From assembly GCF_002240225.1 (NCBI RefSeq), contig NZ_CP022584.1, positions 1,612,001 to 1,676,000 of the forward strand: a stretch of 64,000 nucleotides of DNA, given 5' to 3'. This DNA comes from Paenibacillus physcomitrellae (GTDB lineage: Bacteria > Bacillota > Bacilli > Paenibacillales > Paenibacillaceae). A program made the position numbers and the translations under genes. The notes under the pieces were generated by a model. That model was not told the origin of the DNA, made no database searches, and saw nothing but the letters and a program-made list of their open reading frames with translations. Positions 1 through 64,000 of the stretch are shown here, piece by piece. The first letter of the stretch is position 1; each line of letters opens with the position of its first letter.

Positions 1-1265
1 ATGAAATCCAGCAGCGCTTTGATATCCTGTCCCTGAGACCGACTAGCCAGCGGTTCCATGACCAGATTCAGCAGTTCGATGACATGCCGGTATAACTCCT
101 GGAGATTCCGCTGCTGGTAGACGAGGGCAATTCGGTCAGTGTAATCCTTCAGACAGCTGCCAAGAGCGGAATGGCTGGCAGACAACCTGGCAAGCAGGCT
201 GCTGAGCAGTTCGGCAAAGTAACGTTTGACGGCCTCTTCAGAAGCTCCTGACGCTTTAAGCCAATCCCCGGCTGAATGGATCAATGGTTCAAGAGCCTCC
301 CGGCTGCCGATGTCCATCGCATAAAAAAGCCTGCCCTCCAGATCCTCCGGCTCGGGCACCCCCATCTCTCCCGAAAGCATAGCCTCCGCATCCTCCATGC
401 ACAAGATCCCGGCCGAATCAATAAAAAATTCATGATCCAGCAGCTCCCGCGCCGCCTCATAGGAATTGGAGATTTCATGAATGGTCCGGACAAGCGGCCC
501 TAGCGCAATCGTGGCCTGCACCCCCGTTCCCTCTAGCACGGCCGAAATTTCACCATAAAGCTGCCTGCGCATCTGCTCGCCAAGAACCGTTGATTTGAGC
601 AGGATTCCCGTTTGAAAATGAACCGAAAAAGCCAGCCCCCGGCCGCTCGCTTCAAAATAATCATTGATCCTTTTCTCCGCTTCCTCAAGCATGCCCAGAT
701 AACTGGAGCTTCCGGTGCGCTGGTGAAAGTCAATTAACATGACCTGATACGCCTTCCCATTCAGGCCAAGGCTTTCGGCTTTAGCCTCCAAAGCGGTTTC
801 CTCTTCATCGCCGGTGTGCGTCAGCAAGGATTGGACAAAAATATCACGGCTCCACTTCTCTGATACGTCACTCCACTGCCGCTTCTCCTCCGCCTGCTTG
901 TGGTCCATCCGGATTTTCTCCAGATAGGAAACCATCTCCTCTTCATCGACCGGCTTCAGCAAATACCCATCTGCTCTATGTGCGATCGCCTTCTTGGCAT
1001 AATCAAAATCGGCATACCCGCTCAAAATCAAAATGCGCAGTCGATCGTCGCGTTCCCTTAACGTTTGAATGAGCTGGATCCCGTCCATGCCCGGCATCCG
1101 GATGTCGGCAACCACCAGCTCCGGTTTGATCTTCTCGTATTGTTCAACAGCCTCGAGCCCGTTCGAAGCGGTTCCCGCAACGGTAAAACCACAGTCTTCC
1201 CAAGGAATAATCGCCTTTAGCCCCTCGCGGACTTTTGGCTCGTCATCGACAATCAGCACTTTCAT
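1..1265 (-). CDS. AraC-type response regulator (YesN-like), 3' end beyond window
   Basis: The reading frame opens with ATG at 1265 behind a GGAGGA ribosome binding site and stays open to base 1, so the protein is cut by the window edge after about 421 residues. The first 120 residues form a receiver domain: acidic pair in LIVDDE, phosphoacceptor Asp in VVADIRMPGMDG and the conserved Lys in YLLKPVDE. A long middle region of about 290 residues follows, and the last visible residues (GQDIKALLDF) look like the start of an AraC-type DNA-binding domain, which must lie outside the window. This is the architecture of YesN-type regulators that pair with YesM-type kinases and usually control sugar transporters. 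No kinase precedes it, so its partner is probably further left. The family assignment is firm; the target is unknown. Confidence 0.88.
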   Translation of the reverse strand, partial: MKVLIVDDEPKVREGLKAIIPWEDCGFTVAGTASNGLEAVEQYEKIKPELVVADIRMPGMDGIQLIQTLRERDDRLRILILSGYADFDYAKKAIAHRADGYLLKPVDEEEMVSYLEKIRMDHKQAEEKRQWSDVSEKWSRDIFVQSLLTHTGDEEETALEAKAESLGLNGKAYQVMLIDFHQRTGSSSYLGMLEEAEKRINDYFEASGRGLAFSVHFQTGILLKSTVLGEQMRRQLYGEISAVLEGTGVQATIALGPLVRTIHEISNSYEAARELLDHEFFIDSAGILCMEDAEAMLSGEMGVPEPEDLEGRLFYAMDIGSREALEPLIHSAGDWLKASGASEEAVKRYFAELLSSLLARLSASHSALGSCLKDYTDRIALVYQQRNLQELYRHVIELLNLVMEPLASRSQGQDIKALLDF

Positions 1266-2104
1266 CAAAGCTAGGTCCTCCTTCCAAGCAAATCTCCTGA
1301 TGTTTTCATCAAGCCATTTCTACAGCGCTTTCATATGTACGGACAACAAATTAGATTTATATTAGCATTATACGGATATATTTCAGTAAAATCTTTTAAA
1401 ATATCGCGTTTGAATAACACAATTTTAATCTTTACGGTGCAAAAGGCAAAAAAATGGCCGGTTCCAGCACCGTACGCGTATGCTTCAAGCACTTGCGTCA
1501 GGCTGCAAACCGGCACTCCAGAGGGTATGGGAGGAAATATCCATTAGAGCATTGCGTTCTTCTGAACAGATTTAACAAAGATGATTGATGAAGAAGATTA
1601 ACGAAGATGATCAACAAGGATGATGGTCCAGTGCCGGAGGAAAGAGGGCGGTTCACATCCGGCAGCTTACGGACCTTACTCTGCTGTCTTTGTCTGATGA
1701 TACAGGCGTATTCCCCGACAACCTCAACTTCCAATTCCTGCGGTTCACCTAAGGAGAGGAAGGTCCTGCTTGAGACGTCAGCCGCCGAATCATCTTCAAT
1801 TCATTATGTCAGGAATCCTCCCGTAATAATGAATCTTTTTCTAAAAACCGCTTCGTATGTGTTTAATTATAGGAGGTTTTCTATTGAAGTCAAGAGTTTT
1901 AAGGCAAATACCAGGCGTTCACGCCCTTTTCGTGTGAATAAACCTAACATTTTAACCATTGTTTAAAACTTTACCTCCCCTTTCAAGGATTTTAGAAAAA
2001 AAGGGCATACTGGAGAAGAATTCCTTGTACTTGCCGCCCTTCAATTGTATGCTTACATGTGCTGTTATTTCTCTGCTTAGAAAGAATGGAGGTTTACGAA
2101 AGAC
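1266..2104. other. Long intergenic region before the NCS2 permease gene
   Basis: About 840 bases without a convincing protein gene. It must hold the promoter of the leftward response regulator and that of the rightward permease. An inverted repeat at 1625-1675 (GGTCC/GGACC outer arms, GCCGGA/TCCGGC inner arms) could fold in RNA. A micro-ORF with a strong ribosome binding site lies at 1884-1937. I looked for a purine riboswitch because the next gene is a purine-type permease and did not find its conserved core. Confidence 0.5.
1884..1937 (+). CDS. Possible 17-residue leader peptide
   Basis: AGGAGG at 1871-1876 stands 7 bases before a TTG codon that opens an 18-codon frame ending in TGA. The peptide is basic at the start and hydrophobic at the end (MKSRVLRQ...ALFV). 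A small hairpin (GGCG/CGCC, 1914-1925) followed by a short T run lies inside the coding stretch. The permease gene starts 167 bases further on. A leader peptide or attenuator is conceivable. The evidence is only the spacing and the hairpin, so this may be chance. Confidence 0.25.
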   Translation: MKSRVLRQIPGVHALFV

Positions 2105-3406
2105 ATGAAACGAAATTGGCTGTCTGGAAGTCTCGGGTTTATTCCCGGGCAGCACAGCATTAGAAAGGAAATCGGAGCAGGGCTGATCTCTTATTTCTCT
2201 GTGGTATATATAGTGATGGTCAACGCGGCTATCCTGCACGACGCCGGCATGCCGCTGCAAGCCGCCATGGTCGGGACACTGCTCACCTCTATGGCCGGAT
2301 GTCTGCTGATGGCCTTCTGGGGCAAGTCCCCGATTATCGTCGTGCCCGGCATGGGCATCAACGCTTTCTTCACTTATACGCTGGTCCATTCCATGAAGCT
2401 GAGCTGGCAGGAAGCGCTGGCCGTGACCACTACGGCAGGCCTTTTATTTGCGGGACTGGCTTTCTCTTCTTTATATAAAAAGATCAGCGACGCTATCCCT
2501 CATAACCTGCAGCATGGCATCAGCGTCGGCATCGGTCTATTCCTGACCTTTATTGGCCTGCAGAAGAGCGGGATCGTCATCGCGCATCAAACGACGTTTG
2601 TGACCATCGGCCACTTCAGCGACCCCAACGTCATCACGGCCTGCATTACGCTGCTGCTGGCGCTCGTTCTGTTCGTGCGCAAGGTCAAAGGCGATCTGCT
2701 GATCAGTATCCTGGTCGGCACGGCGCTGGCTTACGTGCTGGGAGCAACTCATCCCTCCGCGAATAAAATGGAAGGCAAACCGCTTCAGCAGTACGGCGAC
2801 CTGTTTGCCCATCTGTCCTTCGGGGCCATCGGCACTTTGGCCTTCTGGATTGCCGTGTTCTTGCTGCTGCTCATTATTGTCTTTGAAAATATCGGCCTGA
2901 TCGGCGCGCAGACGCGCATGATCGAACGCCCCGAGACCTTTACCGGCAGCCTGCGGGCCTTGTCGGTATCGAACATCCTGGCAGGTCTCTTCGGCAGCAG
3001 CTCTACCGTAGCCGCTGCCGAAAGCACAGCCGGTATCGCTGCGGGCGGCCGGACAGGCCTGTCACCTTTTGTGACCGCTATTTTGTTCGGCGCTACATTC
3101 TTTTTCATTCCGCTGCTGACCTACATTCCCGACAGCGCCATCGCACCGGTTCTGATCATTATCGGGAGCCTGATGGTCCAGAATATTCAGCAGATGGATT
3201 TCAAAGACTTTACGGAGGCCTTTCCGGCTTTCCTAGTCATGGTCATGATTCCGTTCACTTACAGTATCATCGATGGCATGGCCTTCGGCTTCATCGCCTA
3301 CCCGGTTGCCAAACTTGCCGCCGGACGCGGGAAGGAAGTCAAAGCTGTCATGTACGTCATCACCGCTTTATTTGTAGCCAACTTCGTACTGCACGCGCTG
3401 ATGTAA
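2105..3406 (+). CDS. NCS2 family purine (guanine/hypoxanthine-type) permease
   Basis: A 433-residue polytopic membrane protein with about 12 to 14 hydrophobic segments. It carries the AzgA/PbuG-type signatures: GLISYFSVVYIVMVNAAIL in the first membrane segment, VVPGMGINAFFTYTLV in the second quarter, and FENIGLIGAQTRMIE with SSSTVAAAESTAGIAAGGRTGL in the second half. These belong to the subgroup that imports guanine, hypoxanthine or adenine with protons. The start has a GGAGG ribosome binding site about 11 bases upstream. The gene stands alone between a long leader region and a strong terminator. Which purine is carried cannot be told from sequence; uracil or xanthine transport is less likely for this subgroup. 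Confidence 0.87.
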   Translation: MKRNWLSGSLGFIPGQHSIRKEIGAGLISYFSVVYIVMVNAAILHDAGMPLQAAMVGTLLTSMAGCLLMAFWGKSPIIVVPGMGINAFFTYTLVHSMKLSWQEALAVTTTAGLLFAGLAFSSLYKKISDAIPHNLQHGISVGIGLFLTFIGLQKSGIVIAHQTTFVTIGHFSDPNVITACITLLLALVLFVRKVKGDLLISILVGTALAYVLGATHPSANKMEGKPLQQYGDLFAHLSFGAIGTLAFWIAVFLLLLIIVFENIGLIGAQTRMIERPETFTGSLRALSVSNILAGLFGSSSTVAAAESTAGIAAGGRTGLSPFVTAILFGATFFFIPLLTYIPDSAIAPVLIIIGSLMVQNIQQMDFKDFTEAFPAFLVMVMIPFTYSIIDGMAFGFIAYPVAKLAAGRGKEVKAVMYVITALFVANFVLHALM

Positions 3407-3444
3407 CTCCGCTTTCCCCCCGGGCCAGATCACCCGGCAAAAAC

Positions 3445-3503
3445 AAAAGCCCATGCTGCGAAAGCCCAAGGATTTCCTTCCCTTTCGCGCAGGGGCTTTT
3501 TCT
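3445..3503 (+). terminator. Rho-independent terminator after the NCS2 gene
   Basis: The arms AAAAGCCC..CGAAAG and CTTTCG..GGGGCTTTT pair across a short loop and end in a T run. The A run on the other side lets it also serve the leftward EamA gene. Confidence 0.8.
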
Positions 3504-3550
3504 GTTTTCTCTTGTTGTAGCTTCAATTTCGCTGTTACTTTTGCTTTAGT

Positions 3551-4516
3551 TCAACTATGCTTTTTTTCATTTTGCAGCGCCAGTTTTAGAGCTATGTCAC
3601 CCCGGTGTTGGCGTTCGTCCTCAGCTTTGGAGGCGGCCTGTTTCCGGGACATCAGGTTAGCCGAAAGCAGCATCCCCGCGATCACAATCGCACCCCCGAT
3701 ACCCTGTGAGATCAGCAGAGGCTGGCCGAACAATACGGATAAGCCTGCCGTGAAGATCGGCATCAAATTCATCGTAATGCTCGCTTTGCCAGCCCCGAGC
3801 TCCTTTATGCCGCGATTCCAGAACAGGAAAGAGCCGATAGACGGAAACAATCCGAGATAAAGAATTCCCGTAATGCCAAAGGGTGTAACCCGTTCCGGAT
3901 GAAGCGGCTGCATAAACAGCAAAGGAATCATTAGAAATACGCCAAGAAACGCTGTAAAGGCGACAAAGGTAATCGGCGGGAGATGCTGCGCCCGTTTGCT
4001 GACAATGGAATAAACGGCCCATAAAAACACCGCCGCCAGCAGGATGGCGTCCCCTGCATTGTAGCGGGTACCAAACACCGCCAGCAGCTGCCCTTTGGTC
4101 AAAACTATCAAAACGCCGATCAGGGACAGAGCTAAACCCGCTCCCTGCCGTAAGCCGATTTTCTCTTTCAGGAAGAGGAAAGAAAGCGTGCTCACCAGGG
4201 CCGGAGTCAAGCTGTTAATCAGGCTGCCGTTGGTGGACGAAGTATGCTGCAGGGCTGTATAAGTAAGCAGCGTATAAATCACAATGCCGGTCAGCGACAT
4301 AAACAGCAGAAGGCTCCAGTTTTTCCTCCAGACCTGTATCCACGACGGTTTCTCTATCAGTTGCGCCATTGGAAGAAGCACCGAAGCGGCGATTACCCAG
4401 CGTAAAAAAGACGCCCATACCGGAGGAAAATCTGCGGTAACCGATTTGCCGAACACCATATTTCCCGCCCAGAATAAATTTGCCAATATTAAAAACAGCC
4501 ATGCTTTGGTTTTCAT
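3551..4516 (-). CDS. EamA/DMT-family drug/metabolite transporter
   Basis: A 321-residue protein with ten hydrophobic segments arranged as two EamA repeats. The first has the family-typical FWAGNMVFGKSV and SFLRWVIAASVLLP stretches near the N terminus; the second has LYLGLFPSIGSFLFWNRGIKELGA and GQPLLISQGIGGAIVIAGMLLS. The ATG at 4516 has AGGGG just upstream; a longer frame with a start 21 bases earlier lacks a good site. The family exports or exchanges small metabolites such as amino acids. A LysR gene is divergently oriented 117 bases away, which suggests that it controls this transporter. The substrate is unknown. Confidence 0.86.
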   Translation of the reverse strand: MKTKAWLFLILANLFWAGNMVFGKSVTADFPPVWASFLRWVIAASVLLPMAQLIEKPSWIQVWRKNWSLLLFMSLTGIVIYTLLTYTALQHTSSTNGSLINSLTPALVSTLSFLFLKEKIGLRQGAGLALSLIGVLIVLTKGQLLAVFGTRYNAGDAILLAAVFLWAVYSIVSKRAQHLPPITFVAFTAFLGVFLMIPLLFMQPLHPERVTPFGITGILYLGLFPSIGSFLFWNRGIKELGAGKASITMNLMPIFTAGLSVLFGQPLLISQGIGGAIVIAGMLLSANLMSRKQAASKAEDERQHRGDIALKLALQNEKKHS

Positions 4517-4633
4517 ATAAAATCCCCTATCCCTCAATGAATTTTGTCTTTATCTCTGCTCACAAAAAATGATACAATAAGCCACAACATAAATAAAATG
4601 AATATAAATTATGAGGGAGATACCAAATTTGTT

Positions 4634-5542
4634 ATGAACAGATCACTTTTGCAGCTGATCGTCACCATTTCGGAAACCAAAAGTTTCACTGCCGCCGGTG
4701 AGAAGCTCAACATGACCCAGCCGGCAGTCAGCCGGGCGGTGACCTCTCTGGAAAAAGAACTCGGCGTCACACTGCTGATCCGCGACCGCCGCAGCGGCGT
4801 CATGCTCACCGCAGTAGGGGAACGCATTGTCCGCATTTACCGGGAAATTTTGCAGGGGTATGACAAAGTCGATCAGGAAATTGCCAGCGAAAAAGGGCTC
4901 GAAACCGGCAGCGTACGAATCGGTACCTTCCCGGTTGCAGCTTCTTATTTTATTCCCAAAATCATCAGCCGGATCAAAAGGCAGTATCCGAAGCTGGAAT
5001 TTTCGATTACGGAAGGCACGATAGCTGATATTCACAGCCTGCTCGACAACCGCGAGATCGACGTCGGGCTGGTCATCGCTCCCGAGCAATCGGAATCGGA
5101 ACGGCAGACGATTCCGCTCTACCGGGAGGGCATTTTTGCCGTGATGAGAGAGGATCACCCTCTGACCGCCAAAACGATCATTCGTCCGGAAGATTTGCGG
5201 CAGGAATCGATGATGATTTGCAAAGCCGGCTACGAGCCGCCGGTGATGGCCTGGTTTGAGCGGGCCGGGGAAATCCCCCGGATCAAATACGTCCTGTACA
5301 ACTACAGAACGGCCCTGCAGATGGTGCTTGTAGGCGAAGGCCTGGCCGTCATGTCCGAACTGTCGCTGCTGGACCTCCCTCCGAGCCTGAAGGTACGCCG
5401 CTTGTCGCCTGAGGCCTACCGGGATATCCATCTCGCAGCCGCTCCTCCGGAAGAAAGCTCGATCGCCGTAAAGCTGTTTATCGAAACCGCGCAAAACCTG
5501 TTTCCATTCCAGCCGGAGCATGAGCCGCTGATTCAAATTTGA
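4634..5542 (+). CDS. LysR-family transcriptional regulator
   Basis: A 302-residue LysR protein: N-terminal winged helix-turn-helix (residues about 1-60, with FTAAGEKLNMTQPAVSRAVTSLE as recognition region) and a substrate-binding domain from about residue 90. The ATG at 4634 was chosen because the protein then begins exactly where LysR domains begin; an upstream extension of 30 codons is AT-rich and lacks family similarity. It is divergent from the EamA transporter, the classic layout for a LysR regulator and its target. The effector cannot be predicted. Confidence 0.9.
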   Translation: MNRSLLQLIVTISETKSFTAAGEKLNMTQPAVSRAVTSLEKELGVTLLIRDRRSGVMLTAVGERIVRIYREILQGYDKVDQEIASEKGLETGSVRIGTFPVAASYFIPKIISRIKRQYPKLEFSITEGTIADIHSLLDNREIDVGLVIAPEQSESERQTIPLYREGIFAVMREDHPLTAKTIIRPEDLRQESMMICKAGYEPPVMAWFERAGEIPRIKYVLYNYRTALQMVLVGEGLAVMSELSLLDLPPSLKVRRLSPEAYRDIHLAAAPPEESSIAVKLFIETAQNLFPFQPEHEPLIQI

Positions 5543-5582
5543 ACTTGCGTCCTCTATATCCTTGAACACGATAAAACAACAA

Positions 5583-5607
5583 GAAGCCGCCCAACCGGGA
5601 CGGCTTC
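5583..5607. terminator. Bidirectional terminator between LysR and the envelope-glycan operon
   Basis: GAAGCCG and CGGCTTC arms with an inner CCC/GGG pair make a compact hairpin located between two convergent genes. Confidence 0.7.
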
Positions 5608-5621
5608 CTGTCTTATTTCAA

Positions 5622-7085
5622 TTATAGTCTTGTATCTCTGAAATATAGGCCTGCTCCTGCTTTCCTTCTGCCCCAAACCCGCAGATTCACCAGCTGATAA
5701 ACGATCCAGGCGACCGCCGTTACCAGCATCATATCGAAGCAGACATTAAACATAAACTGATGTTTGGCCATATCCGCTTGCCCATCGCCAAGAATCGGCA
5801 CCAGGAAGCTGAACAAGCCGACCAGGCCGACCAGCATCAGCAGCTCATTTCGGATCCGGCTGGCCGTATCGTAATAGCGGAAATATTCGAATAAGGCCAC
5901 CCCATAATAAAGCACATACACCAGAACAATAAACCACAAGGTGTGCGGCACATGTTTGTTCTTGAATTCACTCCAGGTACTGTAAGTAAAGTCCAGAGCT
6001 CTGGGCGGTTTATTTTCACTTTTGAGATAGTTCCCTAAATAATAAGGCCGGATGCTCATCCCGTTCTCTGCCGCAAATTCCATTTTGCTGACAAAACGGG
6101 CCGGATGCTTCAGATAAAACAACAGCACATCCCCATGGGAAACCCGGCTGTAGAAATCGTCTTTCAGCGAAGGGTCATCCTGTTTGATCGCCGTTCCAGC
6201 CTGAAAATAGTTGGTCCCGGCCAGCACCTCAAGCCGCTCGGGCAGTCCGAGCTCCTTCAAATCGCCTTTCACATCCGGCGAACCGTTTAGCACACCGAAG
6301 AACACCGTCTGATACAGATTGATATGCTTAAGCTCCTTCGGGGCCGTCACGTACAGCACGATCGAGATCACGCACAGCGAGGCGGACAGCCACAAGGTCA
6401 ATCTGCGCCAGCTGAAATCGTCCCGCAGCTTCATAAACCGCAGACCAATAAGCGCATACGCGATGCCGACCGGCGCATTTTGCAGCTTGGAGGTTGTGAG
6501 TACAAATGCGGCGATGAAGAAGAGCCATAGCAGTTTCCTGGAAGGCTGTTTCTGCTGCGCCAGCCATAAACCGAGCCCGATCGAAAGCAGCATGGACACC
6601 AGGGATATAGGCTCCCCGAACAAGGAATTGAAATAAGCGAGATACCCGATGTCGTAAAATACTACCAGCAGGCAGAGCGCCAGGATCACCGCCAGCAGCC
6701 TGGAACCAAATTTGCCGCTGCGCACGATCACCCAGGTTGCCGCCAGCAGCAGCAGGCCGTAGAGCAGACCCAACACCCGGATATCAAAAGCGGCAGGATG
6801 GAAAACCGCGCCGATCAAGCGGGCAACGGCCACAACCAGCAGCTGCGAGGAAGGGTAGAATCCCCGGAAGAAAGCATCATAAGCAAAATACTGATGGGCG
6901 AAGCCGAAGAAGCGGTCTTCATAGCTCTCGGCCGCATCATAATAATTGAGCCCAATCGAGCTCATAATCCGCATGAAATCTCCATTGTCAGCCACGCCTA
7001 CAAAAGGTTTGCCAATCAGTATGTACAATAAAATGCAAAAGCCCGCCAAAACCGCGAAGGTTTCGGCGGTAAGCCATTTTCTCAT
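5622..7085 (-). CDS. Polytopic membrane protein of a glycosyltransfer operon
   Basis: A 487-residue protein with roughly ten or more membrane segments. An early loop reads GVADNGDFMRIMSSIGLNYYD, and acidic residues just after the first membrane helix are characteristic of GT-C type glycosyltransferases that use polyprenyl-linked sugars. The start overlaps the stop of the GtrA gene by four bases (ATGA), so the two are translationally coupled. With GtrA and the GT2 enzyme upstream it probably completes a three-component system of the GtrA/GtrB type, in which the third protein moves the sugar from the lipid carrier to an envelope polymer. No clear named family was recognised; the GT-C role is an inference from context and topology. 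Confidence 0.6.
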   Translation of the reverse strand: MRKWLTAETFAVLAGFCILLYILIGKPFVGVADNGDFMRIMSSIGLNYYDAAESYEDRFFGFAHQYFAYDAFFRGFYPSSQLLVVAVARLIGAVFHPAAFDIRVLGLLYGLLLLAATWVIVRSGKFGSRLLAVILALCLLVVFYDIGYLAYFNSLFGEPISLVSMLLSIGLGLWLAQQKQPSRKLLWLFFIAAFVLTTSKLQNAPVGIAYALIGLRFMKLRDDFSWRRLTLWLSASLCVISIVLYVTAPKELKHINLYQTVFFGVLNGSPDVKGDLKELGLPERLEVLAGTNYFQAGTAIKQDDPSLKDDFYSRVSHGDVLLFYLKHPARFVSKMEFAAENGMSIRPYYLGNYLKSENKPPRALDFTYSTWSEFKNKHVPHTLWFIVLVYVLYYGVALFEYFRYYDTASRIRNELLMLVGLVGLFSFLVPILGDGQADMAKHQFMFNVCFDMMLVTAVAWIVYQLVNLRVWGRRKAGAGLYFRDTRL

Positions 7086-7633
7086 AATAAACCGGATTCC
7101 TCTCTTTCCATTACCCGTGCTTCCGGTTCGCCTGATACCGCGCGATTATCGCGGTTGTCCGCAGACAGGCTCTTACCGGCAGCCGAGTCTTTATCCGTAA
7201 CCTTGCCTTTGTCCGTAAAAGTCAATTTCTTCTGACCGAAGTAATTCAAGATGGTGTAAAGTCCGCTGCCAACCAGGGCAGCCACATTGTCTTTAAACCG
7301 GCCGCTGGCCTCCGGCAGAATCCAATCCAGCCCGATGTCCGCCGCTTGGCCGGCGATCCAGTAAGCTGCAAAGTAGCAAACCGCCGTAACCAGCATAAAC
7401 TTCCAGGCGGTAGACCCGATGCTGGCTTTCGATTTAAACGTAAAGCTTTTGTTCATAAAATAGCTGTTCACGGCCCCTACCGCGTTGCCGATAATCGTAG
7501 AAGTCCAATAATTCAGGCCAAATGCATTTAAACACAGGAACGTCACCGTCAGTCCGATCACGGTATTCACAACACCAACGATTATAAAACGGATCAGTCC
7601 ATTTTGAAACAGCTCTCCGAGCTTAGCGCTCAT
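7082..7633 (-). CDS. GtrA-like membrane protein
   Basis: A 183-residue protein with four membrane segments in the first 130 residues and the GtrA signature (RFIIVGVVNTVIGLTVTF, then GNAVGAVNSYFMNKSFTFKSK). GtrA-type proteins are thought to flip a polyprenyl-phosphate sugar made by a GtrB-type transferase. The last 50 residues are charged and have no family similarity that I recognise. The gene overlaps the GT2 gene by 11 bases and the next membrane protein by 4 bases, so the three form one operon. Confidence 0.85.
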   Translation of the reverse strand: MSAKLGELFQNGLIRFIIVGVVNTVIGLTVTFLCLNAFGLNYWTSTIIGNAVGAVNSYFMNKSFTFKSKASIGSTAWKFMLVTAVCYFAAYWIAGQAADIGLDWILPEASGRFKDNVAALVGSGLYTILNYFGQKKLTFTDKGKVTDKDSAAGKSLSADNRDNRAVSGEPEARVMEREESGLL

Positions 7634-8654
7634 AGCGGACCACCTGGTCTATAGCTGGATGGGGAGCGGAAGCCCCTGTCCCTGCTTCCAGAGCGTTTTG
7701 TGCCGGTAAATCACGTTCGATCAAATACAGCGGGCGGCTCTTAACCTCTTTATAAATCTTGCCCACATATTCTCCGATCAGCCCCAGCGAAATAAGCACC
7801 ATGCCGCCGATAAACCAGACGGACAGCATTAAGGACGTCCAGCCGGACACCGTATTGCCCATCAGCTTGGAGACAAGAGCATAAATGCCCACGATCAGAC
7901 TGATGCCAAAACAAAGGAAACCCGATCCCGTTACAAAACGGATCGGTTCTACGCTGAGCGAGGTAATGCCCTCAAGCGCAAAGTTAATCATTTTCTTAAG
8001 CGGATATTTCGATTCTCCCGCAAAGCGCTCCAGCCGGTCATAATAAACCTCCGTTGATTTCAGGCCAATCAAAGGCACTAAGCCGCGCAGGAACAAATTG
8101 ACCTCCCGGAACCTGGACAGGTGCTCCAGCGCCGTTCGGCTGAGCAGCCGATAATCGGCATGGTTATAGACGACCTTCAGTCCCATGCTCTTCATCAGCT
8201 TATAGAAGCCGAGCGCCGAATTTCTTTTGAACCAGGTATCCGTATCCCGTTTGCGGCGGACGCCGTACACGATTTCATAACCTTCCCGGTATTTCAGCAC
8301 AAAATCCCGGATCACTCTCACGTCGTCCTGCAGATCCGCATCAATGGAGATTGTGCAGTCGCAGCGGTCTTTGGCTTGCATCAACCCGGCCAGCAGCGCA
8401 TTCTGGTGCCCGACATTCGCCGCCAGCTTAAGCCCGGAAACCCACGGATAACGGTCGTGCAGCCGTTCAATCAGGTCCCAGGTCCGGTCTGCGCTTCCGT
8501 CATTCACAAACAGCAGAAAGCTGTCCTGCGCAATCAATTCCTCCCGCATCAGCGAAGTCAAGACGTCGCTAAGCTGCCGGACCGTTTCTTCGATGACGGG
8601 CTCCTCATTATAACAAGGCACTACTATGCCCAGCTTTGGTCTTTCCCGATTCAT
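7623..8654 (-). CDS. GT2 family polyprenyl-phosphate glycosyltransferase (GtrB/CsbB-like)
   Basis: A 343-residue protein: a GT2 catalytic domain (VVPCYNEEPVIEETV near residue 10, FVNDGSADRTW near 50, and the metal-binding DADLQDD) followed by two C-terminal membrane helices ending in GLIGEYVGKIYKEVKSRP. This layout is typical of enzymes that load a sugar onto undecaprenyl phosphate. It is the first gene of the GT2-GtrA-membrane protein operon, with an AAGGTGG ribosome binding site before ATG at 8654. The sugar is not evident; glucose or N-acetylglucosamine are the usual ones in this group. Confidence 0.88.
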   Translation of the reverse strand: MNRERPKLGIVVPCYNEEPVIEETVRQLSDVLTSLMREELIAQDSFLLFVNDGSADRTWDLIERLHDRYPWVSGLKLAANVGHQNALLAGLMQAKDRCDCTISIDADLQDDVRVIRDFVLKYREGYEIVYGVRRKRDTDTWFKRNSALGFYKLMKSMGLKVVYNHADYRLLSRTALEHLSRFREVNLFLRGLVPLIGLKSTEVYYDRLERFAGESKYPLKKMINFALEGITSLSVEPIRFVTGSGFLCFGISLIVGIYALVSKLMGNTVSGWTSLMLSVWFIGGMVLISLGLIGEYVGKIYKEVKSRPLYLIERDLPAQNALEAGTGASAPHPAIDQVVRYER

Positions 8655-8897
8655 TTCATAACCACCTTATTTCCTCTCCAATTGTTATCTGGTGCCTTTT
8701 AACTCATTCACGTTCATCCTAGGGTTGCAAATATGATTATTGTAACATTTTCACGGGGGACGATAAAGTTTGGCCGAAAGGCATCCTATAGATTAGCCCG
8801 TAGAGCCGTCTGTTGAGGTGCCTGTTGAGGCTGAATACCAACTTAAAAACCAGCATGAATCTCCTTTTTATAGGATATTTCGCTTTCCAGGAACGGC
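8655..8897. other. Upstream region of the GT2-GtrA operon
   Basis: AT-rich non-coding stretch that should carry the operon promoter. Beyond the downstream hairpin I see no clear operator or RNA motif. Confidence 0.4.
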
Positions 8898-8925
8898 AAA
8901 GGGCCGTGCAATACGCACGGCCCTT
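8898..8925 (-). terminator. Strong hairpin terminator
   Basis: Perfect 12-base arms (AAAGGGCCGTGC/GCACGGCCCTTT) around a 4-base loop, directly downstream of the small leftward frame at 8965-9223. Confidence 0.8.
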
Positions 8926-8964
8926 TCCCTTGAATCCATAAAGACATCTGCTTTAAAGATCCGG

Positions 8965-9223
8965 TTACATCATCATAGAAGGAACTGCAGCCTGATCGGC
9001 TTCCTTAGCGCGGAGCGATTTGACTCCATAAAGAACGGCGTTCACCACGATGGCTATTACAGCAATAAGGGCCAGCCCCATGAGGTACTTGGACGTATTC
9101 CCGCCCCCGAATAACACATTGTAGTCTTTGAAAAAGTCCGGCATCATTTCCCTTGGGATCGCCGCACCGCAAGCAATGCTTTGTACCAATACCAGCGGGT
9201 AAAATAGCGATTTGAATCGACAT
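8965..9223 (-). pseudogene. C-terminal remnant of a YhgE/Pip-like membrane protein, frameshifted
   Basis: The frame ending at 8965 encodes a hydrophobic start (KSLFYPLVLVQSIACGA), the motif IPREMMPDFFKDYN, one membrane helix (about 22 residues) and a basic tail. The order resembles the C terminus of YhgE/Pip proteins, from memory. This frame has no ATG or GTG; its only candidate is a TTG at 9189. An ATG at 9223 with a perfect GGCGG ribosome binding site lies in the neighbouring frame, and loss of one base just after it would fuse the two into a continuous small protein. Either a frameshift has broken a short gene or this is a decayed fragment. A terminator follows directly. Family assignment is tentative. 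Confidence 0.4.
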
Positions 9224-9353
9224 CTTCTTCCGCCTTTCTAAACAAACAAAATCCATTGCTGTCAAAGTAACAATAGTGAATCCCCTATTCTCTGTCAAGC
9301 TTGACCCTGCGGGGCATGGTTTAGCTTTATTGTCTGTTCTGAACTAATCCAGC

Positions 9354-9383
9354 TTGCAAATTGGACACTCCTGATCCTATACT
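9354..9383 (+). promoter_or_regulatory. Candidate sigma-A promoter of the aldo/keto reductase gene
   Basis: TTGCAA (9354-9359) and TATACT (9378-9383) are separated by 18 bases and lie about 50 bases before the start codon. Confidence 0.4.
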
Positions 9384-9430
9384 GAACGTGCAGTTTACTA
9401 TAAAAACCTATCTATTAAGGAGGCATTAAC

Positions 9431-10297
9431 ATGGAAAATCAAGGAACCGCAGCAGCATCCGGTACATTCAAAATCGGCGGAGATCTGACGGTTAACCGTC
9501 TCGGCTATGGCGTTATGCAATTGACCGGACCTGGGGTCTGGGGGGATCCGGCTGATCCGGAGGAAGCAGTTCGCGTCCTGCAAAGAGCCGCTGAGCTTGA
9601 CGTTACACTTATCGATACTGCTGATTCCTATGGGCCTTTTGTAGCGGATCATTTAATCAAGAAAGCTCTTCACCCGTATAAACAAGATTTGGTAATTGCC
9701 ACCAAGGTCGGCCTGACCCGCAGCGGACCAGACGACTGGCGGCCTGTAGGACGTCCGGAATATCTGCGTCAGCAGGTAGAACTCAACCTTCGCCATCTTG
9801 GCCTGGAGCGAATCGACCTACTCCAGCTCCACCGGATCGACCCAAAAGTTCCGCTGGAGGAACAAATCGGCGAATTGGCCCTGCTTCAGAAGGAAGGCAA
9901 AATCCGCCACATCGGACTCAGCGAAGTTACGGTGGACCAGTTGAAGGTGGCCAATGAGATTGCGCCGATCGTCTCCGTACAGAATCTGTACAATCTTGCT
10001 AAACGCGATTCGGAGCCTGTCCTGGAGTATGCTGAAGCCAACAACATTGCTTTCATTCCATGGTTCCCGCTGGCGACCGGAGCTCTCGCTAAATCCGGAG
10101 GCCCGCTTGATGAAATGGCCTCGCGCCTGCAGGCGAAGCCTTCTCAGCTCGCCCTTGCCTGGCTGCTCAAACGTTCGCCGGTGATGCTGCCGATTCCGGG
10201 CACTTCCAAGGTGGCTCACCTGGAAGAGAACATTGCCGCAGCAAGCATCCAGCTCAGCGATGCCGACTTTGAAGCTTTGTCCAAACTTGGACAATAA
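9431..10297 (+). CDS. Aldo/keto reductase
   Basis: A 288-residue (beta/alpha)8 oxidoreductase of the NADPH-dependent aldo/keto reductase family. The catalytic tetrad is visible: Asp and Tyr in LIDTADSYG, Lys in IATKVG and His in LLQLHRID. The cofactor end has [14 protein letters not shown]. The start has a perfect AAGGAGG site 7 bases upstream. The gene is monocistronic, flanked by its own promoter and a strong terminator. The substrate is unknown; these proteins usually reduce aldehydes or ketones, often for detoxification. Confidence 0.9.
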
Positions 10298-10317
10298 GCT
10301 ACTGAAGCAGCAGCTAT

Positions 10318-10355
10318 AAACAGGCACGGCAGGATCGATTCCGCCGTGCCTGTTT
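10318..10355. terminator. Bidirectional terminator between the reductase gene and hutH
   Basis: AAACAGGCACGGC and GCCGTGCCTGTTT form a 13-base perfect stem with T and A runs on both sides, placed between convergent genes. Confidence 0.85.
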
Positions 10356-10381
10356 GATTGTTCTCTGCTGGGTGCTTTAAG

Positions 10382-11923
10382 CTAACTGATCGAGGCCGTT
10401 CCCGCCAAGGCAGTCTGTACGTCGGTTTGTTTCATCCAGTCCGCAATGGTCTTGAAATCACCGGACAGAACCCGGTCCTCACTTACAAACGGGACGCGGA
10501 TACGGCACTGTTCATACAGCCAGCGGGTTCCCTGTCCCAGCTTCTGCGGATCGCGGAAATCGGCAGCCTGCGCGCCGCACAGCAGCTCGATCGCCAGAAC
10601 GGAATAAGCGTTATTTACAATTTGCAGCGCTTTGCGGGCGGCGATTGTGCCCATGCTGACATGGTCCTCCTGGTTGCCCGAAGACGGGATGGAGTCAACA
10701 CTGGCCGGATGGGACAAGGCTTTATTCTCCGAAACAACAGCGGCCGCTGCATATTGAGCAATCATAAAGCCGGATTGCAGTCCGCCGTTCAAGGTCAGGA
10801 AAGCTGGCAGCCCTTCGTTCAGATGCGGATTCACCAGCCGCTCAATCCGGCGTTCAGAGATGTTGGCCAGCTCGGAAGCGCAGATCGACAAGTGGTCCAT
10901 CGGCAGCGCAATCGGCTGACCATGGAAGTTGCCGCCGGAGATGACGCGGTCCTCCTCCACAAAGATCAGCGGATTATCGGTCGCCGAATTGATTTCGATC
11001 TCCAGCTTCTCCTTAATGTAAGCAAGACCGTCGCGGCTCGCTCCGTGCACCTGCGGGGCACAGCGCAAGGAATAAGCATCCTGCACGCGAAGCTCGCCTT
11101 GGCCCGTCATGTGCCGGGTTCCTGCCGTCAAGTGACGGATATTCTCGGCAGACCGGCTTTGCCCCGGATGCGGGCGGATGCTGTGCGTCAGGGGATCAAA
11201 CGCGTCCCGCACGCCGAGCAGCGCTTCGGCCGTCAAAGCGGCCGTGCAGTCGGCCCAGTGCGCCAGGTTGATCGCATCGCAGCAGGCCAGCACGCCTACG
11301 GCGGTCATCACCTGGGTACCGTTGATCAGCGCCAGCCCCTCTTTGGCCTGCAGGGCAACCGGCGCAAGTCCGGCCCGCCGCAGCGCCTCGGCACCAGGCA
11401 GCCGTTCGCCCCGAAAATAGGCTTCCCCTTCTCCGAATAACACCAGTGCCAAATGCGACAGCGGGGCCAGATCGCCGCTTGCGCCGAGCGAACCTTTTTC
11501 CGGAATCACCGGTGTAACTCCCCTGTTCAGCATCGCTGCCATCAGCTCAATCACTTCCGGCCGGATACCCGACACGCCAATCAGCAGCGCATTGACACGC
11601 AGCAGCATAATCGCTCTTGCCACTTCAACCGAAAAAGGCTCTCCAATGCCGCAGGCGTGGCTGCGGATCAAATTCAGCTGCAGCTGCTGCGCATCCTCGG
11701 CCGAGATATAGGTGTCGCTGAATTTGCCAAAGCCTGTTGTCAGTCCGTACACTACCTTCTGATCGTTCAGAAGCTGCTCGACATAAGCGCGCGACTTCCG
11801 TACCCGGGCCAGACTCTCCTGGTCAATGGCAACCTTTTCGCCGAACCTGGCCACTTCCACAACCTTATCGATCGTAAGGGAACCGCCGGTTAAGACCGTC
11901 ATTTTCTCCATCGTTTGATTCAT
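10382..11923 (-). CDS. hutH: Histidine ammonia-lyase
   Basis: A 513-residue enzyme that removes ammonia from L-histidine to give trans-urocanate, the first step of histidine breakdown. The MIO prosthetic-group tripeptide Ala-Ser-Gly is present in GSLGASGDLAPLSH, together with the family motifs VYGLTTGFGKF near the N terminus, SGGNFHGQP and SSGNQEDHVSMG. The ATG at 11923 follows a GGGGGAG site; the frame extends 13 codons upstream without any site. hutP lies upstream with an attenuator between the two. A bidirectional terminator closes the transcript right after hutH, so hutU, hutI and hutG are not in this operon and must be elsewhere if the pathway is complete. Confidence 0.95.
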   Translation of the reverse strand: MNQTMEKMTVLTGGSLTIDKVVEVARFGEKVAIDQESLARVRKSRAYVEQLLNDQKVVYGLTTGFGKFSDTYISAEDAQQLQLNLIRSHACGIGEPFSVEVARAIMLLRVNALLIGVSGIRPEVIELMAAMLNRGVTPVIPEKGSLGASGDLAPLSHLALVLFGEGEAYFRGERLPGAEALRRAGLAPVALQAKEGLALINGTQVMTAVGVLACCDAINLAHWADCTAALTAEALLGVRDAFDPLTHSIRPHPGQSRSAENIRHLTAGTRHMTGQGELRVQDAYSLRCAPQVHGASRDGLAYIKEKLEIEINSATDNPLIFVEEDRVISGGNFHGQPIALPMDHLSICASELANISERRIERLVNPHLNEGLPAFLTLNGGLQSGFMIAQYAAAAVVSENKALSHPASVDSIPSSGNQEDHVSMGTIAARKALQIVNNAYSVLAIELLCGAQAADFRDPQKLGQGTRWLYEQCRIRVPFVSEDRVLSGDFKTIADWMKQTDVQTALAGTASIS

Positions 11924-11961
11924 GTTGTCTCCCCCTGTTCTTCTCCTGCAGATCCACAACA

Positions 11962-11998
11962 AAAAAAGCCCATACCAAAAAAAGTCTGGTATCGGCTT
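11962..11998 (-). terminator. HutP-regulated attenuator (intrinsic terminator) upstream of hutH
   Basis: On the minus strand AAGCCGATACCA and TGGTATGGGCTT form a stem closed by a T-rich loop and followed by TTTTTTT. It lies in the hutP-hutH leader, 40 bases before the hutH start. In Bacillus subtilis a terminator at this position is opened by HutP bound to histidine and magnesium, allowing hutH transcription. Confidence 0.8.
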
Positions 11999-12016
11999 CT
12001 AAAATTCTATTCGCTA
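11999..12016 (-). promoter_or_regulatory. Candidate HutP RNA-binding site
   Basis: Three UAG triplets stand in a row on the minus strand (12016-12014, 12009-12007, 12001-11999) with gaps of 4 and 5 bases, immediately 5' of the terminator stem. HutP is known to recognise clusters of NAG triplets spaced by about four bases. The position next to the attenuator supports the call. Confidence 0.65.
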
Positions 12017-12162
12017 AACGGCCGCTGCTTCCGCTGCCCCTAAATTAAAACAAGATGCCCGACTGTCAGATGTCAGAGCGTTCTCTCCCCTTATGATATA
12101 CCGGAAGACCGCTCCAGGTGTCACATCACAAGCTGAAACAATCGCGATCTGCGGTCCTTCCG

Positions 12163-12621
12163 CTAAATATGGTTAAACCCAAAACCAACGGCCTCGTGTT
12201 CGAACCCTTTCTTCGGCGCCCCGATCGTGCCGTAGACGCTGACCGCAATCCATTCACCCTCATGTTTGACGGCGCCTTCCATCTTCCCGCGCACAATAGC
12301 GAAGGTCAAGCCCACCGTCCGTAAAATCTCGCCGAATTGCGTAACGCCGCGCCCCAGCGCCTGAATGGCTTCAATAATCGCATGATAAACAGCGTGAACC
12401 TCGCGATAGGAATTGCTGTCGATGATATGATTGTTCTTGGCCGCAGTCTCCATGGCCGCTACAACCTTCGTCATATCCATGGCCCCGACACGTCCGATCG
12501 TATATTTATACCCCTGCTCGGTCAGCTGCTTCTCGACTTCCTCCCGCCATTCATGCTCCTGCAGAACAGCCAGCAATAGAGATAACTTACCGATTGGAAA
12601 AACATTTGGTGAACCTGCCAT
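12163..12621 (-). CDS. hutP: HutP, histidine-responsive antiterminator of the hut operon
   Basis: A 152-residue RNA-binding protein matching HutP along its length: KVVAAMETAAKNNHIIDSNSYREVHAVYHA, LRTVGLTFAIVRG and the C terminus WIAVSVYGTIGAPKKGFEHE..GFGINHI-like, here GFGFNHI. The His residues of the central YREVHAVYHA segment are those expected to coordinate the metal and ligand. HutP binds histidine and magnesium and then hut mRNA to prevent termination before hutH. The start has AAGGAG three to four bases before ATG plus GGGGAG further up. It is the promoter-proximal gene of hutP-hutH, as in Bacillus. Confidence 0.93.
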   Translation of the reverse strand: MAGSPNVFPIGKLSLLLAVLQEHEWREEVEKQLTEQGYKYTIGRVGAMDMTKVVAAMETAAKNNHIIDSNSYREVHAVYHAIIEAIQALGRGVTQFGEILRTVGLTFAIVRGKMEGAVKHEGEWIAVSVYGTIGAPKKGFEHEAVGFGFNHI

Positions 12622-12911
12622 TGTCTCCTTCTCCCCTTATCTTTAAATAACCTCGTACACGGAGGAGCCTGCTTCGAAGCTCACACGATTACTCTGCGGA
12701 ACTCATGAAACCTCTGCTATAGAAACTAAAAAAATGCGCCCAAAAACAAGAACCCGCAAGGTCCCTCTTTAAAGCCCATTCTTTAGACTAAATATCTATT
12801 TGGGTACTATTAGCTTTCTCAAATATAACGCGGCGCAAGGTTTAAAGTCAATTGAACGCAGGTTCTTGACAGGCCTGTGCTATAGTGGAATTGAGAAAAA
12901 GGGGGACTCTC

Positions 12912-13517
12912 ATGTTTCAGTACAGCCATCAACAATATTCGGAGATCAATTTCAGCAGCCAGGATTTGCGATACGGCGAGCTGACCGCCTGCACCTTCAT
13001 CCGCTGCACGTTTCAGAACGGCAGCCTGGAAGAAATCATATCCAGCCACTGCCGGTTCGTGGAGTGTGACTTCCGCGGAGCTTCTTTGAATGGCTCCATC
13101 CATAAAGAATCGGCCTTTGAGAATTGCCGGTTTAACGGCGCCAATCTGTTTGTATCCAAATTCGAGGCCTGCAAAATGACGGGGTCCGACTTCTCGGGCG
13201 CCAGCCTGGACGGAATCACGATAGACGGCGGAGACTGGTCTTATACCAACCTTCGGCTGGCCCGCCTGGCGAAGCAGAACTTACGCGGAATCAAATTTCA
13301 TGAAGCCGATTTGTCCGGGGCGGATTTGGACAAAGCCGATCTGCGGGATTGCGACTTAAGTATGGCTTTATTGGCAAAAGCCAACCTGCAGGGGACAGAT
13401 TTGAGAGGCGCAGACATGGAGGGCGTCGATTTCAAAACTTTGACGCTTGCCGGTACGAAAATGGACCGGGAGCAGGCGGTATTGTTTTCCAAAGCGTATG
13501 GGGCCAAGATCGGGTAG
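12912..13517 (+). CDS. Qnr-like pentapeptide-repeat protein
   Basis: A 201-residue protein built almost wholly of pentapeptide repeats of the A(D/N)LXX kind, for example CDFRGASLNGS, SDFSGASLDG, HEADLSGADLDKADLRDCDLS and TDLRGADMEGVDF. Such repeats fold into a right-handed four-sided beta helix that resembles DNA. Length, the run of repeats and the ending (VDFKTLTLAG..REQAVLFSKAYGAKIG) recall Qnr/McbG proteins, which protect DNA gyrase from inhibitors; Qnr proteins end in a similar helix. No signal peptide or membrane segment is present, so it is cytoplasmic. The ATG at 12912 was chosen for the GGGGGA site just upstream. Gyrase protection is an inference; many pentapeptide proteins have no known role. 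Confidence 0.8.
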   Translation: MFQYSHQQYSEINFSSQDLRYGELTACTFIRCTFQNGSLEEIISSHCRFVECDFRGASLNGSIHKESAFENCRFNGANLFVSKFEACKMTGSDFSGASLDGITIDGGDWSYTNLRLARLAKQNLRGIKFHEADLSGADLDKADLRDCDLSMALLAKANLQGTDLRGADMEGVDFKTLTLAGTKMDREQAVLFSKAYGAKIG

Positions 13518-13701
13518 AGGTAATGGAATGAAGCTTCCTTTCTTGGACTCTACTGGTTCAACCCAAACTTGTGTTTCCACAATAGAAACCGGGTTTATGC
13601 TTCGCTTGATCTTTCCTGCCGAATCGCCCTTCCCTTCTGAAGTCATGTTTCATATTCTATCTTGTAACCTGATATACATTTTGTCTGATAGGAGGGACTC
13701 C

Positions 13702-13800
13702 ATGATGAGTGAAGGAGCAATCGGTTGGGGAACTTCGACTGCAGCTATTCTTGTTCTGTTTATCCTGCTCGTTATTATTTCCAAAGCTTTCTGGGTTTAA
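13702..13800 (+). CDS. YjcZ-family small sporulation protein
   Basis: A 32-residue protein, too short for routine ORF calls, with GGAGGG five bases before ATG. It has a short polar start ending in GWGTSTAA and a single membrane helix (AILVLFILLVIISKAFW). The pattern of small residues followed by VLFILLVII is that of the YjcZ-type proteins found in Bacillus and Paenibacillus, many of which are made in sporulating cells. It is followed by a strong terminator. The role is not known. Confidence 0.75.
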   Translation: MMSEGAIGWGTSTAAILVLFILLVIISKAFWV

Positions 13801-13870
13801 GGAAATAAGACAAGTAAAGGACAAGAACCGGAAGACCAAGAAACTGGGGACTTCTGTTTCAACGGCATGC

Positions 13871-13917
13871 ACAACAAAGAAGGCCGCCTCTCCGGCAGCC
13901 TTCTTTGTTTGTTGTCC
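13871..13917. terminator. Bidirectional terminator after the YjcZ-like gene
   Basis: ACAACAAAGAAGGC pairs with GCCTTCTTTGTTTGT, giving a long stem ending in T-rich sequence. Confidence 0.75.
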
Positions 13918-13926
13918 TCCAAATCA

Positions 13927-13966
13927 GAGGGCAGGATAGCGGACTCTCCAATCCGTTATAGCCCTC
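13927..13966 (-). terminator. Hairpin at the end of the kdp transcript
   Basis: GAGGGC/GCCCTC outer arms and CGGA/TCCG inner arms lie just after the stop codon of the radical SAM gene. The T run is weak, so it may act together with the stronger hairpin at 13871-13917. Confidence 0.45.
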
Positions 13967-13979
13967 TCCCTTATCCCGT

Positions 13980-14798
13980 TTAAGGCTCAAAACCCTTCTG
14001 ACTGACAAATACCTGCTCTGCACCAAAAACTTCCTTCATCCGGTGGAGAACTTCCAAATAAGCGGAAGGGTGATACCAATCCCGTCTACCGATTTGCTCA
14101 TACAGATCAGAGAGCCCCAGCCGGCCGGTCCGTTTGCCGCCGCTGCCGTCGCCCATAAAATAGTCGTCCACGCATACCCGGTCCGTTACGCCGGCAAGCA
14201 GGCCGGCGAATGCCGGACTGCTCGGCAGCACCGGAGCAACGGTCGCCTGGGTGGCGATCCCCGCTTCCTTGAGCTTCCGAAGCGCTTTAAGACGTGCTGC
14301 GACCGGCGGCGCAGAAGGCGTAAAAAGGCGCCGTACCTGCTCCAGATCCGTTTCGACCGTCAGGCTGACCCTGACCCGGCTTCCCAGCCGCTGCAGCAGA
14401 TCAGTGTCCCGGGTCACCAGCGGACTCCGGGTTTGGACAAGCAGAAAATCCGGCGGCTCGGCGGCCATGACCTCCAGCAGCGCCCGCGTAACCCGCTCCT
14501 TGTATTCGGCGGGCTGGTAGGGATCGGTGCTGGAGGACATAAAAATCGTCACTTTGCCTTTCTTTTTGGCTCTGGCCAGCTCTTTCGCCAGCAGCTCGGC
14601 GGCTCCCTGCTTGACATCCACCCAGCTTCCCCATTCCAGAGGCCGGAACAGGGAAACCGGCATCTGCCTTACATAACAATAAGAGCAGGCGAACGAGCAG
14701 CCGGTATACGGGTTGAGCGAATGGGTGTAGCCGGCCAGAAAGCCTGTTCCTTTATTTAACAGGCTTTTCGGCTGTTTATACTGCAGTTCTGTTCCCAT
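13980..14798 (-). CDS. SplB-like radical SAM protein
   Basis: A 272-residue protein of the group related to spore photoproduct lyase. The radical SAM cluster motif CX3CX2C appears as CSFACSYCY around residue 40, preceded by NPYTGC; SSSTDPYQP and VRVSLTVET follow as expected for the family. The GGGGGATCAC site favours ATG at 14798. A GTG at 14816 overlaps the upstream stop codon (GTGA) and would add six residues. It is the last gene of the kdp transcript, directly after the tandem KdpD-module gene. The family includes spore photoproduct lyase, but this subgroup of about 270 to 300 residues is mostly uncharacterised and DNA repair should not be assumed. Confidence 0.82.
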   Translation of the reverse strand: MGTELQYKQPKSLLNKGTGFLAGYTHSLNPYTGCSFACSYCYVRQMPVSLFRPLEWGSWVDVKQGAAELLAKELARAKKKGKVTIFMSSSTDPYQPAEYKERVTRALLEVMAAEPPDFLLVQTRSPLVTRDTDLLQRLGSRVRVSLTVETDLEQVRRLFTPSAPPVAARLKALRKLKEAGIATQATVAPVLPSSPAFAGLLAGVTDRVCVDDYFMGDGSGGKRTGRLGLSDLYEQIGRRDWYHPSAYLEVLHRMKEVFGAEQVFVSQKGFEP

Positions 14799-14812
14799 TG
14801 TGATCCCCCTTT

Positions 14813-17251
14813 TCACGACTCCCGTTTGATATTCGGATTATAATCGTCTACGACCAAAATGTCCAAATGTCTGGCAATCCTGAGCAGCTTTCGGGTAGTG
14901 ATCCCTTCCCGGATCCGGCTCCGCCAATTCCGTCCGTTTGGGCCGATGATCAGCTGCGTCGCCCGGCATTCGTCCGCTTTAGCCAGTAAAACCTCGGCTT
15001 CCTGAAAGGGAGAGCCAGAGGACGCGATTTCGAAGGTTCCGCCCAGACGTTCGGTCAGGCTTTGCAGCGATTCGATTTTTTTCCGCTCCTCCTCCCCGAT
15101 GCTCCTGCCGGACTGGAGATAAGCGACCTTCCAGCCCGCCTTCAGCCGGTAGGCAATCCGGAATCCTCTGCGGATGAGCTTCTCGGCGCTTGGAGTCAGC
15201 TTTACGCAGACAAAAATAAATTCCCTTTTGTTCCATGGGCCGCGCAGCGAGCTTTTTCGTTCCCAGGCCTCCAGCCGTTCATCCACATCATCCGCGATTT
15301 CGCGAAGGGCCAGCTCTCTCAGCGCGATCAGGTTCCCGATCTTGAAGAAATGGTCCAAAGCCTGCTGGATTTTCTCGGAGGCATATATTTTCCCGGCTTT
15401 CATGCGGGTTTGCAGAGCCTGGGGAGCCACATCGATCAACTCCACCTCGTCGGCCATGCGTAAAATCGAATCCGGCACGGTTTCCCGTACCCGGACGCCT
15501 GTAATTTGCTCGACCGAATCGTTAAGGCTTTCCAGATGCTGAACGTTAACCGTGGATATGACGGATATGCCTGCGTTCAAAATGTCCAGAATATCTTCGT
15601 AACGCTTTTTATGCTTGCTGCCCGGGACATTGGTGTGAGCCAGCTCATCGACCAGCACCAGCTCCGGATTCCGCTTGAGGATCGCCGCCGTATCCATCTC
15701 GGTGAGATTAGCGCCTCCATAAGAAAGAGTCATTCGTTCAATCACGGGCAGGTCCGAAACCTGCCCGGCGGTTTCCGCCCGGCCATGGGTTTCCAGGTAT
15801 CCGATGACGACGTCGGTTCCCTTTTTCAGCAGGTGGTTTCCTTCGCGCAGCATCGTGTACGTTTTGCCCACCCCCGGCGCAGCGCCGATATAAACCTTAA
15901 ACCCGCCGCGGGTCATCCGGCCGATCCGTTCATCGACCTCCCGGCTGCTTAGCCGGTGGTACAAGGATCCTTGCCGGGAAACGGAAGCGGCCATTTTGGC
16001 CGGCATGATCCGCTCTCCTTGATGCGCGGCCCGGTCAGCCACAATAAAAATGTCCATATTCCGCGATTTTCTAAGAATCTGATAGACGACGGAGCCCTGC
16101 AGCAGCTCCTGCCAAAACGTTTGTTTCGAATGGCCGATGAGAATGCGGGTCACGCTGTGATCGAGGGCGTACCGGATGAGCTGATCCGGCAGCCTCCGTC
16201 TGGCATGCAGCGTCAGCTCCGCAAATTGGGCGCCCACCTTGTCGATCAGTTTGGTCATCGACTGTTTAAAGGCCAGCTGCTCTTTGCTCGGCCGCCGGTC
16301 CTTGCGGACAAAAGTGACTACGTGAAGGTCCCCGTTTAACCGTTTGGCCACCTGCTGCCCGCGCCGGATATAAATAGACCCGTTCCAATGGTATTGGGTT
16401 GAAACCAAAATGCGCTCGGCAGCTCCGGACGGCCCCAGCATCCCCATTTCCTCCCGATGTTTCTCCAGGGAATCGTTGACGCCTTCGGCCACGAGCCGCA
16501 GGGCAAGCTCACGCAGCACGCCCAGGTTGCCCCGCTCAAACCAGGGAGCAGCCGAGCTGTTCTTCAGGTTTCCTTCCGAAAATCGCTGAAGCAGCGTCTC
16601 CGGGGTGACATCGATCAGGCGGACTTCGTCAGCCAGCTCCAGCAGATTGGCCGGGATAGTTTCCTCTACCTTGATATTCACATATTTTTGGGCAAGCTCC
16701 CGGACTCCTTCAAGTTCGTAGACGTTGACGGTAGTCATGACGCTGATGCCGCGGGCAAGCAGCTCCTGGATATCGTCCCATCGGGTCGGACGCTCCGCTC
16801 CCGGCCGGTTGCGGTGGGCAAGTCCATCCACCAGTACCACTTCCGGATTGCGCTCCAGCAGCGCCTCCATGTTCAGGTCCTTTTTCTTGATCCCATCCGA
16901 TATCCACGGAATGCTGGGCACCCGCTCCAGCCCCCGCAGCTGCTCCATCGTTTCCGGACGCTGCAGGGTGGATACCGCGCAGATCACCACGTCGATTCCC
17001 TGATCCTTTAAGGCAGCGCCCTCCCGGAGCATATGATAAGTTTTTCCGGTGCCGCTCACGGCCCCGATAAAAATTTTCAACCGGCCGCGATGCAGCTTGG
17101 AGATTGACAGCAAAATTTCCTCAGGGCTTTTCCTACGATAATTGTCCAAGCGACCATTTCCCCTTTGATCCGCAGCTTGTTCATGATCTGAACTCATTTT
17201 GAATGCCGGGCATGGAAGGCCCTTATTTCCCCGCTGCCGCTTGCTGCACAT
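14813..17251 (-). CDS. Tandem KdpD sensor-module protein (two KdpD-Usp units, no kinase)
   Basis: An 812-residue soluble protein made of two copies of the N-terminal half of KdpD. Unit 1 (about residues 54-410) has Walker A GAVSGTGKT and a Walker B-like VVLVDGLAHRN, followed by a universal-stress-like domain with GHSKQTFW. Unit 2 (about 450-803) has the canonical Walker A GAAPGVGKT and LVLVDELAHTNVPGSKHKKRYED, then a second Usp-like domain. There are no membrane helices and no histidine kinase domain. In ordinary KdpD this module binds ATP and cyclic-di-AMP or K+ signals and tunes the kinase. The gene overlaps kdpC by 29 bases with no clear ribosome site; Met at 17197 is an alternative start. 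Stand-alone single KdpD N-terminal proteins are known from cyanobacteria; a doublet is unusual. Confidence 0.9.
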   Translation of the reverse strand: MCSKRQRGNKGLPCPAFKMSSDHEQAADQRGNGRLDNYRRKSPEEILLSISKLHRGRLKIFIGAVSGTGKTYHMLREGAALKDQGIDVVICAVSTLQRPETMEQLRGLERVPSIPWISDGIKKKDLNMEALLERNPEVVLVDGLAHRNRPGAERPTRWDDIQELLARGISVMTTVNVYELEGVRELAQKYVNIKVEETIPANLLELADEVRLIDVTPETLLQRFSEGNLKNSSAAPWFERGNLGVLRELALRLVAEGVNDSLEKHREEMGMLGPSGAAERILVSTQYHWNGSIYIRRGQQVAKRLNGDLHVVTFVRKDRRPSKEQLAFKQSMTKLIDKVGAQFAELTLHARRRLPDQLIRYALDHSVTRILIGHSKQTFWQELLQGSVVYQILRKSRNMDIFIVADRAAHQGERIMPAKMAASVSRQGSLYHRLSSREVDERIGRMTRGGFKVYIGAAPGVGKTYTMLREGNHLLKKGTDVVIGYLETHGRAETAGQVSDLPVIERMTLSYGGANLTEMDTAAILKRNPELVLVDELAHTNVPGSKHKKRYEDILDILNAGISVISTVNVQHLESLNDSVEQITGVRVRETVPDSILRMADEVELIDVAPQALQTRMKAGKIYASEKIQQALDHFFKIGNLIALRELALREIADDVDERLEAWERKSSLRGPWNKREFIFVCVKLTPSAEKLIRRGFRIAYRLKAGWKVAYLQSGRSIGEEERKKIESLQSLTERLGGTFEIASSGSPFQEAEVLLAKADECRATQLIIGPNGRNWRSRIREGITTRKLLRIARHLDILVVDDYNPNIKRES

Positions 17252-17798
17252 CGAGGTTCAGAAGCAGCACATTAACGACAGGTTCGCTGAACAGCCCAAG
17301 GTCTCTGCCCTTCGTATGCTGGTTGACCAGCTCCTGCAGCTGATCCGCCGGTATGCCCGTGTTGGCGCTGACGCGCGGAATCTGAACTTCGGCTGCGGCT
17401 ACACTGATGTCCGGATCCAACCCGGAACCGGAGTTCGTGATCAGGTCGATCGGCAGCTCGGAGACGGGAATCTGCGGATTTTCCTTCTCCCAAACCCGCA
17501 CGGCTTCCTCGGTACGTTGGATCATCTCCGGATTGGACGGCGCGTAATTGGGCGTCCCGGAAGAAGCCGCATTGTAATCAATGCTGGAGATTCTTCCATG
17601 GAACAAGGCAGGCGAAGTAAACGATTGCCCGATCAGCTCGGAGCCGATCAATTGATGATTCGCATCATATACCAGACTACCGTCTGCTTTACCAGGCATA
17701 AAAGCCTGGGCAATTCCCGTTACGACAAGCTGGTAAACCACCACAAGGAGGATCAGGGCCAAACTTGTTCTTAAGGTTACCGTTAGGGTCTTCATCAT
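17223..17798 (-). CDS. kdpC: Potassium-transporting ATPase KdpC subunit
   Basis: A 191-residue protein with one N-terminal membrane helix (ALILLVVVYQLVVTGIAQAF) and an extracytoplasmic domain carrying the family motifs LIGQSFTSPALFHGR, SSGTPNYAPSNPEM, LPIDLITNSGSGLDPDIS and ARVSANTGIP-like PRVSANTGIPADQL. KdpC stabilises the KdpFABC pump and raises its ATP affinity. It lies 17 bases after kdpB and overlaps the tandem KdpD-module gene, so all are in one operon. Confidence 0.95.
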   Translation of the reverse strand: MMKTLTVTLRTSLALILLVVVYQLVVTGIAQAFMPGKADGSLVYDANHQLIGSELIGQSFTSPALFHGRISSIDYNAASSGTPNYAPSNPEMIQRTEEAVRVWEKENPQIPVSELPIDLITNSGSGLDPDISVAAAEVQIPRVSANTGIPADQLQELVNQHTKGRDLGLFSEPVVNVLLLNLDVQQAAAGK

Positions 17799-17815
17799 TT
17801 TTAGCTCCTCCTTCC

Positions 17816-19843
17816 CTAAACCATGAATTGAACTAGCAGATCAATCAATTTGATGCCGATAAACGGCACGATGACGCCGCCCAGCCCGTAAACCAGCAGA
17901 TTGCGGCCCAGAAGCCGGGAAGAGCTCATCGGTTTATAAGCGACTCCTCTCATAGCCAGCGGAATCAGCAGCGGAATAATGACCGCGTTAAAAATCAAAG
18001 CGGACAAGATCGCCGACAGCGGCGAATGGAGCCGCATAATATTCAGGGATTCCATCTCCGGAATCGCCATCATAAACATAGCCGGAATAATAGCAAAATA
18101 TTTGGCAATGTCATTAGCGATGCTGAAGGTCGTCAAGGCCCCGCGCGTCATCAGCAGCTGCTTGCCGATGGAAACCACTTCGATGATCTTGGAAGGATCG
18201 GAATCCAGATCGACCATGTTGGCCGCTTCCTTCGCAGCGACGGTGCCGCTGTTCATCGCAATTCCGACGTCCGCCTGAGCCAGCGCCGGCGCATCGTTGG
18301 TTCCGTCGCCGGTCATGGCAACCAGCTTCCCTTCCGCCTGCTCTTTGCGGATCACGGCGATTTTGTCCTCCGGTTTGCTTTCGGCGATAAAGGCGTCGAC
18401 TCCGGCTTCCGCCGCGATCGTCGCCGCCGTCAGCGGGTTGTCGCCCGTACACATGATCGTTTTGATGCCCATTTTTCTCATCTGGTCAAACCGTTCGCGC
18501 ATTCCCGGTTTGACCGTATCTTTCAGATAAATGAGGCCCAGTATATGTTGATCGACGGCAACGGCTAACGGCGTGCCGCCTGCCGAAGCGATCGCATCGG
18601 ATTTCTCCTGCAAATCGCGCGGAATCTGTCCCCCCTGCTCGGCCGCCCACTTTTTGACGGCATCCACGGCGCCTTTGCGGACCTTGCGTCCATCCGTCAA
18701 ATCCACGCCGCTCATGCGGGTTTCCGCTTTAAATTCTATAAAGGCCGCCCCATCGGCCAATTGCGGCTGATAAGAGAGGTTCAGCTTGTTCAGCAGTTCC
18801 AAGACGGATCGTCCTTCCGGGGTTTCGTCTTTCACGGAGCTGAGCGCCGCTATTTCCGCAACCTCGGCCACGCTGCGCTGCCCCGCCGGGACAAACTCGC
18901 TGGCCATCCGGTTCCCGTAGGTGATCGTCCCTGTTTTATCCAAAATAATCGTGTTAATATCCCCCGAGGCTTCTACGGCTTTACCGGACATCGCCAGCAC
19001 ATTAAACTGGGTGACCCGGTCCATGCCGGCAATGCCGATAGCGGACAGCAGCCCGCCGATGGTGGTCGGAATCAGGCAGACCAGCAAAGCGATCAGCACC
19101 GGAATTTCCAACTGAATGCCCAGATAATCGGACATAAACGGCAGGGTTACTACGACGATCAGAAAAATCAGCGTCATGCTGACCAGCACGGTATTCAGCG
19201 CAATTTCATTCGGCGTTTTTTGCCGTTTCGCCCCTTCGACGAGGGAGATCATCCGGTCCAGGAAGGATTCGCCAGGGTCGCTGGAGATTCGGACTTTGAT
19301 TCTGTCGCTGATCACCTTCGTGCCGCCGGTTACGGAGCTGAAGTCGCCGCCCGCTTCTTTAATGACCGGCGCTGATTCCCCGGTGATGGCCGATTCGTCG
19401 ACCGAAGCCAATCCCTCGATCACCTCGCCGTCTCCCGGAATCATTTCCCCTTGGGAAACAACAACGACGTCCCCCTTGCGCAGCTCCGTGGAGGGTACCA
19501 GCTTGATGCCGCTGCCGTTCACTTTGTTCGCCATAATTTCTTTTTTGGTTTTCTTTAATGAATCGGCCTGCGCTTTCCCCCGGCCTTCGGCCAAAGCTTC
19601 CGCAAAGTTGGCGAACAGCACCGTAAACAGCAGGATCAAAGCTACGGCCAGATTAAATCCGGATGAAACCGATCCGTAAAAAGCATCCGGCACAAAAACC
19701 AGAAACAAAGTGATCATAAACCCGATTTCAACCACAAACATGACGGGATTCCGGACCATGATCCGGGGATCCAGCTTGATGACGGATTGTTTTACTGCCT
19801 GCCGGACGATTTCGCCGGACAATGCACTTTTTTTCGTACTCAT
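17816..19843 (-). CDS. kdpB: Potassium-transporting ATPase KdpB subunit (P-type ATPase)
   Basis: A 675-residue P-type ATPase, the energising subunit of the high-affinity K+ pump. The phosphorylated Asp is in [12 protein letters not shown]; the actuator TGES is in ITGESAPV; the hinge [23 protein letters not shown] is intact; and the KdpB-specific selectivity segment reads [15 protein letters not shown]. Full length for the family. Its start lies 22 bases after kdpA, with a GGAGG site. Confidence 0.97.
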
Positions 19844-19865
19844 TTCTCGACTCCTCCAATATGCG

Positions 19866-21542
19866 CTAAGGTTTCAAGGTCAAAAATTCAGCAATCGGTC
19901 CAAGCGCAAGCGCCGGGAAAAAGGTCAATGCGCCAACAATAACAGCAGCGCCGACAAAGACGGTTCCAAAAAGCGCGTTATCGGTGCGGAAGGTTCCCGA
20001 AGATTCAGGCACGGTTTTCTTGACGACCAGCGATCCGGCGACGGCCAGCATGGCGATGATGGAAAAATACCGTCCGAAGAAAATCACCAGTCCGGTCGAT
20101 ATGTTCCAATACGGCGTTGCGTCTCCCAGGCCTTCGAACCCGGAACCGTTGTTGGCGGCCGAAGAGGTGTACTCATACAAAGCTTGGCTGAGTCCATGGA
20201 AACCCGGGTTGGACAGCGTATCGGCATGCGCAAACAAAGCGATCGCGGTCGGCACCAGAACCAGCAGCGGGCTTATGATCAAGTTGACGGCGATGAGCTT
20301 CATCTCTTTGCCTTCGATTTTTCTGCCCAGGAATTCCGGTGTTCGTCCGACCATCAGCCCGGACAGGAAAACCGCAATCATCGCGTACATCAAAACGTTT
20401 ATAAATCCGGCTCCGACGCCTCCGAACACAGTGTTCAGCATCATATTCGCAAAAGCGACCAATCCGCCTATAGGCGTCAAAGAGTCGTGCATCGTATTTA
20501 CGGCGCCTGTCTCTGATGCGGTCGTCACGACAGCGTAAAGCGTCGATTGCGCCATTCCGAAGCGGGCTTCCTTCCCTTCCATGGAACCCTGGTCATGCTG
20601 AATGCCCATCGCATTCAGGACCGGGTTGCCTGCGCTTTCGCTGGCCAGGGCCACGCCGAGCAGCACGATAAACATCATCGCCATGGAGACAAACAACACG
20701 CGCCCTTGCTTGGCATTGCCCACCATTTTTCCGTAAGTAAACGGAAGCGCCGTTCCCAGCAGCAGCATGAGCAAAATTTGCAGCAAATTGCTGATGCCGT
20801 TCGGGTTCTCAAATGGATGTGCGGAGTTGACTCCAAAAAATCCCCCGCCGTTGTTTCCGAACTCCTTTATCGACAGGAATGAAGCGACAGGCCCGCGGGC
20901 AATTTCCTGTTTGGCCCCTTCCAGCGTTGTAGCTACCGCGGTCGGTTCCAGCGTTTGCGGAACGCCCAAAGCCACAAAGACAACCGCCATCACCAGGGAT
21001 ACCGGCAAAAGAATGCGGGTAATGCCCCGGATGAAGTCCACAAAAAAGTTGCCGAGCGGCTTGCCGGAAATGCCCCGGATAAATGCGATCGCCGCAGCCA
21101 GTGCGGAAGCCGGAGCGGCAAACATCAAGAAGATGATGGCCACCATTTGCGACAGATAGGAAAGCCCCGTCTCCCCGCTGTAATGCTGGAGGTTGGTATT
21201 CGTCATAAAGCTGATCGCCGTATTAAAAGCGAGCGTAGGCTCCATGGAGGCTACATGGCTCGGGTTCAGCGGCAGGCTGCCCTGAAACCGGAAGATCAAG
21301 TAGACGATCAGGATCATCACGCAGTTGCTGAGCAGCAAGGACAGTGCATATTGCTTCCAGCCCTGATTGTCCTTGCGTATGCCGCTGACAGAATAGATAG
21401 GCTTCTCCAGCCAGCCAAAGCCGCGGTCCAGACCGGTTGGTTCATAATTAAAAGCCTTCGCTATATACAGGCCCGCCGGACGGGCGAGCAATAGCGATAT
21501 TAGTAAGGTGATTGCTATGGCAATCCAGTTTTCAATACTCAC
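19866..21542 (-). CDS. kdpA: Potassium-transporting ATPase KdpA subunit
   Basis: A 558-residue channel-like subunit with ten or more membrane helices and four pore loops: [51 protein letters not shown] and [13 protein letters not shown], the K+ filter signatures of KdpA. It starts with GTG at 21542, eight bases after AGGAGG. KdpA selects K+ and passes it to KdpB. Confidence 0.97.
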
Positions 21543-21566
21543 AGGGAACCCCTCCTGAAATCGTAG

Positions 21567-21647
21567 CTAAAATTCTTCCGGATGAATAAGCGCATAAGTT
21601 AAATAAAGAAACAACGCAGCTGTCAAAGCCAGCAGTACCCAGATCAT
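21567..21647 (-). CDS. kdpF: Potassium-transporting ATPase KdpF subunit
   Basis: A 26-residue, single-helix protein (MIWVLLALTAALFLYLTY, then ALIHPEEF) directly before kdpA. The pattern of a short helix ending in LxHPExF is diagnostic of KdpF, which stabilises the KdpABC complex in the membrane. The start codon overlaps the stop of the preceding small gene (ATGA), and AAGGAAG lies upstream. Confidence 0.9.
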   Translation of the reverse strand: MIWVLLALTAALFLYLTYALIHPEEF

Positions 21648-21751
21648 CGTGGTTCACTTCCTTCATCGACCACGGCCGAAGCCCAGGCCGTGAAGCCGAT
21701 CAGCGAGAGGGCAATCAGCAGCAGGATCACGATCATATACAGGTCCATCAT
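21644..21751 (-). CDS. Small hydrophobic protein at the head of the kdp operon
   Basis: A 35-residue protein with one membrane helix (MIVILLLIALSLIGFTAWA) and a short acidic tail (VVDEGSEPR). A GAGGAGG site sits 9 bases before ATG at 21751; a second ATG follows at once. It overlaps kdpF by four bases, so it is co-translated with the pump. It resembles KdpF in size and topology but lacks the HPExF end. Two small hydrophobic frames ahead of kdpA have been described in Clostridium acetobutylicum (recalled). It may be an extra pump subunit or a regulator. Confidence 0.7.
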   Translation of the reverse strand: MMDLYMIVILLLIALSLIGFTAWASAVVDEGSEPR

Positions 21752-21944
21752 GGGTTTGGTCCTCCTCTTCCTTGGGATTAGAGTATAGTTCGAAGCATGA
21801 AGATCCTGTTAAGGCAGTCATAGGTTTCACCCCTTATTTCCCCTTTCGAGCTAAGGGTATCATTTTCGCCATTAGCATAGGATTAGAACTCGAGCCGCTT
21901 AATAAAGATCAAATTAAGATGGCCGGTTATTCATCCGAAGACAG
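21752..21944 (-). promoter_or_regulatory. Promoter and leader region of the kdp pump operon
   Basis: Some 190 bases between the kdpE terminator and the first small kdp gene must hold the KdpE-controlled promoter. The stretch around 21880-21920 is AT-rich (TTAATTTGATCTTTATTAA on the minus strand). I checked for a cyclic-di-AMP (ydaO-type) riboswitch and could not assign its conserved core. Confidence 0.45.
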
Positions 21945-21977
21945 CAAAAAACCATGCCTCTGGGAAGAAGCATGGTT
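21945..21977 (-). terminator. Terminator of the kdpD-kdpE transcript
   Basis: On the minus strand AACCATGC and GCATGGTT pair around a 12-base loop and are followed by TTTTTT. It lies about 75 bases after kdpE and before the kdpFABC promoter region, so the regulators and the pump are separate transcripts, apart from read-through. Confidence 0.85.
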
Positions 21978-22051
21978 CCGTTCGCGGATACGGTAAAGGC
22001 CTGGGAATGAGTGTAGATATGGGAATTCTTCACCTTAATCCGGCCTTATTT

Positions 22052-22759
22052 TTATTCCTCGGAAAGCTGAAGCATCCGGTAGCCGACCCCGATATGCGTC
22101 TGAATAAACTTGTTCTGGGACGATGTTTTTTCGATCTTCTTGCGCAAGGTGGCCATAAAGACCCGGAGGGCCGGAATGTCATACGAATGACTGCCCCAGA
22201 TTTCATTGATCATATAATTATACGTCAATACTTTCCCGGAATTTTTGGCCAGCAGGCACAGAATTTTGTATTCGCTTGGCGTCAGGTGCACCTCTTCCCC
22301 GGACAACCAGACGCAGCCTGCGCTGTAATCGATTTTGAGGCTGCCGTTCGTATAGATGGAAGAGTCGCTCAGCAGCTTCGTGCTGTCGTTCCGGATTCTC
22401 CGCAGACTGACTCTCAGCCGGGCGAGCAGTTCTTCCACGCTGAACGGTTTGGTCAGATAATCGTCCGCCCCCGCATCCAGCGCTTCGATTTTATCGCGGT
22501 CTTCACTGCGGGCGCTGACCACAATAATCGGCAAATTGGACCAGGTGCGGATCTTGCGGATAATTTCAACCCCGTCTATATCCGGCAGCCCCAAATCCAG
22601 AATCATCAAATCCGGCGCTCTGGAGAGCGTCTCCAGAATAGAGGCCTCTCCCGTATGCGCCGTCAAATATTTATAACCTTGGGTTTCCAGTGTTGTCGTA
22701 ATCAGTTTCCGGATCGGCTTGTCATCTTCCACGACCAGAATAACCGGTTTATTATTCAT
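22052..22759 (-). CDS. kdpE: KdpE response regulator
   Basis: A 235-residue OmpR/PhoB-type regulator: receiver domain with VVEDDKPIRKLI, phosphoacceptor in LMILDLGLPDIDG and YLTKPFSVEELLARLRV, then a winged-helix domain (VHLTPSEYKILCLLAKNSGKVLTYNYM..IWG, ending VGVGYRM-like IGVGYRML). The ATG at 22759 lies inside the last codons of kdpD (8-base overlap); a longer frame would read into kdpD and is rejected. It should activate the kdp pump operon when K+ is scarce. Confidence 0.93.
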   Translation of the reverse strand: MNNKPVILVVEDDKPIRKLITTTLETQGYKYLTAHTGEASILETLSRAPDLMILDLGLPDIDGVEIIRKIRTWSNLPIIVVSARSEDRDKIEALDAGADDYLTKPFSVEELLARLRVSLRRIRNDSTKLLSDSSIYTNGSLKIDYSAGCVWLSGEEVHLTPSEYKILCLLAKNSGKVLTYNYMINEIWGSHSYDIPALRVFMATLRKKIEKTSSQNKFIQTHIGVGYRMLQLSEE

Positions 22760-25460
22760 GAATATCCACCTCTTCCGCATACAAAGTGAAATAGAATACA
22801 CTTCCGCGGGGCTCATGGTCTCTTACCCCGATGGTCCCGCCATGTGCCTGGATAATCGATTGGCATAAGGCAAGGCCCAGTCCAAGCCCTCGTCTGCCGT
22901 CTGCTGAACTGTTGTTCCCCGTATAGAACATTTCAAACAACCGCTCTTTATCGGCATCCGGTATACCCGGACCATCGTCCGAAACTTCAACGAGAATCCA
23001 TTCCCCGCTTCTCTTCGCGGATATTCGAATGATAGAACCGTCCTGCGTATATTTGATGGCATTGTCCACCAGATTGATCAAAACCTGGACAACAAGCCGG
23101 GAATCCATTTTTGCCATTAACAGCTCGTCTTCCAGATCCGTCTGAATTTCATGCTTCTGGCTGTTCCGGGTTACGTGACGCATCGCTTCCGTGATGACAT
23201 CGTCCACCAGTTCTGCCTGAAGATTCAGCTTCATTGTTCCGTTGTCGATCCTGCTTATCGATAACAGATTCTCTACCAGGTTAATCAGCCAGATGGAATC
23301 GTCATAAATATCCGCATACAGTCCGGTCCGCTGCTCTTCATCCAGCACCTTGGAGTTGCTCAGCAAAATGCCGGCATTCCCCAAGATACTGGTCAATGGT
23401 GTCCGTAAATCATGGGAGATAGAGCGCAGCAGATTGGCGCGCAGCTGCTCCTGACGAATTTGCATGGAAATCTCTTTCTGCTGTTCGTTTAACTGTTCCT
23501 TTTCCAGTGCAAGCGCGCATTCGCCCAGCATCGCGATCACAAGGCTTTGTTCAAAGGAGTCGAGCGGGTCCCCTTCATCCATTGCAATAGCTGAAACGGC
23601 CAGCACTCCCTCGCCGCCCCGGACGGCGTGATAGAGACATTCGGCTCCGAAGAAGGTATCTGTCGTTGCGCCGGCTCTTTTATTGTTGGTAAACACCCAG
23701 TTGGCCACAGCCTTCTCGTTGTCCCCCGTATAGAGCGCCCGATCCTTCGATTCTTCCCCGCCCGGGAACACAATCGGCTCGGACAGTTTGTTCAGATCCA
23801 CAGGGTAAAAAATAACCGTCCGCCCCAGCAGCTTGACGAGCTGCCGGGCGGTTTCTTCAATGATCGCAGCCGCATTGCCGGCCTGCTGCAATTTGCGGCT
23901 CGTCTCCAGCAAAATTTCGGTACGGTAAGCTTTCTGTGCGGCAATTCGGGCCTGCTCCCTGACCCGCATCGTTAAAGTGCTGGTCAGGATTGAGGCGGCC
24001 AGCATCACTACAAACGTGATCAAATAACCGGAATCATAGGTTTTAAGTGAATAATAAGGCTCTGTAAAGAAGTAATTGAATACGATAACGCTCAAAATAG
24101 ACAGAAGCGCGCTGTATAACCTGCCCTTTGTTATTGTGGCATTTAGAAGAACGCCCAGCAGATAAACCGTAATGATGTTGGCTTCCCGGAAGCCCAGGTG
24201 CTGGAACCAGACGCCAATGAGCGTGCAGAAGAGCAAAACCAACAAACTTTTTATCGAATCTCTAAAAGAAAATGCAGGCGGTTTTATCGGTAATCCGGTA
24301 CTCTTGACGCCTTCGGTCCCGATGTACGGAATAATATACGTTTCCATATGCGGAACCAGCGGGATCAGTTTGTCGATCAAAGAAGACTTATGCACCCCCC
24401 GCTTGCGATCGGGAGAACGTCCCAGCACCAGCTTGGTCACCCCGCTCATCTTGACATATTCGGCAATTTGAACCGGAATATCTTCGCCATAGACGGTCGC
24501 AATTTGCGCCCCAAGCTGCTCCGCCAGTTTAAGATTTTCCCGCAGCTGCATTTTCTTCAAATGTTCATTGTCTCTTGTCCCTTTTGATTCCCGTTCAGGG
24601 GCTTCCACATACAGGGCCGTAAACTGGCTGTGGAACACTTCCGCCATTCTTGCGGCAGTCCGGATGACCTTCTGGTTTGAAGGAGCAGAGGAAAGGCACA
24701 CCAGAATATGATCCTGATAATACTTATCCTCTTTCTTTGTCTCTTCATTGATGAGTAAGGCTATCCGTCTTAACTGCCGGGCCGTGATTTTCAGGGCGAT
24801 TTCCCGCAGCGGCTTTAGCTTCTCGAGAACATAAAGGCTGGAGAAATCCCGCTCCCCCTGCATCAGCTCATCCGGATGCATCCGGCCCTTTTGGAAACGT
24901 TCAACGACCTTATCTAAATCTGCATCCACCAGTTCAATCTGGTCGGCACGCTCAAACACATTGTCAGGTATTCGTTCATCAACGGATATTTCAGTAATCG
25001 AAGTGATGATATCGGTCAAGCTTTCGATTTCCTGAATATCCAATGTGGTATAGACGTGGATACCCGCGCGAAGCAGCTCCTCCACATCCTGATATCTTCT
25101 TTTATGCCTGCAGCCCTCCGCATTGACATGAGCCAGCTGATCCAGCAAAACAATGTCCGGCTTGCGCTCCAGCGCGGCATCGAGATTAAAATCATGAAAG
25201 ACTCCCTTACTTTTAGAAGCAGAAATTTGAAGCGGTTCAAGCCTGCCCAGTCCCGATGAAGTCATCCGGGAATAGTCGCCGATATCACCGAGGACCACAT
25301 CCATCCCGTTCTGCGCGTCCCTTCGGGCGGCATGAAGCATCGCCCCTGCCTTGGCCGAACCTGGAAGGTAACCGAGGAAAATGCTGAGTTTCCCCCTCGT
25401 TCTCCTCTTAGAGGAATCGAGTACGGAATCATGATTATCTTGTATGGAATCCGTTGGCAT
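22752..25460 (-). CDS. kdpD: KdpD sensor histidine kinase with degenerate ATP-binding sensor module
   Basis: A 902-residue full-length KdpD: N-terminal KdpD module (about 22-230), Usp-like domain (about 250-370, with LVLGRSPDRKRG), four membrane helices (about 385-490), GAF-like region, and a kinase core with SHDLRTPLTSILG and NLVDNAIKYT, DDGPGIPD, GLGLGLAL. The sensor module is odd: Walker A reads GYLPGSAKA instead of GxxPGVGKT, and Walker B reads IVLLDQLAHVN instead of LVDELAHTN. The Lys is kept but the second Gly and the Thr are lost. ATP binding by this module is therefore doubtful. It is translationally coupled to kdpE. The unrelated hydrolase gene ends 51 bases upstream. Confidence 0.94.
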   Translation of the reverse strand: MPTDSIQDNHDSVLDSSKRRTRGKLSIFLGYLPGSAKAGAMLHAARRDAQNGMDVVLGDIGDYSRMTSSGLGRLEPLQISASKSKGVFHDFNLDAALERKPDIVLLDQLAHVNAEGCRHKRRYQDVEELLRAGIHVYTTLDIQEIESLTDIITSITEISVDERIPDNVFERADQIELVDADLDKVVERFQKGRMHPDELMQGERDFSSLYVLEKLKPLREIALKITARQLRRIALLINEETKKEDKYYQDHILVCLSSAPSNQKVIRTAARMAEVFHSQFTALYVEAPERESKGTRDNEHLKKMQLRENLKLAEQLGAQIATVYGEDIPVQIAEYVKMSGVTKLVLGRSPDRKRGVHKSSLIDKLIPLVPHMETYIIPYIGTEGVKSTGLPIKPPAFSFRDSIKSLLVLLFCTLIGVWFQHLGFREANIITVYLLGVLLNATITKGRLYSALLSILSVIVFNYFFTEPYYSLKTYDSGYLITFVVMLAASILTSTLTMRVREQARIAAQKAYRTEILLETSRKLQQAGNAAAIIEETARQLVKLLGRTVIFYPVDLNKLSEPIVFPGGEESKDRALYTGDNEKAVANWVFTNNKRAGATTDTFFGAECLYHAVRGGEGVLAVSAIAMDEGDPLDSFEQSLVIAMLGECALALEKEQLNEQQKEISMQIRQEQLRANLLRSISHDLRTPLTSILGNAGILLSNSKVLDEEQRTGLYADIYDDSIWLINLVENLLSISRIDNGTMKLNLQAELVDDVITEAMRHVTRNSQKHEIQTDLEDELLMAKMDSRLVVQVLINLVDNAIKYTQDGSIIRISAKRSGEWILVEVSDDGPGIPDADKERLFEMFYTGNNSSADGRRGLGLGLALCQSIIQAHGGTIGVRDHEPRGSVFYFTLYAEEVDIHE

Positions 25461-25511
25461 AACTGGCCCGCTTTCTTAAAGAAATGATGTATAGTGGAAA
25501 ACTCCAAATGA

Positions 25512-26309
25512 TTACTGCGTTACGCTTGTTTCCAGAAACGACCGGACCACCTGATTAAATAGATCCGGCTGACATAAATTGCTCGGGGACAGGGAATCCG
25601 ATATCACACCGAATTGGGCATTTCGAATTCGAGCCGCCAGAGCTTCCATCTTATGGAGCTCATATTCCGAAGAGTCGGCAGCCAAACAAAGCACGGGTTT
25701 GCTAAAGAGCTCCATAGAGGTGGGAAGATGGGCCAGGGCCATCGCTATTCTTTGTTTATATAATTCCCTGGGGCGTTTTTCAAGCATACTTCTGCGAATC
25801 ACCTGATAAGCTGGTCTCCATCGTTGATAAGACAAACGCAGAGCAGGCAGAATCCATTCGCTTGGGGCATAATAAGTGACCCAGCTGCAGTAGGCCGCAG
25901 CGAGTTGAATTTTTCTAAGTGTACCTGAGGTTTCCGCTTCCGGCGAGATGCTGTCTACGATAACCAGCGCTTTCACCCGATTAGGATATGAACTTGCCAA
26001 ATGCTGAACAAGAATGCCCCCGTAAGAAACGCCTACAAACACCGCTTCGCGGATCTGCAGTTCATTCAGAAGAATAATTAAATCCGTACACTGCGTATCC
26101 AGAATTTCCTCTTTGGATTGCGACAGTTTCCCCGATTTCCCGTTGCCGCGCAGATCGCACACAATAACTTTATAATTCTCGGAGAAATAGTCCATCTGTT
26201 CCCGAAACATGGAATGGGTCAGTCCATGACCATGAACAAAAACGATAGGTACGCCGTTACCTTTCATCTCATAATAAAGTTTGGTTCCATTTAGATTGGC
26301 AAATGGCAT
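25512..26309 (-). CDS. Alpha/beta hydrolase
   Basis: A 265-residue alpha/beta-fold hydrolase. The oxyanion loop HGHG, the CDLRGNGKSG strand-turn and the nucleophile elbow GVSYGG (Ser in GXSXG) are present, and LCLAADSSEYELHKM is where the acid residue is expected. The catalytic His near the C terminus is not obvious: the last 40 residues contain none (FGVISDSLSPSNLCQPDLFNQ), so the triad may be incomplete. ATG at 26309 was preferred for GAGGTG six bases upstream; a GTG at 26318 is the alternative. It could be co-transcribed with kdpD but a functional link is not evident. Confidence 0.82.
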   Translation of the reverse strand: MPFANLNGTKLYYEMKGNGVPIVFVHGHGLTHSMFREQMDYFSENYKVIVCDLRGNGKSGKLSQSKEEILDTQCTDLIILLNELQIREAVFVGVSYGGILVQHLASSYPNRVKALVIVDSISPEAETSGTLRKIQLAAAYCSWVTYYAPSEWILPALRLSYQRWRPAYQVIRRSMLEKRPRELYKQRIAMALAHLPTSMELFSKPVLCLAADSSEYELHKMEALAARIRNAQFGVISDSLSPSNLCQPDLFNQVVRSFLETSVTQ

Positions 26310-26442
26310 CCTTTTCACCTCAATTTCCGAACCTATATAACCAGCACATCAATTCATCATGCCAGTATAACATTGTGGAAATTAAGGCTGTATTTAGCTT
26401 CATGGCAAAGATATTAAGATCGTATTAAGATTTGAAAATAAA

Positions 26443-26480
26443 AAATGGCCTCCAATGATCAGAATCATCAGGGGCCATTT
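26443..26480 (-). terminator. Terminator of the HesB-like gene
   Basis: AAATGGCC and GGCCATTT form the stem around a loop with inner CC/GG and GAT/ATC pairs, and on the minus strand it ends in TTTTTTA. Confidence 0.8.
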
Positions 26481-26532
26481 AACCGCTCAAGTCTTTTATT
26501 CCATTTAAGTTAAACTCCATAAAATCGTATTC

Positions 26533-26871
26533 TTAAACCGCCTTGTTCAAGTTAACCCGTCTGTCTTTAATGATCACATGATCGCTGTAAAGCATCGAGT
26601 CGCTGCTCAAACGGAAGCTTGGGAATGTCGGATGCCCTTTAAGCCGCAAAGTTTGCTCGAAATAGATCTCCTGCTGGGAGTCCACCAGAAACGAGAATGC
26701 TTCCGATTCGATCGGTTTGTCTGCAGCTTCCGGTTCGCTCAAGAGCAAGATATTAAAGATCCCGCCGGTTGCGCAGCCTTCATTTTCAGTAATCAATTTA
26801 AAATATCCTTGTTGACCGTTCAGTGCTTTCTCCAATTTCTCTCTGGCAATCGAATCGAATTCTACTCTCAT
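26533..26871 (-). CDS. HesB/YqkB-like Fe-S biosynthesis domain protein
   Basis: A 112-residue protein with the fold signature of the HesB/IscA-like YqkB family: FKLITENEGCATGGIFNILL, then a conserved strand block (FSFLVDSQQEIYFEQTLRLKG). IscA scaffolds carry three Cys; only one (in EGCATGG) is visible here, as in the YqkB branch, so direct Fe-S cluster assembly is uncertain. It is monocistronic with its own terminator. Confidence 0.75.
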   Translation of the reverse strand: MRVEFDSIAREKLEKALNGQQGYFKLITENEGCATGGIFNILLLSEPEAADKPIESEAFSFLVDSQQEIYFEQTLRLKGHPTFPSFRLSSDSMLYSDHVIIKDRRVNLNKAV

Positions 26872-27035
26872 TGTAATCTTCTCCTTTGTTTATGAATTTA
26901 TATCTCATTGTGTTCTAACCAGTTCGTAACAATTATATTGCTTACAATTTAGTTTTACACCATATTATAACCGATGTCAACCCTTTATTCGATTGAACAG
27001 GCAAACCGTGTAAGCCTATTTTTTACCCTTTCTGT

Positions 27036-27077
27036 TAAAAAAAGAAACAGCCCTGCCCCTTCATCGGCAAAGCTGCT
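27036..27077 (-). terminator. Likely terminator of the orphan sensor kinase gene
   Basis: On the minus strand CAGC..TTGCC pairs with GGGGCA..GCTG and is followed by TTTCTTTTTTT. Confidence 0.6.
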
Positions 27078-27125
27078 CTACTTTTAACTTATTACAATTA
27101 ACTTTTGTCACGTTAACTTTCGTTA

Positions 27126-28931
27126 TTAACCCATAGCTGCCCGGTCATCCTGCACATTAACCGAATCTTTAATAACCAGCTCTTTAGGCGCTAAAGGAAT
27201 TTCAATGGTGAAGCAGGTCAATTCGTCCGTGCTCTCCAGCAGTACCCGTCCGTTATAGGAGGCCGTAATTTGTTTGACTATAGCCAGCCCCAAACCGCTG
27301 TTGCTCTTCTTCGGTTTCGTCGAGAAGCCATGCTCGAAGATTTGCTCGCGGATTTCCTCAGGAATCGGCTCTCCGTTATTCAACACCTGCATGATCAGCG
27401 TCTTCTGCTCCACATAAGCCAGCATGGTTACGCGGCGCCGGCTCTCTTCCATGTCCTGTACGGCGTAAAAGGCATTATCGATCAAATTGCCCGCAATCCG
27501 TACAAGGTTCGTTATTTTCACAATATCGAGATTAAGCTGGGCAAAATGGGTGAAGCGGTATTCGAAGGAAATTTTCCGCTCCAAAGCCTGAGCCGTCTTG
27601 GCTTGAATCAGTCCGTTAAAAGCCGGTATCGGAATATCAATAATATCATTAAGCGATTTATTAATATGGGACAAGCTTTGCAGATACTGTTCGAGCTCGT
27701 TGTATTTCTTGATCTTGGCTAAACCCGACATGGCAAAAATGTGATTCACAAAGTCATGCCGGTATTCTTTCACCGTTTTGAACAAGCTGTCGATGTTCTG
27801 CAGATACATTTGCTGCACATCGTCCACAAGCTCTGTTTGGTTGCGGATGTAGCGGACAACCGCAACAAGCATAAGCGCGCCGATCAGGACAAAGATCAAC
27901 CCGACAATGGAAATCCGGATTTCTTTGTGCACCAGATCAGAAGTCATCTTGTCCATATCCGAGGTTACAATAATGAGCATCCGGTCAAAACCTTTGTTAA
28001 CGTTATCCTGGAGCGTAATCGGGGAATACGTTCGAAGAACCATGCGCCCGTTAATCTCCATAACTTTATGCACTTTCTCCATCTTGGCAAAAGCTTTTTC
28101 GGCTAACGCCTGATCACTGGGCGAGGTATAAGTATAATCACCATACAAAACCATACGTTCCGAATGCCATTCCGGATTGCCCGGTATAGGGGCTTTCCAT
28201 TCGCCCTGCAGGATTTTGTCGTTCAGGATGCCAACCTCCAGCACCAGCGGATTGTTTTTCTCCTGGTCAGCAATGTTAAACTCTACGCCTGCCTGATCGT
28301 GAAACCGATTAATAATATCTTCAGAAATATAAGGATCAATCAGATAGTCAGTTGTTCCATCATTATAATACCCCCATTTACTGATCCGGGTCGGATCCGC
28401 AGTGGAGGTATCGTAAGGACCGGCCCAAAAATGAGGTAAATTCTCACCGAAGTTCTCGATAGGCGTTGCTTCGTGTTTCTCCATAAGCTCCGCGAACACC
28501 TTGTTCCATTTGCCGCTTCCCCACGTTTCCGTAGTCAACCCGATTTCTTTGGGATCACTGGATTTGGCGCCGATAAAATTGTTCTGATCTTTCAGATATT
28601 TAAACAAGGTCAAGCCTTCGATGCCTAATTTATTTTTAACTTGGATCAGCTGTTCGTTCGTGACATCCTCCAGTTTATGCGGCAGCATGCCCTGAGCGCT
28701 TATGGAAGCCATACGGAGCTTGTCCGCCAGAACTTCCTCAAACAGCATTTCCCCTTTTTGCGTGATTTCCAGAGAAGATTTAATATGGGAAGTCATGATT
28801 TCTATATTTTGCTTCTGACCGTCCAGCAGCGTGTTTCTCATGGTGTAATAATAGATGCCGTTCAACAAAAGCAGCAGCACCGCCGTAGCCAAAATATACG
28901 TGATCATTAACTTTCTGAACCTTAAATTCAT
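27126..28931 (-). CDS. Orphan sensor histidine kinase, SpoOB/CitA-like core
   Basis: A 601-residue kinase: membrane helix at about 8-27, a long extracellular region of about 310 residues, a second helix near 345-365, then a SpoOB-type phosphoacceptor segment YRHDFVNHIFAMSGL and a GHKL ATPase domain (RIAGNLIDNAFYA, SNSGLGLAIVKQI). This core is the one of CitA/DcuS-type kinases. The extracellular part (DKLRMASISAQGMLPHKL..., FWAGPYDTSTADPTRISKWGYYNDG) has no PAS-type citrate motif that I recognise. No response regulator gene is adjacent on either side, so it is an orphan or works with a distant partner. GGAGA precedes the ATG. Confidence 0.85.
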   Translation of the reverse strand: MNLRFRKLMITYILATAVLLLLLNGIYYYTMRNTLLDGQKQNIEIMTSHIKSSLEITQKGEMLFEEVLADKLRMASISAQGMLPHKLEDVTNEQLIQVKNKLGIEGLTLFKYLKDQNNFIGAKSSDPKEIGLTTETWGSGKWNKVFAELMEKHEATPIENFGENLPHFWAGPYDTSTADPTRISKWGYYNDGTTDYLIDPYISEDIINRFHDQAGVEFNIADQEKNNPLVLEVGILNDKILQGEWKAPIPGNPEWHSERMVLYGDYTYTSPSDQALAEKAFAKMEKVHKVMEINGRMVLRTYSPITLQDNVNKGFDRMLIIVTSDMDKMTSDLVHKEIRISIVGLIFVLIGALMLVAVVRYIRNQTELVDDVQQMYLQNIDSLFKTVKEYRHDFVNHIFAMSGLAKIKKYNELEQYLQSLSHINKSLNDIIDIPIPAFNGLIQAKTAQALERKISFEYRFTHFAQLNLDIVKITNLVRIAGNLIDNAFYAVQDMEESRRRVTMLAYVEQKTLIMQVLNNGEPIPEEIREQIFEHGFSTKPKKSNSGLGLAIVKQITASYNGRVLLESTDELTCFTIEIPLAPKELVIKDSVNVQDDRAAMG

Positions 28932-29087
28932 TAAGACGATTCTCCTCTGATGTTTACCTATAAAATCCTTCTATATCCATCATACAAAATCTCTGTCATA
29001 AAGACACGGTAATTTTATATAATCGACTATTTTTTTCGAAGAATCAAGAGAAATTTAAGATTTCATGCAGCCCTTGAAAAAAGAAAA

Positions 29088-29114
29088 CCTTGAGAGAAGA
29101 TTCTTCTCCCAAGG
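29088..29114. terminator. Terminator of the GH88 gene
   Basis: CCTTGAGAGAAGA pairs with TCTTCTCCCAAGG-type sequence in a tight hairpin followed on the minus strand by TTTTC TTTTTTC. Confidence 0.75.
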
Positions 29115-29167
29115 CTCTATTTCCACGAACCTCCAGCGGACGGATTTCTGCTTCCCTCCGGCAATCT

Positions 29168-30325
29168 TTATTCCCAATAAATTGTAAATCCGCCTTTCAG
29201 CCTCGCCAGGCCCTCCACAAAGAAGTAATCGCCGTAAATCAGCGGCACATCCACGTTCCTCTGATCCGGAAAATGGCTTGTGCCGCGGAGAATCAACCCT
29301 TCCTGCTCCGGGTCGTCCCAGGCTCCATAATGCTTGTACAGCGACTCCATTATCCGCTCTCCAGCATGGCGATAACTGTCGCTCTCCTCAGACGGTACAA
29401 CGCCGGCAAGCAGCAGCAAACCGCAGGCGGCGCAAGCTCCTGCGGAGGAATCCCGATAGGCCTTGCTATCCTCCGGAGCCCGGAAGTCCCAATGCGGCAC
29501 ATGATCCTCAGGCAGCTGCGAAATAAAGAAATGGGCCACCCGTTTAGCAGCATCCAAATACTCCTGACGTCCGCTATGGTGATAACCCAAAGCCAGCCCG
29601 TAGAGCGCCCATGCCGTGCCTCTCGACCAAGCCGATTCAGGAGAATAACCTTGACCGCCGATAAATTCGGTTTGTTCCCCCGTCTCCGGATCAAAACGGA
29701 CAATATGCCGGACCGAACCGTCCGGGCGGATAAAATACTCCAGCACCGTGTCCAGATGGGCATCAGCTATATGGCAGTAACGCGCATCTCCACTCTCGCG
29801 GGAAGCCCAATACAGCAGCTGCACATTCATCGCACAGTCGATAATGGCTACTCCAGCATTGTCGGAACGGGTATTCCAGTCGTTCCAGGCCCGGATGAAA
29901 CGCCCTTGAAGGTTAAAACGTCCGGCCAAATAATTGGCCGCCTTGAATGCCCGCCTGCGGGACAGCTCCGATCCGTTCAGCTTGTAGTTAGCCAGGCTGG
30001 TCAAGATCCACATGAAACCGAGGTCATGGTCCAGCCGGTCATACCCGTCTAGCACCTCGTCAAGCCGTTCTTCGCAGGCTTCGGCTGTTGCCCGGAACTG
30101 TGGTTCTTTACTCTCCTCATAGAGCATCCATAACAAACCCGGCCAGAAACCGGCTGTCCACCAGCCCGGCTCCTCAAGCTGATATTGTCCTCCCTGGCTG
30201 GCATGCGGAAAGTTCGCGCCAATCCGCCCGCTGGTGCGGAGTACTTTATCCACTGTACGCTGCCATGCTTCCTCCACCCAATCCAAACGTTTGCTTTGTC
30301 CTTGCTGAACTGCCGCTTCTTCCAT
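29168..30325 (-). CDS. GH88 unsaturated glucuronyl hydrolase
   Basis: A 385-residue (alpha/alpha)6-barrel enzyme. It matches unsaturated glucuronyl hydrolases along its length: RIGANFPHASQGGQY, WWTAGFWPGLLWMLYEE, DHDLGFMW (first catalytic Asp), VAIIDCAMN (second catalytic Asp), WSRGTAWALYGLALGY, WDFRAPEDSKAYRDSSAGACAACGLL and IYGDYFFVEGLARL. These enzymes remove the unsaturated uronic acid left on oligosaccharides by polysaccharide lyases. There is no signal peptide, so it acts in the cytoplasm on imported oligomers. It diverges from kduI across 159 bases; its product feeds the KduI/KduD route. Confidence 0.9.
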   Translation of the reverse strand: MEEAAVQQGQSKRLDWVEEAWQRTVDKVLRTSGRIGANFPHASQGGQYQLEEPGWWTAGFWPGLLWMLYEESKEPQFRATAEACEERLDEVLDGYDRLDHDLGFMWILTSLANYKLNGSELSRRRAFKAANYLAGRFNLQGRFIRAWNDWNTRSDNAGVAIIDCAMNVQLLYWASRESGDARYCHIADAHLDTVLEYFIRPDGSVRHIVRFDPETGEQTEFIGGQGYSPESAWSRGTAWALYGLALGYHHSGRQEYLDAAKRVAHFFISQLPEDHVPHWDFRAPEDSKAYRDSSAGACAACGLLLLAGVVPSEESDSYRHAGERIMESLYKHYGAWDDPEQEGLILRGTSHFPDQRNVDVPLIYGDYFFVEGLARLKGGFTIYWE

Positions 30326-30375
30326 TTAACAACACCCGCCTTATTTATGATTAACAACTATAAGTGCCAAATGAG

Positions 30376-30406
30376 TTGCGTTTATTTAAGTTCATTTTAG
30401 TATAAA
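30376..30406 (+). promoter_or_regulatory. Candidate promoter of the kduI operon
   Basis: TTGCGT and TATAAA are separated by 19 bases in the divergent intergenic region. Half-sites ATAAGT (near 30361) and ACTTAT (near 30441) form a widely spaced inverted repeat flanking it, a possible operator for the DeoR-type regulator. Confidence 0.35.
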
Positions 30407-30484
30407 ATATTGATTTATGCACCAAAAAGTTTTAAGTTGTACTTATACGAACCTAAATTTGATTTTGGAAAAGGAGACTCTCCC

Positions 30485-31318
30485 ATGGAAATCCGCTATG
30501 CTTCCCATCCTAATGAAGTCAAACAGTTTGACACAGAACGCCTGCGCCGTGAATTCGTTATCGAATCTTTATTTGTTCCAGATAAGCTGACGCTCATTTA
30601 TTCCCATGTGGACCGCTTTATTGTAGGCGGAGTTGTTCCGGTGCAAAGCAAAGTCGCACTTGAAGCCGATCCGAAGGAAATCGGAGCGGAGACGTTCCTG
30701 GAGCGCCGGGAAATCGGCATTATCAACCTTGGAGGGCAAGGCAAGGTAAGTGTGGACGGAACCGATTATGTACTGGAGCCTAAAGACTGTCTCTATGTAG
30801 GTCTTGGCGCCAAACAAGTATGGTTCGCAAGCACGGACGCCTCGTCCCCGGCCAAATTTTATCTAAACTCCACACCGGCCCACAAATCTTATCCAACCGC
30901 CAAAACCGGTCAGGCAGACGCCTTTAACGTCCACCTGGGCGCAATCGACAATTCCAACGAACGGACGATTTACCGCTATATCCATGAGAAGGGCATCCAA
31001 AGCTGCCAGCTTGTTATGGGCTTAACTCAACTGGAGAAAGGGAATATGTGGAATACGATGCCGGCCCATACCCATAACCGCCGTTCGGAGGTGTACCTGT
31101 ATTTCAATCTTCCGGAAGACGGCGCTGTGTTCCATCTGATGGGCGAACCCCGGGAAACCCGCCACGTAGTCATGCGGAATGAGCAGGCCGTTATTTCCCC
31201 AAGCTGGTCGATCCACAGCGGGGTAGGAACCAGCAATTATATTTTCATCTGGGGAATGGCCGGGGAGAATCAGGTGTTCGAGGATATGGACGCCGTGGAC
31301 ATGAAAGAGCTAAAATAA
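30485..31318 (+). CDS. kduI: 5-dehydro-4-deoxy-D-glucuronate isomerase
   Basis: A 277-residue cupin-type isomerase that turns 5-keto-4-deoxyuronate into 2,5-diketo-3-deoxygluconate. Family blocks: VIESLFVPDKLTLIYSHVDRFIVGGVVP, LNLGG-like IINLGGQGKVSVDG, DCLYVGLGAKQVWF and the metal site in NTMPAHTHNRRSEVYLYF (His-x-His and Glu). The start is fixed by AAGGAG eight bases before ATG at 30485, giving the usual KduI length; upstream frame is non-coding. First gene of kduI-deoR-kduD. Confidence 0.95.
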   Translation: MEIRYASHPNEVKQFDTERLRREFVIESLFVPDKLTLIYSHVDRFIVGGVVPVQSKVALEADPKEIGAETFLERREIGIINLGGQGKVSVDGTDYVLEPKDCLYVGLGAKQVWFASTDASSPAKFYLNSTPAHKSYPTAKTGQADAFNVHLGAIDNSNERTIYRYIHEKGIQSCQLVMGLTQLEKGNMWNTMPAHTHNRRSEVYLYFNLPEDGAVFHLMGEPRETRHVVMRNEQAVISPSWSIHSGVGTSNYIFIWGMAGENQVFEDMDAVDMKELK

Positions 31319-31354
31319 CAGGAAATACACGTATAGAGAAGAGTTGGAACCGAA

Positions 31355-32116
31355 ATGAACCCTTTACGCCGATATGAAAAAATTATGGAGCTCCTGCTTA
31401 CCGAGCAGGAGGTAACCGTCACCCGTCTAAGCCAAATGCTTCAGGTGACCGGGAAAACGATCCGGGAGGACTTGACCAAGCTGGAGGAGCAGGGGCTTCT
31501 GCACCGCGTCCACGGCGGCGCTGTGCTGGCCAACACCGACCAGTTCGGGATTCTTCCTGTGAAGGAACCGCTGATGAAACACGCCGGTGAGAAAGCCAGA
31601 ATCGCCGATAAAGCGCTGCAAATGATTCAGTCCGGCGATGTGATTGCCTTGGACGGGGGCAGCACAACGCTTGAAATCGCCCGCCGCCTGGAAGACCTCC
31701 CCGTTACGGTCGTTACTAATGATGTGTACATTATCAGCGAACTGGCCTCGAAGGAGAACGTTCGGCTTGTCGTGCCGGGCGGATACCGGGTCCGCAATAT
31801 GCTGGCGGGACCAGAGGCGGTTGCCTATATCCGGAATTTAAACATTCAGAAGGCGTTTATTTCCTCGACAGGCGTGCATACCGAACATGGTTTGTCTGTC
31901 TTTACCGGAGAGCTGATCGATTTCAAACGGGCTTTGCTCGAGACAGCGCGGGAATGCTATGCCGTCGTGGATCACTTCAAATTCGGGCAAAGCGCCTTGA
32001 GGACTTTCGCCCGCCTGAATGAGATTACCGCAATTATTACAGATCCAGGCCTGCCTTCCGAAATGGCAACATCCTTTATTCAAGCTGGTGTCAGGATAGA
32101 ACTGGCCGACAGCTGA
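31355..32116 (+). CDS. DeoR-family transcriptional regulator
   Basis: A 253-residue repressor-type protein with the DeoR helix-turn-helix at the N terminus (VTVTRLSQMLQVTGKTIREDLTKLEEQGLLHRVHGGAV) and a sugar-phosphate-sensing domain (DGGSTTLEIARRL, VVTNDVYIISEL, LSVFTGEL). It sits between kduI and kduD, so it almost certainly regulates the uronate genes, including perhaps the divergent GH88 gene. The effector should be a phosphorylated intermediate such as 2-keto-3-deoxygluconate 6-phosphate, an inference only. Confidence 0.88.
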   Translation: MNPLRRYEKIMELLLTEQEVTVTRLSQMLQVTGKTIREDLTKLEEQGLLHRVHGGAVLANTDQFGILPVKEPLMKHAGEKARIADKALQMIQSGDVIALDGGSTTLEIARRLEDLPVTVVTNDVYIISELASKENVRLVVPGGYRVRNMLAGPEAVAYIRNLNIQKAFISSTGVHTEHGLSVFTGELIDFKRALLETARECYAVVDHFKFGQSALRTFARLNEITAIITDPGLPSEMATSFIQAGVRIELADS

Positions 32117-32164
32117 TCAGCTAGTCTGCTCTTAAACAGTCTAATTACTTAGGAGATTATTCCC

Positions 32165-32917
32165 ATGAATCTATTTGATCTTAGTGGTAAAACGGCTTTG
32201 GTGACCGGCGCTTCCGGCGGGCTCGGCCAAGGTATCGCCTTGGGGCTGGCCGAGGCCGGCGCAGACATCGTGGCCGTGTCCCAATCCAGTTGTGAAGCCA
32301 CATTAAACGGTATCAAAGCAGCCGGCAGAAAAGGAGCCGGAATTTCCGCCGACCTGAGCCGGGCCGATCTGTTGGAAGATGTATTTGCGCAAGCTTTAGA
32401 GTTAAATGGTCAAATTGACATTTTGGTGAACAACGCTGGCATCATCCGCCGCACTCCCGCCGCTGAACACAGCCGGCAGGATTGGTATGAAGTGCTTGAT
32501 TTGAATCTGACTACGGTGTTTCTGCTGTCCCAGCTGGCGGGCAATCATATGATCGCCAGAGGAACCGGCAAAATCATTAACATTGCCTCCATGCTGTCCT
32601 TTCAGGGAGGGATCAACGTCCCTGGCTATACGGCCAGCAAACACGGCGTAGCCGGATTGACCAAAGCTTTCGCCAATGAATGGGCCGGAAAAGGCATCCA
32701 GGTCAACGCCATTGCTCCGGGGTATATGGCTACAAATAATACATCTCCCATTCTGCAGGATGAAGCCCGGACCCGCTCCATTACCGAGCGAATCCCCGCG
32801 GGGCGCTGGGGCACTCCCGAGGATTTGAAAGGCCCGGCTGTCTTTCTCGCTTCTTCTGCTTCCGATTACTTAAACGGCCACGTGCTCTGCGTAGACGGCG
32901 GCTGGATGGCCAGATAA
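32165..32917 (+). CDS. kduD: 2-dehydro-3-deoxy-D-gluconate 5-dehydrogenase (SDR family)
   Basis: A 250-residue classical short-chain dehydrogenase. TGASGGLGQGIA is the NAD-binding glycine motif, NNAG is at about residue 85, and the Ser-Tyr-Lys triad is in IASMLSFQG..VPGYTASKHG. The start MNLFDLSGKTALVTG and ending LNGHVLCVDGGWMAR are typical of KduD. It reduces 2,5-diketo-3-deoxygluconate to 2-keto-3-deoxygluconate after KduI. AGGAGA precedes the ATG. The kinase and aldolase that finish the route are not in this window. Confidence 0.92.
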   Translation: MNLFDLSGKTALVTGASGGLGQGIALGLAEAGADIVAVSQSSCEATLNGIKAAGRKGAGISADLSRADLLEDVFAQALELNGQIDILVNNAGIIRRTPAAEHSRQDWYEVLDLNLTTVFLLSQLAGNHMIARGTGKIINIASMLSFQGGINVPGYTASKHGVAGLTKAFANEWAGKGIQVNAIAPGYMATNNTSPILQDEARTRSITERIPAGRWGTPEDLKGPAVFLASSASDYLNGHVLCVDGGWMAR

Positions 32918-32943
32918 AGGGAAGGTGTTCTGAACTTATATAA

Positions 32944-32982
32944 AATCCCCCTCCCTGCGGGCACACCGCAAAGAGGGGGATT
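32944..32982 (+). terminator. Terminator of the kduI-deoR-kduD operon
   Basis: AATCCCCCTC and GAGGGGGATT form a 10-base stem followed by a T-rich stretch; it also faces the convergent chemoreceptor gene. Confidence 0.85.
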
Positions 32983-33008
32983 ATTTTCGTTTATTTAATG
33001 AACAAGGA

Positions 33009-34748
33009 TTACTCCTGGATTTCAGGCAGTCTCGCCTGCTCCACTTCCTGCTCAGCCAGCTTGAACCGGCTCATCATCCGCTCCAGCCCATCCGCAACTG
33101 TCTTCAGTTCTTTGGCCGATCCGCCTACTTCTTCCATGCTGGCAAGCTGCTGCTGGGTAGCCGCCGATATTTCCCGTGTGGAGGCGCTGGCTTGCTCGGC
33201 GATCGCCGAAATATGTTGAATAGCCGATATAAGCTCGTTTTTGTCTCCATTGACTTCAGCAATACCATTCATCAGAATCTCGATCTCTCCTATTATAGCG
33301 GCTACCGCCTGGGCGATTACTTTAAAGGCATTGCCCGTATCCGCCGAAACAGCAGCCGTCCGGCTGATCGCTTGAGATCCCTGCTTCATAAATAGCTGTG
33401 TATGGGCAACAGCCTCGTTGACCTCATTCACAATTCCTTCAATCCGGCCGATTGAATTCGCCGTCTGTTCGGATAACTTCCGGATTTCCCCGGCCACCAC
33501 CGCAAATCCTCTGCCCTGCTCGCCGGCCCGGGCGCTTTCAATCATGGCGTTTAAGGCAAGCAGCCGTGTTTGTTCGGCAATCTCTTTAATCACCGAAGCG
33601 ATTTCAGTAATATGCCCAGACTTGCTGCCAAGCTCAAGGACCTGGGACTCGATCCGGGAGTTGATTTCCGTATTGTCATCAATGGCTTCTTTCAATTGAC
33701 GAATACTGACCAGACCGGTCTGGTGGGCACCTTTCGTCTCTTCGATCCGCCCTTTCATTTCATCGGCTTTGCCGGACAGCAGCCGGATTTCGTCTGCCAG
33801 TCTGTTCAGCCGCTCCAAACCTTCACCTGAATGCCGGGCCAGTTCACCGGCACCTTCAGCAAGCTCAGCCGCGGAGCCGGAAATCCCTTCTGCCGCACAG
33901 GAGGTCTCTTTGATCACGGCAGTCAGCTTCCGGGAGCTGTCCGCCACCTGATACGTGTTATGCTGAATATTACTTACCAGCGAATTTAGGGTACTGCGCA
34001 TCCTGGACAACGCAGCCGACATACTGCCGATTTCATCCCGCCCGCTGTACTCAAATTCAAAGGAGAAATCTCCTTCTGCGAAATGAGCGATTTCTCCGGA
34101 CATTTTTGACAAGGGAAGCACTAGCTTTTTGGCTAACACAACACCTACCAAAAGGCAGCCTATCATGACCAGAAAGGCGATCAATACGGTTTCCCAACTG
34201 GAACGCTGCAGCTGTGCGTTCATATCTTTCAGCGACAAGCCAATGTTCAGAGCTCCTGACAGGTTATCGTTATAAATAAAATCGGTAGAAACGTTGTAAA
34301 CCCGTTCACCGTCCGGCATGGACAGCATACGTCCGGTTGTCTTTTCTCCGTTTGCCTCCTTTGGCTGATTACCGCCAGCAGCCGCGGGCTGATTCCCTTT
34401 GACCGAAGCCGCCGACTCAGCATCTAGTTCAGCTCCAGACTTATTCCATTTAGAAGCATCTGAAACCAGAAGGTTGGATTCACGATCGGAAAGCGATATA
34501 TAAACCAAATTGCCCTCACTCTGCTCCTTAATCGTTTGGAAGATTTGCTGCAGTTCTGATAAATTCGTTACGTTACGGGTAACGATCTCCCTCTTAATGA
34601 TCGTGATGAGCGTGGCCCCGTCATTCTCCATTTGGGTTGTGACCGATCTTTGCAGCTCAAAATAGGAAACTCCGGCAAATGCGGCGGTACACACGGCTAC
34701 TACAACAGTGATTAAAGCTAATATTTTTCCGATTAACGATCTAAACAT
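33009..34748 (-). CDS. Methyl-accepting chemotaxis protein
   Basis: A 579-residue chemoreceptor: membrane helix at about 7-28, extracellular ligand domain of about 155 residues, second helix at about 185-207, HAMP domain, then a long coiled-coil signalling domain with the highly conserved tip [30 protein letters not shown]. The ligand domain holds a low-complexity Ala/Gly/Asn patch ([20 protein letters not shown]). It adjoins the uronate operon and the polysaccharide genes, so a sugar-derived attractant is possible but unproven. Confidence 0.93.
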
Positions 34749-35149
34749 GGACAGCTCCGCCTTTACAATTTTTATGCTAATTCAAGGACGGCTTCCCCTT
34801 CATAAAGGAAATCCTTCCCTTCTATGTATCTTATAAGCTTAACAAAATCTTCTAATTTCTCAGTGACAAATGTTACATACAACCGCTGGATAAAAGTGTT
34901 ATAGAATGCTCTCAAACATCAACAAATTGTAAAATTCAATTTAAAAAGTTTAGGGCTCTTGAAACCCTTCCTTCAGCGTGTCAAAATAGAAAAGGGTTTT
35001 GCAGGTTCTCACATATCTAAAAGTGTTATCGTTTTCATAGGACTCCCGTGCCGCGGGAGCATCTTACGGTAAGCTTATAGGTCATGTTAGGAATGTGTTG
35101 TCTGGACCCGCAAAATCATCCAGAATAAACGATATGGAGGGAGATAACA
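34749..35149. other. Divergent intergenic region with hairpins
   Basis: About 400 bases between the chemoreceptor gene and an aldo/keto reductase gene. It contains a wide hairpin AAACCCTT..AAGGGTTT (about 34959-34999), a tight CTCCCG/CGGGAG hairpin near 35043-35060 and a cre-like element at 35024-35037. No coding frame is convincing. Confidence 0.45.
35024..35037 (+). promoter_or_regulatory. Candidate cre site (CcpA operator)
   Basis: TGTTATCGTTTTCA fits the consensus TGWNANCGNTNWCA at every fixed position. It lies 112 bases before the aldo/keto reductase start, suggesting carbon catabolite control. Confidence 0.6.
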
Positions 35150-36070
35150 ATGAAAACGATTAAACTCGGAACAAGCTCACTTGAAGTGCCTGTTGTAGCC
35201 GTTGGCTGCATGCGCATCAATTCTCTGGATAAAAACGGTGCCGAACGTTTCGTGCAATCCGCACTGGACCTAGGTGCCAACTTCTTCGATCACGCCGACA
35301 TTTACGGTGCAGGTGAATGCGAAGAAATTTTTGCAGATGCTATACATATGAGCCCTTCGGTCCGCGAGAATATTATTCTGCAGTCCAAATGCGGCATCCG
35401 TCCCGGCATCAGCTTTGACTTCTCCAAAGAGCATATCCTGAACTCGGTAGACGGCATTCTGAAAAGACTGAAAACCGACTACCTCGACGTACTGCTGCTG
35501 CATCGTCCGGATGCTTTGGTAGAGCCGGAAGAAGTTGCTGAAGCGTTCGAACAATTGGAGAAATCGGGCAAAGTCCGTCATTTCGGCGTATCCAACCAGA
35601 AACCGATGCAGATCGAGCTGCTGAAGAAATTCGTGAAGCAGCCTATCGTGGCGAACCAGCTTCAGTTGAGCATCACCAATGCCAAAATGATCTCCAACGG
35701 CGTTAACGTCAACATGGAAGTCGATTCCTCGATCGACCGCGACGGAAGCATTCTGGACTATTGCCGTCTGCATGACATTACTATTCAGCCATGGTCTCCG
35801 TTCCAATACGGCTTCTTCGAAGGCGTATTCCTGGGCAGCGACAAGTTCCCTGAGCTGAACAAGAAAATCGACGAAATCGCCGCTAAATACGGCGTGAGCA
35901 ATACGACCATTGCAATTGCCTGGCTGCTCCGCCACCCTGCTCAAATGCAGCCGATTATCGGTACGATGAACATCGACCGCCTGAACGATTGCGTGAAAGC
36001 TGCAGACGTGGTATTGACCCGTGAAGAATGGTATGAAATCTACACGGCGGCCGGCAACATCCTGCCATAA
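35150..36070 (+). CDS. Aldo/keto reductase (YcsN/YdhF-like)
   Basis: A 306-residue NADPH-dependent oxidoreductase with the tetrad residues in FFDHADIYGAGECEEIF (Asp, Tyr), LQSKCG (Lys) and LLLHRPD (His). The stretch ANQLQLSITNAKMISNGVNVNME and WSPFQYGFFEGVFLG is typical of the YcsN/YdhF branch. GGAGGGAG precedes ATG by 8 bases. It is only distantly similar to the other reductase of the window (9431-10297). Substrate unknown. Confidence 0.9.
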   Translation: MKTIKLGTSSLEVPVVAVGCMRINSLDKNGAERFVQSALDLGANFFDHADIYGAGECEEIFADAIHMSPSVRENIILQSKCGIRPGISFDFSKEHILNSVDGILKRLKTDYLDVLLLHRPDALVEPEEVAEAFEQLEKSGKVRHFGVSNQKPMQIELLKKFVKQPIVANQLQLSITNAKMISNGVNVNMEVDSSIDRDGSILDYCRLHDITIQPWSPFQYGFFEGVFLGSDKFPELNKKIDEIAAKYGVSNTTIAIAWLLRHPAQMQPIIGTMNIDRLNDCVKAADVVLTREEWYEIYTAAGNILP

Positions 36071-36150
36071 GTTATAGATTCACAGCCTAACAAACTACAA
36101 GATCCGGTCCGCGTAGGCGACATGCCGTTCCATCGGCCCGATCTGAAGTC

Positions 36151-36186
36151 AAACAGCCCCGGGTCCATCGACCAGGGGCTGTTTTT
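36151..36186. terminator. Bidirectional terminator
   Basis: AAACAGCCCC and GGGGCTGTTT pair perfectly and end in T runs on both strands; it separates the reductase from the convergent giant glucanase gene. Confidence 0.88.
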
Positions 36187-36202
36187 CCTTTTTTATAACG
36201 TG

Positions 36203-39200
36203 TTAATAAACTTCTACCTCATAAATCGAAGGACCATAAATCTCGAAATGCCTGCCGGTCATGTAAAGGCGCAGATAGCGGCCGGAGACAGCTAGCGGCT
36301 CCAGGTCGATTAGTTGGGTCAAGTCCGCATCCTCTTTATCAAGCTCTTCACTTTTGACCGTCTGCCAATCGGATTCATTTCCTGTCAGTTCATCCGCCAC
36401 TTGGATATCGACGTGAGTCGGATAGGCTCTTTCCCAATGCACCACCAGCTGTTGCAGTTGCTGCAGGCTTCCAAGATCCACATAGATCCATTCCGCCTCT
36501 GCCCCCTCAGACCAGTTGGCTTCCCACCTGGTCTGAGGATCTCCATCAGTGATCACATTCGGATCAAAATTAGCGTTGGAGCTGGAAGCCGTTACAGGAC
36601 GGTGAAGAGCCAAATTCGGGCTTTCATCCCCGCTTCCGCCTGAGCCATCTTCCCCGCCGGAGGGCAGAACTTCCTGCTGAATGGAAACGTCTGCGTATCC
36701 TGCCGCTTTGATCAAAACGGTATAAACTCCAGGTTCAGCCAAGCTTCCTGCTTTGAGAGTCAATATGCCTGCCTGAAGCAAATAATCCGTATTCTTCTGA
36801 AGTTCCTTCCCGTTTAAGGAGACGGAGGTAACCGCCTGCTCCCATAAAGGATCGGCCGTAAAGGTCAAGTCAAGGTCACGGTCCGTATAATTGTCATAGG
36901 TATCTGCAGTTACGGTAGGCGGGGCAAGGGGGTCCGCTGTTCCCGGGCCGGGATTGCCACCGTCTTCCCCGGTTTCGCCTGAATCTCCCGCAGGAGTGCC
37001 GTACACTTCCATTTCCCATAAAGAATAACCGTATTGCGTGCCTCTAGCTGTTCCTAACACACGTACATGGCGGGCTTCAGCCGGTTCCTCAAAAATCAGG
37101 TCCTGACCACCATTCCCTGCATTTTCCGTATACCAATCGGTCCAGTCGTCGTCCCCCGGCTGCTCGGCTTGGGAGACCTGCACTTGATAAGTTTTGCCGT
37201 ACGCGCCTTCCCAGTTCAAAAGCACGGAATCGATCCGGTAAAGACCGCCAAGATCCACCGAAAACCACTGCGGGTCTTTAGATTCGGACTCCCAGCGAGT
37301 GTTCGGATTGCCGTCTACCGCATTGGCCGCAGCCTGCACGGACGAGGAAGCGGATGCCGTTTTACCCAGCGCCACGTTAGGCGATGCTGACAGGATCAGC
37401 TGGGAAACCTCGTTGGCCCCATAGCCATCGGCCAAAATTGCAATCGTATAACTGCCTGGGGACAGGAACAGCGAAGGATCCAGCCTGATGCTGCTCTGAC
37501 CTATGGTCACCTTCTCCATAGCCGCAGCGTTTCCATTGATTTGTACGCCGCTTATTGCCTCGCGCCAGCCCGGATCGTCCGGGAAGGTGAGCTCGATCTC
37601 ATGACCAGCCTGGTTCTCCGTCGTATCAGCTGTCAGCTGCGGCCCTCCTTTAACTTCCTTTAATTTAATGTCATCGAAATGAAGAACATGTTCGGAATCT
37701 GGAGTGGTCTGATCGCCCGTAATAACATTGCCGAGCAGATACTTCAGCGTAAAGGTGGCATTAGCCGAAGGCTTCAGGACAGCCGTATACACTTTTTGCG
37801 AATCCCCGGTAATCGAAAAAGGAAGCTGCTGGCTGTTGTTATAACCCGTAAGCTCAATCAGAATCGGACGGTCTACGGAAGACCACGCCCGGAAGGAGAG
37901 CTCATACGTTTTCCCGGCTTCTACCTGGACGCCGGACTGCATCAGCTGGGTATACCAGCTGAAAGGCACGCCCCACTGCGGGTCCAAGCCGCCGAAATAA
38001 TGAATGTTCAGTTCGGCAGCCCCATCCTTGACGTCAAAGGTCGAATCCCCTTCGTTCGCTACCCAAAGCTCCCAGCCGGTTTTGCCTTGCGCAAATCCTC
38101 CGTTGACCAGCAAATTCCCATCGCTTGCAATCAGAACCTGCGTGACGCTCGTATCGGCGTACCCTTCAGCTTTGACCGTGATCCGGTAGGTGCCCTCCGA
38201 GCTGAAAGCAGAAGGATGGAGGACCAGGCTTCCCGGCTGAACTTCATATTCCCCGGTCTCCAGCACTCGGTCATTGACCAAAACCGAGCCAATGGCCGTC
38301 CGCCAGGCTTCGTTCTCTTTGAATCCCAACTCCACCGGCTGGCCGAACCGGTTATCGGTCGCATCCGCTGCAAGCGCCGGCGGACGTTTCAGCGGAGCGT
38401 CCTTCACTTCCAGCACCACGTTGCGGAACGAAATCTCGTGGGCGCCGTTTGGAGCCTGCGGGGTTTTGCCGAGCAGGAATTTCAACGCTACGTTATCGTC
38501 CGCCGTCGATTTAACCGTATATTCGTAATGCTGCCAATCCGGCTCCAGGGAAATGAAGCCGGAGTCGAAACGGCGGTTGTACGCCGCATCCTCCAGTGTC
38601 ACTTCCGTATCGCGGGTGACCGACGACTTGGCGTCAAAAGCGAGCACATAGGTAAAACCTTTGGTCAAATTCAGGTTGGACTGGTTGAGCATGATATTCC
38701 AGGCTTCCGTACCCACATTGGTTACAGACACTTTAGCCATGCCGTCAGCCGCGCTAAAGCCGGCAGCCGCTCCCTGCGTAAACGGCTCCCAGCCGGCCAA
38801 ACCCGCCGAAAAGTCCCCGTTGACAAGCGGATACAGGCTGACCTTGGAATAATCAACGTTGTTGTTGGTCGTACGGATCAACCGGATGTTATCCAAGGTT
38901 AAGGTTGAATCAGCCGTGGTTCTGCTTCCCAAATCAAACACCAGTTGGCCCTCCGGATCCGTAACCTGCTCCGGCATGGTAAAGCTGACTGTATGCTTCC
39001 CGACTGTCGTACCTATCGAGATATCGTTGATATTTCCGTAAACCGTGGATCCATCCTTGCTCAGAAATCGGACGTTTACGGTACGCTGTGCATCGGCCTT
39101 CGCCTCAAAGCTCAGCTCATATGAATCGCTCTGCAGCAAATTGATTCCTTTCTGTAGCAGCTGCACCGCCTCCGGACGGCCCCCGCCGTTCCGGATGTCG

Positions 39201-42200
39201 ACGGTCAATTCGCGCCGGTTCTGATCCACGCTGGCTGAAGCGTCAGCTCCATCCGTTCTAAAGCTCCAATATTTCATGCGATCCATCGTGCCCAAATCAA
39301 AGGTGCCGTTATAAACATGATTCCCATCATCCAGCGGTGTTTTCGCTCCATCAGGATCAACGACCTGGTCGGTCTCCTCCAAGCGGACATTGCCGATCCA
39401 GACCGGACTGGTGTTCAGCCCCACATTAAATTCAAGACGGGCCGTCAAATCAGTTTGGGCTCCCATAACAAAACGGTATTCGTAATGATTAAGCGAAGAT
39501 TGCAGTTTGACGTCAAAATTGTCGGAATAGGCCGACCAGCCGTTATCGGCATCCCCTCCCATCTTCACGGCAATAGACCGATCAGCGTTCGATTTGGCAT
39601 CAAAACTTAACTTATAAACATGCCCTCTAACCAAGGGTGCATATTGGATCAACTGCAGCGAGTAGTTCTGATTGCCGCCGTTTGTCGGTATAATCTTGGC
39701 AAAATTACGGCCGTCAATCGGCTCTATAGAGGCCGAACCTGCTCCTCCATAATCCGGCGTATGCAGGAAATTCCATTTATCCGCCGAAAGCGGCTGGCTG
39801 CTGGTCGTAATATCCGTCAGGCTCTGCTCAAAATTCGGATCGGCAATGTAGCTGCCGTCTACAGGCTGTCTGGCTTCAGTCGGAATTGGCTCTTTGGCCA
39901 GCACGGGTTCTACCGGCGTTTTGTAAGGTTTGCCGTCTAATTCGTAGGCTCTTACATAATCAACCTGCATTTCGGCCGGAAGCTTGGAGTCCGGCGGGAG
40001 CACATTGCCGTCGAAATTACCGCCTACAGCCAGGTTTAGGATGATATAAAAAGGCTGATCAAAAGGAGCCGGGAATGCGTATTTGTCCGGCTGTCCGATT
40101 CCTTCACTGCTCCATTCGTTAGCTTTATGAAACAGATTTCCGTCTACATACCATCTGATTTCTCCCGGCTCCCATTCAACCGCATAAGTATGAAAACCGC
40201 TGCTAATCGATTGGCCTGCCGGGAAGTGGTAATCGCCGCCGTTCGATTTATTATTCGGCCAAGGCTTGCCAAAATGAATCGTGCCGGACGTCTCTCCCGG
40301 CAGGCGGCCCCTGGCTTCCATGATGTCGAGTTCGCCTGACGACGCCCATCCGCCATATACGCTGTCCTTGGGCATCATCCAGAATGCCGGCCAAAATCCC
40401 TCTCCTTCAGGCATTTTGATGCTGGCTTCGAAACGGCCGTATTGCTTGCTGAATGTAGGCGATGTCCAAAGCCGGCCTGAAGTGTAAGGTTTACCATTCA
40501 TCGACTCCTTCTTGGCTGTAATCGTCAGCTTGCCATCCTCGACCTTCAGATTATCTTTGGAGTAATACTGCTGTTCATTGTTGCCCCAGCCATCCAGGCC
40601 GTATTCAGCTCCTGTCCCGTTCTGGTAGCCCCATTTGTCCAGATCAACCCCGTTGCTGTCCAGTTTGGTGCCGCTTCCATCAAATTCATCACTCCAAACG
40701 AGCTGCCATTCGCCCATTGGCTGTATCACATCAGCATCTGCATATCCAGCCGCCTTGATTTTGACCGTTTGATTGCCCGTCGCCGTGAACACGGAAGCTT
40801 TCAACGTCAGGGAACCAGCGCCTATAACATAATCCTCCGTGAGCGTCAGCCGGCGGCCGTTCAGCAGCACCTCTGTGATCGCGCTGCGCCAAGCCTGATT
40901 ATCCGCAAAAGTAAGCACAACATCCCGGCCAAGCACGTTGTTGTCCTGGTCTGGCGTCAATACCGGTGTGATCAAGCTGTTGCCGCCACCCCCGTTGTTT
41001 CCTCCATTGTCTCCACTTCCGCTTCCGCCTCCGTTAGTGGAACCGCTGCCCGAAGGAACTGCAGGCGGCTGGCTCGGTTTCGGCTCCCCTTTTTCAGCGG
41101 TCTTCCCGCTTTGTACTTCCAAAACGGCCCCTTGCTTAACGGCTTCTCCATTCAGCGTTATTCCCGCAGTCTGGGCATGAAGCTCGCCTACCGTTCCTTT
41201 CACGCTCAGCTCTGTACCGCCTGCAGATGGCTCCACTTGCAGATTGGCAACTTCAGCCTGCTCGCCAACCTCAATGACGGCTCCCGTTTCTACGCTCATC
41301 GCACCTACCTTGGAATTGCCTTCCAGAACAACCCGAACCGGACTTCCGTTTTTATTTACAACTACTGTTCCTACCGAAGAATTGTGAAGATGTACCGAGT
41401 GGCTGCCGCCGCCGTTCACATATAAGACCCCGTCTGTACGAAGTCCATCCAGCGTTACGTCTCCTTCACCAACGCCCGCCGTTATCAATACGTTACCTTT
41501 GATTTCGGCATCCTTAATAGTCGCAGCACCGCTGGCAATCAGTAATCCTCCATCCGATTTCAAGCCTTCCACGTTACCCGGTTTATGAACAATCTCGCCG
41601 GCAAGCCGGTCAAGCAGCACCACGGCTTCCGCTCGGGTCAAGGGCTGCTTGGGCCGAAGTGTTCCATCTGCAAAGCCTTTTACGGCTCCCGCCTGAATAA
41701 GATCAGCCAAAGGCTGAACAGCAAAACCGGCAATCTCCGAACGATCCGCAAATCCGCCTGTCACGGCTGATGAATCTGCTTTCGACAGCGGGAACAGCGA
41801 GGCAACAATCTTGGCAGCCTCCTGCCGGGTTACGGCCGTCTCCGGTTTAAACAGTTGATCCGGATAACCTTCCATATATCCAGCTTGCAGCGCAATACCA
41901 ACCTGCTCGGCATACCATTTGTTCGGAGCCACATCCGAGAACGTTGTCCCGGACTTGACGCTATAGCCAAACAAGGCATTGACCAGCTTGGCAAACTCTG
42001 CGCGGCTAACCGTATCATTCGGCCGGAACTTGCCGCCGCTGCCTTCTACAAGACCCAGCGCTGCCCATTTTCCGATTGACCCACTGGCCCAGGTCCCCTG
42101 AACATCTTTAAAAGTTGAACCTGCGCTTACCCCGTCAGTTAAAACGCTGACTGCGCCAGGCAGAGTTGGGGGAATAGCTGTGCCTGAACCCGTTGAGGCA

Positions 42201-42334
42201 AAAGCAGAGGCGGAGCCTGATACCGGAGCGGCCCAACCAGCAGCCGGCAGCTGACCGGCCAGCAGCACAGTCCCGAACAATACAGCGGCAATTTGCCGCC
42301 GAAGTCGATTGTTTTTTCCCATAGATAACGTCAT
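36203..42334 (-). CDS. Giant SLH-anchored GH16 beta-glucanase with multiple binding domains
   Basis: A 2043-residue secreted protein. Order: signal peptide (about 1-36); three SLH domains (about 74-243) for attachment to cell-wall polymer; a repetitive beta-solenoid-like region (260-410); a Gly/Ser/Pro linker; a DUF1533-like domain (about 455-538); a GH16 catalytic domain (541-800) with the active-site motif GELDIMEARG (Glu668, Asp670, Glu673); three CBM4/9-like domains; a second DUF1533-like domain; a fourth CBM4/9-like domain; a third DUF1533-like domain; a discoidin (F5/8C) domain; a fourth DUF1533-like domain; and a final discoidin domain. GH16 enzymes of this kind cut beta-1,3 or mixed-linked glucans such as laminarin. 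The start at 42334 or the second ATG at 42322 cannot be separated. Oligomers released would suit the importer next door. Confidence 0.92.
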   Translation of the reverse strand: MTLSMGKNNRLRRQIAAVLFGTVLLAGQLPAAGWAAPVSGSASAFASTGSGTAIPPTLPGAVSVLTDGVSAGSTFKDVQGTWASGSIGKWAALGLVEGSGGKFRPNDTVSRAEFAKLVNALFGYSVKSGTTFSDVAPNKWYAEQVGIALQAGYMEGYPDQLFKPETAVTRQEAAKIVASLFPLSKADSSAVTGGFADRSEIAGFAVQPLADLIQAGAVKGFADGTLRPKQPLTRAEAVVLLDRLAGEIVHKPGNVEGLKSDGGLLIASGAATIKDAEIKGNVLITAGVGEGDVTLDGLRTDGVLYVNGGGSHSVHLHNSSVGTVVVNKNGSPVRVVLEGNSKVGAMSVETGAVIEVGEQAEVANLQVEPSAGGTELSVKGTVGELHAQTAGITLNGEAVKQGAVLEVQSGKTAEKGEPKPSQPPAVPSGSGSTNGGGSGSGDNGGNNGGGGNSLITPVLTPDQDNNVLGRDVVLTFADNQAWRSAITEVLLNGRRLTLTEDYVIGAGSLTLKASVFTATGNQTVKIKAAGYADADVIQPMGEWQLVWSDEFDGSGTKLDSNGVDLDKWGYQNGTGAEYGLDGWGNNEQQYYSKDNLKVEDGKLTITAKKESMNGKPYTSGRLWTSPTFSKQYGRFEASIKMPEGEGFWPAFWMMPKDSVYGGWASSGELDIMEARGRLPGETSGTIHFGKPWPNNKSNGGDYHFPAGQSISSGFHTYAVEWEPGEIRWYVDGNLFHKANEWSSEGIGQPDKYAFPAPFDQPFYIILNLAVGGNFDGNVLPPDSKLPAEMQVDYVRAYELDGKPYKTPVEPVLAKEPIPTEARQPVDGSYIADPNFEQSLTDITTSSQPLSADKWNFLHTPDYGGAGSASIEPIDGRNFAKIIPTNGGNQNYSLQLIQYAPLVRGHVYKLSFDAKSNADRSIAVKMGGDADNGWSAYSDNFDVKLQSSLNHYEYRFVMGAQTDLTARLEFNVGLNTSPVWIGNVRLEETDQVVDPDGAKTPLDDGNHVYNGTFDLGTMDRMKYWSFRTDGADASASVDQNRRELTVDIRNGGGRPEAVQLLQKGINLLQSDSYELSFEAKADAQRTVNVRFLSKDGSTVYGNINDISIGTTVGKHTVSFTMPEQVTDPEGQLVFDLGSRTTADSTLTLDNIRLIRTTNNNVDYSKVSLYPLVNGDFSAGLAGWEPFTQGAAAGFSAADGMAKVSVTNVGTEAWNIMLNQSNLNLTKGFTYVLAFDAKSSVTRDTEVTLEDAAYNRRFDSGFISLEPDWQHYEYTVKSTADDNVALKFLLGKTPQAPNGAHEISFRNVVLEVKDAPLKRPPALAADATDNRFGQPVELGFKENEAWRTAIGSVLVNDRVLETGEYEVQPGSLVLHPSAFSSEGTYRITVKAEGYADTSVTQVLIASDGNLLVNGGFAQGKTGWELWVANEGDSTFDVKDGAAELNIHYFGGLDPQWGVPFSWYTQLMQSGVQVEAGKTYELSFRAWSSVDRPILIELTGYNNSQQLPFSITGDSQKVYTAVLKPSANATFTLKYLLGNVITGDQTTPDSEHVLHFDDIKLKEVKGGPQLTADTTENQAGHEIELTFPDDPGWREAISGVQINGNAAAMEKVTIGQSSIRLDPSLFLSPGSYTIAILADGYGANEVSQLILSASPNVALGKTASASSSVQAAANAVDGNPNTRWESESKDPQWFSVDLGGLYRIDSVLLNWEGAYGKTYQVQVSQAEQPGDDDWTDWYTENAGNGGQDLIFEEPAEARHVRVLGTARGTQYGYSLWEMEVYGTPAGDSGETGEDGGNPGPGTADPLAPPTVTADTYDNYTDRDLDLTFTADPLWEQAVTSVSLNGKELQKNTDYLLQAGILTLKAGSLAEPGVYTVLIKAAGYADVSIQQEVLPSGGEDGSGGSGDESPNLALHRPVTASSSNANFDPNVITDGDPQTRWEANWSEGAEAEWIYVDLGSLQQLQQLVVHWERAYPTHVDIQVADELTGNESDWQTVKSEELDKEDADLTQLIDLEPLAVSGRYLRLYMTGRHFEIYGPSIYEVEVY

Positions 42335-42429
42335 TCCTTACATGTCTCCCTTCCTGAATCTGGATTATTGAAGGTACTCTCTTGGCGTTTCTCAAGAAAT
42401 AGTTAAGACAATTGCAGGACCTGCTCATA

Positions 42430-42465
42430 AAAAGGAACGCTACAGACTTGTGCAGCGTTCCTTTT
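42430..42465. terminator. Terminator after the solute-binding protein gene
   Basis: AAAAGGAACGCT and AGCGTTCCTTTT form a perfect 12-base stem; it lies 47 bases after the lipoprotein gene and upstream of the glucanase gene. Confidence 0.88.
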
Positions 42466-42511
42466 CCGTTACATTTGGGACTGACCCGTTGAATGACCGG
42501 CAGCTTTTGTT

Positions 42512-44290
42512 TTATTTGTTGTTAGCGGATTGATACCATTCGTTGACTTCTTTAGTGATTTGATCACCGCCGGATTTCTTCCAATCAGAAACCATCTTGT
42601 CGAATTGATCGATTGGGGTTTGGCCGTAAATGATCTTGGAGTACGTTTCGTTAACCAGCTTATTGAGCAGCTCGTTTTTCGATTTCATCGTTTCGGTCAG
42701 CGGACCCTGGAAGTAATTCTTCATACGGATGTCCTTCTGATCCATAACGATCTTCATGCCTTCAATATTTTCCGGCTTACGGATGGCCGCCGTTTGCACT
42801 TCATATGGTGTTTCCGGCGTGCCGCCGTTCGCCAGCTTAAGCATCGTATCCGCGTAAAGCGCAGGAATACGTGCACCTTCAAAGGTCAGTGAATAGTAAA
42901 TCGGTTCTACAAGCTTCGTACGGTCGGCATAACCCGGGAACAGGTCCGGATATTTCTGCGGGTCCTTGGTGATCGAACCGTCCGGCAATTTCGCCCAGTC
43001 GTAACCTTCGGCAAAGCCGTTTTCAAAGATGCCGCCCTTCTCCGGATTCGCCCAGTTTTCAAAGAAGAAGTTATAATAACGCAGCAGAGCTTCCGGATGT
43101 TTGGCGTTTTTGTTGATCAACATCCAGCCGTTAACCGATGGATTGCCGCTTTGCGCGCCAATTTTACCGTCTGGTCCGACCGGAATCGGATAAGCTTTGT
43201 ATTTCGAGCCCGGCACGTTGTTCAGCAGGTCGCTGAACGGCCAGTCAGGCATCCAGTTTGGACCTACAATCGCACCGGCTTTGCCTTTGGTAAACAGCTC
43301 GGAACCGGTTGTTTCATCCAGGACACCGGAATCTTTGGACAGGTACCCTTTATCCATCCAGGTTTTCAAGGTTGTCAGCGCTTGTTTAGCAGCCGGATCT
43401 ACCGAACCGTAGGTCAGCGAGCCGTCAGCAGCCTTATTCCATTGGCCAGGCAGTGTGCCGTAATCACCGAATACCCAGCTGATGTCGGTCATCCAGTTCA
43501 GATACGTATTCTTGAATCCGGCGGCAAGGCCGATTGTGTCCTTTTTGCCGTTGCCATCAGGATCTTGGTTGACAAAAGCGTCCATGATATTCTCAAAGTC
43601 GGCCAGCGTCTTAGGCGCTTGCAAGCCCAACTTATCCATCCAGTCTTGACGGAGCCAAAGCACCAAGTCACCGTTGTACGCATAATCCAGTACAGGCAAA
43701 GCCATCCGTTTGCCGTCGCGCGTTACAGCCAGCCAAGTGTCAGGGTTCAAGGCAACGCCTTGTTTGTACGCGTCGTCGGCGTATTTATCAAACAGTTCAC
43801 CTACATCCATGAACTGTCCCGAATCGATCAGCATGTTCACCGTTTCGATGTCACCGCGGTAAGTGATAACGTCCGGCATTTTCTCACCGGAAGAAAGCAT
43901 CAGGCGCAGCTTGGTTTTGTAAGCGTCGTTTGTATCCGTTACGACCCAGTCGTATTTCACGTCAATGCCCAGATTGTCTTTCATGTATTTCTGCAGCACG
44001 TTGTTCTCCATCGTTTCGCCGGTTTTGAAAAAGTAGTTCGTGCCCACACCTTTGACCGTAGTCAACGTGATCGGCTCCACATATTTCTTACCGTCCCAGC
44101 CGGTTTCGTCAACGCCTGAGGCGGACGTATTGCCGCTGCCTCCGCTATTATTTCCAGCGCTTTCGCTTTGCGTATTGTTTCCGCCGCTGGCGTTCGGGGA
44201 AGCATTGTTTCCTCCCGAGCAGGCCACCAAGCTGAATGACAACACTGCCGTCAGCGACAAGCCCAGCATTCTTTTCCAAGTGAATTGCAT
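42512..44290 (-). CDS. Sugar ABC transporter substrate-binding lipoprotein (LplA-like)
   Basis: A 592-residue lipoprotein: basic start, hydrophobic stretch and lipobox LVAC with the modified Cys at residue 24, then a Gly/Asn/Ser linker and a large family-1 type binding domain (LRLMLSSGEKMPDVITYRG, DTIGLAAGFKNTYLNWM, NGWMLINKNAKHPEALLRYYNF). This large class binds oligosaccharides, often from plant or algal polysaccharides, and is usually governed by a YesM/YesN pair. It is the last gene of the operon with both permeases; a cre-like site stands just upstream. Confidence 0.9.
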   Translation of the reverse strand: MQFTWKRMLGLSLTAVLSFSLVACSGGNNASPNASGGNNTQSESAGNNSGGSGNTSASGVDETGWDGKKYVEPITLTTVKGVGTNYFFKTGETMENNVLQKYMKDNLGIDVKYDWVVTDTNDAYKTKLRLMLSSGEKMPDVITYRGDIETVNMLIDSGQFMDVGELFDKYADDAYKQGVALNPDTWLAVTRDGKRMALPVLDYAYNGDLVLWLRQDWMDKLGLQAPKTLADFENIMDAFVNQDPDGNGKKDTIGLAAGFKNTYLNWMTDISWVFGDYGTLPGQWNKAADGSLTYGSVDPAAKQALTTLKTWMDKGYLSKDSGVLDETTGSELFTKGKAGAIVGPNWMPDWPFSDLLNNVPGSKYKAYPIPVGPDGKIGAQSGNPSVNGWMLINKNAKHPEALLRYYNFFFENWANPEKGGIFENGFAEGYDWAKLPDGSITKDPQKYPDLFPGYADRTKLVEPIYYSLTFEGARIPALYADTMLKLANGGTPETPYEVQTAAIRKPENIEGMKIVMDQKDIRMKNYFQGPLTETMKSKNELLNKLVNETYSKIIYGQTPIDQFDKMVSDWKKSGGDQITKEVNEWYQSANNK

Positions 44291-44316
44291 AATTTCTTAT
44301 CCCCCTAGAATTTGAT

Positions 44317-44330
44317 TGAGAGCGCTTACT
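44317..44330 (-). promoter_or_regulatory. Candidate cre site before the solute-binding gene
   Basis: TGAGAGCGCTTACT matches TGWNANCGNTNWCA at all fixed positions except the last base. It lies 27 bases before the lipoprotein start in the gap between permease and lipoprotein genes, suggesting catabolite control inside the operon or a second promoter. Confidence 0.5.
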
Positions 44331-44421
44331 TCTCTCTTCTACCTAACTATAAATCGCAGGATGCTATGGTTGAAATGCCCAAAATTTGATGCCGATGCTA
44401 ATTTATTGACATCTTGGATTT

Positions 44422-45300
44422 CTACTCTTTCACCGCTCCCAGTACAATTCCCTTCACAAAATACTTCTGCAGGTACGGATAAACCAGCAGCACCGGCAAT
44501 ATACCGATGAAGATCTGCGCCGCTTTAACGGTCCGCTGCGAAATATTTTTGAGTTCGTTGACATCCGGATTCAGCTTGCTGAAATCCTGCTGAACAATGA
44601 TCGTCTGCAAAAAGGTCGCCAAAGGATAGTTGCGGTAGTTGTTGATATACAGCAAACCGTCAAACCAGGCGTTCCAGTTGCCTACAATCGAGAACAGCGA
44701 CATCGTCGCAACAGCCGGCATCGCCAGCGGTAAGTACACGCGGAACAAGATCGTGAAATGCCCGGCCCCGTCAATGAGAGCAGCCTCTTCCAATTCTTTG
44801 GGTGTCGCTTTGAAGAAGTTCATCAGCAGGATCATGTTGAACACCTGCACGGCGCCGGGAAGAACAAGGGCCCAGATCGTATTCATCAGGTGCAGGTTGC
44901 GCACGATGATATAACTGGGGATGATGCCGCCCGTAAACAGCATTGTAAAGACGAAGTACCAGGCATAAATATTACGGCTCTTCAAAACCGACGAGTCTTT
45001 GGACAGCACGTAACCGGCCAGCGTAATTACGCTCATCGTAATCGCGGTCCCCAGCACCGTCCGGATCAAAGAAATCACAAAAGCCCGGCTAAAATTGGGA
45101 TTGTTCATCGTTTTTGTATATGAATCGAAGTTGAAGCCCACCGGCCAAAGACCAACCAGATGTGCGTTCGCCGGGGCGCTGGCACTGAAGCTCACAGCCA
45201 GAATATGAATGATCGGCAGGATGCACAGCAGGCCTGCAATGATCAGGAACAAATAATTGAATACCGAAAATACTCTGTATCCCGTTGTTTTATGGTACAT
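44422..45300 (-). CDS. Sugar ABC transporter permease (LplC/YtcP-like)
   Basis: A 292-residue permease with six membrane helices. The ATPase-contact EAA loop reads EEAALIDGAGHFTILFRVYLPLAMPA. The ATG at 45300 stands eight bases after AAGGAG; a GTG nine bases upstream is less likely. It follows the first permease by 12 bases and together they form the channel of the importer. No ATPase gene is present; a shared MsmK-type ATPase elsewhere is usual. Confidence 0.92.
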   Translation of the reverse strand: MYHKTTGYRVFSVFNYLFLIIAGLLCILPIIHILAVSFSASAPANAHLVGLWPVGFNFDSYTKTMNNPNFSRAFVISLIRTVLGTAITMSVITLAGYVLSKDSSVLKSRNIYAWYFVFTMLFTGGIIPSYIIVRNLHLMNTIWALVLPGAVQVFNMILLMNFFKATPKELEEAALIDGAGHFTILFRVYLPLAMPAVATMSLFSIVGNWNAWFDGLLYINNYRNYPLATFLQTIIVQQDFSKLNPDVNELKNISQRTVKAAQIFIGILPVLLVYPYLQKYFVKGIVLGAVKE

Positions 45301-45312
45301 GCTCCGCACTCC

Positions 45313-46263
45313 TTAAAAGATTTTGTAATCCGCCAGCTTGTATGCAATCCGGTAGCCGATCACAATGAGCACAAAGCCGACAACCGATTTGAAAATGCCC
45401 ACCGCCGTGCCAAAGCTGTATTGACCGTTCAATATCCCGGTTCGGTACACGAAGGTATCGATAATGTCCCCTTTGTCATACACAAGAGGGTTATACAGGT
45501 TGAAAATCTGGTCAAAGCCGGCATTCAGAATGTTGCCGATTGCCAGCGTCCCTACCACGATCACGATCGGGGCAAGCGATGGAATCGTAACGTTAATCGT
45601 CTGCTTCCACCGGGTTGCGCCATCCACCTCGGCTGCTTCATACAGCGACGGATTAACACCTGCCAATGCGGCCAGATAAACGATGGTGCCGAAGCCGAAC
45701 TGCTGCCAGACATCGCTGATTACGACAATAACCCGGAACCAGATGCCGTTGCCGAGGAACAGGATCGGTTCTATGCCAAACCAGTTCTGCAGCAACGAGT
45801 TGATGATGCCGTCACTGGACAGCATGTCGGTCAAAATCCCCCCAAGGAATACCCAGGAAATAAAATAAGGTAAATAAACAAGCGTCTGCACCGTCCGCTT
45901 AAACGAATTGCGGCGCACTTCGTTCAGCAGCAGCGCGAAACAAAACGGAACCACGATGTTGAAGATGATCTTTAATCCGGCAATCAGCGCGGTGTTAATA
46001 ATCACCTGCTTGCTGTCCGGATATTCGAACATAAACTTGAACTGCTTAAACCCGACCCAAGCAGAACCCCAGATTCCGTCATAAGGCTTGTAATCTTTGA
46101 ATGCGATTACAAGTCCGCCCAGCGGCAAATAACCGAACAAGAATTGCAGCACAACTGCCGGCAGCAGCATCAGATGCAGGGGCCAAGTCCTCCTCAGAAA
46201 ACCTTTCATTCCGGATCTCCGAATGGCGGTGCCCGCTTCTACAGCTTTTATTGGTGTCTCCAT
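45313..46263 (-). CDS. Sugar ABC transporter permease (LplB-like)
   Basis: A 316-residue permease with six helices and the EAA loop EAAEVDGATRWKQTINVTIPSLAP. PLGGLVIAFKDYKPYDGIWGS near the N terminus is characteristic of LplB-type permeases. The start at 46263 is supported by AAGGA ten bases upstream; the 20-residue extension further up has no homology. First gene of the importer operon, divergent from the YesM kinase gene. Confidence 0.92.
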   Translation of the reverse strand: METPIKAVEAGTAIRRSGMKGFLRRTWPLHLMLLPAVVLQFLFGYLPLGGLVIAFKDYKPYDGIWGSAWVGFKQFKFMFEYPDSKQVIINTALIAGLKIIFNIVVPFCFALLLNEVRRNSFKRTVQTLVYLPYFISWVFLGGILTDMLSSDGIINSLLQNWFGIEPILFLGNGIWFRVIVVISDVWQQFGFGTIVYLAALAGVNPSLYEAAEVDGATRWKQTINVTIPSLAPIVIVVGTLAIGNILNAGFDQIFNLYNPLVYDKGDIIDTFVYRTGILNGQYSFGTAVGIFKSVVGFVLIVIGYRIAYKLADYKIF

Positions 46264-46428
46264 GCCCAAAATCCTTTCCTGAAACTCTTTTTGCGGATTG
46301 ACATCTGCGCCGTCATCCTGCAATAGTAAGTATATAGTTCACATATTTTTCCGTCTGCACCAAACATTTTGGAACGATACCCGATTTTTTGTTTCCTGTA
46401 TCCGCATGCCGGAGGAGGCTGTCATTTC

Positions 46429-48168
46429 GTGAAATTCCATATGAATACGTTTACAAAAGTAATGGGACTTATCCTTTTGCTGCTCCTCCCTATCCTCGTC
46501 CTGTACTGGTTCTCCAACCAAACGAGCCTGCATGTCGTCACCAGCGAGGTCGAGAAATCGATGTACAAGGATTTGACCTACTTCGCCGCACAAACCGATA
46601 ACAGCGCCTCCCAGCTTTCCAAAAGCGGACTGATGATCAGCGAGGATATGAATGTGCGGACGCTTGAATTTATTGAAATCGCTTCCCTTTATGAACTGAC
46701 AAATGAAAAGCTTAGAATTGATGAGAAAATGAGGCTGATGATCGCTTCCTCCGCCTGGGATACAACGCTCAGTATCTACGCTCCGGGCACAAGTACTTAT
46801 ATCTCTTCCAATGCCTCCATTCCGTATAACAGCGATCAGATCCGCCGCAACTTCTCGCGGACCTGGCATTATACCGAAGATGTTCCGGATTATTTCCGCG
46901 GTCGTCCTCGGTTTATCCGCTACATCACTGACCCGATCGACTCCTCTTTGGACAAAGCCGCACTGCTGGTGGAGATGAGCTTTCCTGTCACCGACCTGTC
47001 CAAGGCGCTGGACCGTTTTAAAAGCGGGGGCAAAGGCGATCCGTTCTTCCTGACTCCTGAAGGCAGAAGAATAGCGGCCCAGGATGCCGATCTTGCCCTG
47101 CAGCAGGAGCTGATCGGGCAGCTGGATCCGGAGCATTTGATTCAAAAGCCCTTTACCCGTTTCACTTTATCGGGCAGTGAATATGTCGCCAGCTGTGTAT
47201 GGATGCCTGAGCTGGGCCTGTATCTCGTGGATTATATGCCGATCCAGGACGTGGTCCGTCCGATCACATCCAACAGCTATCTATTCTATGGAAGCATCTT
47301 CTTTCTGTTGATCGGCAGCACCATCGCTGCATATATCCTGTATAAGAACGTACAGGTTCCCATCCGCGAGCTGATTCGGGGGGTACGCCGGTTGCGCCGG
47401 GGCGAATACCCGACGCTGAAGGTTTTCCACCCAGGCAATGAATTCCATTTCCTCATGATCAGCTTCAACGATATGGCCAAACAGATTGAGCAGCTCATCC
47501 AAAACGTTTATCTGGAAGAGATCCGCTCCCGGGACGCCAACCTGAAACAGCTGCAGTCGCAGATCAATCCGCATTTCCTCTATAACTGCTTTACGCTGAT
47601 CCGGAGTCTGGCACGCATGGGGGAAAAAGAAACGGTGATGCAGCTGACGATGCATCTCAGCAAATATTACCGTTACACGACCCGTTCGGAGCGGACAACC
47701 GCACGGCTGGAGGAGGAGCTTGATCTGGTGTGCAGCTATCTCGCGATTCAGGCAATCAAAGTCCAGGATCTTAAATACGAGATTCAGATCGCGGACGGGT
47801 TCGAGCAGCTTGAGCTCCCCCGCCTCATTCTGCAGCCGCTGGTGGAAAATGCCGTTCTGCACGGCATTGAGCCGGCAGGAAGCGGAACGGTCCGCATTCA
47901 AGCCGGGATCGAAGACGGTCTTCATTTCATCAAGGTGACGGATGACGGAGTTGGCCTGACCGAAGACGAATGGAAATCGCTTGATTATCAGATTACGATG
48001 CCTCCGGCCGAAGACAAAGGCTGCGCCTTGTGGAACACCAGACAGCGTATGCTGCTTCAATTTGGTCCGGAAGCAGGGCTTAAAATCCAGCGCTTGAATG
48101 AGGGCGGCGTCGAGGCTTCTCTCTATTGGCCGATGGATACAACCTCGGAGCTGGATGAGGTTTCTTAA
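46429..48168 (+). CDS. YesM-type sensor histidine kinase
   Basis: A 579-residue kinase: membrane helix near residues 12-30, extracellular sensor of about 250 residues, second helix near 285-305, HAMP segment, and the YesM core with SQINPHFLYNCFTLIRSLARM (phosphoacceptor His) and the ATPase residues LVENAVLHGIEP, DDGVGLTED. GTG at 46429 was chosen for GGAGGAGG ten bases upstream; ATG at 46441 is an alternative. It is followed by the YesN-type regulator and is divergent from the importer, which it probably controls. Confidence 0.92.
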   Translation: MKFHMNTFTKVMGLILLLLLPILVLYWFSNQTSLHVVTSEVEKSMYKDLTYFAAQTDNSASQLSKSGLMISEDMNVRTLEFIEIASLYELTNEKLRIDEKMRLMIASSAWDTTLSIYAPGTSTYISSNASIPYNSDQIRRNFSRTWHYTEDVPDYFRGRPRFIRYITDPIDSSLDKAALLVEMSFPVTDLSKALDRFKSGGKGDPFFLTPEGRRIAAQDADLALQQELIGQLDPEHLIQKPFTRFTLSGSEYVASCVWMPELGLYLVDYMPIQDVVRPITSNSYLFYGSIFFLLIGSTIAAYILYKNVQVPIRELIRGVRRLRRGEYPTLKVFHPGNEFHFLMISFNDMAKQIEQLIQNVYLEEIRSRDANLKQLQSQINPHFLYNCFTLIRSLARMGEKETVMQLTMHLSKYYRYTTRSERTTARLEEELDLVCSYLAIQAIKVQDLKYEIQIADGFEQLELPRLILQPLVENAVLHGIEPAGSGTVRIQAGIEDGLHFIKVTDDGVGLTEDEWKSLDYQITMPPAEDKGCALWNTRQRMLLQFGPEAGLKIQRLNEGGVEASLYWPMDTTSELDEVS

Positions 48169-48195
48169 ATAAATAGATCTCCGGGAGGGAATGAC

Positions 48196-49863
48196 ATGCA
48201 TCAGCTGCTTATCGTTGACGATCAAACTGTGCTGGCCGATGATCTGGCCGACATGCTGCCCTGGGACACCATTGGCATTAGTGTTGTGCATAAAGCTTAT
48301 TCGGGGTCAGAAGCGCTGGAATGCCTCTATGAGCACCCCATCGACGTTGTCGTCACAGACATCCGGATGCCCGGTATGTCCGGGCTGGGGCTTATCGAAC
48401 AAATCAAGAAAAATTGGAAACACGTCAAATGCATCCTGTTGACCGGTTATGACGATTTCGAATACGCGAAGCAAGCCTTGAAGCTCAAAACGCACGATTA
48501 TCTGCTGAAGCCCGTGGAAGATGAAGAACTGATGAACACAGTCAGCAAAGCGCTGCAGGAACGCAGACGGGAATGGCAGGAAATTTCATCGATGCAGAAA
48601 GCGATGTACGCGCTGCGGGAGCAGCTGCCCAAGCTGCGGGAATACCTGCTGCTGGATCTGATCAGCGGCAAGGAAGCCGGGAACACGGCGGCCTTTGCCA
48701 AAAAGCTGGCGATGTACGAGCTGCCCGTACATCCGGGTTCGCCCTGCCGCATGCTGCTGCTGCGGCAGGAGCCACGCCCGGGCGGCGCTGACGCCGCGGA
48801 CGAAGCGCTTCTCGACTACGCGCTCACCAACATGGCCGCCGAACTGTTCGGCGACCGGATGCGGCTTTGGAGCTGCCAGGACGCAAACGGGTTCACCGTT
48901 TGCGTCCTGACGCCAAAGCCGGCGCCCGGCGCGGCTTCCGGCTCCGCCGCGGAAGCCGCGCAAGGGCAGCAGCCGTCAGCCGTAGAGCTGGACGGCTGGC
49001 TGGAGACGCAGGCCGTGCAGCTGCAGCATGCGGCCAAGACCTACCTGCGCACGGGCGTATCCGTGCTCGCCAGCAAGAGCGGCCAATTCCCCGGGGACAT
49101 CGCTTCGATGTACCGGTCGTCCTTGGCCGGCTTCCGTCACTTCATCGGCAGCGACAGCGAGCTGTTCGTGTCGCTGGCCCGCGAGCCCGACCGCGGCGAA
49201 CCGCGGCTGCTCGGCGAGCTGTACCGCGCGCCGAACCTGGGCACGTTGCTGGAGCTTGGCCAGTGGGAAGCGGCGGAGCAGAAAGCAGATGCTATTTTCC
49301 GGGAGCTTGAGGAGGACTGGTTTGGCTCGCAGGAGCACATCCTCGAAAGCTACCTGGCTATTGCTTCTTCAATCGCCGGGCTGATCCACCGCACCAAAAA
49401 GTGGCTGGCCGACACGATCGGTGAGGATTTCTATGCGGTCGCCAGCAGGCAGCCGATCCAAACTGCAGAAGAGCTGCGGCAGTGGACACAGCGGGTAATG
49501 GAGCATTATCGCCGTTCCGTCAGCGGCGTCGAAAGAGATTCGCGGTCGGTCATTATCCGTAAAGTGCAAGATTTTATTGCGGAGCATCCGGACAGCGCTT
49601 CCCTGCAGACCATCTCGGCTCATGTCTACCTCAATCCCTCCTATCTGTCCAAAATCTATAAGCTGGAAACCGGCGAGGGCATCAGCGAATATATTTTGCG
49701 CGTCCGGATGGAGAAAGCAGCCGTGCTGCTTGAGCAGTCCCAGGACAAAATTTATGAAATCTCCGAATCGCTTGGCTACCAGAAACCAAGCTATTTCATT
49801 CAGCTGTTCCGCAAGCATTTCGGCCTTACGCCTCAGGAGTACAGGAATAAGCTGGGGGTTTAG
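48196..49863 (+). CDS. YesN-type AraC response regulator
   Basis: A 555-residue regulator: receiver domain (LIVDDQTVLADDLADM, phosphoacceptor in VVVTDIRMPGMSG, YLLKPVEDEE), a middle region of about 310 residues, and a C-terminal AraC DNA-binding domain (SLQTISAHVYLNPSYLSKIYKLETGEGISEYI, IYEISESLGYQKPSYFIQLFRKHFGLTPQEYR). It is the partner of the kinase 27 bases upstream. The coding stretch 48740-49260 is markedly richer in G+C than the flanks and encodes an Ala-rich region (GAASGSAAEAAQG). Confidence 0.92.
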   Translation: MHQLLIVDDQTVLADDLADMLPWDTIGISVVHKAYSGSEALECLYEHPIDVVVTDIRMPGMSGLGLIEQIKKNWKHVKCILLTGYDDFEYAKQALKLKTHDYLLKPVEDEELMNTVSKALQERRREWQEISSMQKAMYALREQLPKLREYLLLDLISGKEAGNTAAFAKKLAMYELPVHPGSPCRMLLLRQEPRPGGADAADEALLDYALTNMAAELFGDRMRLWSCQDANGFTVCVLTPKPAPGAASGSAAEAAQGQQPSAVELDGWLETQAVQLQHAAKTYLRTGVSVLASKSGQFPGDIASMYRSSLAGFRHFIGSDSELFVSLAREPDRGEPRLLGELYRAPNLGTLLELGQWEAAEQKADAIFRELEEDWFGSQEHILESYLAIASSIAGLIHRTKKWLADTIGEDFYAVASRQPIQTAEELRQWTQRVMEHYRRSVSGVERDSRSVIIRKVQDFIAEHPDSASLQTISAHVYLNPSYLSKIYKLETGEGISEYILRVRMEKAAVLLEQSQDKIYEISESLGYQKPSYFIQLFRKHFGLTPQEYRNKLGV

Positions 49864-49920
49864 GCTGAAGAGACTGATTCGAATTGACCGATACCGTGGA
49901 AAAAATGGATCCCGCATCAG

Positions 49921-49971
49921 AAAAAAACGGCCAGACGTTGTTATAAGACTTCAGGCCGTTTCTTTTTTTAA
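49921..49971. terminator. Terminator between the YesN gene and the amino-acid permease gene
   Basis: AAACGGCC and GGCCGTTT flanked by A and T runs; works for both convergent genes. Confidence 0.75.
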
Positions 49972-50029
49972 GAAAACTTTTATTGATTATTAAGCGATTC
50001 GAGCGATTCGGGTAATTCGGGCAGCTCGT

Positions 50030-51346
50030 TTAATCCAGCTCCCCTTCCCGGCTTCCTTCTCCCGAATGGCGGAGCCTTCCGGGTGTAGCAGCTTTTCTAC
50101 TTTGACTTCGTTTGACCAGCCAAAACAGCACTACGATCAGCAGCGGATACAGAAACGCCCAACCTACAAAAGGAAACACGACCGCCGTACAAAGAAAAGA
50201 AACCCACGACAAAACTACGCCCCACCTGCTGCCTTTTAACAAGATGATGCCCGCCGCGCAGCCGCCCAGGTAGGTCAAGATAAAGGAAGCATTCGGCAGT
50301 TGAATCAGGAACGTAAGTGAAAGGGTCCCGCTGCCATACAGCACCATAATTCCTGCGAAACAAATAGCTAAAAAGACCAGACCTCCTACCGGAGTCTTAT
50401 ATTTGACGGACAAACGGCCCATCCAGCGCGGGGCTTCACCCTGACGGGACAACGCGTAAGCCAGACGGGAAGCCGCACCTGCGTAAGCAATAATGGTAGC
50501 CGTACAAATAAATACGCCCGTAAGCCCGGCGACAACGCCGCCCCAATGACCAAACAGCCGGCTGATCGCCCAAATCATGGAGACGTCAGACCCGCCTTTC
50601 AGATAACTTTGAGTGCCTACGGTGGCCAAGGCGGTCAGGAAATATAAAAGGCCGACGGCTATGGCCGCGATCATTACTCCTTTTACGGCGGTGCGCTGGG
50701 GGTCCACAAATTCTTCCGACAAATGCGAGACGGCCTCCCAGCCGATGAAACACCAGAATAACATTGCGGCAGACTGGCCGACGCTGATCCAGCCATGCGG
50801 GGCAAACGGGGTAAAATGGGACGGCTCCATCGACGGCAGAGAGGCCGCAATCGCCAGCACCAGAACTGCCGCAATCGAAATGACGACGGCTACCTGAATA
50901 CTTCCTGCCACCTTCATGCCGGTCACATTAATCCAAAGCCCGATCAGCAGCATAAGCGAAGCGATGAGAACTCGGGCAGGTTCACCCCAACCCATAGCCG
51001 CCGTTAAATAACCGGCTCCAGTTAATGCCGCTACAGGGGCGCCGATCGGTACCGACATCAGGAAAAACCAGCCGACCAGTGCCCCGGCCTTGGGGCCATA
51101 AGCCATCGTTACAAAATGGGATACGCCGCCGGCATTCGGATATTTGGCTGACAGAAGCCCCATAGATAAAGCCATCGGCAGCACCAGCAGGGTCATGAAT
51201 CCCCAAGCGAGCAGGGACGCTGGTCCCGACAGCTCCGCTGCCAGTCCGGGTACGATCAGGACGCCTGATCCCAAGACGGCGCCCGCATATAAAGCTGCCG
51301 CCTGCGGCAGTTTGATTGTTTTTTGAAGTGAACCTGAATTTTCCAT
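50030..51346 (-). CDS. APC-superfamily amino-acid transporter (YjeH-like)
   Basis: A 438-residue protein with about 12 membrane helices. AGAVLGSGVLIVPGLAAELSGPASLLAW is the APC family signature in helix 1, and FWCFIGWEAVSHLSEEF in helix 6 is typical. The YjeH subgroup exports methionine and branched-chain amino acids in Escherichia coli; whether this one imports or exports is not evident. The last 35 residues are basic and polar. It is divergent from a LysR gene, its likely regulator. Confidence 0.85.
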   Translation of the reverse strand: MENSGSLQKTIKLPQAAALYAGAVLGSGVLIVPGLAAELSGPASLLAWGFMTLLVLPMALSMGLLSAKYPNAGGVSHFVTMAYGPKAGALVGWFFLMSVPIGAPVAALTGAGYLTAAMGWGEPARVLIASLMLLIGLWINVTGMKVAGSIQVAVVISIAAVLVLAIAASLPSMEPSHFTPFAPHGWISVGQSAAMLFWCFIGWEAVSHLSEEFVDPQRTAVKGVMIAAIAVGLLYFLTALATVGTQSYLKGGSDVSMIWAISRLFGHWGGVVAGLTGVFICTATIIAYAGAASRLAYALSRQGEAPRWMGRLSVKYKTPVGGLVFLAICFAGIMVLYGSGTLSLTFLIQLPNASFILTYLGGCAAGIILLKGSRWGVVLSWVSFLCTAVVFPFVGWAFLYPLLIVVLFWLVKRSQSRKAATPGRLRHSGEGSREGELD

Positions 51347-51434
51347 CTAGCTTTGCACACACTCCATCTTGTCTTTTTCTATATCGTAACAGATAATAGA
51401 TCCATCGAAGAAACGGAAATATCGAATAATAATC

Positions 51435-51449
51435 ATCGAAAATTTCGAT
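51435..51449. promoter_or_regulatory. Likely LysR operator (T-N11-A palindrome)
   Basis: ATCGAAAATTTCGAT is a palindrome with arms of seven bases around a single central base and contains the T-N11-A motif recognised by LysR proteins. Related partial copies (ATCGAA and TATCGA, about 51403-51426) lie next to it. It is 28 bases before the LysR start and between the two divergent genes. Confidence 0.65.
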
Positions 51450-51476
51450 AAGAGAAGAAGGAAGGAGGAAACCAAA

Positions 51477-52478
51477 GTGGAATCCCGGCATTTGCTTACC
51501 TTTTTGACCGTAGTGGAAGCGGGCAGCTTCACCAAAGCAGCGCTTAAGCTCGGCTACGCCCAGTCCAGCATTACCTCTCAGATTCAGGCGCTGGAAACGG
51601 AGCTTGAGGTCCCTCTGTTCGACCGGATCGGCAAAAAAATCAAAGTGACCGACGCCGGACGGCGTCTGCTTCCTTACGCGCAGGAAATTTCCAAAATGCA
51701 CACTTTGGCCAAAGATGCGCTGCGCTCCCATGAAGAAATCAGCGGCACCTTAACCATCGGGTCTCCCGAATCCTTGGCGGCTTTCCGGCTGCCCGGCATC
51801 ATCCGCGAATACAGGCAAAACTTTCCTCAGGTTAAAATTATGCTGAAACCCGGCTTGTGCTGGGAAATGACCTCTATGGTGCAGAACGGCGAGCTTGATC
51901 TGGCGTTTCTGCTCCAGCCCGCCGAGGAAACCAAAGATCTCGAGCTCGAAATCCTTGTTCAGGAACAGATGGCGCTGGTCGCCCCTGCCGGCCATCCGCT
52001 GGCAGATCATGGGCTTGTTACACCGTCCGACTTAAAGCACGAAACGCTGCTTTATACGGAACCGGGCTGCACCTACCGGACCTTGTTTGAACGCCAGTTG
52101 AACAACCAGGGCGTCTTCCCAGAGCAGAAGCTGGAATTTTGGAGTATTGAAGCGATCAAGCAATGCGTGATGGCTGGGCTCGGCCTCTCCCTGCTCCCGC
52201 AGATCAGTGTCCATCAAGAGCTGGCGGAGGGGAAACTTGTTAAGCTCGAATGGGATGACCGTCCGCTGCGGCTGTCTACGCAAATGGTGGTTCACAAGAA
52301 GAAATGGAAATCGCCGGCGCTGGAGGCCTTCCTCGAGATCGCCAAACGGCATGGCGCCGCTTGGCGTGAAGAAGAAACGTTATATGGATTAGGGCATGAC
52401 CTCAACCATAACCTGCATGGAAACCTGAGCGAGAACATGAATAAGAACAGGAATGAGAATTTGGAGGAAACCATTTAG
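51477..52478 (+). CDS. LysR-family transcriptional regulator with Asn-rich tail
   Basis: A 333-residue LysR protein: N-terminal helix-turn-helix (SFTKAALKLGYAQSSITSQIQALE) and substrate-binding domain (GTLTIGSPESLAAFRLP..., AIKQCVMAGLGLSLLPQISV). GTG start with GGAGG eight bases upstream. The normal domain ends near residue 305; after it comes an unusual tail rich in Asn, His, Leu and Glu (LNHNLHGNLSENMNKNRNE). The tail has no LysR counterpart that I know. It probably regulates the divergent amino-acid transporter. Confidence 0.9.
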   Translation: MESRHLLTFLTVVEAGSFTKAALKLGYAQSSITSQIQALETELEVPLFDRIGKKIKVTDAGRRLLPYAQEISKMHTLAKDALRSHEEISGTLTIGSPESLAAFRLPGIIREYRQNFPQVKIMLKPGLCWEMTSMVQNGELDLAFLLQPAEETKDLELEILVQEQMALVAPAGHPLADHGLVTPSDLKHETLLYTEPGCTYRTLFERQLNNQGVFPEQKLEFWSIEAIKQCVMAGLGLSLLPQISVHQELAEGKLVKLEWDDRPLRLSTQMVVHKKKWKSPALEAFLEIAKRHGAAWREEETLYGLGHDLNHNLHGNLSENMNKNRNENLEETI

Positions 52479-52500
52479 GAGACCCTGGTGCCACCAGGAC

Positions 52501-52540
52501 GGCAAACAGGAGCCGGAGGAAATTCCGGCTCCTGTTTGCC
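52501..52540. terminator. Long perfect inverted repeat between LysR and GH127 genes
   Basis: Seventeen-base perfect arms (GGCAAACAGGAGCCGGA and its complement) with a 6-base loop, preceded by a second hairpin (CCTGGT/ACCAGG). Convergent genes on both sides suggest termination, although the T run is poor. Confidence 0.65.
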
Positions 52541-52570
52541 CGCTTGTCTCTTGTTGTTCAAATAGGGTGA

Positions 52571-54715
52571 CTATTCCCTGATCCACACCAGCATTTCCCC
52601 CGGCTTCCGGTTGCCCCAAAGCGTATAAGGCACGGCGGTCAGCTTTTGCGGCTTGACCGCGGCCGGAGTGGAGCGGTACAGACTGTCTTCATCTTTGTTC
52701 ACGTTGTTTATCCGGTCGTTTTTCTCGTAATCTTCCTCACCCTTGTTCCCGGTCCAATCCCCGTTCTCGTCCCTGTTCCCGTTCTTCTTCCCGCTTTCAT
52801 TCCGCCCCTGAGTCAACGCCCCGCTGCCGGCTGCCTGACCAGCCTCAAGCCGCCAGCCGTCCGCCTCGAGCAGAACGGCACCTTCCAGGACATCCCCCAT
52901 TCCCGCCGCTTCACGGATCTCCGCTTCTCTTGGCAGGCTGAGGGCAGGCAGTAAAGCGCCGTTGTCTGTCTCTTCCAAGCAGTAGATCAGCGGTCCTCTT
53001 TGCAGGGCAACTTTTCCGGCATCCGCTCTCGCTTGCGGATTTGCATAGATGCGCTGCGGCCGCATATCGAGCGAAACAGCGAATTGGTCCCCTTCCTGCC
53101 AATCCCGTTCCAAGTAAGCGTAACCGTCACGAATCTCCGGGATAACCGGCTTATCGTTTAACGTAAATACTGTGGCATGGGACCAAGACGGTACCCGCAG
53201 CGCCAAGGTAAATCGTCCGCTGCCTTCCCTGTCGCTGACGGTCAGCCTGGCCTCTCCCTGCCAAGGCAGGCTGCTGTCCAGCTTAATGACAGCCTGGGCG
53301 GCGGCTTGATCATCCCCGCCGAACGCCACCCGCGTTTCGCTGCCGATATACAGATGCACGTACAACGTGTCTTCGCCCGCCGTAAATACATACTGGCCAA
53401 GGGAGGACAGGAGACGGGTAATGTTGGGCGGGCAGCAAGCGCAGCCGTACCATTGCTGCCGGACTGGTTTGACATGGTGTCTGCCCGGATTCTGTTCGCT
53501 GGCTTTCGGCCATACCTCCATTGGGTTAACATAGAAATAATGTTTGCCGTCCCTCGCAATCCCCGCTGTTACCGTATTATATAAAGCCCGCTCCAACACA
53601 TCGGCGTATTCGCCGTTCATCTCCAGCCGCAGCATACGGCTTGCAAAAAAGATCAGACCGATCGAAGCGCAGGTTTCGGAATAGTTTGTGTCGTTGGGCA
53701 AGTCATAATCAAACGTAAAAGCTTCGCCGTGATGCGTTGAACCAATGCTTCCGTTGATATACATCTGCTTGCGGACCGTATTGCGCCATAACCGGCGGCA
53801 GGCCTCCAGGAGGGTTTCATCCCCGGTATGTCCGGCCAGGTCCGCCATGGCGGTGTACATATAAACCGCTCTGACCGCATGACCCGCTGCGGACTCCTGC
53901 TCCCGGACCGGCTTATGCGCCTGGAAGTAAGCCAGATCCGGAGGATTCTGCTGGACAACGCCCGGCGTCCAATGCGAGGTCCTGCCGCGCTGCTCCCATT
54001 CCTTGTGGAAAAAGCTCGGCTGCCGCCCTCTTTCCTCAATAAAATACAAGCTCAGATTTAAATAACGTTCTTCCCCTGTTGCCTCATAAAGCTTCACAAG
54101 CGCAAGCTCGATTTCCTGATGGCCGTCGTAGCCGCGAATTTGTCCTTCGCCGGTTCCAAATACGCTAGAAATGTAATCAGCCATCCGTTTTGCCACGTCC
54201 AGCAGCCTGGTTTTGCCGGTGCCCCGGTAATACGCAACAGCAGCTTCAATCATATGGCCCGAGCAGTAAAGCTCATGGCATTCAGTCAGATTGGTCCATC
54301 TTGCACCCGGCTCTGCCACCGTAAAATACGTATTGAGATACCCGTCCTCTTGTTGAGCGGAGGCAATAAGGTCAATGAGTTCATCAGCTTCGCGCTCCAG
54401 ATCCTCATCCGGTTTGACGGCCAGCGAATAACCGACGGCTTCCAGCCATTTGTACAGATCGCTGTCCTGAAAAACCATCCCCCCGAATGAGCCCTTCTCA
54501 AACCCGGCGGCAATCCGGAAATTGGCGACCGCATAACTCGGTTCGGCTCCCGGGATCCGGTCATTAAGCGCTTCCAATTGATAAGGGATTACGGTATCCC
54601 TGACCAGATCCAGATAAGGAGTCCAGTAGGGATCGTTGATTTGGACGGACCGCAGCTCCAAAGGACGGCTAGAGTGGGCGGCAGCGGCGGTTACACGTTT
54701 GAATTCGTTGTTCAT
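52571..54715 (-). CDS. GH127 beta-L-arabinofuranosidase
   Basis: A 714-residue cytoplasmic enzyme of the HypBA1 family. The catalytic and zinc-binding site is visible: paired Cys in YGCACCPPNITR, and the expected Glu region TFDYDLPNDTNYSETCASIG. It begins near residue 18 with LRSVQINDPYWTPYLDLVRDTVIPYQLEALND, standard for the family. ATG at 54715 has GGAG nine bases upstream. Near the C terminus, an extra low-complexity segment of about 50 residues rich in Asn, Lys, Glu and Gly interrupts the last beta domain before LTAVPYTLWGNRKPGEMLVW. The enzyme releases L-arabinose from beta-arabinofuranosides. It is divergent from an AraC regulator. Confidence 0.92.
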   Translation of the reverse strand: MNNEFKRVTAAAAHSSRPLELRSVQINDPYWTPYLDLVRDTVIPYQLEALNDRIPGAEPSYAVANFRIAAGFEKGSFGGMVFQDSDLYKWLEAVGYSLAVKPDEDLEREADELIDLIASAQQEDGYLNTYFTVAEPGARWTNLTECHELYCSGHMIEAAVAYYRGTGKTRLLDVAKRMADYISSVFGTGEGQIRGYDGHQEIELALVKLYEATGEERYLNLSLYFIEERGRQPSFFHKEWEQRGRTSHWTPGVVQQNPPDLAYFQAHKPVREQESAAGHAVRAVYMYTAMADLAGHTGDETLLEACRRLWRNTVRKQMYINGSIGSTHHGEAFTFDYDLPNDTNYSETCASIGLIFFASRMLRLEMNGEYADVLERALYNTVTAGIARDGKHYFYVNPMEVWPKASEQNPGRHHVKPVRQQWYGCACCPPNITRLLSSLGQYVFTAGEDTLYVHLYIGSETRVAFGGDDQAAAQAVIKLDSSLPWQGEARLTVSDREGSGRFTLALRVPSWSHATVFTLNDKPVIPEIRDGYAYLERDWQEGDQFAVSLDMRPQRIYANPQARADAGKVALQRGPLIYCLEETDNGALLPALSLPREAEIREAAGMGDVLEGAVLLEADGWRLEAGQAAGSGALTQGRNESGKKNGNRDENGDWTGNKGEEDYEKNDRINNVNKDEDSLYRSTPAAVKPQKLTAVPYTLWGNRKPGEMLVWIRE

Positions 54716-54894
54716 GACATCACGCTCCATCGTTCGGATTGGACAGGAACCGGTCACGCGGCAAAGCAGAGACAATCCGGCTAAATCCGGTCATGCTGGA
54801 TCAGAAGCTGTTCCATCACGGTTAAACTTCCCGGCAAGGTTCCTTATATCTCCATACTAATGAAAAAAAGCGTACTTGTCGGTAGAGGTTCTTG

Positions 54895-54900
54895 TATAAT
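54895..54900 (+). promoter_or_regulatory. -10 element of the AraC gene promoter
   Basis: A consensus TATAAT stands 45 bases before the AraC start. No good -35 lies 17 bases upstream, which suits a promoter that needs an activator. Confidence 0.35.
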
Positions 54901-54945
54901 AAGTGTCAAAAAATGACCTTCTATCTGCAGCGAAGGAGGATTATC

Positions 54946-55767
54946 ATGTTTCCTTTATATTGGGGAAAACCTTATCAGCTCCGCATGGGCGGACAATTCA
55001 TGTCCGATGGGCATTGGTCGCATATGGACAGGACCATTGAGGATTATGAGCTGATTATCGGCGTATCCGGCGTTGTTTTTCTTGAAGCGGACGGGCTTAT
55101 GTACGAGGTGAAAGCCGGGGATATGCTCCTTCTGGAGCCCGGAGTAAGACACCGCGGCTACAGGCTTTCGCTGCCGGGGGTTTCTTTCTATTGGTTTCAT
55201 TTTCTGATTCCGGATGAGGCCAAGCCAGCCAGCGGGAGCCCGGATAGTCAGATCCCGCAATATGCGAGCTGCCCGAATCCCGGGCGAATCCATATCCTGG
55301 CCCGGCAGCTGCTGCACTCGGCCAATGGAGGCAACCAGATCCGTGCGGCCGGGGACTATTTTCTGACCTCGCTGCTGATTGAGCTAGCTGAACAGCTGCA
55401 GAATTCCAGCGGCCTCGAGGCCCTTGATCCCCAGCTGCCGAAGCTGCTGGAATGGACTCGGATTCATGCGCTCGAGCCCGATATTTCCGTTGAGCGGATT
55501 GCCTTGCAAATGGGCTATAACAAGGACTACCTGTCGCGGATGTTCAAGCGGAGGTTTGGCTCCGGCCTGCTCCGGCATATTCACCAGCTGAAGCTTGAAG
55601 CAGCCAAGGAACTGCTGACCGGCACCCCCTTGCACGTCAAAGAGGTAGCCGCAAAGGTCGGCATACAGGACGACAAGCAGTTTGCCAAATGGTTCAAACG
55701 GCTTGAGGGCGTAACGCCAACCGAATACCGGAAAGCTTTTACACAGACCCGTCTGAATAACAGCTGA
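54946..55767 (+). CDS. AraC-family transcriptional regulator
   Basis: A 273-residue regulator with an N-terminal cupin sugar-sensing domain (MYEVKAGDMLLLEPGVRHRGYR) and a C-terminal AraC double helix-turn-helix (ISVERIALQMGYNKDYLSRMFKRRFGSGLLRHIHQLKLEAAKELL). ATG at 54946 follows AAGGAGG; earlier start codons would translate the promoter. It is divergent from the arabinofuranosidase gene, its likely target. Confidence 0.92.
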   Translation: MFPLYWGKPYQLRMGGQFMSDGHWSHMDRTIEDYELIIGVSGVVFLEADGLMYEVKAGDMLLLEPGVRHRGYRLSLPGVSFYWFHFLIPDEAKPASGSPDSQIPQYASCPNPGRIHILARQLLHSANGGNQIRAAGDYFLTSLLIELAEQLQNSSGLEALDPQLPKLLEWTRIHALEPDISVERIALQMGYNKDYLSRMFKRRFGSGLLRHIHQLKLEAAKELLTGTPLHVKEVAAKVGIQDDKQFAKWFKRLEGVTPTEYRKAFTQTRLNNS

Positions 55768-55798
55768 ACCTTGGAAGTCCGAACTGAGATAAGCCCAT

Positions 55799-56132
55799 TC
55801 ACGATCGCCAGCGGTTTTGTTGCCTCTCCCTATGAGAACGAGCTGGAGAAGCTGAAGCGGACGGATTCAAAGCTCTCGAGCCAAATCGAAGGCCGAAATG
55901 ACGGACCAATCGGATGACATTTTTGACAAGCATCTGCACACTTCCCGCGATAAAAAACCATCTTCCCATCTCCATTGCCGCTGGAAAAAACAAGCTCACG
56001 GAACCGGATATAAACCAAAGGGAGATCAAAATTTCATTTAGGATACGGATCAGCAGAAGTCTATTCCGAATAAGGCTCCCCTCCCACTTACTGTAACTTT
56101 CAGAAAAAATCCATTCCTTCTTTATTACCCAT
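55799..56132 (-). CDS. YrhK-family membrane protein, apparent N-terminal frameshift
   Basis: The frame ending at 55799 holds a YrhK-like domain: RNRLLLIRILNEILISLWFISGSVSLFF, then MGRWFFIAGSVQMLVKNVIRLVRH, two membrane helices typical of the family. This frame has no ATG at a sensible place. ATGs at 56132 and 56114 lie in the neighbouring frame and hit a stop after a run of six A (56104-56109). Removing one base from that run would join them to the domain as a protein of about 110 residues. Either the gene is broken, the run varies in length, or the sequence has an error. Function of the family is unknown. Confidence 0.5.
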
Positions 56133-56141
56133 GTCCCAGGA

Positions 56142-56205
56142 AAAAAATAAAAATCCCTTGGACGGGGCCCCAGCAAAAAATGGAAGCCGTTCGTCCAGAG
56201 GGATG
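56142..56205 (-). terminator. Terminator of the lysine permease gene
   Basis: On the minus strand ATCCCT..GGACG pairs with CGTCC..AGGGAT and is followed by TTTTTATTTTTTT. Confidence 0.8.
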
Positions 56206-56240
56206 AGTGCGCTTAGATGCGCGGTGTGCAGCTTTTTCTT

Positions 56241-57701
56241 TTATTTGTCCGCTCCCGGGTTTAGATTACATTCCGTCAAAGGGATAACCTTGGTCTGTTT
56301 CGTCCATTTGTAGCCCAGCCATAAAACCAGAACAAGCGGAATACTTAAATACGAAGCCACCAGTCCCAGCCAATCCACGCGGCCGTCCGAAATAACGGAC
56401 ATGCTTTGCCCGACGATGACAACGGCGCAAATCAGGAAAGCAATAACGGGACCAAACGGGAACCATTTTGCCCTGTAGGGAAGGTCTTTTAGACTGCGTC
56501 CTTGCGCTAGATAAGCTTTGCGGAAACGGTAATGACAGATCGCGATGCCGAGCCAGGTAATGAATCCGCACATCCCGGAGGCGTTCAGCAGCCAGGTATA
56601 TACGACGCCGTCCCCGAAGAAAGAGGCCAGAAAAGCCAGCATGCCAACGGCTGCGGTAAGCAGCACGGCATAAATCGGAATGCCCCGGCGGTTCAGCCTG
56701 GCGAACAGCTTAGGCGCTTTTCCCTCTTTGGCAAGGCCATACAGGACCCGGGAGGAAGCATACATGCCCGAGTTGCCTGCCGACAGCACCGAAGTGAGAA
56801 TAACGGCGTTCATGACCGACGCGGCAAATACGAGGCCTACTTTCTTGAAGACCAGCGTGAACGGACTGGTGCCCACGCTGCCGATATCTCCTTTAAGCAA
56901 ATCCGGATTGGTGTAGGGGATCAACATGCCGATCACGAAGATTGCCAGAATATAAAAGATCAGGATACGCCAAAAAATTTGCCGGACCGCTTTTGGAACG
57001 TTCTTCGCCGGATTATCGCTTTCTCCCGCGGCAACACCGATCAGTTCGGTGCCTTGGAAGGAGAAACCCGCCGCCATAAACACGCCGAGGAGAGCCAGAA
57101 AACCTCCGTTAAACGGCGCATCACCGGTCGTAAGGTTGTCAAAACCGGAGGATTTACCGCCCAAAATGCCAAAGATCATTAAGACACCAATAGCGAGGAA
57201 CACAATAACCGTAACGACTTTAATAATGGCAAACCAATACTCCGATTCTCCATAACCTTTAACGGACAAGACATTCAGGCCCAGGATCAAGGCCAGGAAC
57301 AGCAGACTCCAGAGGAAGGATGAGCTTCCCGGAAACCAGTATTTAATAATTAAAGTAGCGGCCGACAGCTCGGCAGCAATGGTAATGGCCCAGTTGTACC
57401 AATAATTCCAGCCAAGTGCAAAACCCAGTGCCGGATCAACAAACCGGCTGGCATAGGTGCCAAATGAACCTGATTCCGGCATGTAGGAAGCCAGCTCGGC
57501 CAAGCTGGTCATCAGGAAATACACCATTAAACCAATGGCCGCATATGCGACGATGGCTCCGCCCGGTCCGGCGGAGGAAATTGCACCACCGCTGGCGAGA
57601 AACAGCCCCGTGCCGATCGAGCCGCCCAAGGCAATCATCGTCATATGCCGGGCTTTCAAACCGGCTTTTAATCCGGTGGAAGGGCTCTGACTTTTGTTCA
57701 C
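56241..57701 (-). CDS. lysP: Lysine-specific APC permease (LysP-like)
   Basis: A 486-residue transporter of the amino-acid permease branch with about 12 helices: HMTMIALGGSIGTGLFLASG at the start, FLMTSLAELASYMPESGSFGTYASRFVDPALGFALGWNYWYNW, and FSFQGTELIGVAAGES. These are the LysP/AAT signatures. GTG at 57701 was chosen because AAAGGAG sits nine bases upstream; the longer frame would run into the leader terminator. The leader is a lysine riboswitch, which identifies the substrate as lysine with good confidence. Confidence 0.9.
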   Translation of the reverse strand: MNKSQSPSTGLKAGLKARHMTMIALGGSIGTGLFLASGGAISSAGPGGAIVAYAAIGLMVYFLMTSLAELASYMPESGSFGTYASRFVDPALGFALGWNYWYNWAITIAAELSAATLIIKYWFPGSSSFLWSLLFLALILGLNVLSVKGYGESEYWFAIIKVVTVIVFLAIGVLMIFGILGGKSSGFDNLTTGDAPFNGGFLALLGVFMAAGFSFQGTELIGVAAGESDNPAKNVPKAVRQIFWRILIFYILAIFVIGMLIPYTNPDLLKGDIGSVGTSPFTLVFKKVGLVFAASVMNAVILTSVLSAGNSGMYASSRVLYGLAKEGKAPKLFARLNRRGIPIYAVLLTAAVGMLAFLASFFGDGVVYTWLLNASGMCGFITWLGIAICHYRFRKAYLAQGRSLKDLPYRAKWFPFGPVIAFLICAVVIVGQSMSVISDGRVDWLGLVASYLSIPLVLVLWLGYKWTKQTKVIPLTECNLNPGADK

Positions 57702-57760
57702 AACAATACACTCCTTTAGGTTGTTCAAAGATACCCCTAAAATCATGCAGGAAGAACCAG

Positions 57761-58025
57761 AAAAAAAGACCGCAGCTATTTCGCGCGGTCTTTGGATCAT
57801 TAGAAATTATCTGCCTCAAACCTTCATGAAGATAGCACAACACGGCGTTTTGGCGAAAAACAGCCGTGACAGTTCTGTCCCTTTCGGAAACAGCCCCAGC
57901 ACCGCCCCCTATGAAGCAGGGAGCGGACTTCGGCGGTCATGCCTTTCGGCCGGGATCTTCAGCTGCTTCAAGCTTCCTCCGGCGTTACTCTTCATAACCG
58001 CGACCTCTACCTCATCACAATCAGA
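57761..58025 (-). ncRNA. Lysine riboswitch (L-box) with leader terminator
   Basis: Reading the minus strand from 58020: GATGAGGTAGAGGTCGCG, GAAGAGTAACGCCGG, GCCGAAAGGC, CCGCCGAAGTC, then a GGGGCTG..GGGACAGAACTGTC arm and closing GCTATCTTC. These are the conserved blocks of the lysine aptamer and occur in the right order and spacing. It is followed by a terminator (57761-57793: AAGACCGC/GCGGTCTT plus a run of seven T) before the permease gene. When lysine binds, the terminator should form and shut off uptake. Confidence 0.93.
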
Positions 58026-58129
58026 TGAGGCTTGCTATTAAATTGTTAAGGGAAATACGAGTTCTCATTATATATCATTAATCTGGCAGAAACAATGACC
58101 TATTTATGGAAAGCGGAAAAACAAAAGGA

Positions 58130-58167
58130 GAGGATATTCGCCGGCAGGACGCGGGGCGAATATCCTC
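58130..58167 (-). terminator. Terminator of the DoxX gene
   Basis: Perfect 13-base arms GAGGATATTCGCC/GGCGAATATCCTC with a 12-base loop, 24 bases after the DoxX stop codon. Confidence 0.8.
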
Positions 58168-58190
58168 AATCTGTTATTTCACCTTTTGGG

Positions 58191-58727
58191 TTAAGCTGTG
58201 TGTTTCATTTTTCTGGGTGCCGGAGCTTGAGGCTGCTGCTCTTCGTTTCTTTCCCGTTTGAACAAGCCGCGGATGTAAGGCATTACCCAGCGGTCCAGAC
58301 CAATTTTACCGGCATTGGCAGCAGCGACTACGATGAAGATTTCAAGAATCAGCATTTGTGCGTTAGTGCTTACAGTACCCGAGAAGAGGAACGCGGTGTT
58401 CATCACGACCGCCATCAGAGCAGCGAAGGTGGTGAAGGTACCGAGGATCAGCCCAAGGCCTACCAGAAATTCACCAAGCGGGATCAGGACGTTGAAGATG
58501 TTTACGCCCGGCAGAGCGGCGTGTTCCAGGAATGCGGCCCACCAGCCTTGGACAGCCGGATTCTCGCCGGTGCTTTTCGCGATTGCCCCCTGCAGGAAGC
58601 CTCCTGCGTCAAAGCCGCCCGTCAATTTCTCAATACCATGCGTCATCCATTGGTATCCGAGGTAAACCCGAACGATCGTCAGCAGCCACATTGCCACTTT
58701 GTTGTTTCTCAGCCAATTGTTAAACAT
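58191..58727 (-). CDS. DoxX-family membrane protein
   Basis: A 178-residue protein with four membrane helices. The family features are VRVYLGYQWMTHGIEKLTGGFDAGGFLQGAI near the start, LIPLGEFLVGLGLILGTFTTFAALMAVVMN in the middle and GKIGLDRWVMPYI. The last 30 residues are basic and Pro/Gln-rich. DoxX proteins act in quinol-linked or thiosulfate-linked electron transfer in some organisms and in redox stress in others; here the role is unproven. The promoter carries Fnr and Rex boxes, pointing to control by oxygen and NADH. Confidence 0.85.
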   Translation of the reverse strand: MFNNWLRNNKVAMWLLTIVRVYLGYQWMTHGIEKLTGGFDAGGFLQGAIAKSTGENPAVQGWWAAFLEHAALPGVNIFNVLIPLGEFLVGLGLILGTFTTFAALMAVVMNTAFLFSGTVSTNAQMLILEIFIVVAAANAGKIGLDRWVMPYIRGLFKRERNEEQQPQAPAPRKMKHTA

Positions 58728-58814
58728 ATAAATCTCTCCTTTTGGTTTCTCTTCATTTGTGATTTTGTTTATTGCTTTTAGTTTTTTTGTTTGATGATCA
58801 TCTCTTATGGCTTT

Positions 58815-58820
58815 ATTATA
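58815..58820 (-). promoter_or_regulatory. -10 element of the DoxX gene
   Basis: TATAAT on the minus strand at the edge of the Rex box, about 90 bases before the start codon. A good -35 hexamer is absent, as in activator-dependent promoters. Confidence 0.6.
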
Positions 58821-58837
58821 AGTGAATTATTTCACAA
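58820..58837 (-). promoter_or_regulatory. Candidate Rex operator before DoxX
   Basis: AAGTGAATTATTTCACAA fits the Rex consensus WWGTGAANNNNTTCACWW at every fixed position. It lies across the -10/-35 spacer, where a bound Rex would block RNA polymerase until NADH rises. Confidence 0.7.
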
Positions 58838-58840
58838 TAG

Positions 58841-58858
58841 GTGTGATAAAAGTCACAC
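58841..58858 (-). promoter_or_regulatory. Candidate Fnr operator before DoxX
   Basis: GTGTGATAAAAGTCACAC contains TGTGA-N6-TCACA, the Bacillus Fnr consensus, with one further matching pair at each side. Its centre is 41.5 bases upstream of the start point expected from the TATAAT at 58815-58820, the classic activation position. Confidence 0.7.
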
Positions 58859-58916
58859 TTATCAGATTTATTTTAAATTTTATTTGTTTGGTGTGTTCAT
58901 ATAACGGAGATCGACA

Positions 58917-59008
58917 AAAAACACCGGCCAAACTCGTGACGGAACCTCCCTAATTACTAAAGAAACCAATACGCAGGGATAATTCCGAACAACGGCTGCC
59001 GGTGTTTT
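58917..59008 (-). terminator. Terminator of the GH20 gene, wide loop
   Basis: AAAACACCGGC and GCCGGTGTTTT are perfectly complementary but about 70 bases apart; the minus strand continues in TTTTTT. It lies about 20 to 110 bases after the GH20 stop. Confidence 0.6.
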
Positions 59009-59027
59009 TTCATAAATATTCGTGATC

Positions 59028-60620
59028 TTATTCTATGCTGCTTGTCATCCGCTTAAATGCTTCATAGCTTCCATACCGCTTCTCTGCGATCCAGGCTTTC
59101 TCCGCCATTGCCCGCAGCGGCTCATAAATGCCCTCAGCCACCTGCTGCTCGGTTTGAGCGTCCGGCGTATCGCTCCAGATCGCAAAGGAACAGCCGATCA
59201 GGCTGGACGGGTAAGGCACCGGATACTCCTGTTTCTCGGTATCGCTGATCTTGGGCAGCAGACCAGGATGCCAGTCTTCGTAGATTTTGTCACCTGTAGG
59301 GTATTTATAGCCGGCGTTTTCCCCCAGCACATAGTAGAAGTAAGCATCGTTATAATTGATAAGCTCGTAGCCCAGATCCAGGAAGGTTTGAGCGGTTGCC
59401 ATGTTGCGGTGCCATTTCGTCCAGTACGTAATCTGAATGGAGGCTTTGGGATGGACGCGCTGCGTCTGGTCCTGGCGGTACAAGCCGTCATTCCAGGCCC
59501 GGACAATAAAGCCCTTCTCTTCGAGATGCACTGCTATTTGGTTGATATAGTCGATGTATGTATCTACGCCTTGTCCTTCCTGAATCCCAAGCTTCTCTTG
59601 GGCATATTTCTCCAATTGCGGGTACAGGGCAAACTGCTCAAAATCAATAAATTCATCCCCGCCGATATGGAAATAAGGACTCTCTTGAAAAAGCTCTGCA
59701 TATTCATCGATCAAATCAAGCACAAAACGTTTGGCTTCTTCATTTGTGATATCCAAAGCTCCTTTGGCTGGCGCGCCTGACGAATCCTGAAGCAGCCATT
59801 CCGGATGGTCCTTCAGCGCATAACCGAGATGCCCGGGAGAATCCAGCGACGGAATAACTGTTACGTGATACCTTTTGGCTGTCTGCAGAATTTCCTCGAG
59901 GTCCTCTTTGGTTAAATACTGCGGAGACATGACTTCCGGATGGCTGTCACATTGGAGGGTAAACCCTTCATTTTCCGAAAAATGCAGCTGCAATACGTTT
60001 AACTTGAGCCAGGACAGCTCTTTAATGCGATTTAGGATCCAATCCTTGCTGAAAAATTTCCGGCCGATATCCACGTGCAACGCTCTTTCCTGAACGGCAG
60101 GATAATCGACTACGGTTCCATAAGCCAGGCAGCCTTGTGCCAGCAGCTGCTGCAGGAGGGTACGAAAGGCATAGAGAAGCCCCCGTTCAGTGGCCGACTT
60201 CAGGTGCACGAAGCTGCCGATCTCAAGCGTGTAGGCTTCGCTGCCTTGACTTGCAGACGGCGCGTTATGCTCGCCGCGGCCCAGAGATTGGATGTGATTT
60301 CGGAGAAACTCCAGGTCCATGAGCTCTACCACCAAATCACCGGCACCGGCAGCGCTGATCGTTCCTGTCTGGACAGGAATCCGGCCTATCCGGTCTTCGT
60401 TCGGAAGCTGTCTGGCCGCGAATTCGGACTGGACTAGCGAAACCATGTCAGCCAATACCGGATTGCCGGATGAGTTTGCATTTTCGATGATGATGATCTT
60501 GGACTCACCGCTTACTCGCCACTGTTCATCCGATTGCTGAGTAAACTGCTGTACGCTTGGCCGTGCAAAAAAAGCGGGGGCGGATAGATTTCGTTCCTTA
60601 GATGTTTTGTGCTGTTCCAT
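59028..60620 (-). CDS. GH20 beta-N-acetylhexosaminidase
   Basis: A 530-residue enzyme with an N-terminal GH20b-like domain and the GH20 barrel: ERALHVDIGRKFFSKDWILNRIKELSWLKLNVLQLHFSENEGF, IPSLDSPGHLGYAL and the catalytic Asp-Glu pair in FHIGGDEF, then WNDGL and a C-terminal IWSDTPDAQT. No signal peptide, so it is cytoplasmic and acts on imported oligosaccharides from chitin, glycans or peptidoglycan turnover. ATG at 60620 has GAGGTG nine bases upstream; a GTG 12 bases earlier is the alternative. It stands alone between two terminators. Confidence 0.9.
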   Translation of the reverse strand: MEQHKTSKERNLSAPAFFARPSVQQFTQQSDEQWRVSGESKIIIIENANSSGNPVLADMVSLVQSEFAARQLPNEDRIGRIPVQTGTISAAGAGDLVVELMDLEFLRNHIQSLGRGEHNAPSASQGSEAYTLEIGSFVHLKSATERGLLYAFRTLLQQLLAQGCLAYGTVVDYPAVQERALHVDIGRKFFSKDWILNRIKELSWLKLNVLQLHFSENEGFTLQCDSHPEVMSPQYLTKEDLEEILQTAKRYHVTVIPSLDSPGHLGYALKDHPEWLLQDSSGAPAKGALDITNEEAKRFVLDLIDEYAELFQESPYFHIGGDEFIDFEQFALYPQLEKYAQEKLGIQEGQGVDTYIDYINQIAVHLEEKGFIVRAWNDGLYRQDQTQRVHPKASIQITYWTKWHRNMATAQTFLDLGYELINYNDAYFYYVLGENAGYKYPTGDKIYEDWHPGLLPKISDTEKQEYPVPYPSSLIGCSFAIWSDTPDAQTEQQVAEGIYEPLRAMAEKAWIAEKRYGSYEAFKRMTSSIE

Positions 60621-60696
60621 GTTTGTTATCACCTCTTAGAAAGCATATCGGATGCCGGAGAGGGTGACAAGGGGAAGGAAGGCAATGCAGCTATGA

Positions 60697-60843
60697 TTCA
60701 TTGGTTTGGAAAGTGCCGATGACTTTATCTTTAAATTCACTACTGTCAAAGAATTGATTGAGAAAAAGCATAAGCTTTTGTTCCAACCAAAGCTGAGTTT
60801 TCAATCACATAAAGAGAAGCACGAGAAGGATTTTGAGCTATAA
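60697..60843 (+). pseudogene. Possible gene remnant of unknown origin
   Basis: An open stretch of 48 codons without ATG reads like real protein (ADDFIFKFTTVKELIEKK, then a Lys/His-rich end and a stop). It is AT-richer than its surroundings. No start signal exists; the only in-frame TTG has no ribosome binding site. It may be the end of a decayed gene. The family is not recognised. Confidence 0.25.
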
Positions 60844-60975
60844 ATTTCAGAACATGCTGTTCAGTTCGGCGACGATGAATTTTAATCTCCAATAAAATAA
60901 AGTTTCAAAAAAGAGGCCTCCCGTTTATGCAGCTTCCTGAGCTTCCCGCCCCTCCTGCGTTGTTGCGATGAAAAA

Positions 60976-61011
60976 GACCCGTCCCGATCGAATTCGACCG
61001 GAGAACGGGTC
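60976..61011 (-). terminator. Terminator of the GH5 gene
   Basis: GACCCGT and ACGGGTC outer arms with inner CCG/CGG and TCGA/TCGA pairs, and TTTTTC after it on the minus strand. Confidence 0.8.
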
Positions 61012-61151
61012 CTTCTCTATGGCAGCCAACCACTGCCCTGGCGATTATAAAATCTAATATTGATTTAGCATTAACCTGCATTACGGCGGTGTCCGGCTGG
61101 CCGGCCTCGACAGGGAGCTGAACCGCCGGTAATGAAGCCGGCTGCTCCTAG

Positions 61152-62636
61152 TTACTGCTTATTCACGCCGGAATCCTGAGAGGTATGCTTTTGCAGGATG
61201 TTAAACAGTCCTTCGTTGAGGCTGCAATTCCGGAAAGCAAAAGACTGCATCGTTTTGTCGATCGCCTCTTCCGATAAACCTTGGAACAGCTTGGCGTAAG
61301 CAGGCTGGATTAAGGCGCCCGCATACACGGTCAGAATGGATTGCGAAATCCCAGCCACATTGTAGCTGTGGTTGATGCCCGGATCGCCGATCGCTTCCTC
61401 AAGGTGCGTTGCCAGTTCTCCGGCGAGCTGTCTCGCTTTATGGCCGGGCAGCCAGATCATCCAATCGTCGGTGTTGAGTTCATGTTTCATTTTAATAATA
61501 GAGGCGATGCGCTGCATATATTCGGATTCGGGGTCCAAGGTGACCAGCCCCATAACGCCTACGTCTTTATAGGTCCAGGTTGTCCAATGCGCCCCATACT
61601 GCTCAAAAATGCCGATCTGATCGTCCATCGCCTTCAACCGGTCCTGGACTTCCCCCGCAGGTCCGTTATAAACGGAGCCAAACTCGCCGACCCAAAGGGG
61701 AACCTGATGCTGCTGGGTATAACGGGTGCCTTGATGGTTCAGGAATTCTTCCTCCTGCACCTTGGCGTCCCAGTATTTGCCCCGGTCCATGTTGGCATTG
61801 CGCGCATCCACGATTCCCGGGTAAGGGCCAGGGCCAAAGCCGGCTGCCGTATAATTATGGCTGCTGTACACCAGGTTATCGGCGAAAGGAGCTTCCAAAC
61901 CTTCAAACAGCTTCGAATACATATCCCCTTCCAGAAAAATAATCGTCGCCGGATCAATTTTGCGGATCGCCCCGACTATTCTTTGGTAGACGGCATTCAT
62001 CCGGTCCCAATCCGGTTTGTAGTTCCCGAAAAAGGTATGCGGATAGTCGCCGTGAGGCGAATTGACGCAAGGCTCGTTCATTACGTTATAGCCGGCGATT
62101 ACCGTTTTGCCCCGGTAACGGCGGGCGAATTCCTCCCACAAAGCCACAAAACGGTCCTGATAGGTTCGGTCATGCCAGAAAAAGCTGTGCCTTACATCAT
62201 TATCCGAATGCCAATGCGTGTTCTGGTAGCCTTGTACCGCGTGCAGGTCCAAAATCACATACAGGCCATACTGCTCGCAGAGGTTCACGATTTTGTCCAA
62301 TTGCTCAAAACCGGATTCTTTGTAAGTAAAAGGAACCTCGTCGTCTTCGAAATGTCTGTAATTTAAAGGAATTCGCACGGTGTTGGCGCCCCAGCTTTTG
62401 ATGAACCGGATATCGTCTTCGCCGAAAAAGTAATGCTGGAGCCGTTCAAACAGAAATTCCGCCTTGCTTGCGCCGAGGATTTCGGAAACGGTATACCGCA
62501 AAGCGTGCTCCGTCCCCGTAAACCCGTTAATAAAATCCTCCATGTTCATCCAGCCGCCAATGCAGGTGCCTCTTAGTTGAACGGGGTTTCCTTGCGAATC
62601 GATAATCTTGTTCTTGTTAACCGTAAGTCTGTCCAT
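61152..62636 (-). CDS. GH5 glycoside hydrolase
   Basis: A 494-residue cytoplasmic enzyme of the cellulase-type clan. The acid/base Glu is in [11 protein letters not shown] and the nucleophile Glu in [14 protein letters not shown]; the N-terminal [20 protein letters not shown] and [16 protein letters not shown] match the family. Without a signal peptide it probably acts on imported oligosaccharides. The substrate may be a beta-glucan, mannan or other hemicellulose; sequence alone does not decide. It is 50 bases after the sugar symporter gene, in one operon, and closes with a terminator. Confidence 0.9.
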
Positions 62637-62686
62637 CTGCTTCCTCTTCCTTTCTTTTGTTTATTAGGCTGCCAAAGGTCAGCCGC

Positions 62687-64000
62687 TTATTGACGTGCTT
62701 CCAGCTCAGCAACCACTCTCTTATGTTCCTTCTCATCCAGATTATAGAAATAGATGGCAACAAGCTCTATGATGATAAAGACCGCCGGAATGATGGTCGT
62801 AGTCAGCAAAATGCCGTGGAGCGCGGTCGGCGTTTGAGCCTGATTGGCCACATAGCCGAACCGGTCCAAGATCAGTCCAGGAACGATCCCGCCAAGCGCC
62901 ATCCCAAATTTATAGAAAAATCCGATGATCGCATAAATTAAACCACCCATCCGTTTGCCTGTTTTATATTCCCCATAGTCGATCGTTTCTGGAACCAAAG
63001 CCCAGCATAGACCGCCGGCCGTAACGGTTCCGATTGCAGAGATGATCCGGGCAGTCAGCACCAAAGGAACCATGGAAGGCGGGATAACCCACAAGGCCAG
63101 CAAGCCCACCATTTTGAAGGTCAACGTGGTGAAGAGCAGTGTTCTCTTGCCCATCCATTTATAAAGGAAAGGCATCAGCGGCATACAAACCAAGGCCGGC
63201 AGAACGCCCAGCAGACCATACCATTTCACCAGATCGGGCCTGTCCACATTATACGTAATGTAATAAACGCCCACCGAGTTAATAATTGAGTTGACGCCAA
63301 AGTTGATAATAAAGAACAGGCAGATCAGAACAAGCGGCCGGTTCACCCGAAACTGCTCGAAGGCGTCCTTCAGGTTGATTTTTTCAGCAGCATGATCCGG
63401 GACTTTAACTCTTTCTTTGGTGTTGAAAAAGCAGTAGAAGAGCAGTAAACATCCCAGAACCCCCATAATCGTCATAGTCAATTGCCAGCTGCTGCTGGTC
63501 TTCATGTTTGCGGCCGCAAAAACCCCGACCAGCAGAGGCACCCCATAAGTAACGATCATCCCGCCGATATTGGAGAAAAACACGCGTACAGACGTCAAGC
63601 TGACGACTTCCTTGTTGTCCTGTGTGATAACCGAAGTCAAAGCTCCATAAGGAACGTTGATCGTGGTATAGGTGACGGATAATAAGATGTAGGTAATGTA
63701 TGCATAAACTAATTTCCCTGTATCCGAGAACCCAGGCGTTGTGAAACAAAGGACGGACATGATCGCAAAAGGAATTGCGCCATAGAGCAGATACGGCCGA
63801 AAACGCCCATATTTGGAATTGGTGCGGTCTACCACCGTGCCGATCAGCGGATCGACCACCGCATCAAATATCCGTACGATCAGAAACATCAAGCCGGCAG
63901 CGGCCGACGAGATGCCGAACACATCGGTATAGAAAAACAGCAGATAGCTGCTGACCGTCTGATAAATCAGGTTAAAGGCCAGGTCCCCTGTCGCATAACC
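62687..64000 (-). CDS. GPH-family sugar:cation symporter, 5' end beyond window
   Basis: At least 437 residues of a polytopic protein with about 12 helices; the frame is open to the right edge, so the N terminus is missing. The glycoside-pentoside-hexuronide signature is visible: GYATGDLAFNLIYQ at the window edge, RIFDAVVDPLIGTVVDRTNSKYGRFRPYLLYG, and GALTSVITQDNKE. An internal Met at 63922 is not the true start because family-conserved residues precede it. It imports sugar with a cation for the GH5 enzyme downstream. Confidence 0.92.
   Translation of the reverse strand, partial: GYATGDLAFNLIYQTVSSYLLFFYTDVFGISSAAAGLMFLIVRIFDAVVDPLIGTVVDRTNSKYGRFRPYLLYGAIPFAIMSVLCFTTPGFSDTGKLVYAYITYILLSVTYTTINVPYGALTSVITQDNKEVVSLTSVRVFFSNIGGMIVTYGVPLLVGVFAAANMKTSSSWQLTMTIMGVLGCLLLFYCFFNTKERVKVPDHAAEKINLKDAFEQFRVNRPLVLICLFFIINFGVNSIINSVGVYYITYNVDRPDLVKWYGLLGVLPALVCMPLMPFLYKWMGKRTLLFTTLTFKMVGLLALWVIPPSMVPLVLTARIISAIGTVTAGGLCWALVPETIDYGEYKTGKRMGGLIYAIIGFFYKFGMALGGIVPGLILDRFGYVANQAQTPTALHGILLTTTIIPAVFIIIELVAIYFYNLDEKEHKRVVAELEARQ

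Follow-up and report, generated by a model that had tools for sequence, protein, structure and literature searches.

The window, by which we mean the whole 64-kb stretch of DNA analysed, carries a kdp cluster in which kdpA, kdpB and kdpC are followed on the same strand by the gene of a tandem KdpD-Usp protein, here termed the doublet, with a kdpE-like regulator and a full-length KdpD encoded upstream (Table 1). The position of the doublet gene after kdpC bears out the link to kdpFABC drawn by a first-pass annotation of this DNA. The overlap with kdpC described at the same time is probably an artefact of the start codon, because the start codons of relatives point to TTG 17149-17147, located 73 nt past the kdpC stop, the ATG at 17251 falling within kdpC. 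Many relatives start near the motif M-x-x-(F/Y)-R-R-K-T-P-E-E, and among the 53 long frames with this N-terminal motif an ATG, GTG or TTG stands at the motif column in 37 and at the next column in 5, with neither in the remaining 11. A radical SAM protein (PF04055; 13980-14816, reverse strand), for which the nearest NCBIfam models PA0069/Rv2578c both score below cut-off, begins directly after the doublet.

Table 1. Features of the doublet gene and of the adjoining kdp cluster (positions in the window)
Feature	Position	Strand	Basis or remark
Tandem KdpD-Usp protein, open frame from ATG	14813..17251	-	812 codons
Likelier coding region, TTG start 17149-17147, 778 aa, AAAGGGG upstream	14813..17149	-	inferred from relatives' start codons
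Module 1 KdpD (P-loop) domain, putative pseudokinase	16478..17092	-	PF02702, 240.4 bits
Module 1 Walker A GAVSGTGKTY, residues 63-72, intact	17036..17065	-	
Module 1 Walker B VLVDGLAHRN, residues 139-148; Gly143 (codon 16825-16823) at the catalytic Glu position	16808..16837	-	
Module 1 Usp domain, limits approximate, loop QYHWNGS	16034..16417	-	predicted fold
Inter-module linker, model residues 372-399, pLDDT <50	15947..16030	-	
Module 2 KdpD (P-loop) domain, putative active serine kinase	15284..15910	-	PF02702, 318.5 bits; matches 2r8r
Module 2 Walker A GAAPGVGKTY, residues 456-465	15857..15886	-	
Module 2 Walker B VLVDELAHTN, residues 532-541; catalytic Glu536, codon 15646-15644	15629..15658	-	
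Module 2 Usp domain, limits approximate	14834..15235	-	fold match to 7ji4
kdpC	17223..17798	-	PF02669
kdpB, expected substrate; TGES residues 154-157, Ser157 = E. coli Ser162	17816..19843	-	
kdpA	19866..21542	-	
kdpE-like response regulator	22052..22816	-	best NCBIfam model KdpE, 225 bits, cut-off 325
Full-length KdpD histidine kinase, 902 aa, own serine-kinase site degenerate	22752..25460	-	
Degenerate Walker A of full-length KdpD, GYLPGSAKA, residues 30-38	25347..25373	-	
Degenerate Walker B of full-length KdpD, VLLDQLAHVN, Glu110 to Gln	25122..25151	-	

The tandem architecture proposed in the first-pass annotation is directly observed, with PF02702 matched twice in the 812-codon frame (554.1 bits summed, profile search of the whole protein) and again by each half run alone (scores in Table 1), and with the two modules 34% identical across 374 columns (E 4e-68). 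The whole protein scores 28.8 bits for Usp (cut-off 24) and the isolated halves 17.2 and 16.7 bits for Pfam PF00582, below the cut-off of 24, but a Usp domain is predicted by fold match to 7ji4 in both halves, the KdpD domains matching 2r8r, and by this predicted fold the second module does not lack Usp similarity. The protein had been described as free of membrane helices, and indeed no 19-residue window exceeds a hydropathy of 1.6, compared with 10 such windows in the adjoining full KdpD; domain searches and hydropathy find neither HisKA/HATPase histidine-kinase domains nor transmembrane segments in it. The term kinase-less is correct for the histidine kinase but not for the KdpD domain, which is a serine-kinase domain in kin (PMC11018627), and of the two complete modules first described both are present as KdpD+Usp units but the first is incomplete, having Gly143 in place of the catalytic glutamate.

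In E. coli the KdpD domain is reported to be an atypical serine kinase (ASK) whose phosphorylation of KdpB at Ser162 shuts KdpFABC down when K+ is high; the kinase requires Walker A, Asp109 and Glu110, holds the adenine with Trp39/Arg190, loses phosphorylation when Glu110 is replaced by alanine, and has contact with KdpB as a known property (PMC11018627). The same source reports that the short KdpD of D. geothermalis performs the same KdpB phosphorylation under c-di-AMP. The serine-kinase role was published in 2024 with the control of its activity left open, and the main text of that paper makes no mention of Paenibacillus or of a duplicated or double KdpD; among the papers listed from a mostly open-access literature, titles and abstract openings mention no tandem KdpD modules and no pseudo form of the KdpD kinase. 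What is known of the ASK, from its reaction and key residues to its action on the pump, comes from this literature on kin, by analogy with which the window doublet would be active. Module 2 has all the residues known to matter in E. coli KdpD except Trp39, which is a tyrosine, whereas the doublet differs in having no membrane, GAF or histidine-kinase part, its putative ASK being placed in a separate protein and doubled. The likeness to the D. geothermalis short KdpD, compared via Deinococcota kin with a single gene also placed after kdpC in two loci, lies in a KdpD+Usp arrangement with no histidine kinase and presumably in the same action on KdpB; the difference is one catalytic module there and two modules here, the first without the catalytic Glu. 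The whole doublet scores 766.6 with NF038185 (KdpD-like non-kinase potassium sensor; cut-off 550), a sum of two modules, as this 373-position model spans one module and the modules alone score 433 and 338, below cut-off. The "non-kinase" of this name is out of date, because the KdpD domain has been shown to be a serine kinase (PMC11018627).

In E. coli KdpD numbering, used here for the catalytic residues, module 2 of the window doublet keeps Walker A G36-K37-T38, Asp109, Glu110 and Arg190, and in module 1 the ATP site is intact (Walker A, Asp109 and Arg190), with Glu110 replaced by Gly143. An alignment to E. coli KdpD of 24 single modules and 74 doublets, the doublet sets being best-scoring matches with no random draw, has G36, K37, T38, D109 and R190 in both modules of 74/74 doublets (G34 is a lysine in one first module), whereas Glu110 is kept in 74/74 second modules and 24/24 single modules but in only 10/74 first modules. 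A second set of 72 doublets, partly overlapping the first, has Glu in 72/72 second and 15/72 first modules. Among the 65 doublets of the Paenibacillus/Brevibacillus type, Glu110 is lost from 64 first modules and from no second module, the first-module residue being Gly in 51, Asn in 4, Ala in 3, Asp in 3 and Ser, His, Gln and Glu in one each, with L092 the single doublet of this type retaining Glu110 in module 1. All 9 doublets of the other type retain Glu110 in module 1 as well as in module 2, and a tandem therefore needs no dead half. The Trp39 position is aromatic throughout, with Tyr in 74/74 first and 72/74 second modules and Phe in the other two second modules. Module 1 looks to be under constraint of its own, with the distinct motifs DGLAHRN in the Walker B region and QYHWNGS in the Usp loop and a dN/dS of 0.04-0.15 in 5/6 pairs (some dS saturated), about as low as that of module 2.

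The doublet is found as one frame of 777-826 aa in 22 of the 40 genus genomes, 7 of the 22 also having a full KdpD, and none of the 40 has a single-module KdpD+Usp gene. In the order sample 79/119 genomes match at 1e-85, 78 of them with at least two matches, the top one falling in a 673-891 aa frame (cut by a contig end in one case), and the remaining genome match (G259) being a full KdpD. With the fused frame recurring at these frequencies (22/40 and 78/79), a fusion artefact of two separate genes is ruled out. The class sample has matches in 90/250 genomes, with the single modules of other families in 362-465 aa frames and doublets recurring in family codes f16, f25, f32, f37, f43 and f58, and the phylum sample in 48/398 at 1e-100, adding doublets L249 and L250. 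Named carriers are Paenibacillus, Cohnella, Saccharibacillus, Brevibacillus and Bacillus methanolicus, accompanied by MAGs labelled Cyanaurora, Melainabacteria and Bacillota, and the best named match of the window doublet is from Paenibacillus oleatilyticus (66%). Adjacent but unfused single-module pairs occur at L105, L106, L180 and L251. Surveyed for tandem copies beside kdpC, 67 of 72 doublets have kdpC as the next kdp-type frame upstream on the same strand, with a spacing between the two frames of -150 to 500 nt in 58 and 685-1812 nt in 9. Those not after kdpC are L091 (preceded by kdpB at 1372 nt), L104 (strand opposite to that of its kdp genes) and L133 (contig end), and the Paenibacillus doublets L117 and L131 have no kdp gene in the flanking DNA searched; the latter two carry Thr38 to Ser in module 2 and are perhaps second copies.

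In the module tree the f16/f25/f58 doublets lie apart from the Paenibacillus/Brevibacillus type, and two origins are favoured, one origin not being rejected by the AU test (p 0.21 for first and 0.078 for second modules). Both types are present in one genome (G549), where L103 has Glu in both modules and follows kdpC and L104 has Asp at the module 1 catalytic place and lies on the strand opposite the kdp genes. A doublet outside Bacilli, L250 (G864), has a first module without Walker A/B by pattern, and its kdpB and kdpC are on the other strand. For L088 and L060, both modules of the G546 doublet (f32) group with those of G281 (f6) and not with other f32 genomes, which suggests horizontal transfer. 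The kdp region of Alicyclobacillus acidocaldarius reportedly carries a split kdpD (Schleussinger, 2006); the f16 loci L095, L096 and L099-L102, which would correspond to it, are similar in gene order to this divergent arrangement, with a doublet after kdpC, but have both catalytic Glu residues, unlike the window doublet. Many genus genomes also have a separate frame of ~220-240 aa whose match to NF038185 is confined to the Usp part (L027:1213-1911, L026, L028-L033), with the doublet present or absent; in the L027 frame the Usp part is the first half, and the window's genome has no such frame.

The full KdpD of the window has GSAKA at Walker A and Gln for Glu110, and since the genome has three KdpD domains only and module 1 is without Glu, module 2 is the only intact one. 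With an intact site scored as GK(T/S)+D+E, 18 of the 33 KdpDs whose genomes carry a doublet or gene pair have an altered site, made up of 12/15 (one entry for the window, one for L128 and L214) and 6/18 from 17 genomes of one genus code. None is altered among 40 KdpDs not beside a doublet (11 from Bacilli, L215, L216, E. coli and 26 named), 26 of the 40 being from genomes unsearched for doublets elsewhere; the contrast has a Fisher p of 1.9e-8, with rows related by descent. Half of the altered sites (9/18) are Glu to Asp changes, which may keep some activity, one of these (L202) also being without Lys37. Loss of the site is no rule, because 15/33 are intact, all from one genus code. On a tree built from 53 KdpDs, the full set of 33 plus 20 from the 40, the altered state requires 7 changes, at least 4 of them forced by well supported branches, and in the genus 7/7 full KdpDs are altered, four by Glu to Asp.

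The structure predicted from 27 sequences (mean pLDDT 76.7, pTM 0.73) has a KdpD and a Usp domain in each half, and both AlphaFold models (pTM 0.73 and 0.65) have the two Usp domains paired in the manner of tandem USPs, the relative placement of the modules being given by these models with no estimate of interdomain error. The pairing fits the internal dimer suggested in the first-pass annotation as far as models and literature go. It resembles that of tandem UspE, although the doublet differs from the tandem USPs (UspE, Rv2623, TTHA0350) by the P-loop kinase domain between its two Usp domains. The S. aureus c-di-AMP motif (A/G/C)xSxSx2N(Y/F), as given in PMC8214093, is absent from both Usp domains, and a motif scan finds it absent also from doublets generally, from Bacilli single modules and from the short KdpDs of D. 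radiodurans, D. wulumuqiensis and Allomeiothermus. The absence is not counted against c-di-AMP, because these three Deinococcota proteins are also without the motif; their kin from D. geothermalis is reported to respond to c-di-AMP (PMC11018627). The window's genome has two diadenylate cyclase genes.

The tandem probably combines a pseudokinase module with an active module of the KdpD ASK and serves to silence KdpFABC. The doublet gene would be co-transcribed with those of the pump and the proteins probably made together; when K+ is plentiful again, module 2 would bind ATP and phosphorylate Ser157 in the TGES of KdpB, and pumps already in the membrane would stop. Module 1, keeping the ATP site and predicted to be unable to transfer phosphate, may gate or dock module 2, and the two Usp domains would, judging from the models, pack as an internal pair bridging the modules, the signal being perhaps c-di-AMP or another nucleotide. 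Labour would then be split, with KdpD/KdpE switching transcription and the doublet silencing the pump, and action directly on the pump, one of the targets first envisaged for this protein, fits the known KdpD-domain activity as far as models and literature go (PMC11018627). More tentatively, an ASK regulated by a covalently joined, ATP-binding pseudokinase twin, with an internal Usp pair that joins the two and reads the nucleotide signal, may in Paenibacillus and its relatives have relieved KdpD of pump silencing, with the serine-kinase half of KdpD decaying repeatedly. A kinase with such a twin would be a bacterial analogue, on the KdpD fold, of pseudokinase-kinase pairs. As a widespread natural construct that joins one intact and one predicted dead copy in a single soluble chain, it offers a way to tell ATP binding from phosphotransfer and to study the Usp input free of membranes, and the presence of doublets with and without a full KdpD, together with the repeated decay of the KdpD site, makes a division between transcription stop and pump stop directly testable.

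An unlikely alternative has module 1 as a docking arm on the KdpB actuator domain or on a second pump, raising the local concentration or clamping, with no phosphorylation involved. A kept ATP site with the catalytic Glu lost would suit such an arm, as would the KdpB contact reported for the KdpD domain (PMC11018627), but the surroundings of the lost Glu are remodelled, with Arg at 114 in 50/74 and Ala at 119 in 67/74 first modules, which may spoil KdpB binding. Less probable is that both modules are kinases and module 1 uses another residue or substrate: its conservation with module-specific residues and the Glu110 pairs of the other-type doublets would agree with this, yet Glu110Ala is reported to abolish phosphorylation in E. 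coli KdpD (PMC11018627), and the 64/65 first modules without Glu show seven different replacements. It is equally improbable that module 1 is a relic with a structural role in solubility or Usp pairing, for although the catalytic residue is lost and pairing requires just a Usp domain, Walker A, Asp109 and Arg190 do not vary across 74/74 first modules where a scaffold would need no ATP site, and the dN/dS of the two modules is similarly low.

Against the same preferred reading of a pump-silencing pseudokinase-kinase tandem stands a role in transcription, in which the doublet senses K+, ATP or c-di-AMP and acts in trans on KdpD/KdpE to set kdp expression, as the first-pass annotation had also envisaged. 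KdpD and KdpE are encoded in the same cluster here, but 13 of the 22 doublet operons in the genus lack a full KdpD and have instead a c-di-AMP riboswitch (RF00379) upstream of kdpA on the kdpA strand, 7 have a full KdpD and no riboswitch, none has both, and 2 (L207, L208) have neither and lie near a histidine-kinase core without a KdpD domain. Outside the genus a riboswitch is present in 7/8 doublet loci without a full KdpD (that of L090 is not upstream of the kdpA frame) and absent from 3/3 scanned loci with one (L210, L212, L213). Mutual exclusion of riboswitch and KdpDE is reported elsewhere as well, and loss of the B. thuringiensis short KdpD is reported to leave kdp transcription unchanged (PMC6488665). 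Because 13/22 operons are without KdpD and because of the B. thuringiensis result, action in trans on the histidine kinase is very unlikely as a general role. The doublet is constant across the riboswitch and KdpD wirings and therefore fits action on the pump.

The riboswitch operons L189, L191, L192, L193 and L199 adjoin a kinase/regulator pair. At L189, L191 and L107 one c-di-AMP riboswitch upstream of kdpA lies on the opposite strand, and two kdp-strand riboswitches are present at L190, L196, L200, L201, L204-L206, L088 and L107. At gathering score the 64-kb window has no c-di-AMP riboswitch at its kdp operon or elsewhere, and three are found in other parts of the genome. The sole Rfam match in the window at this score is a lysine riboswitch at 57825-58017 (reverse strand), immediately before an amino-acid permease gene at 56241-57800. 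The window also encodes, at 36203-42334 on the reverse strand, a 2043-aa protein with three SLH, one GH16, four CBM4_9 and four Shr-like_HID stretches.
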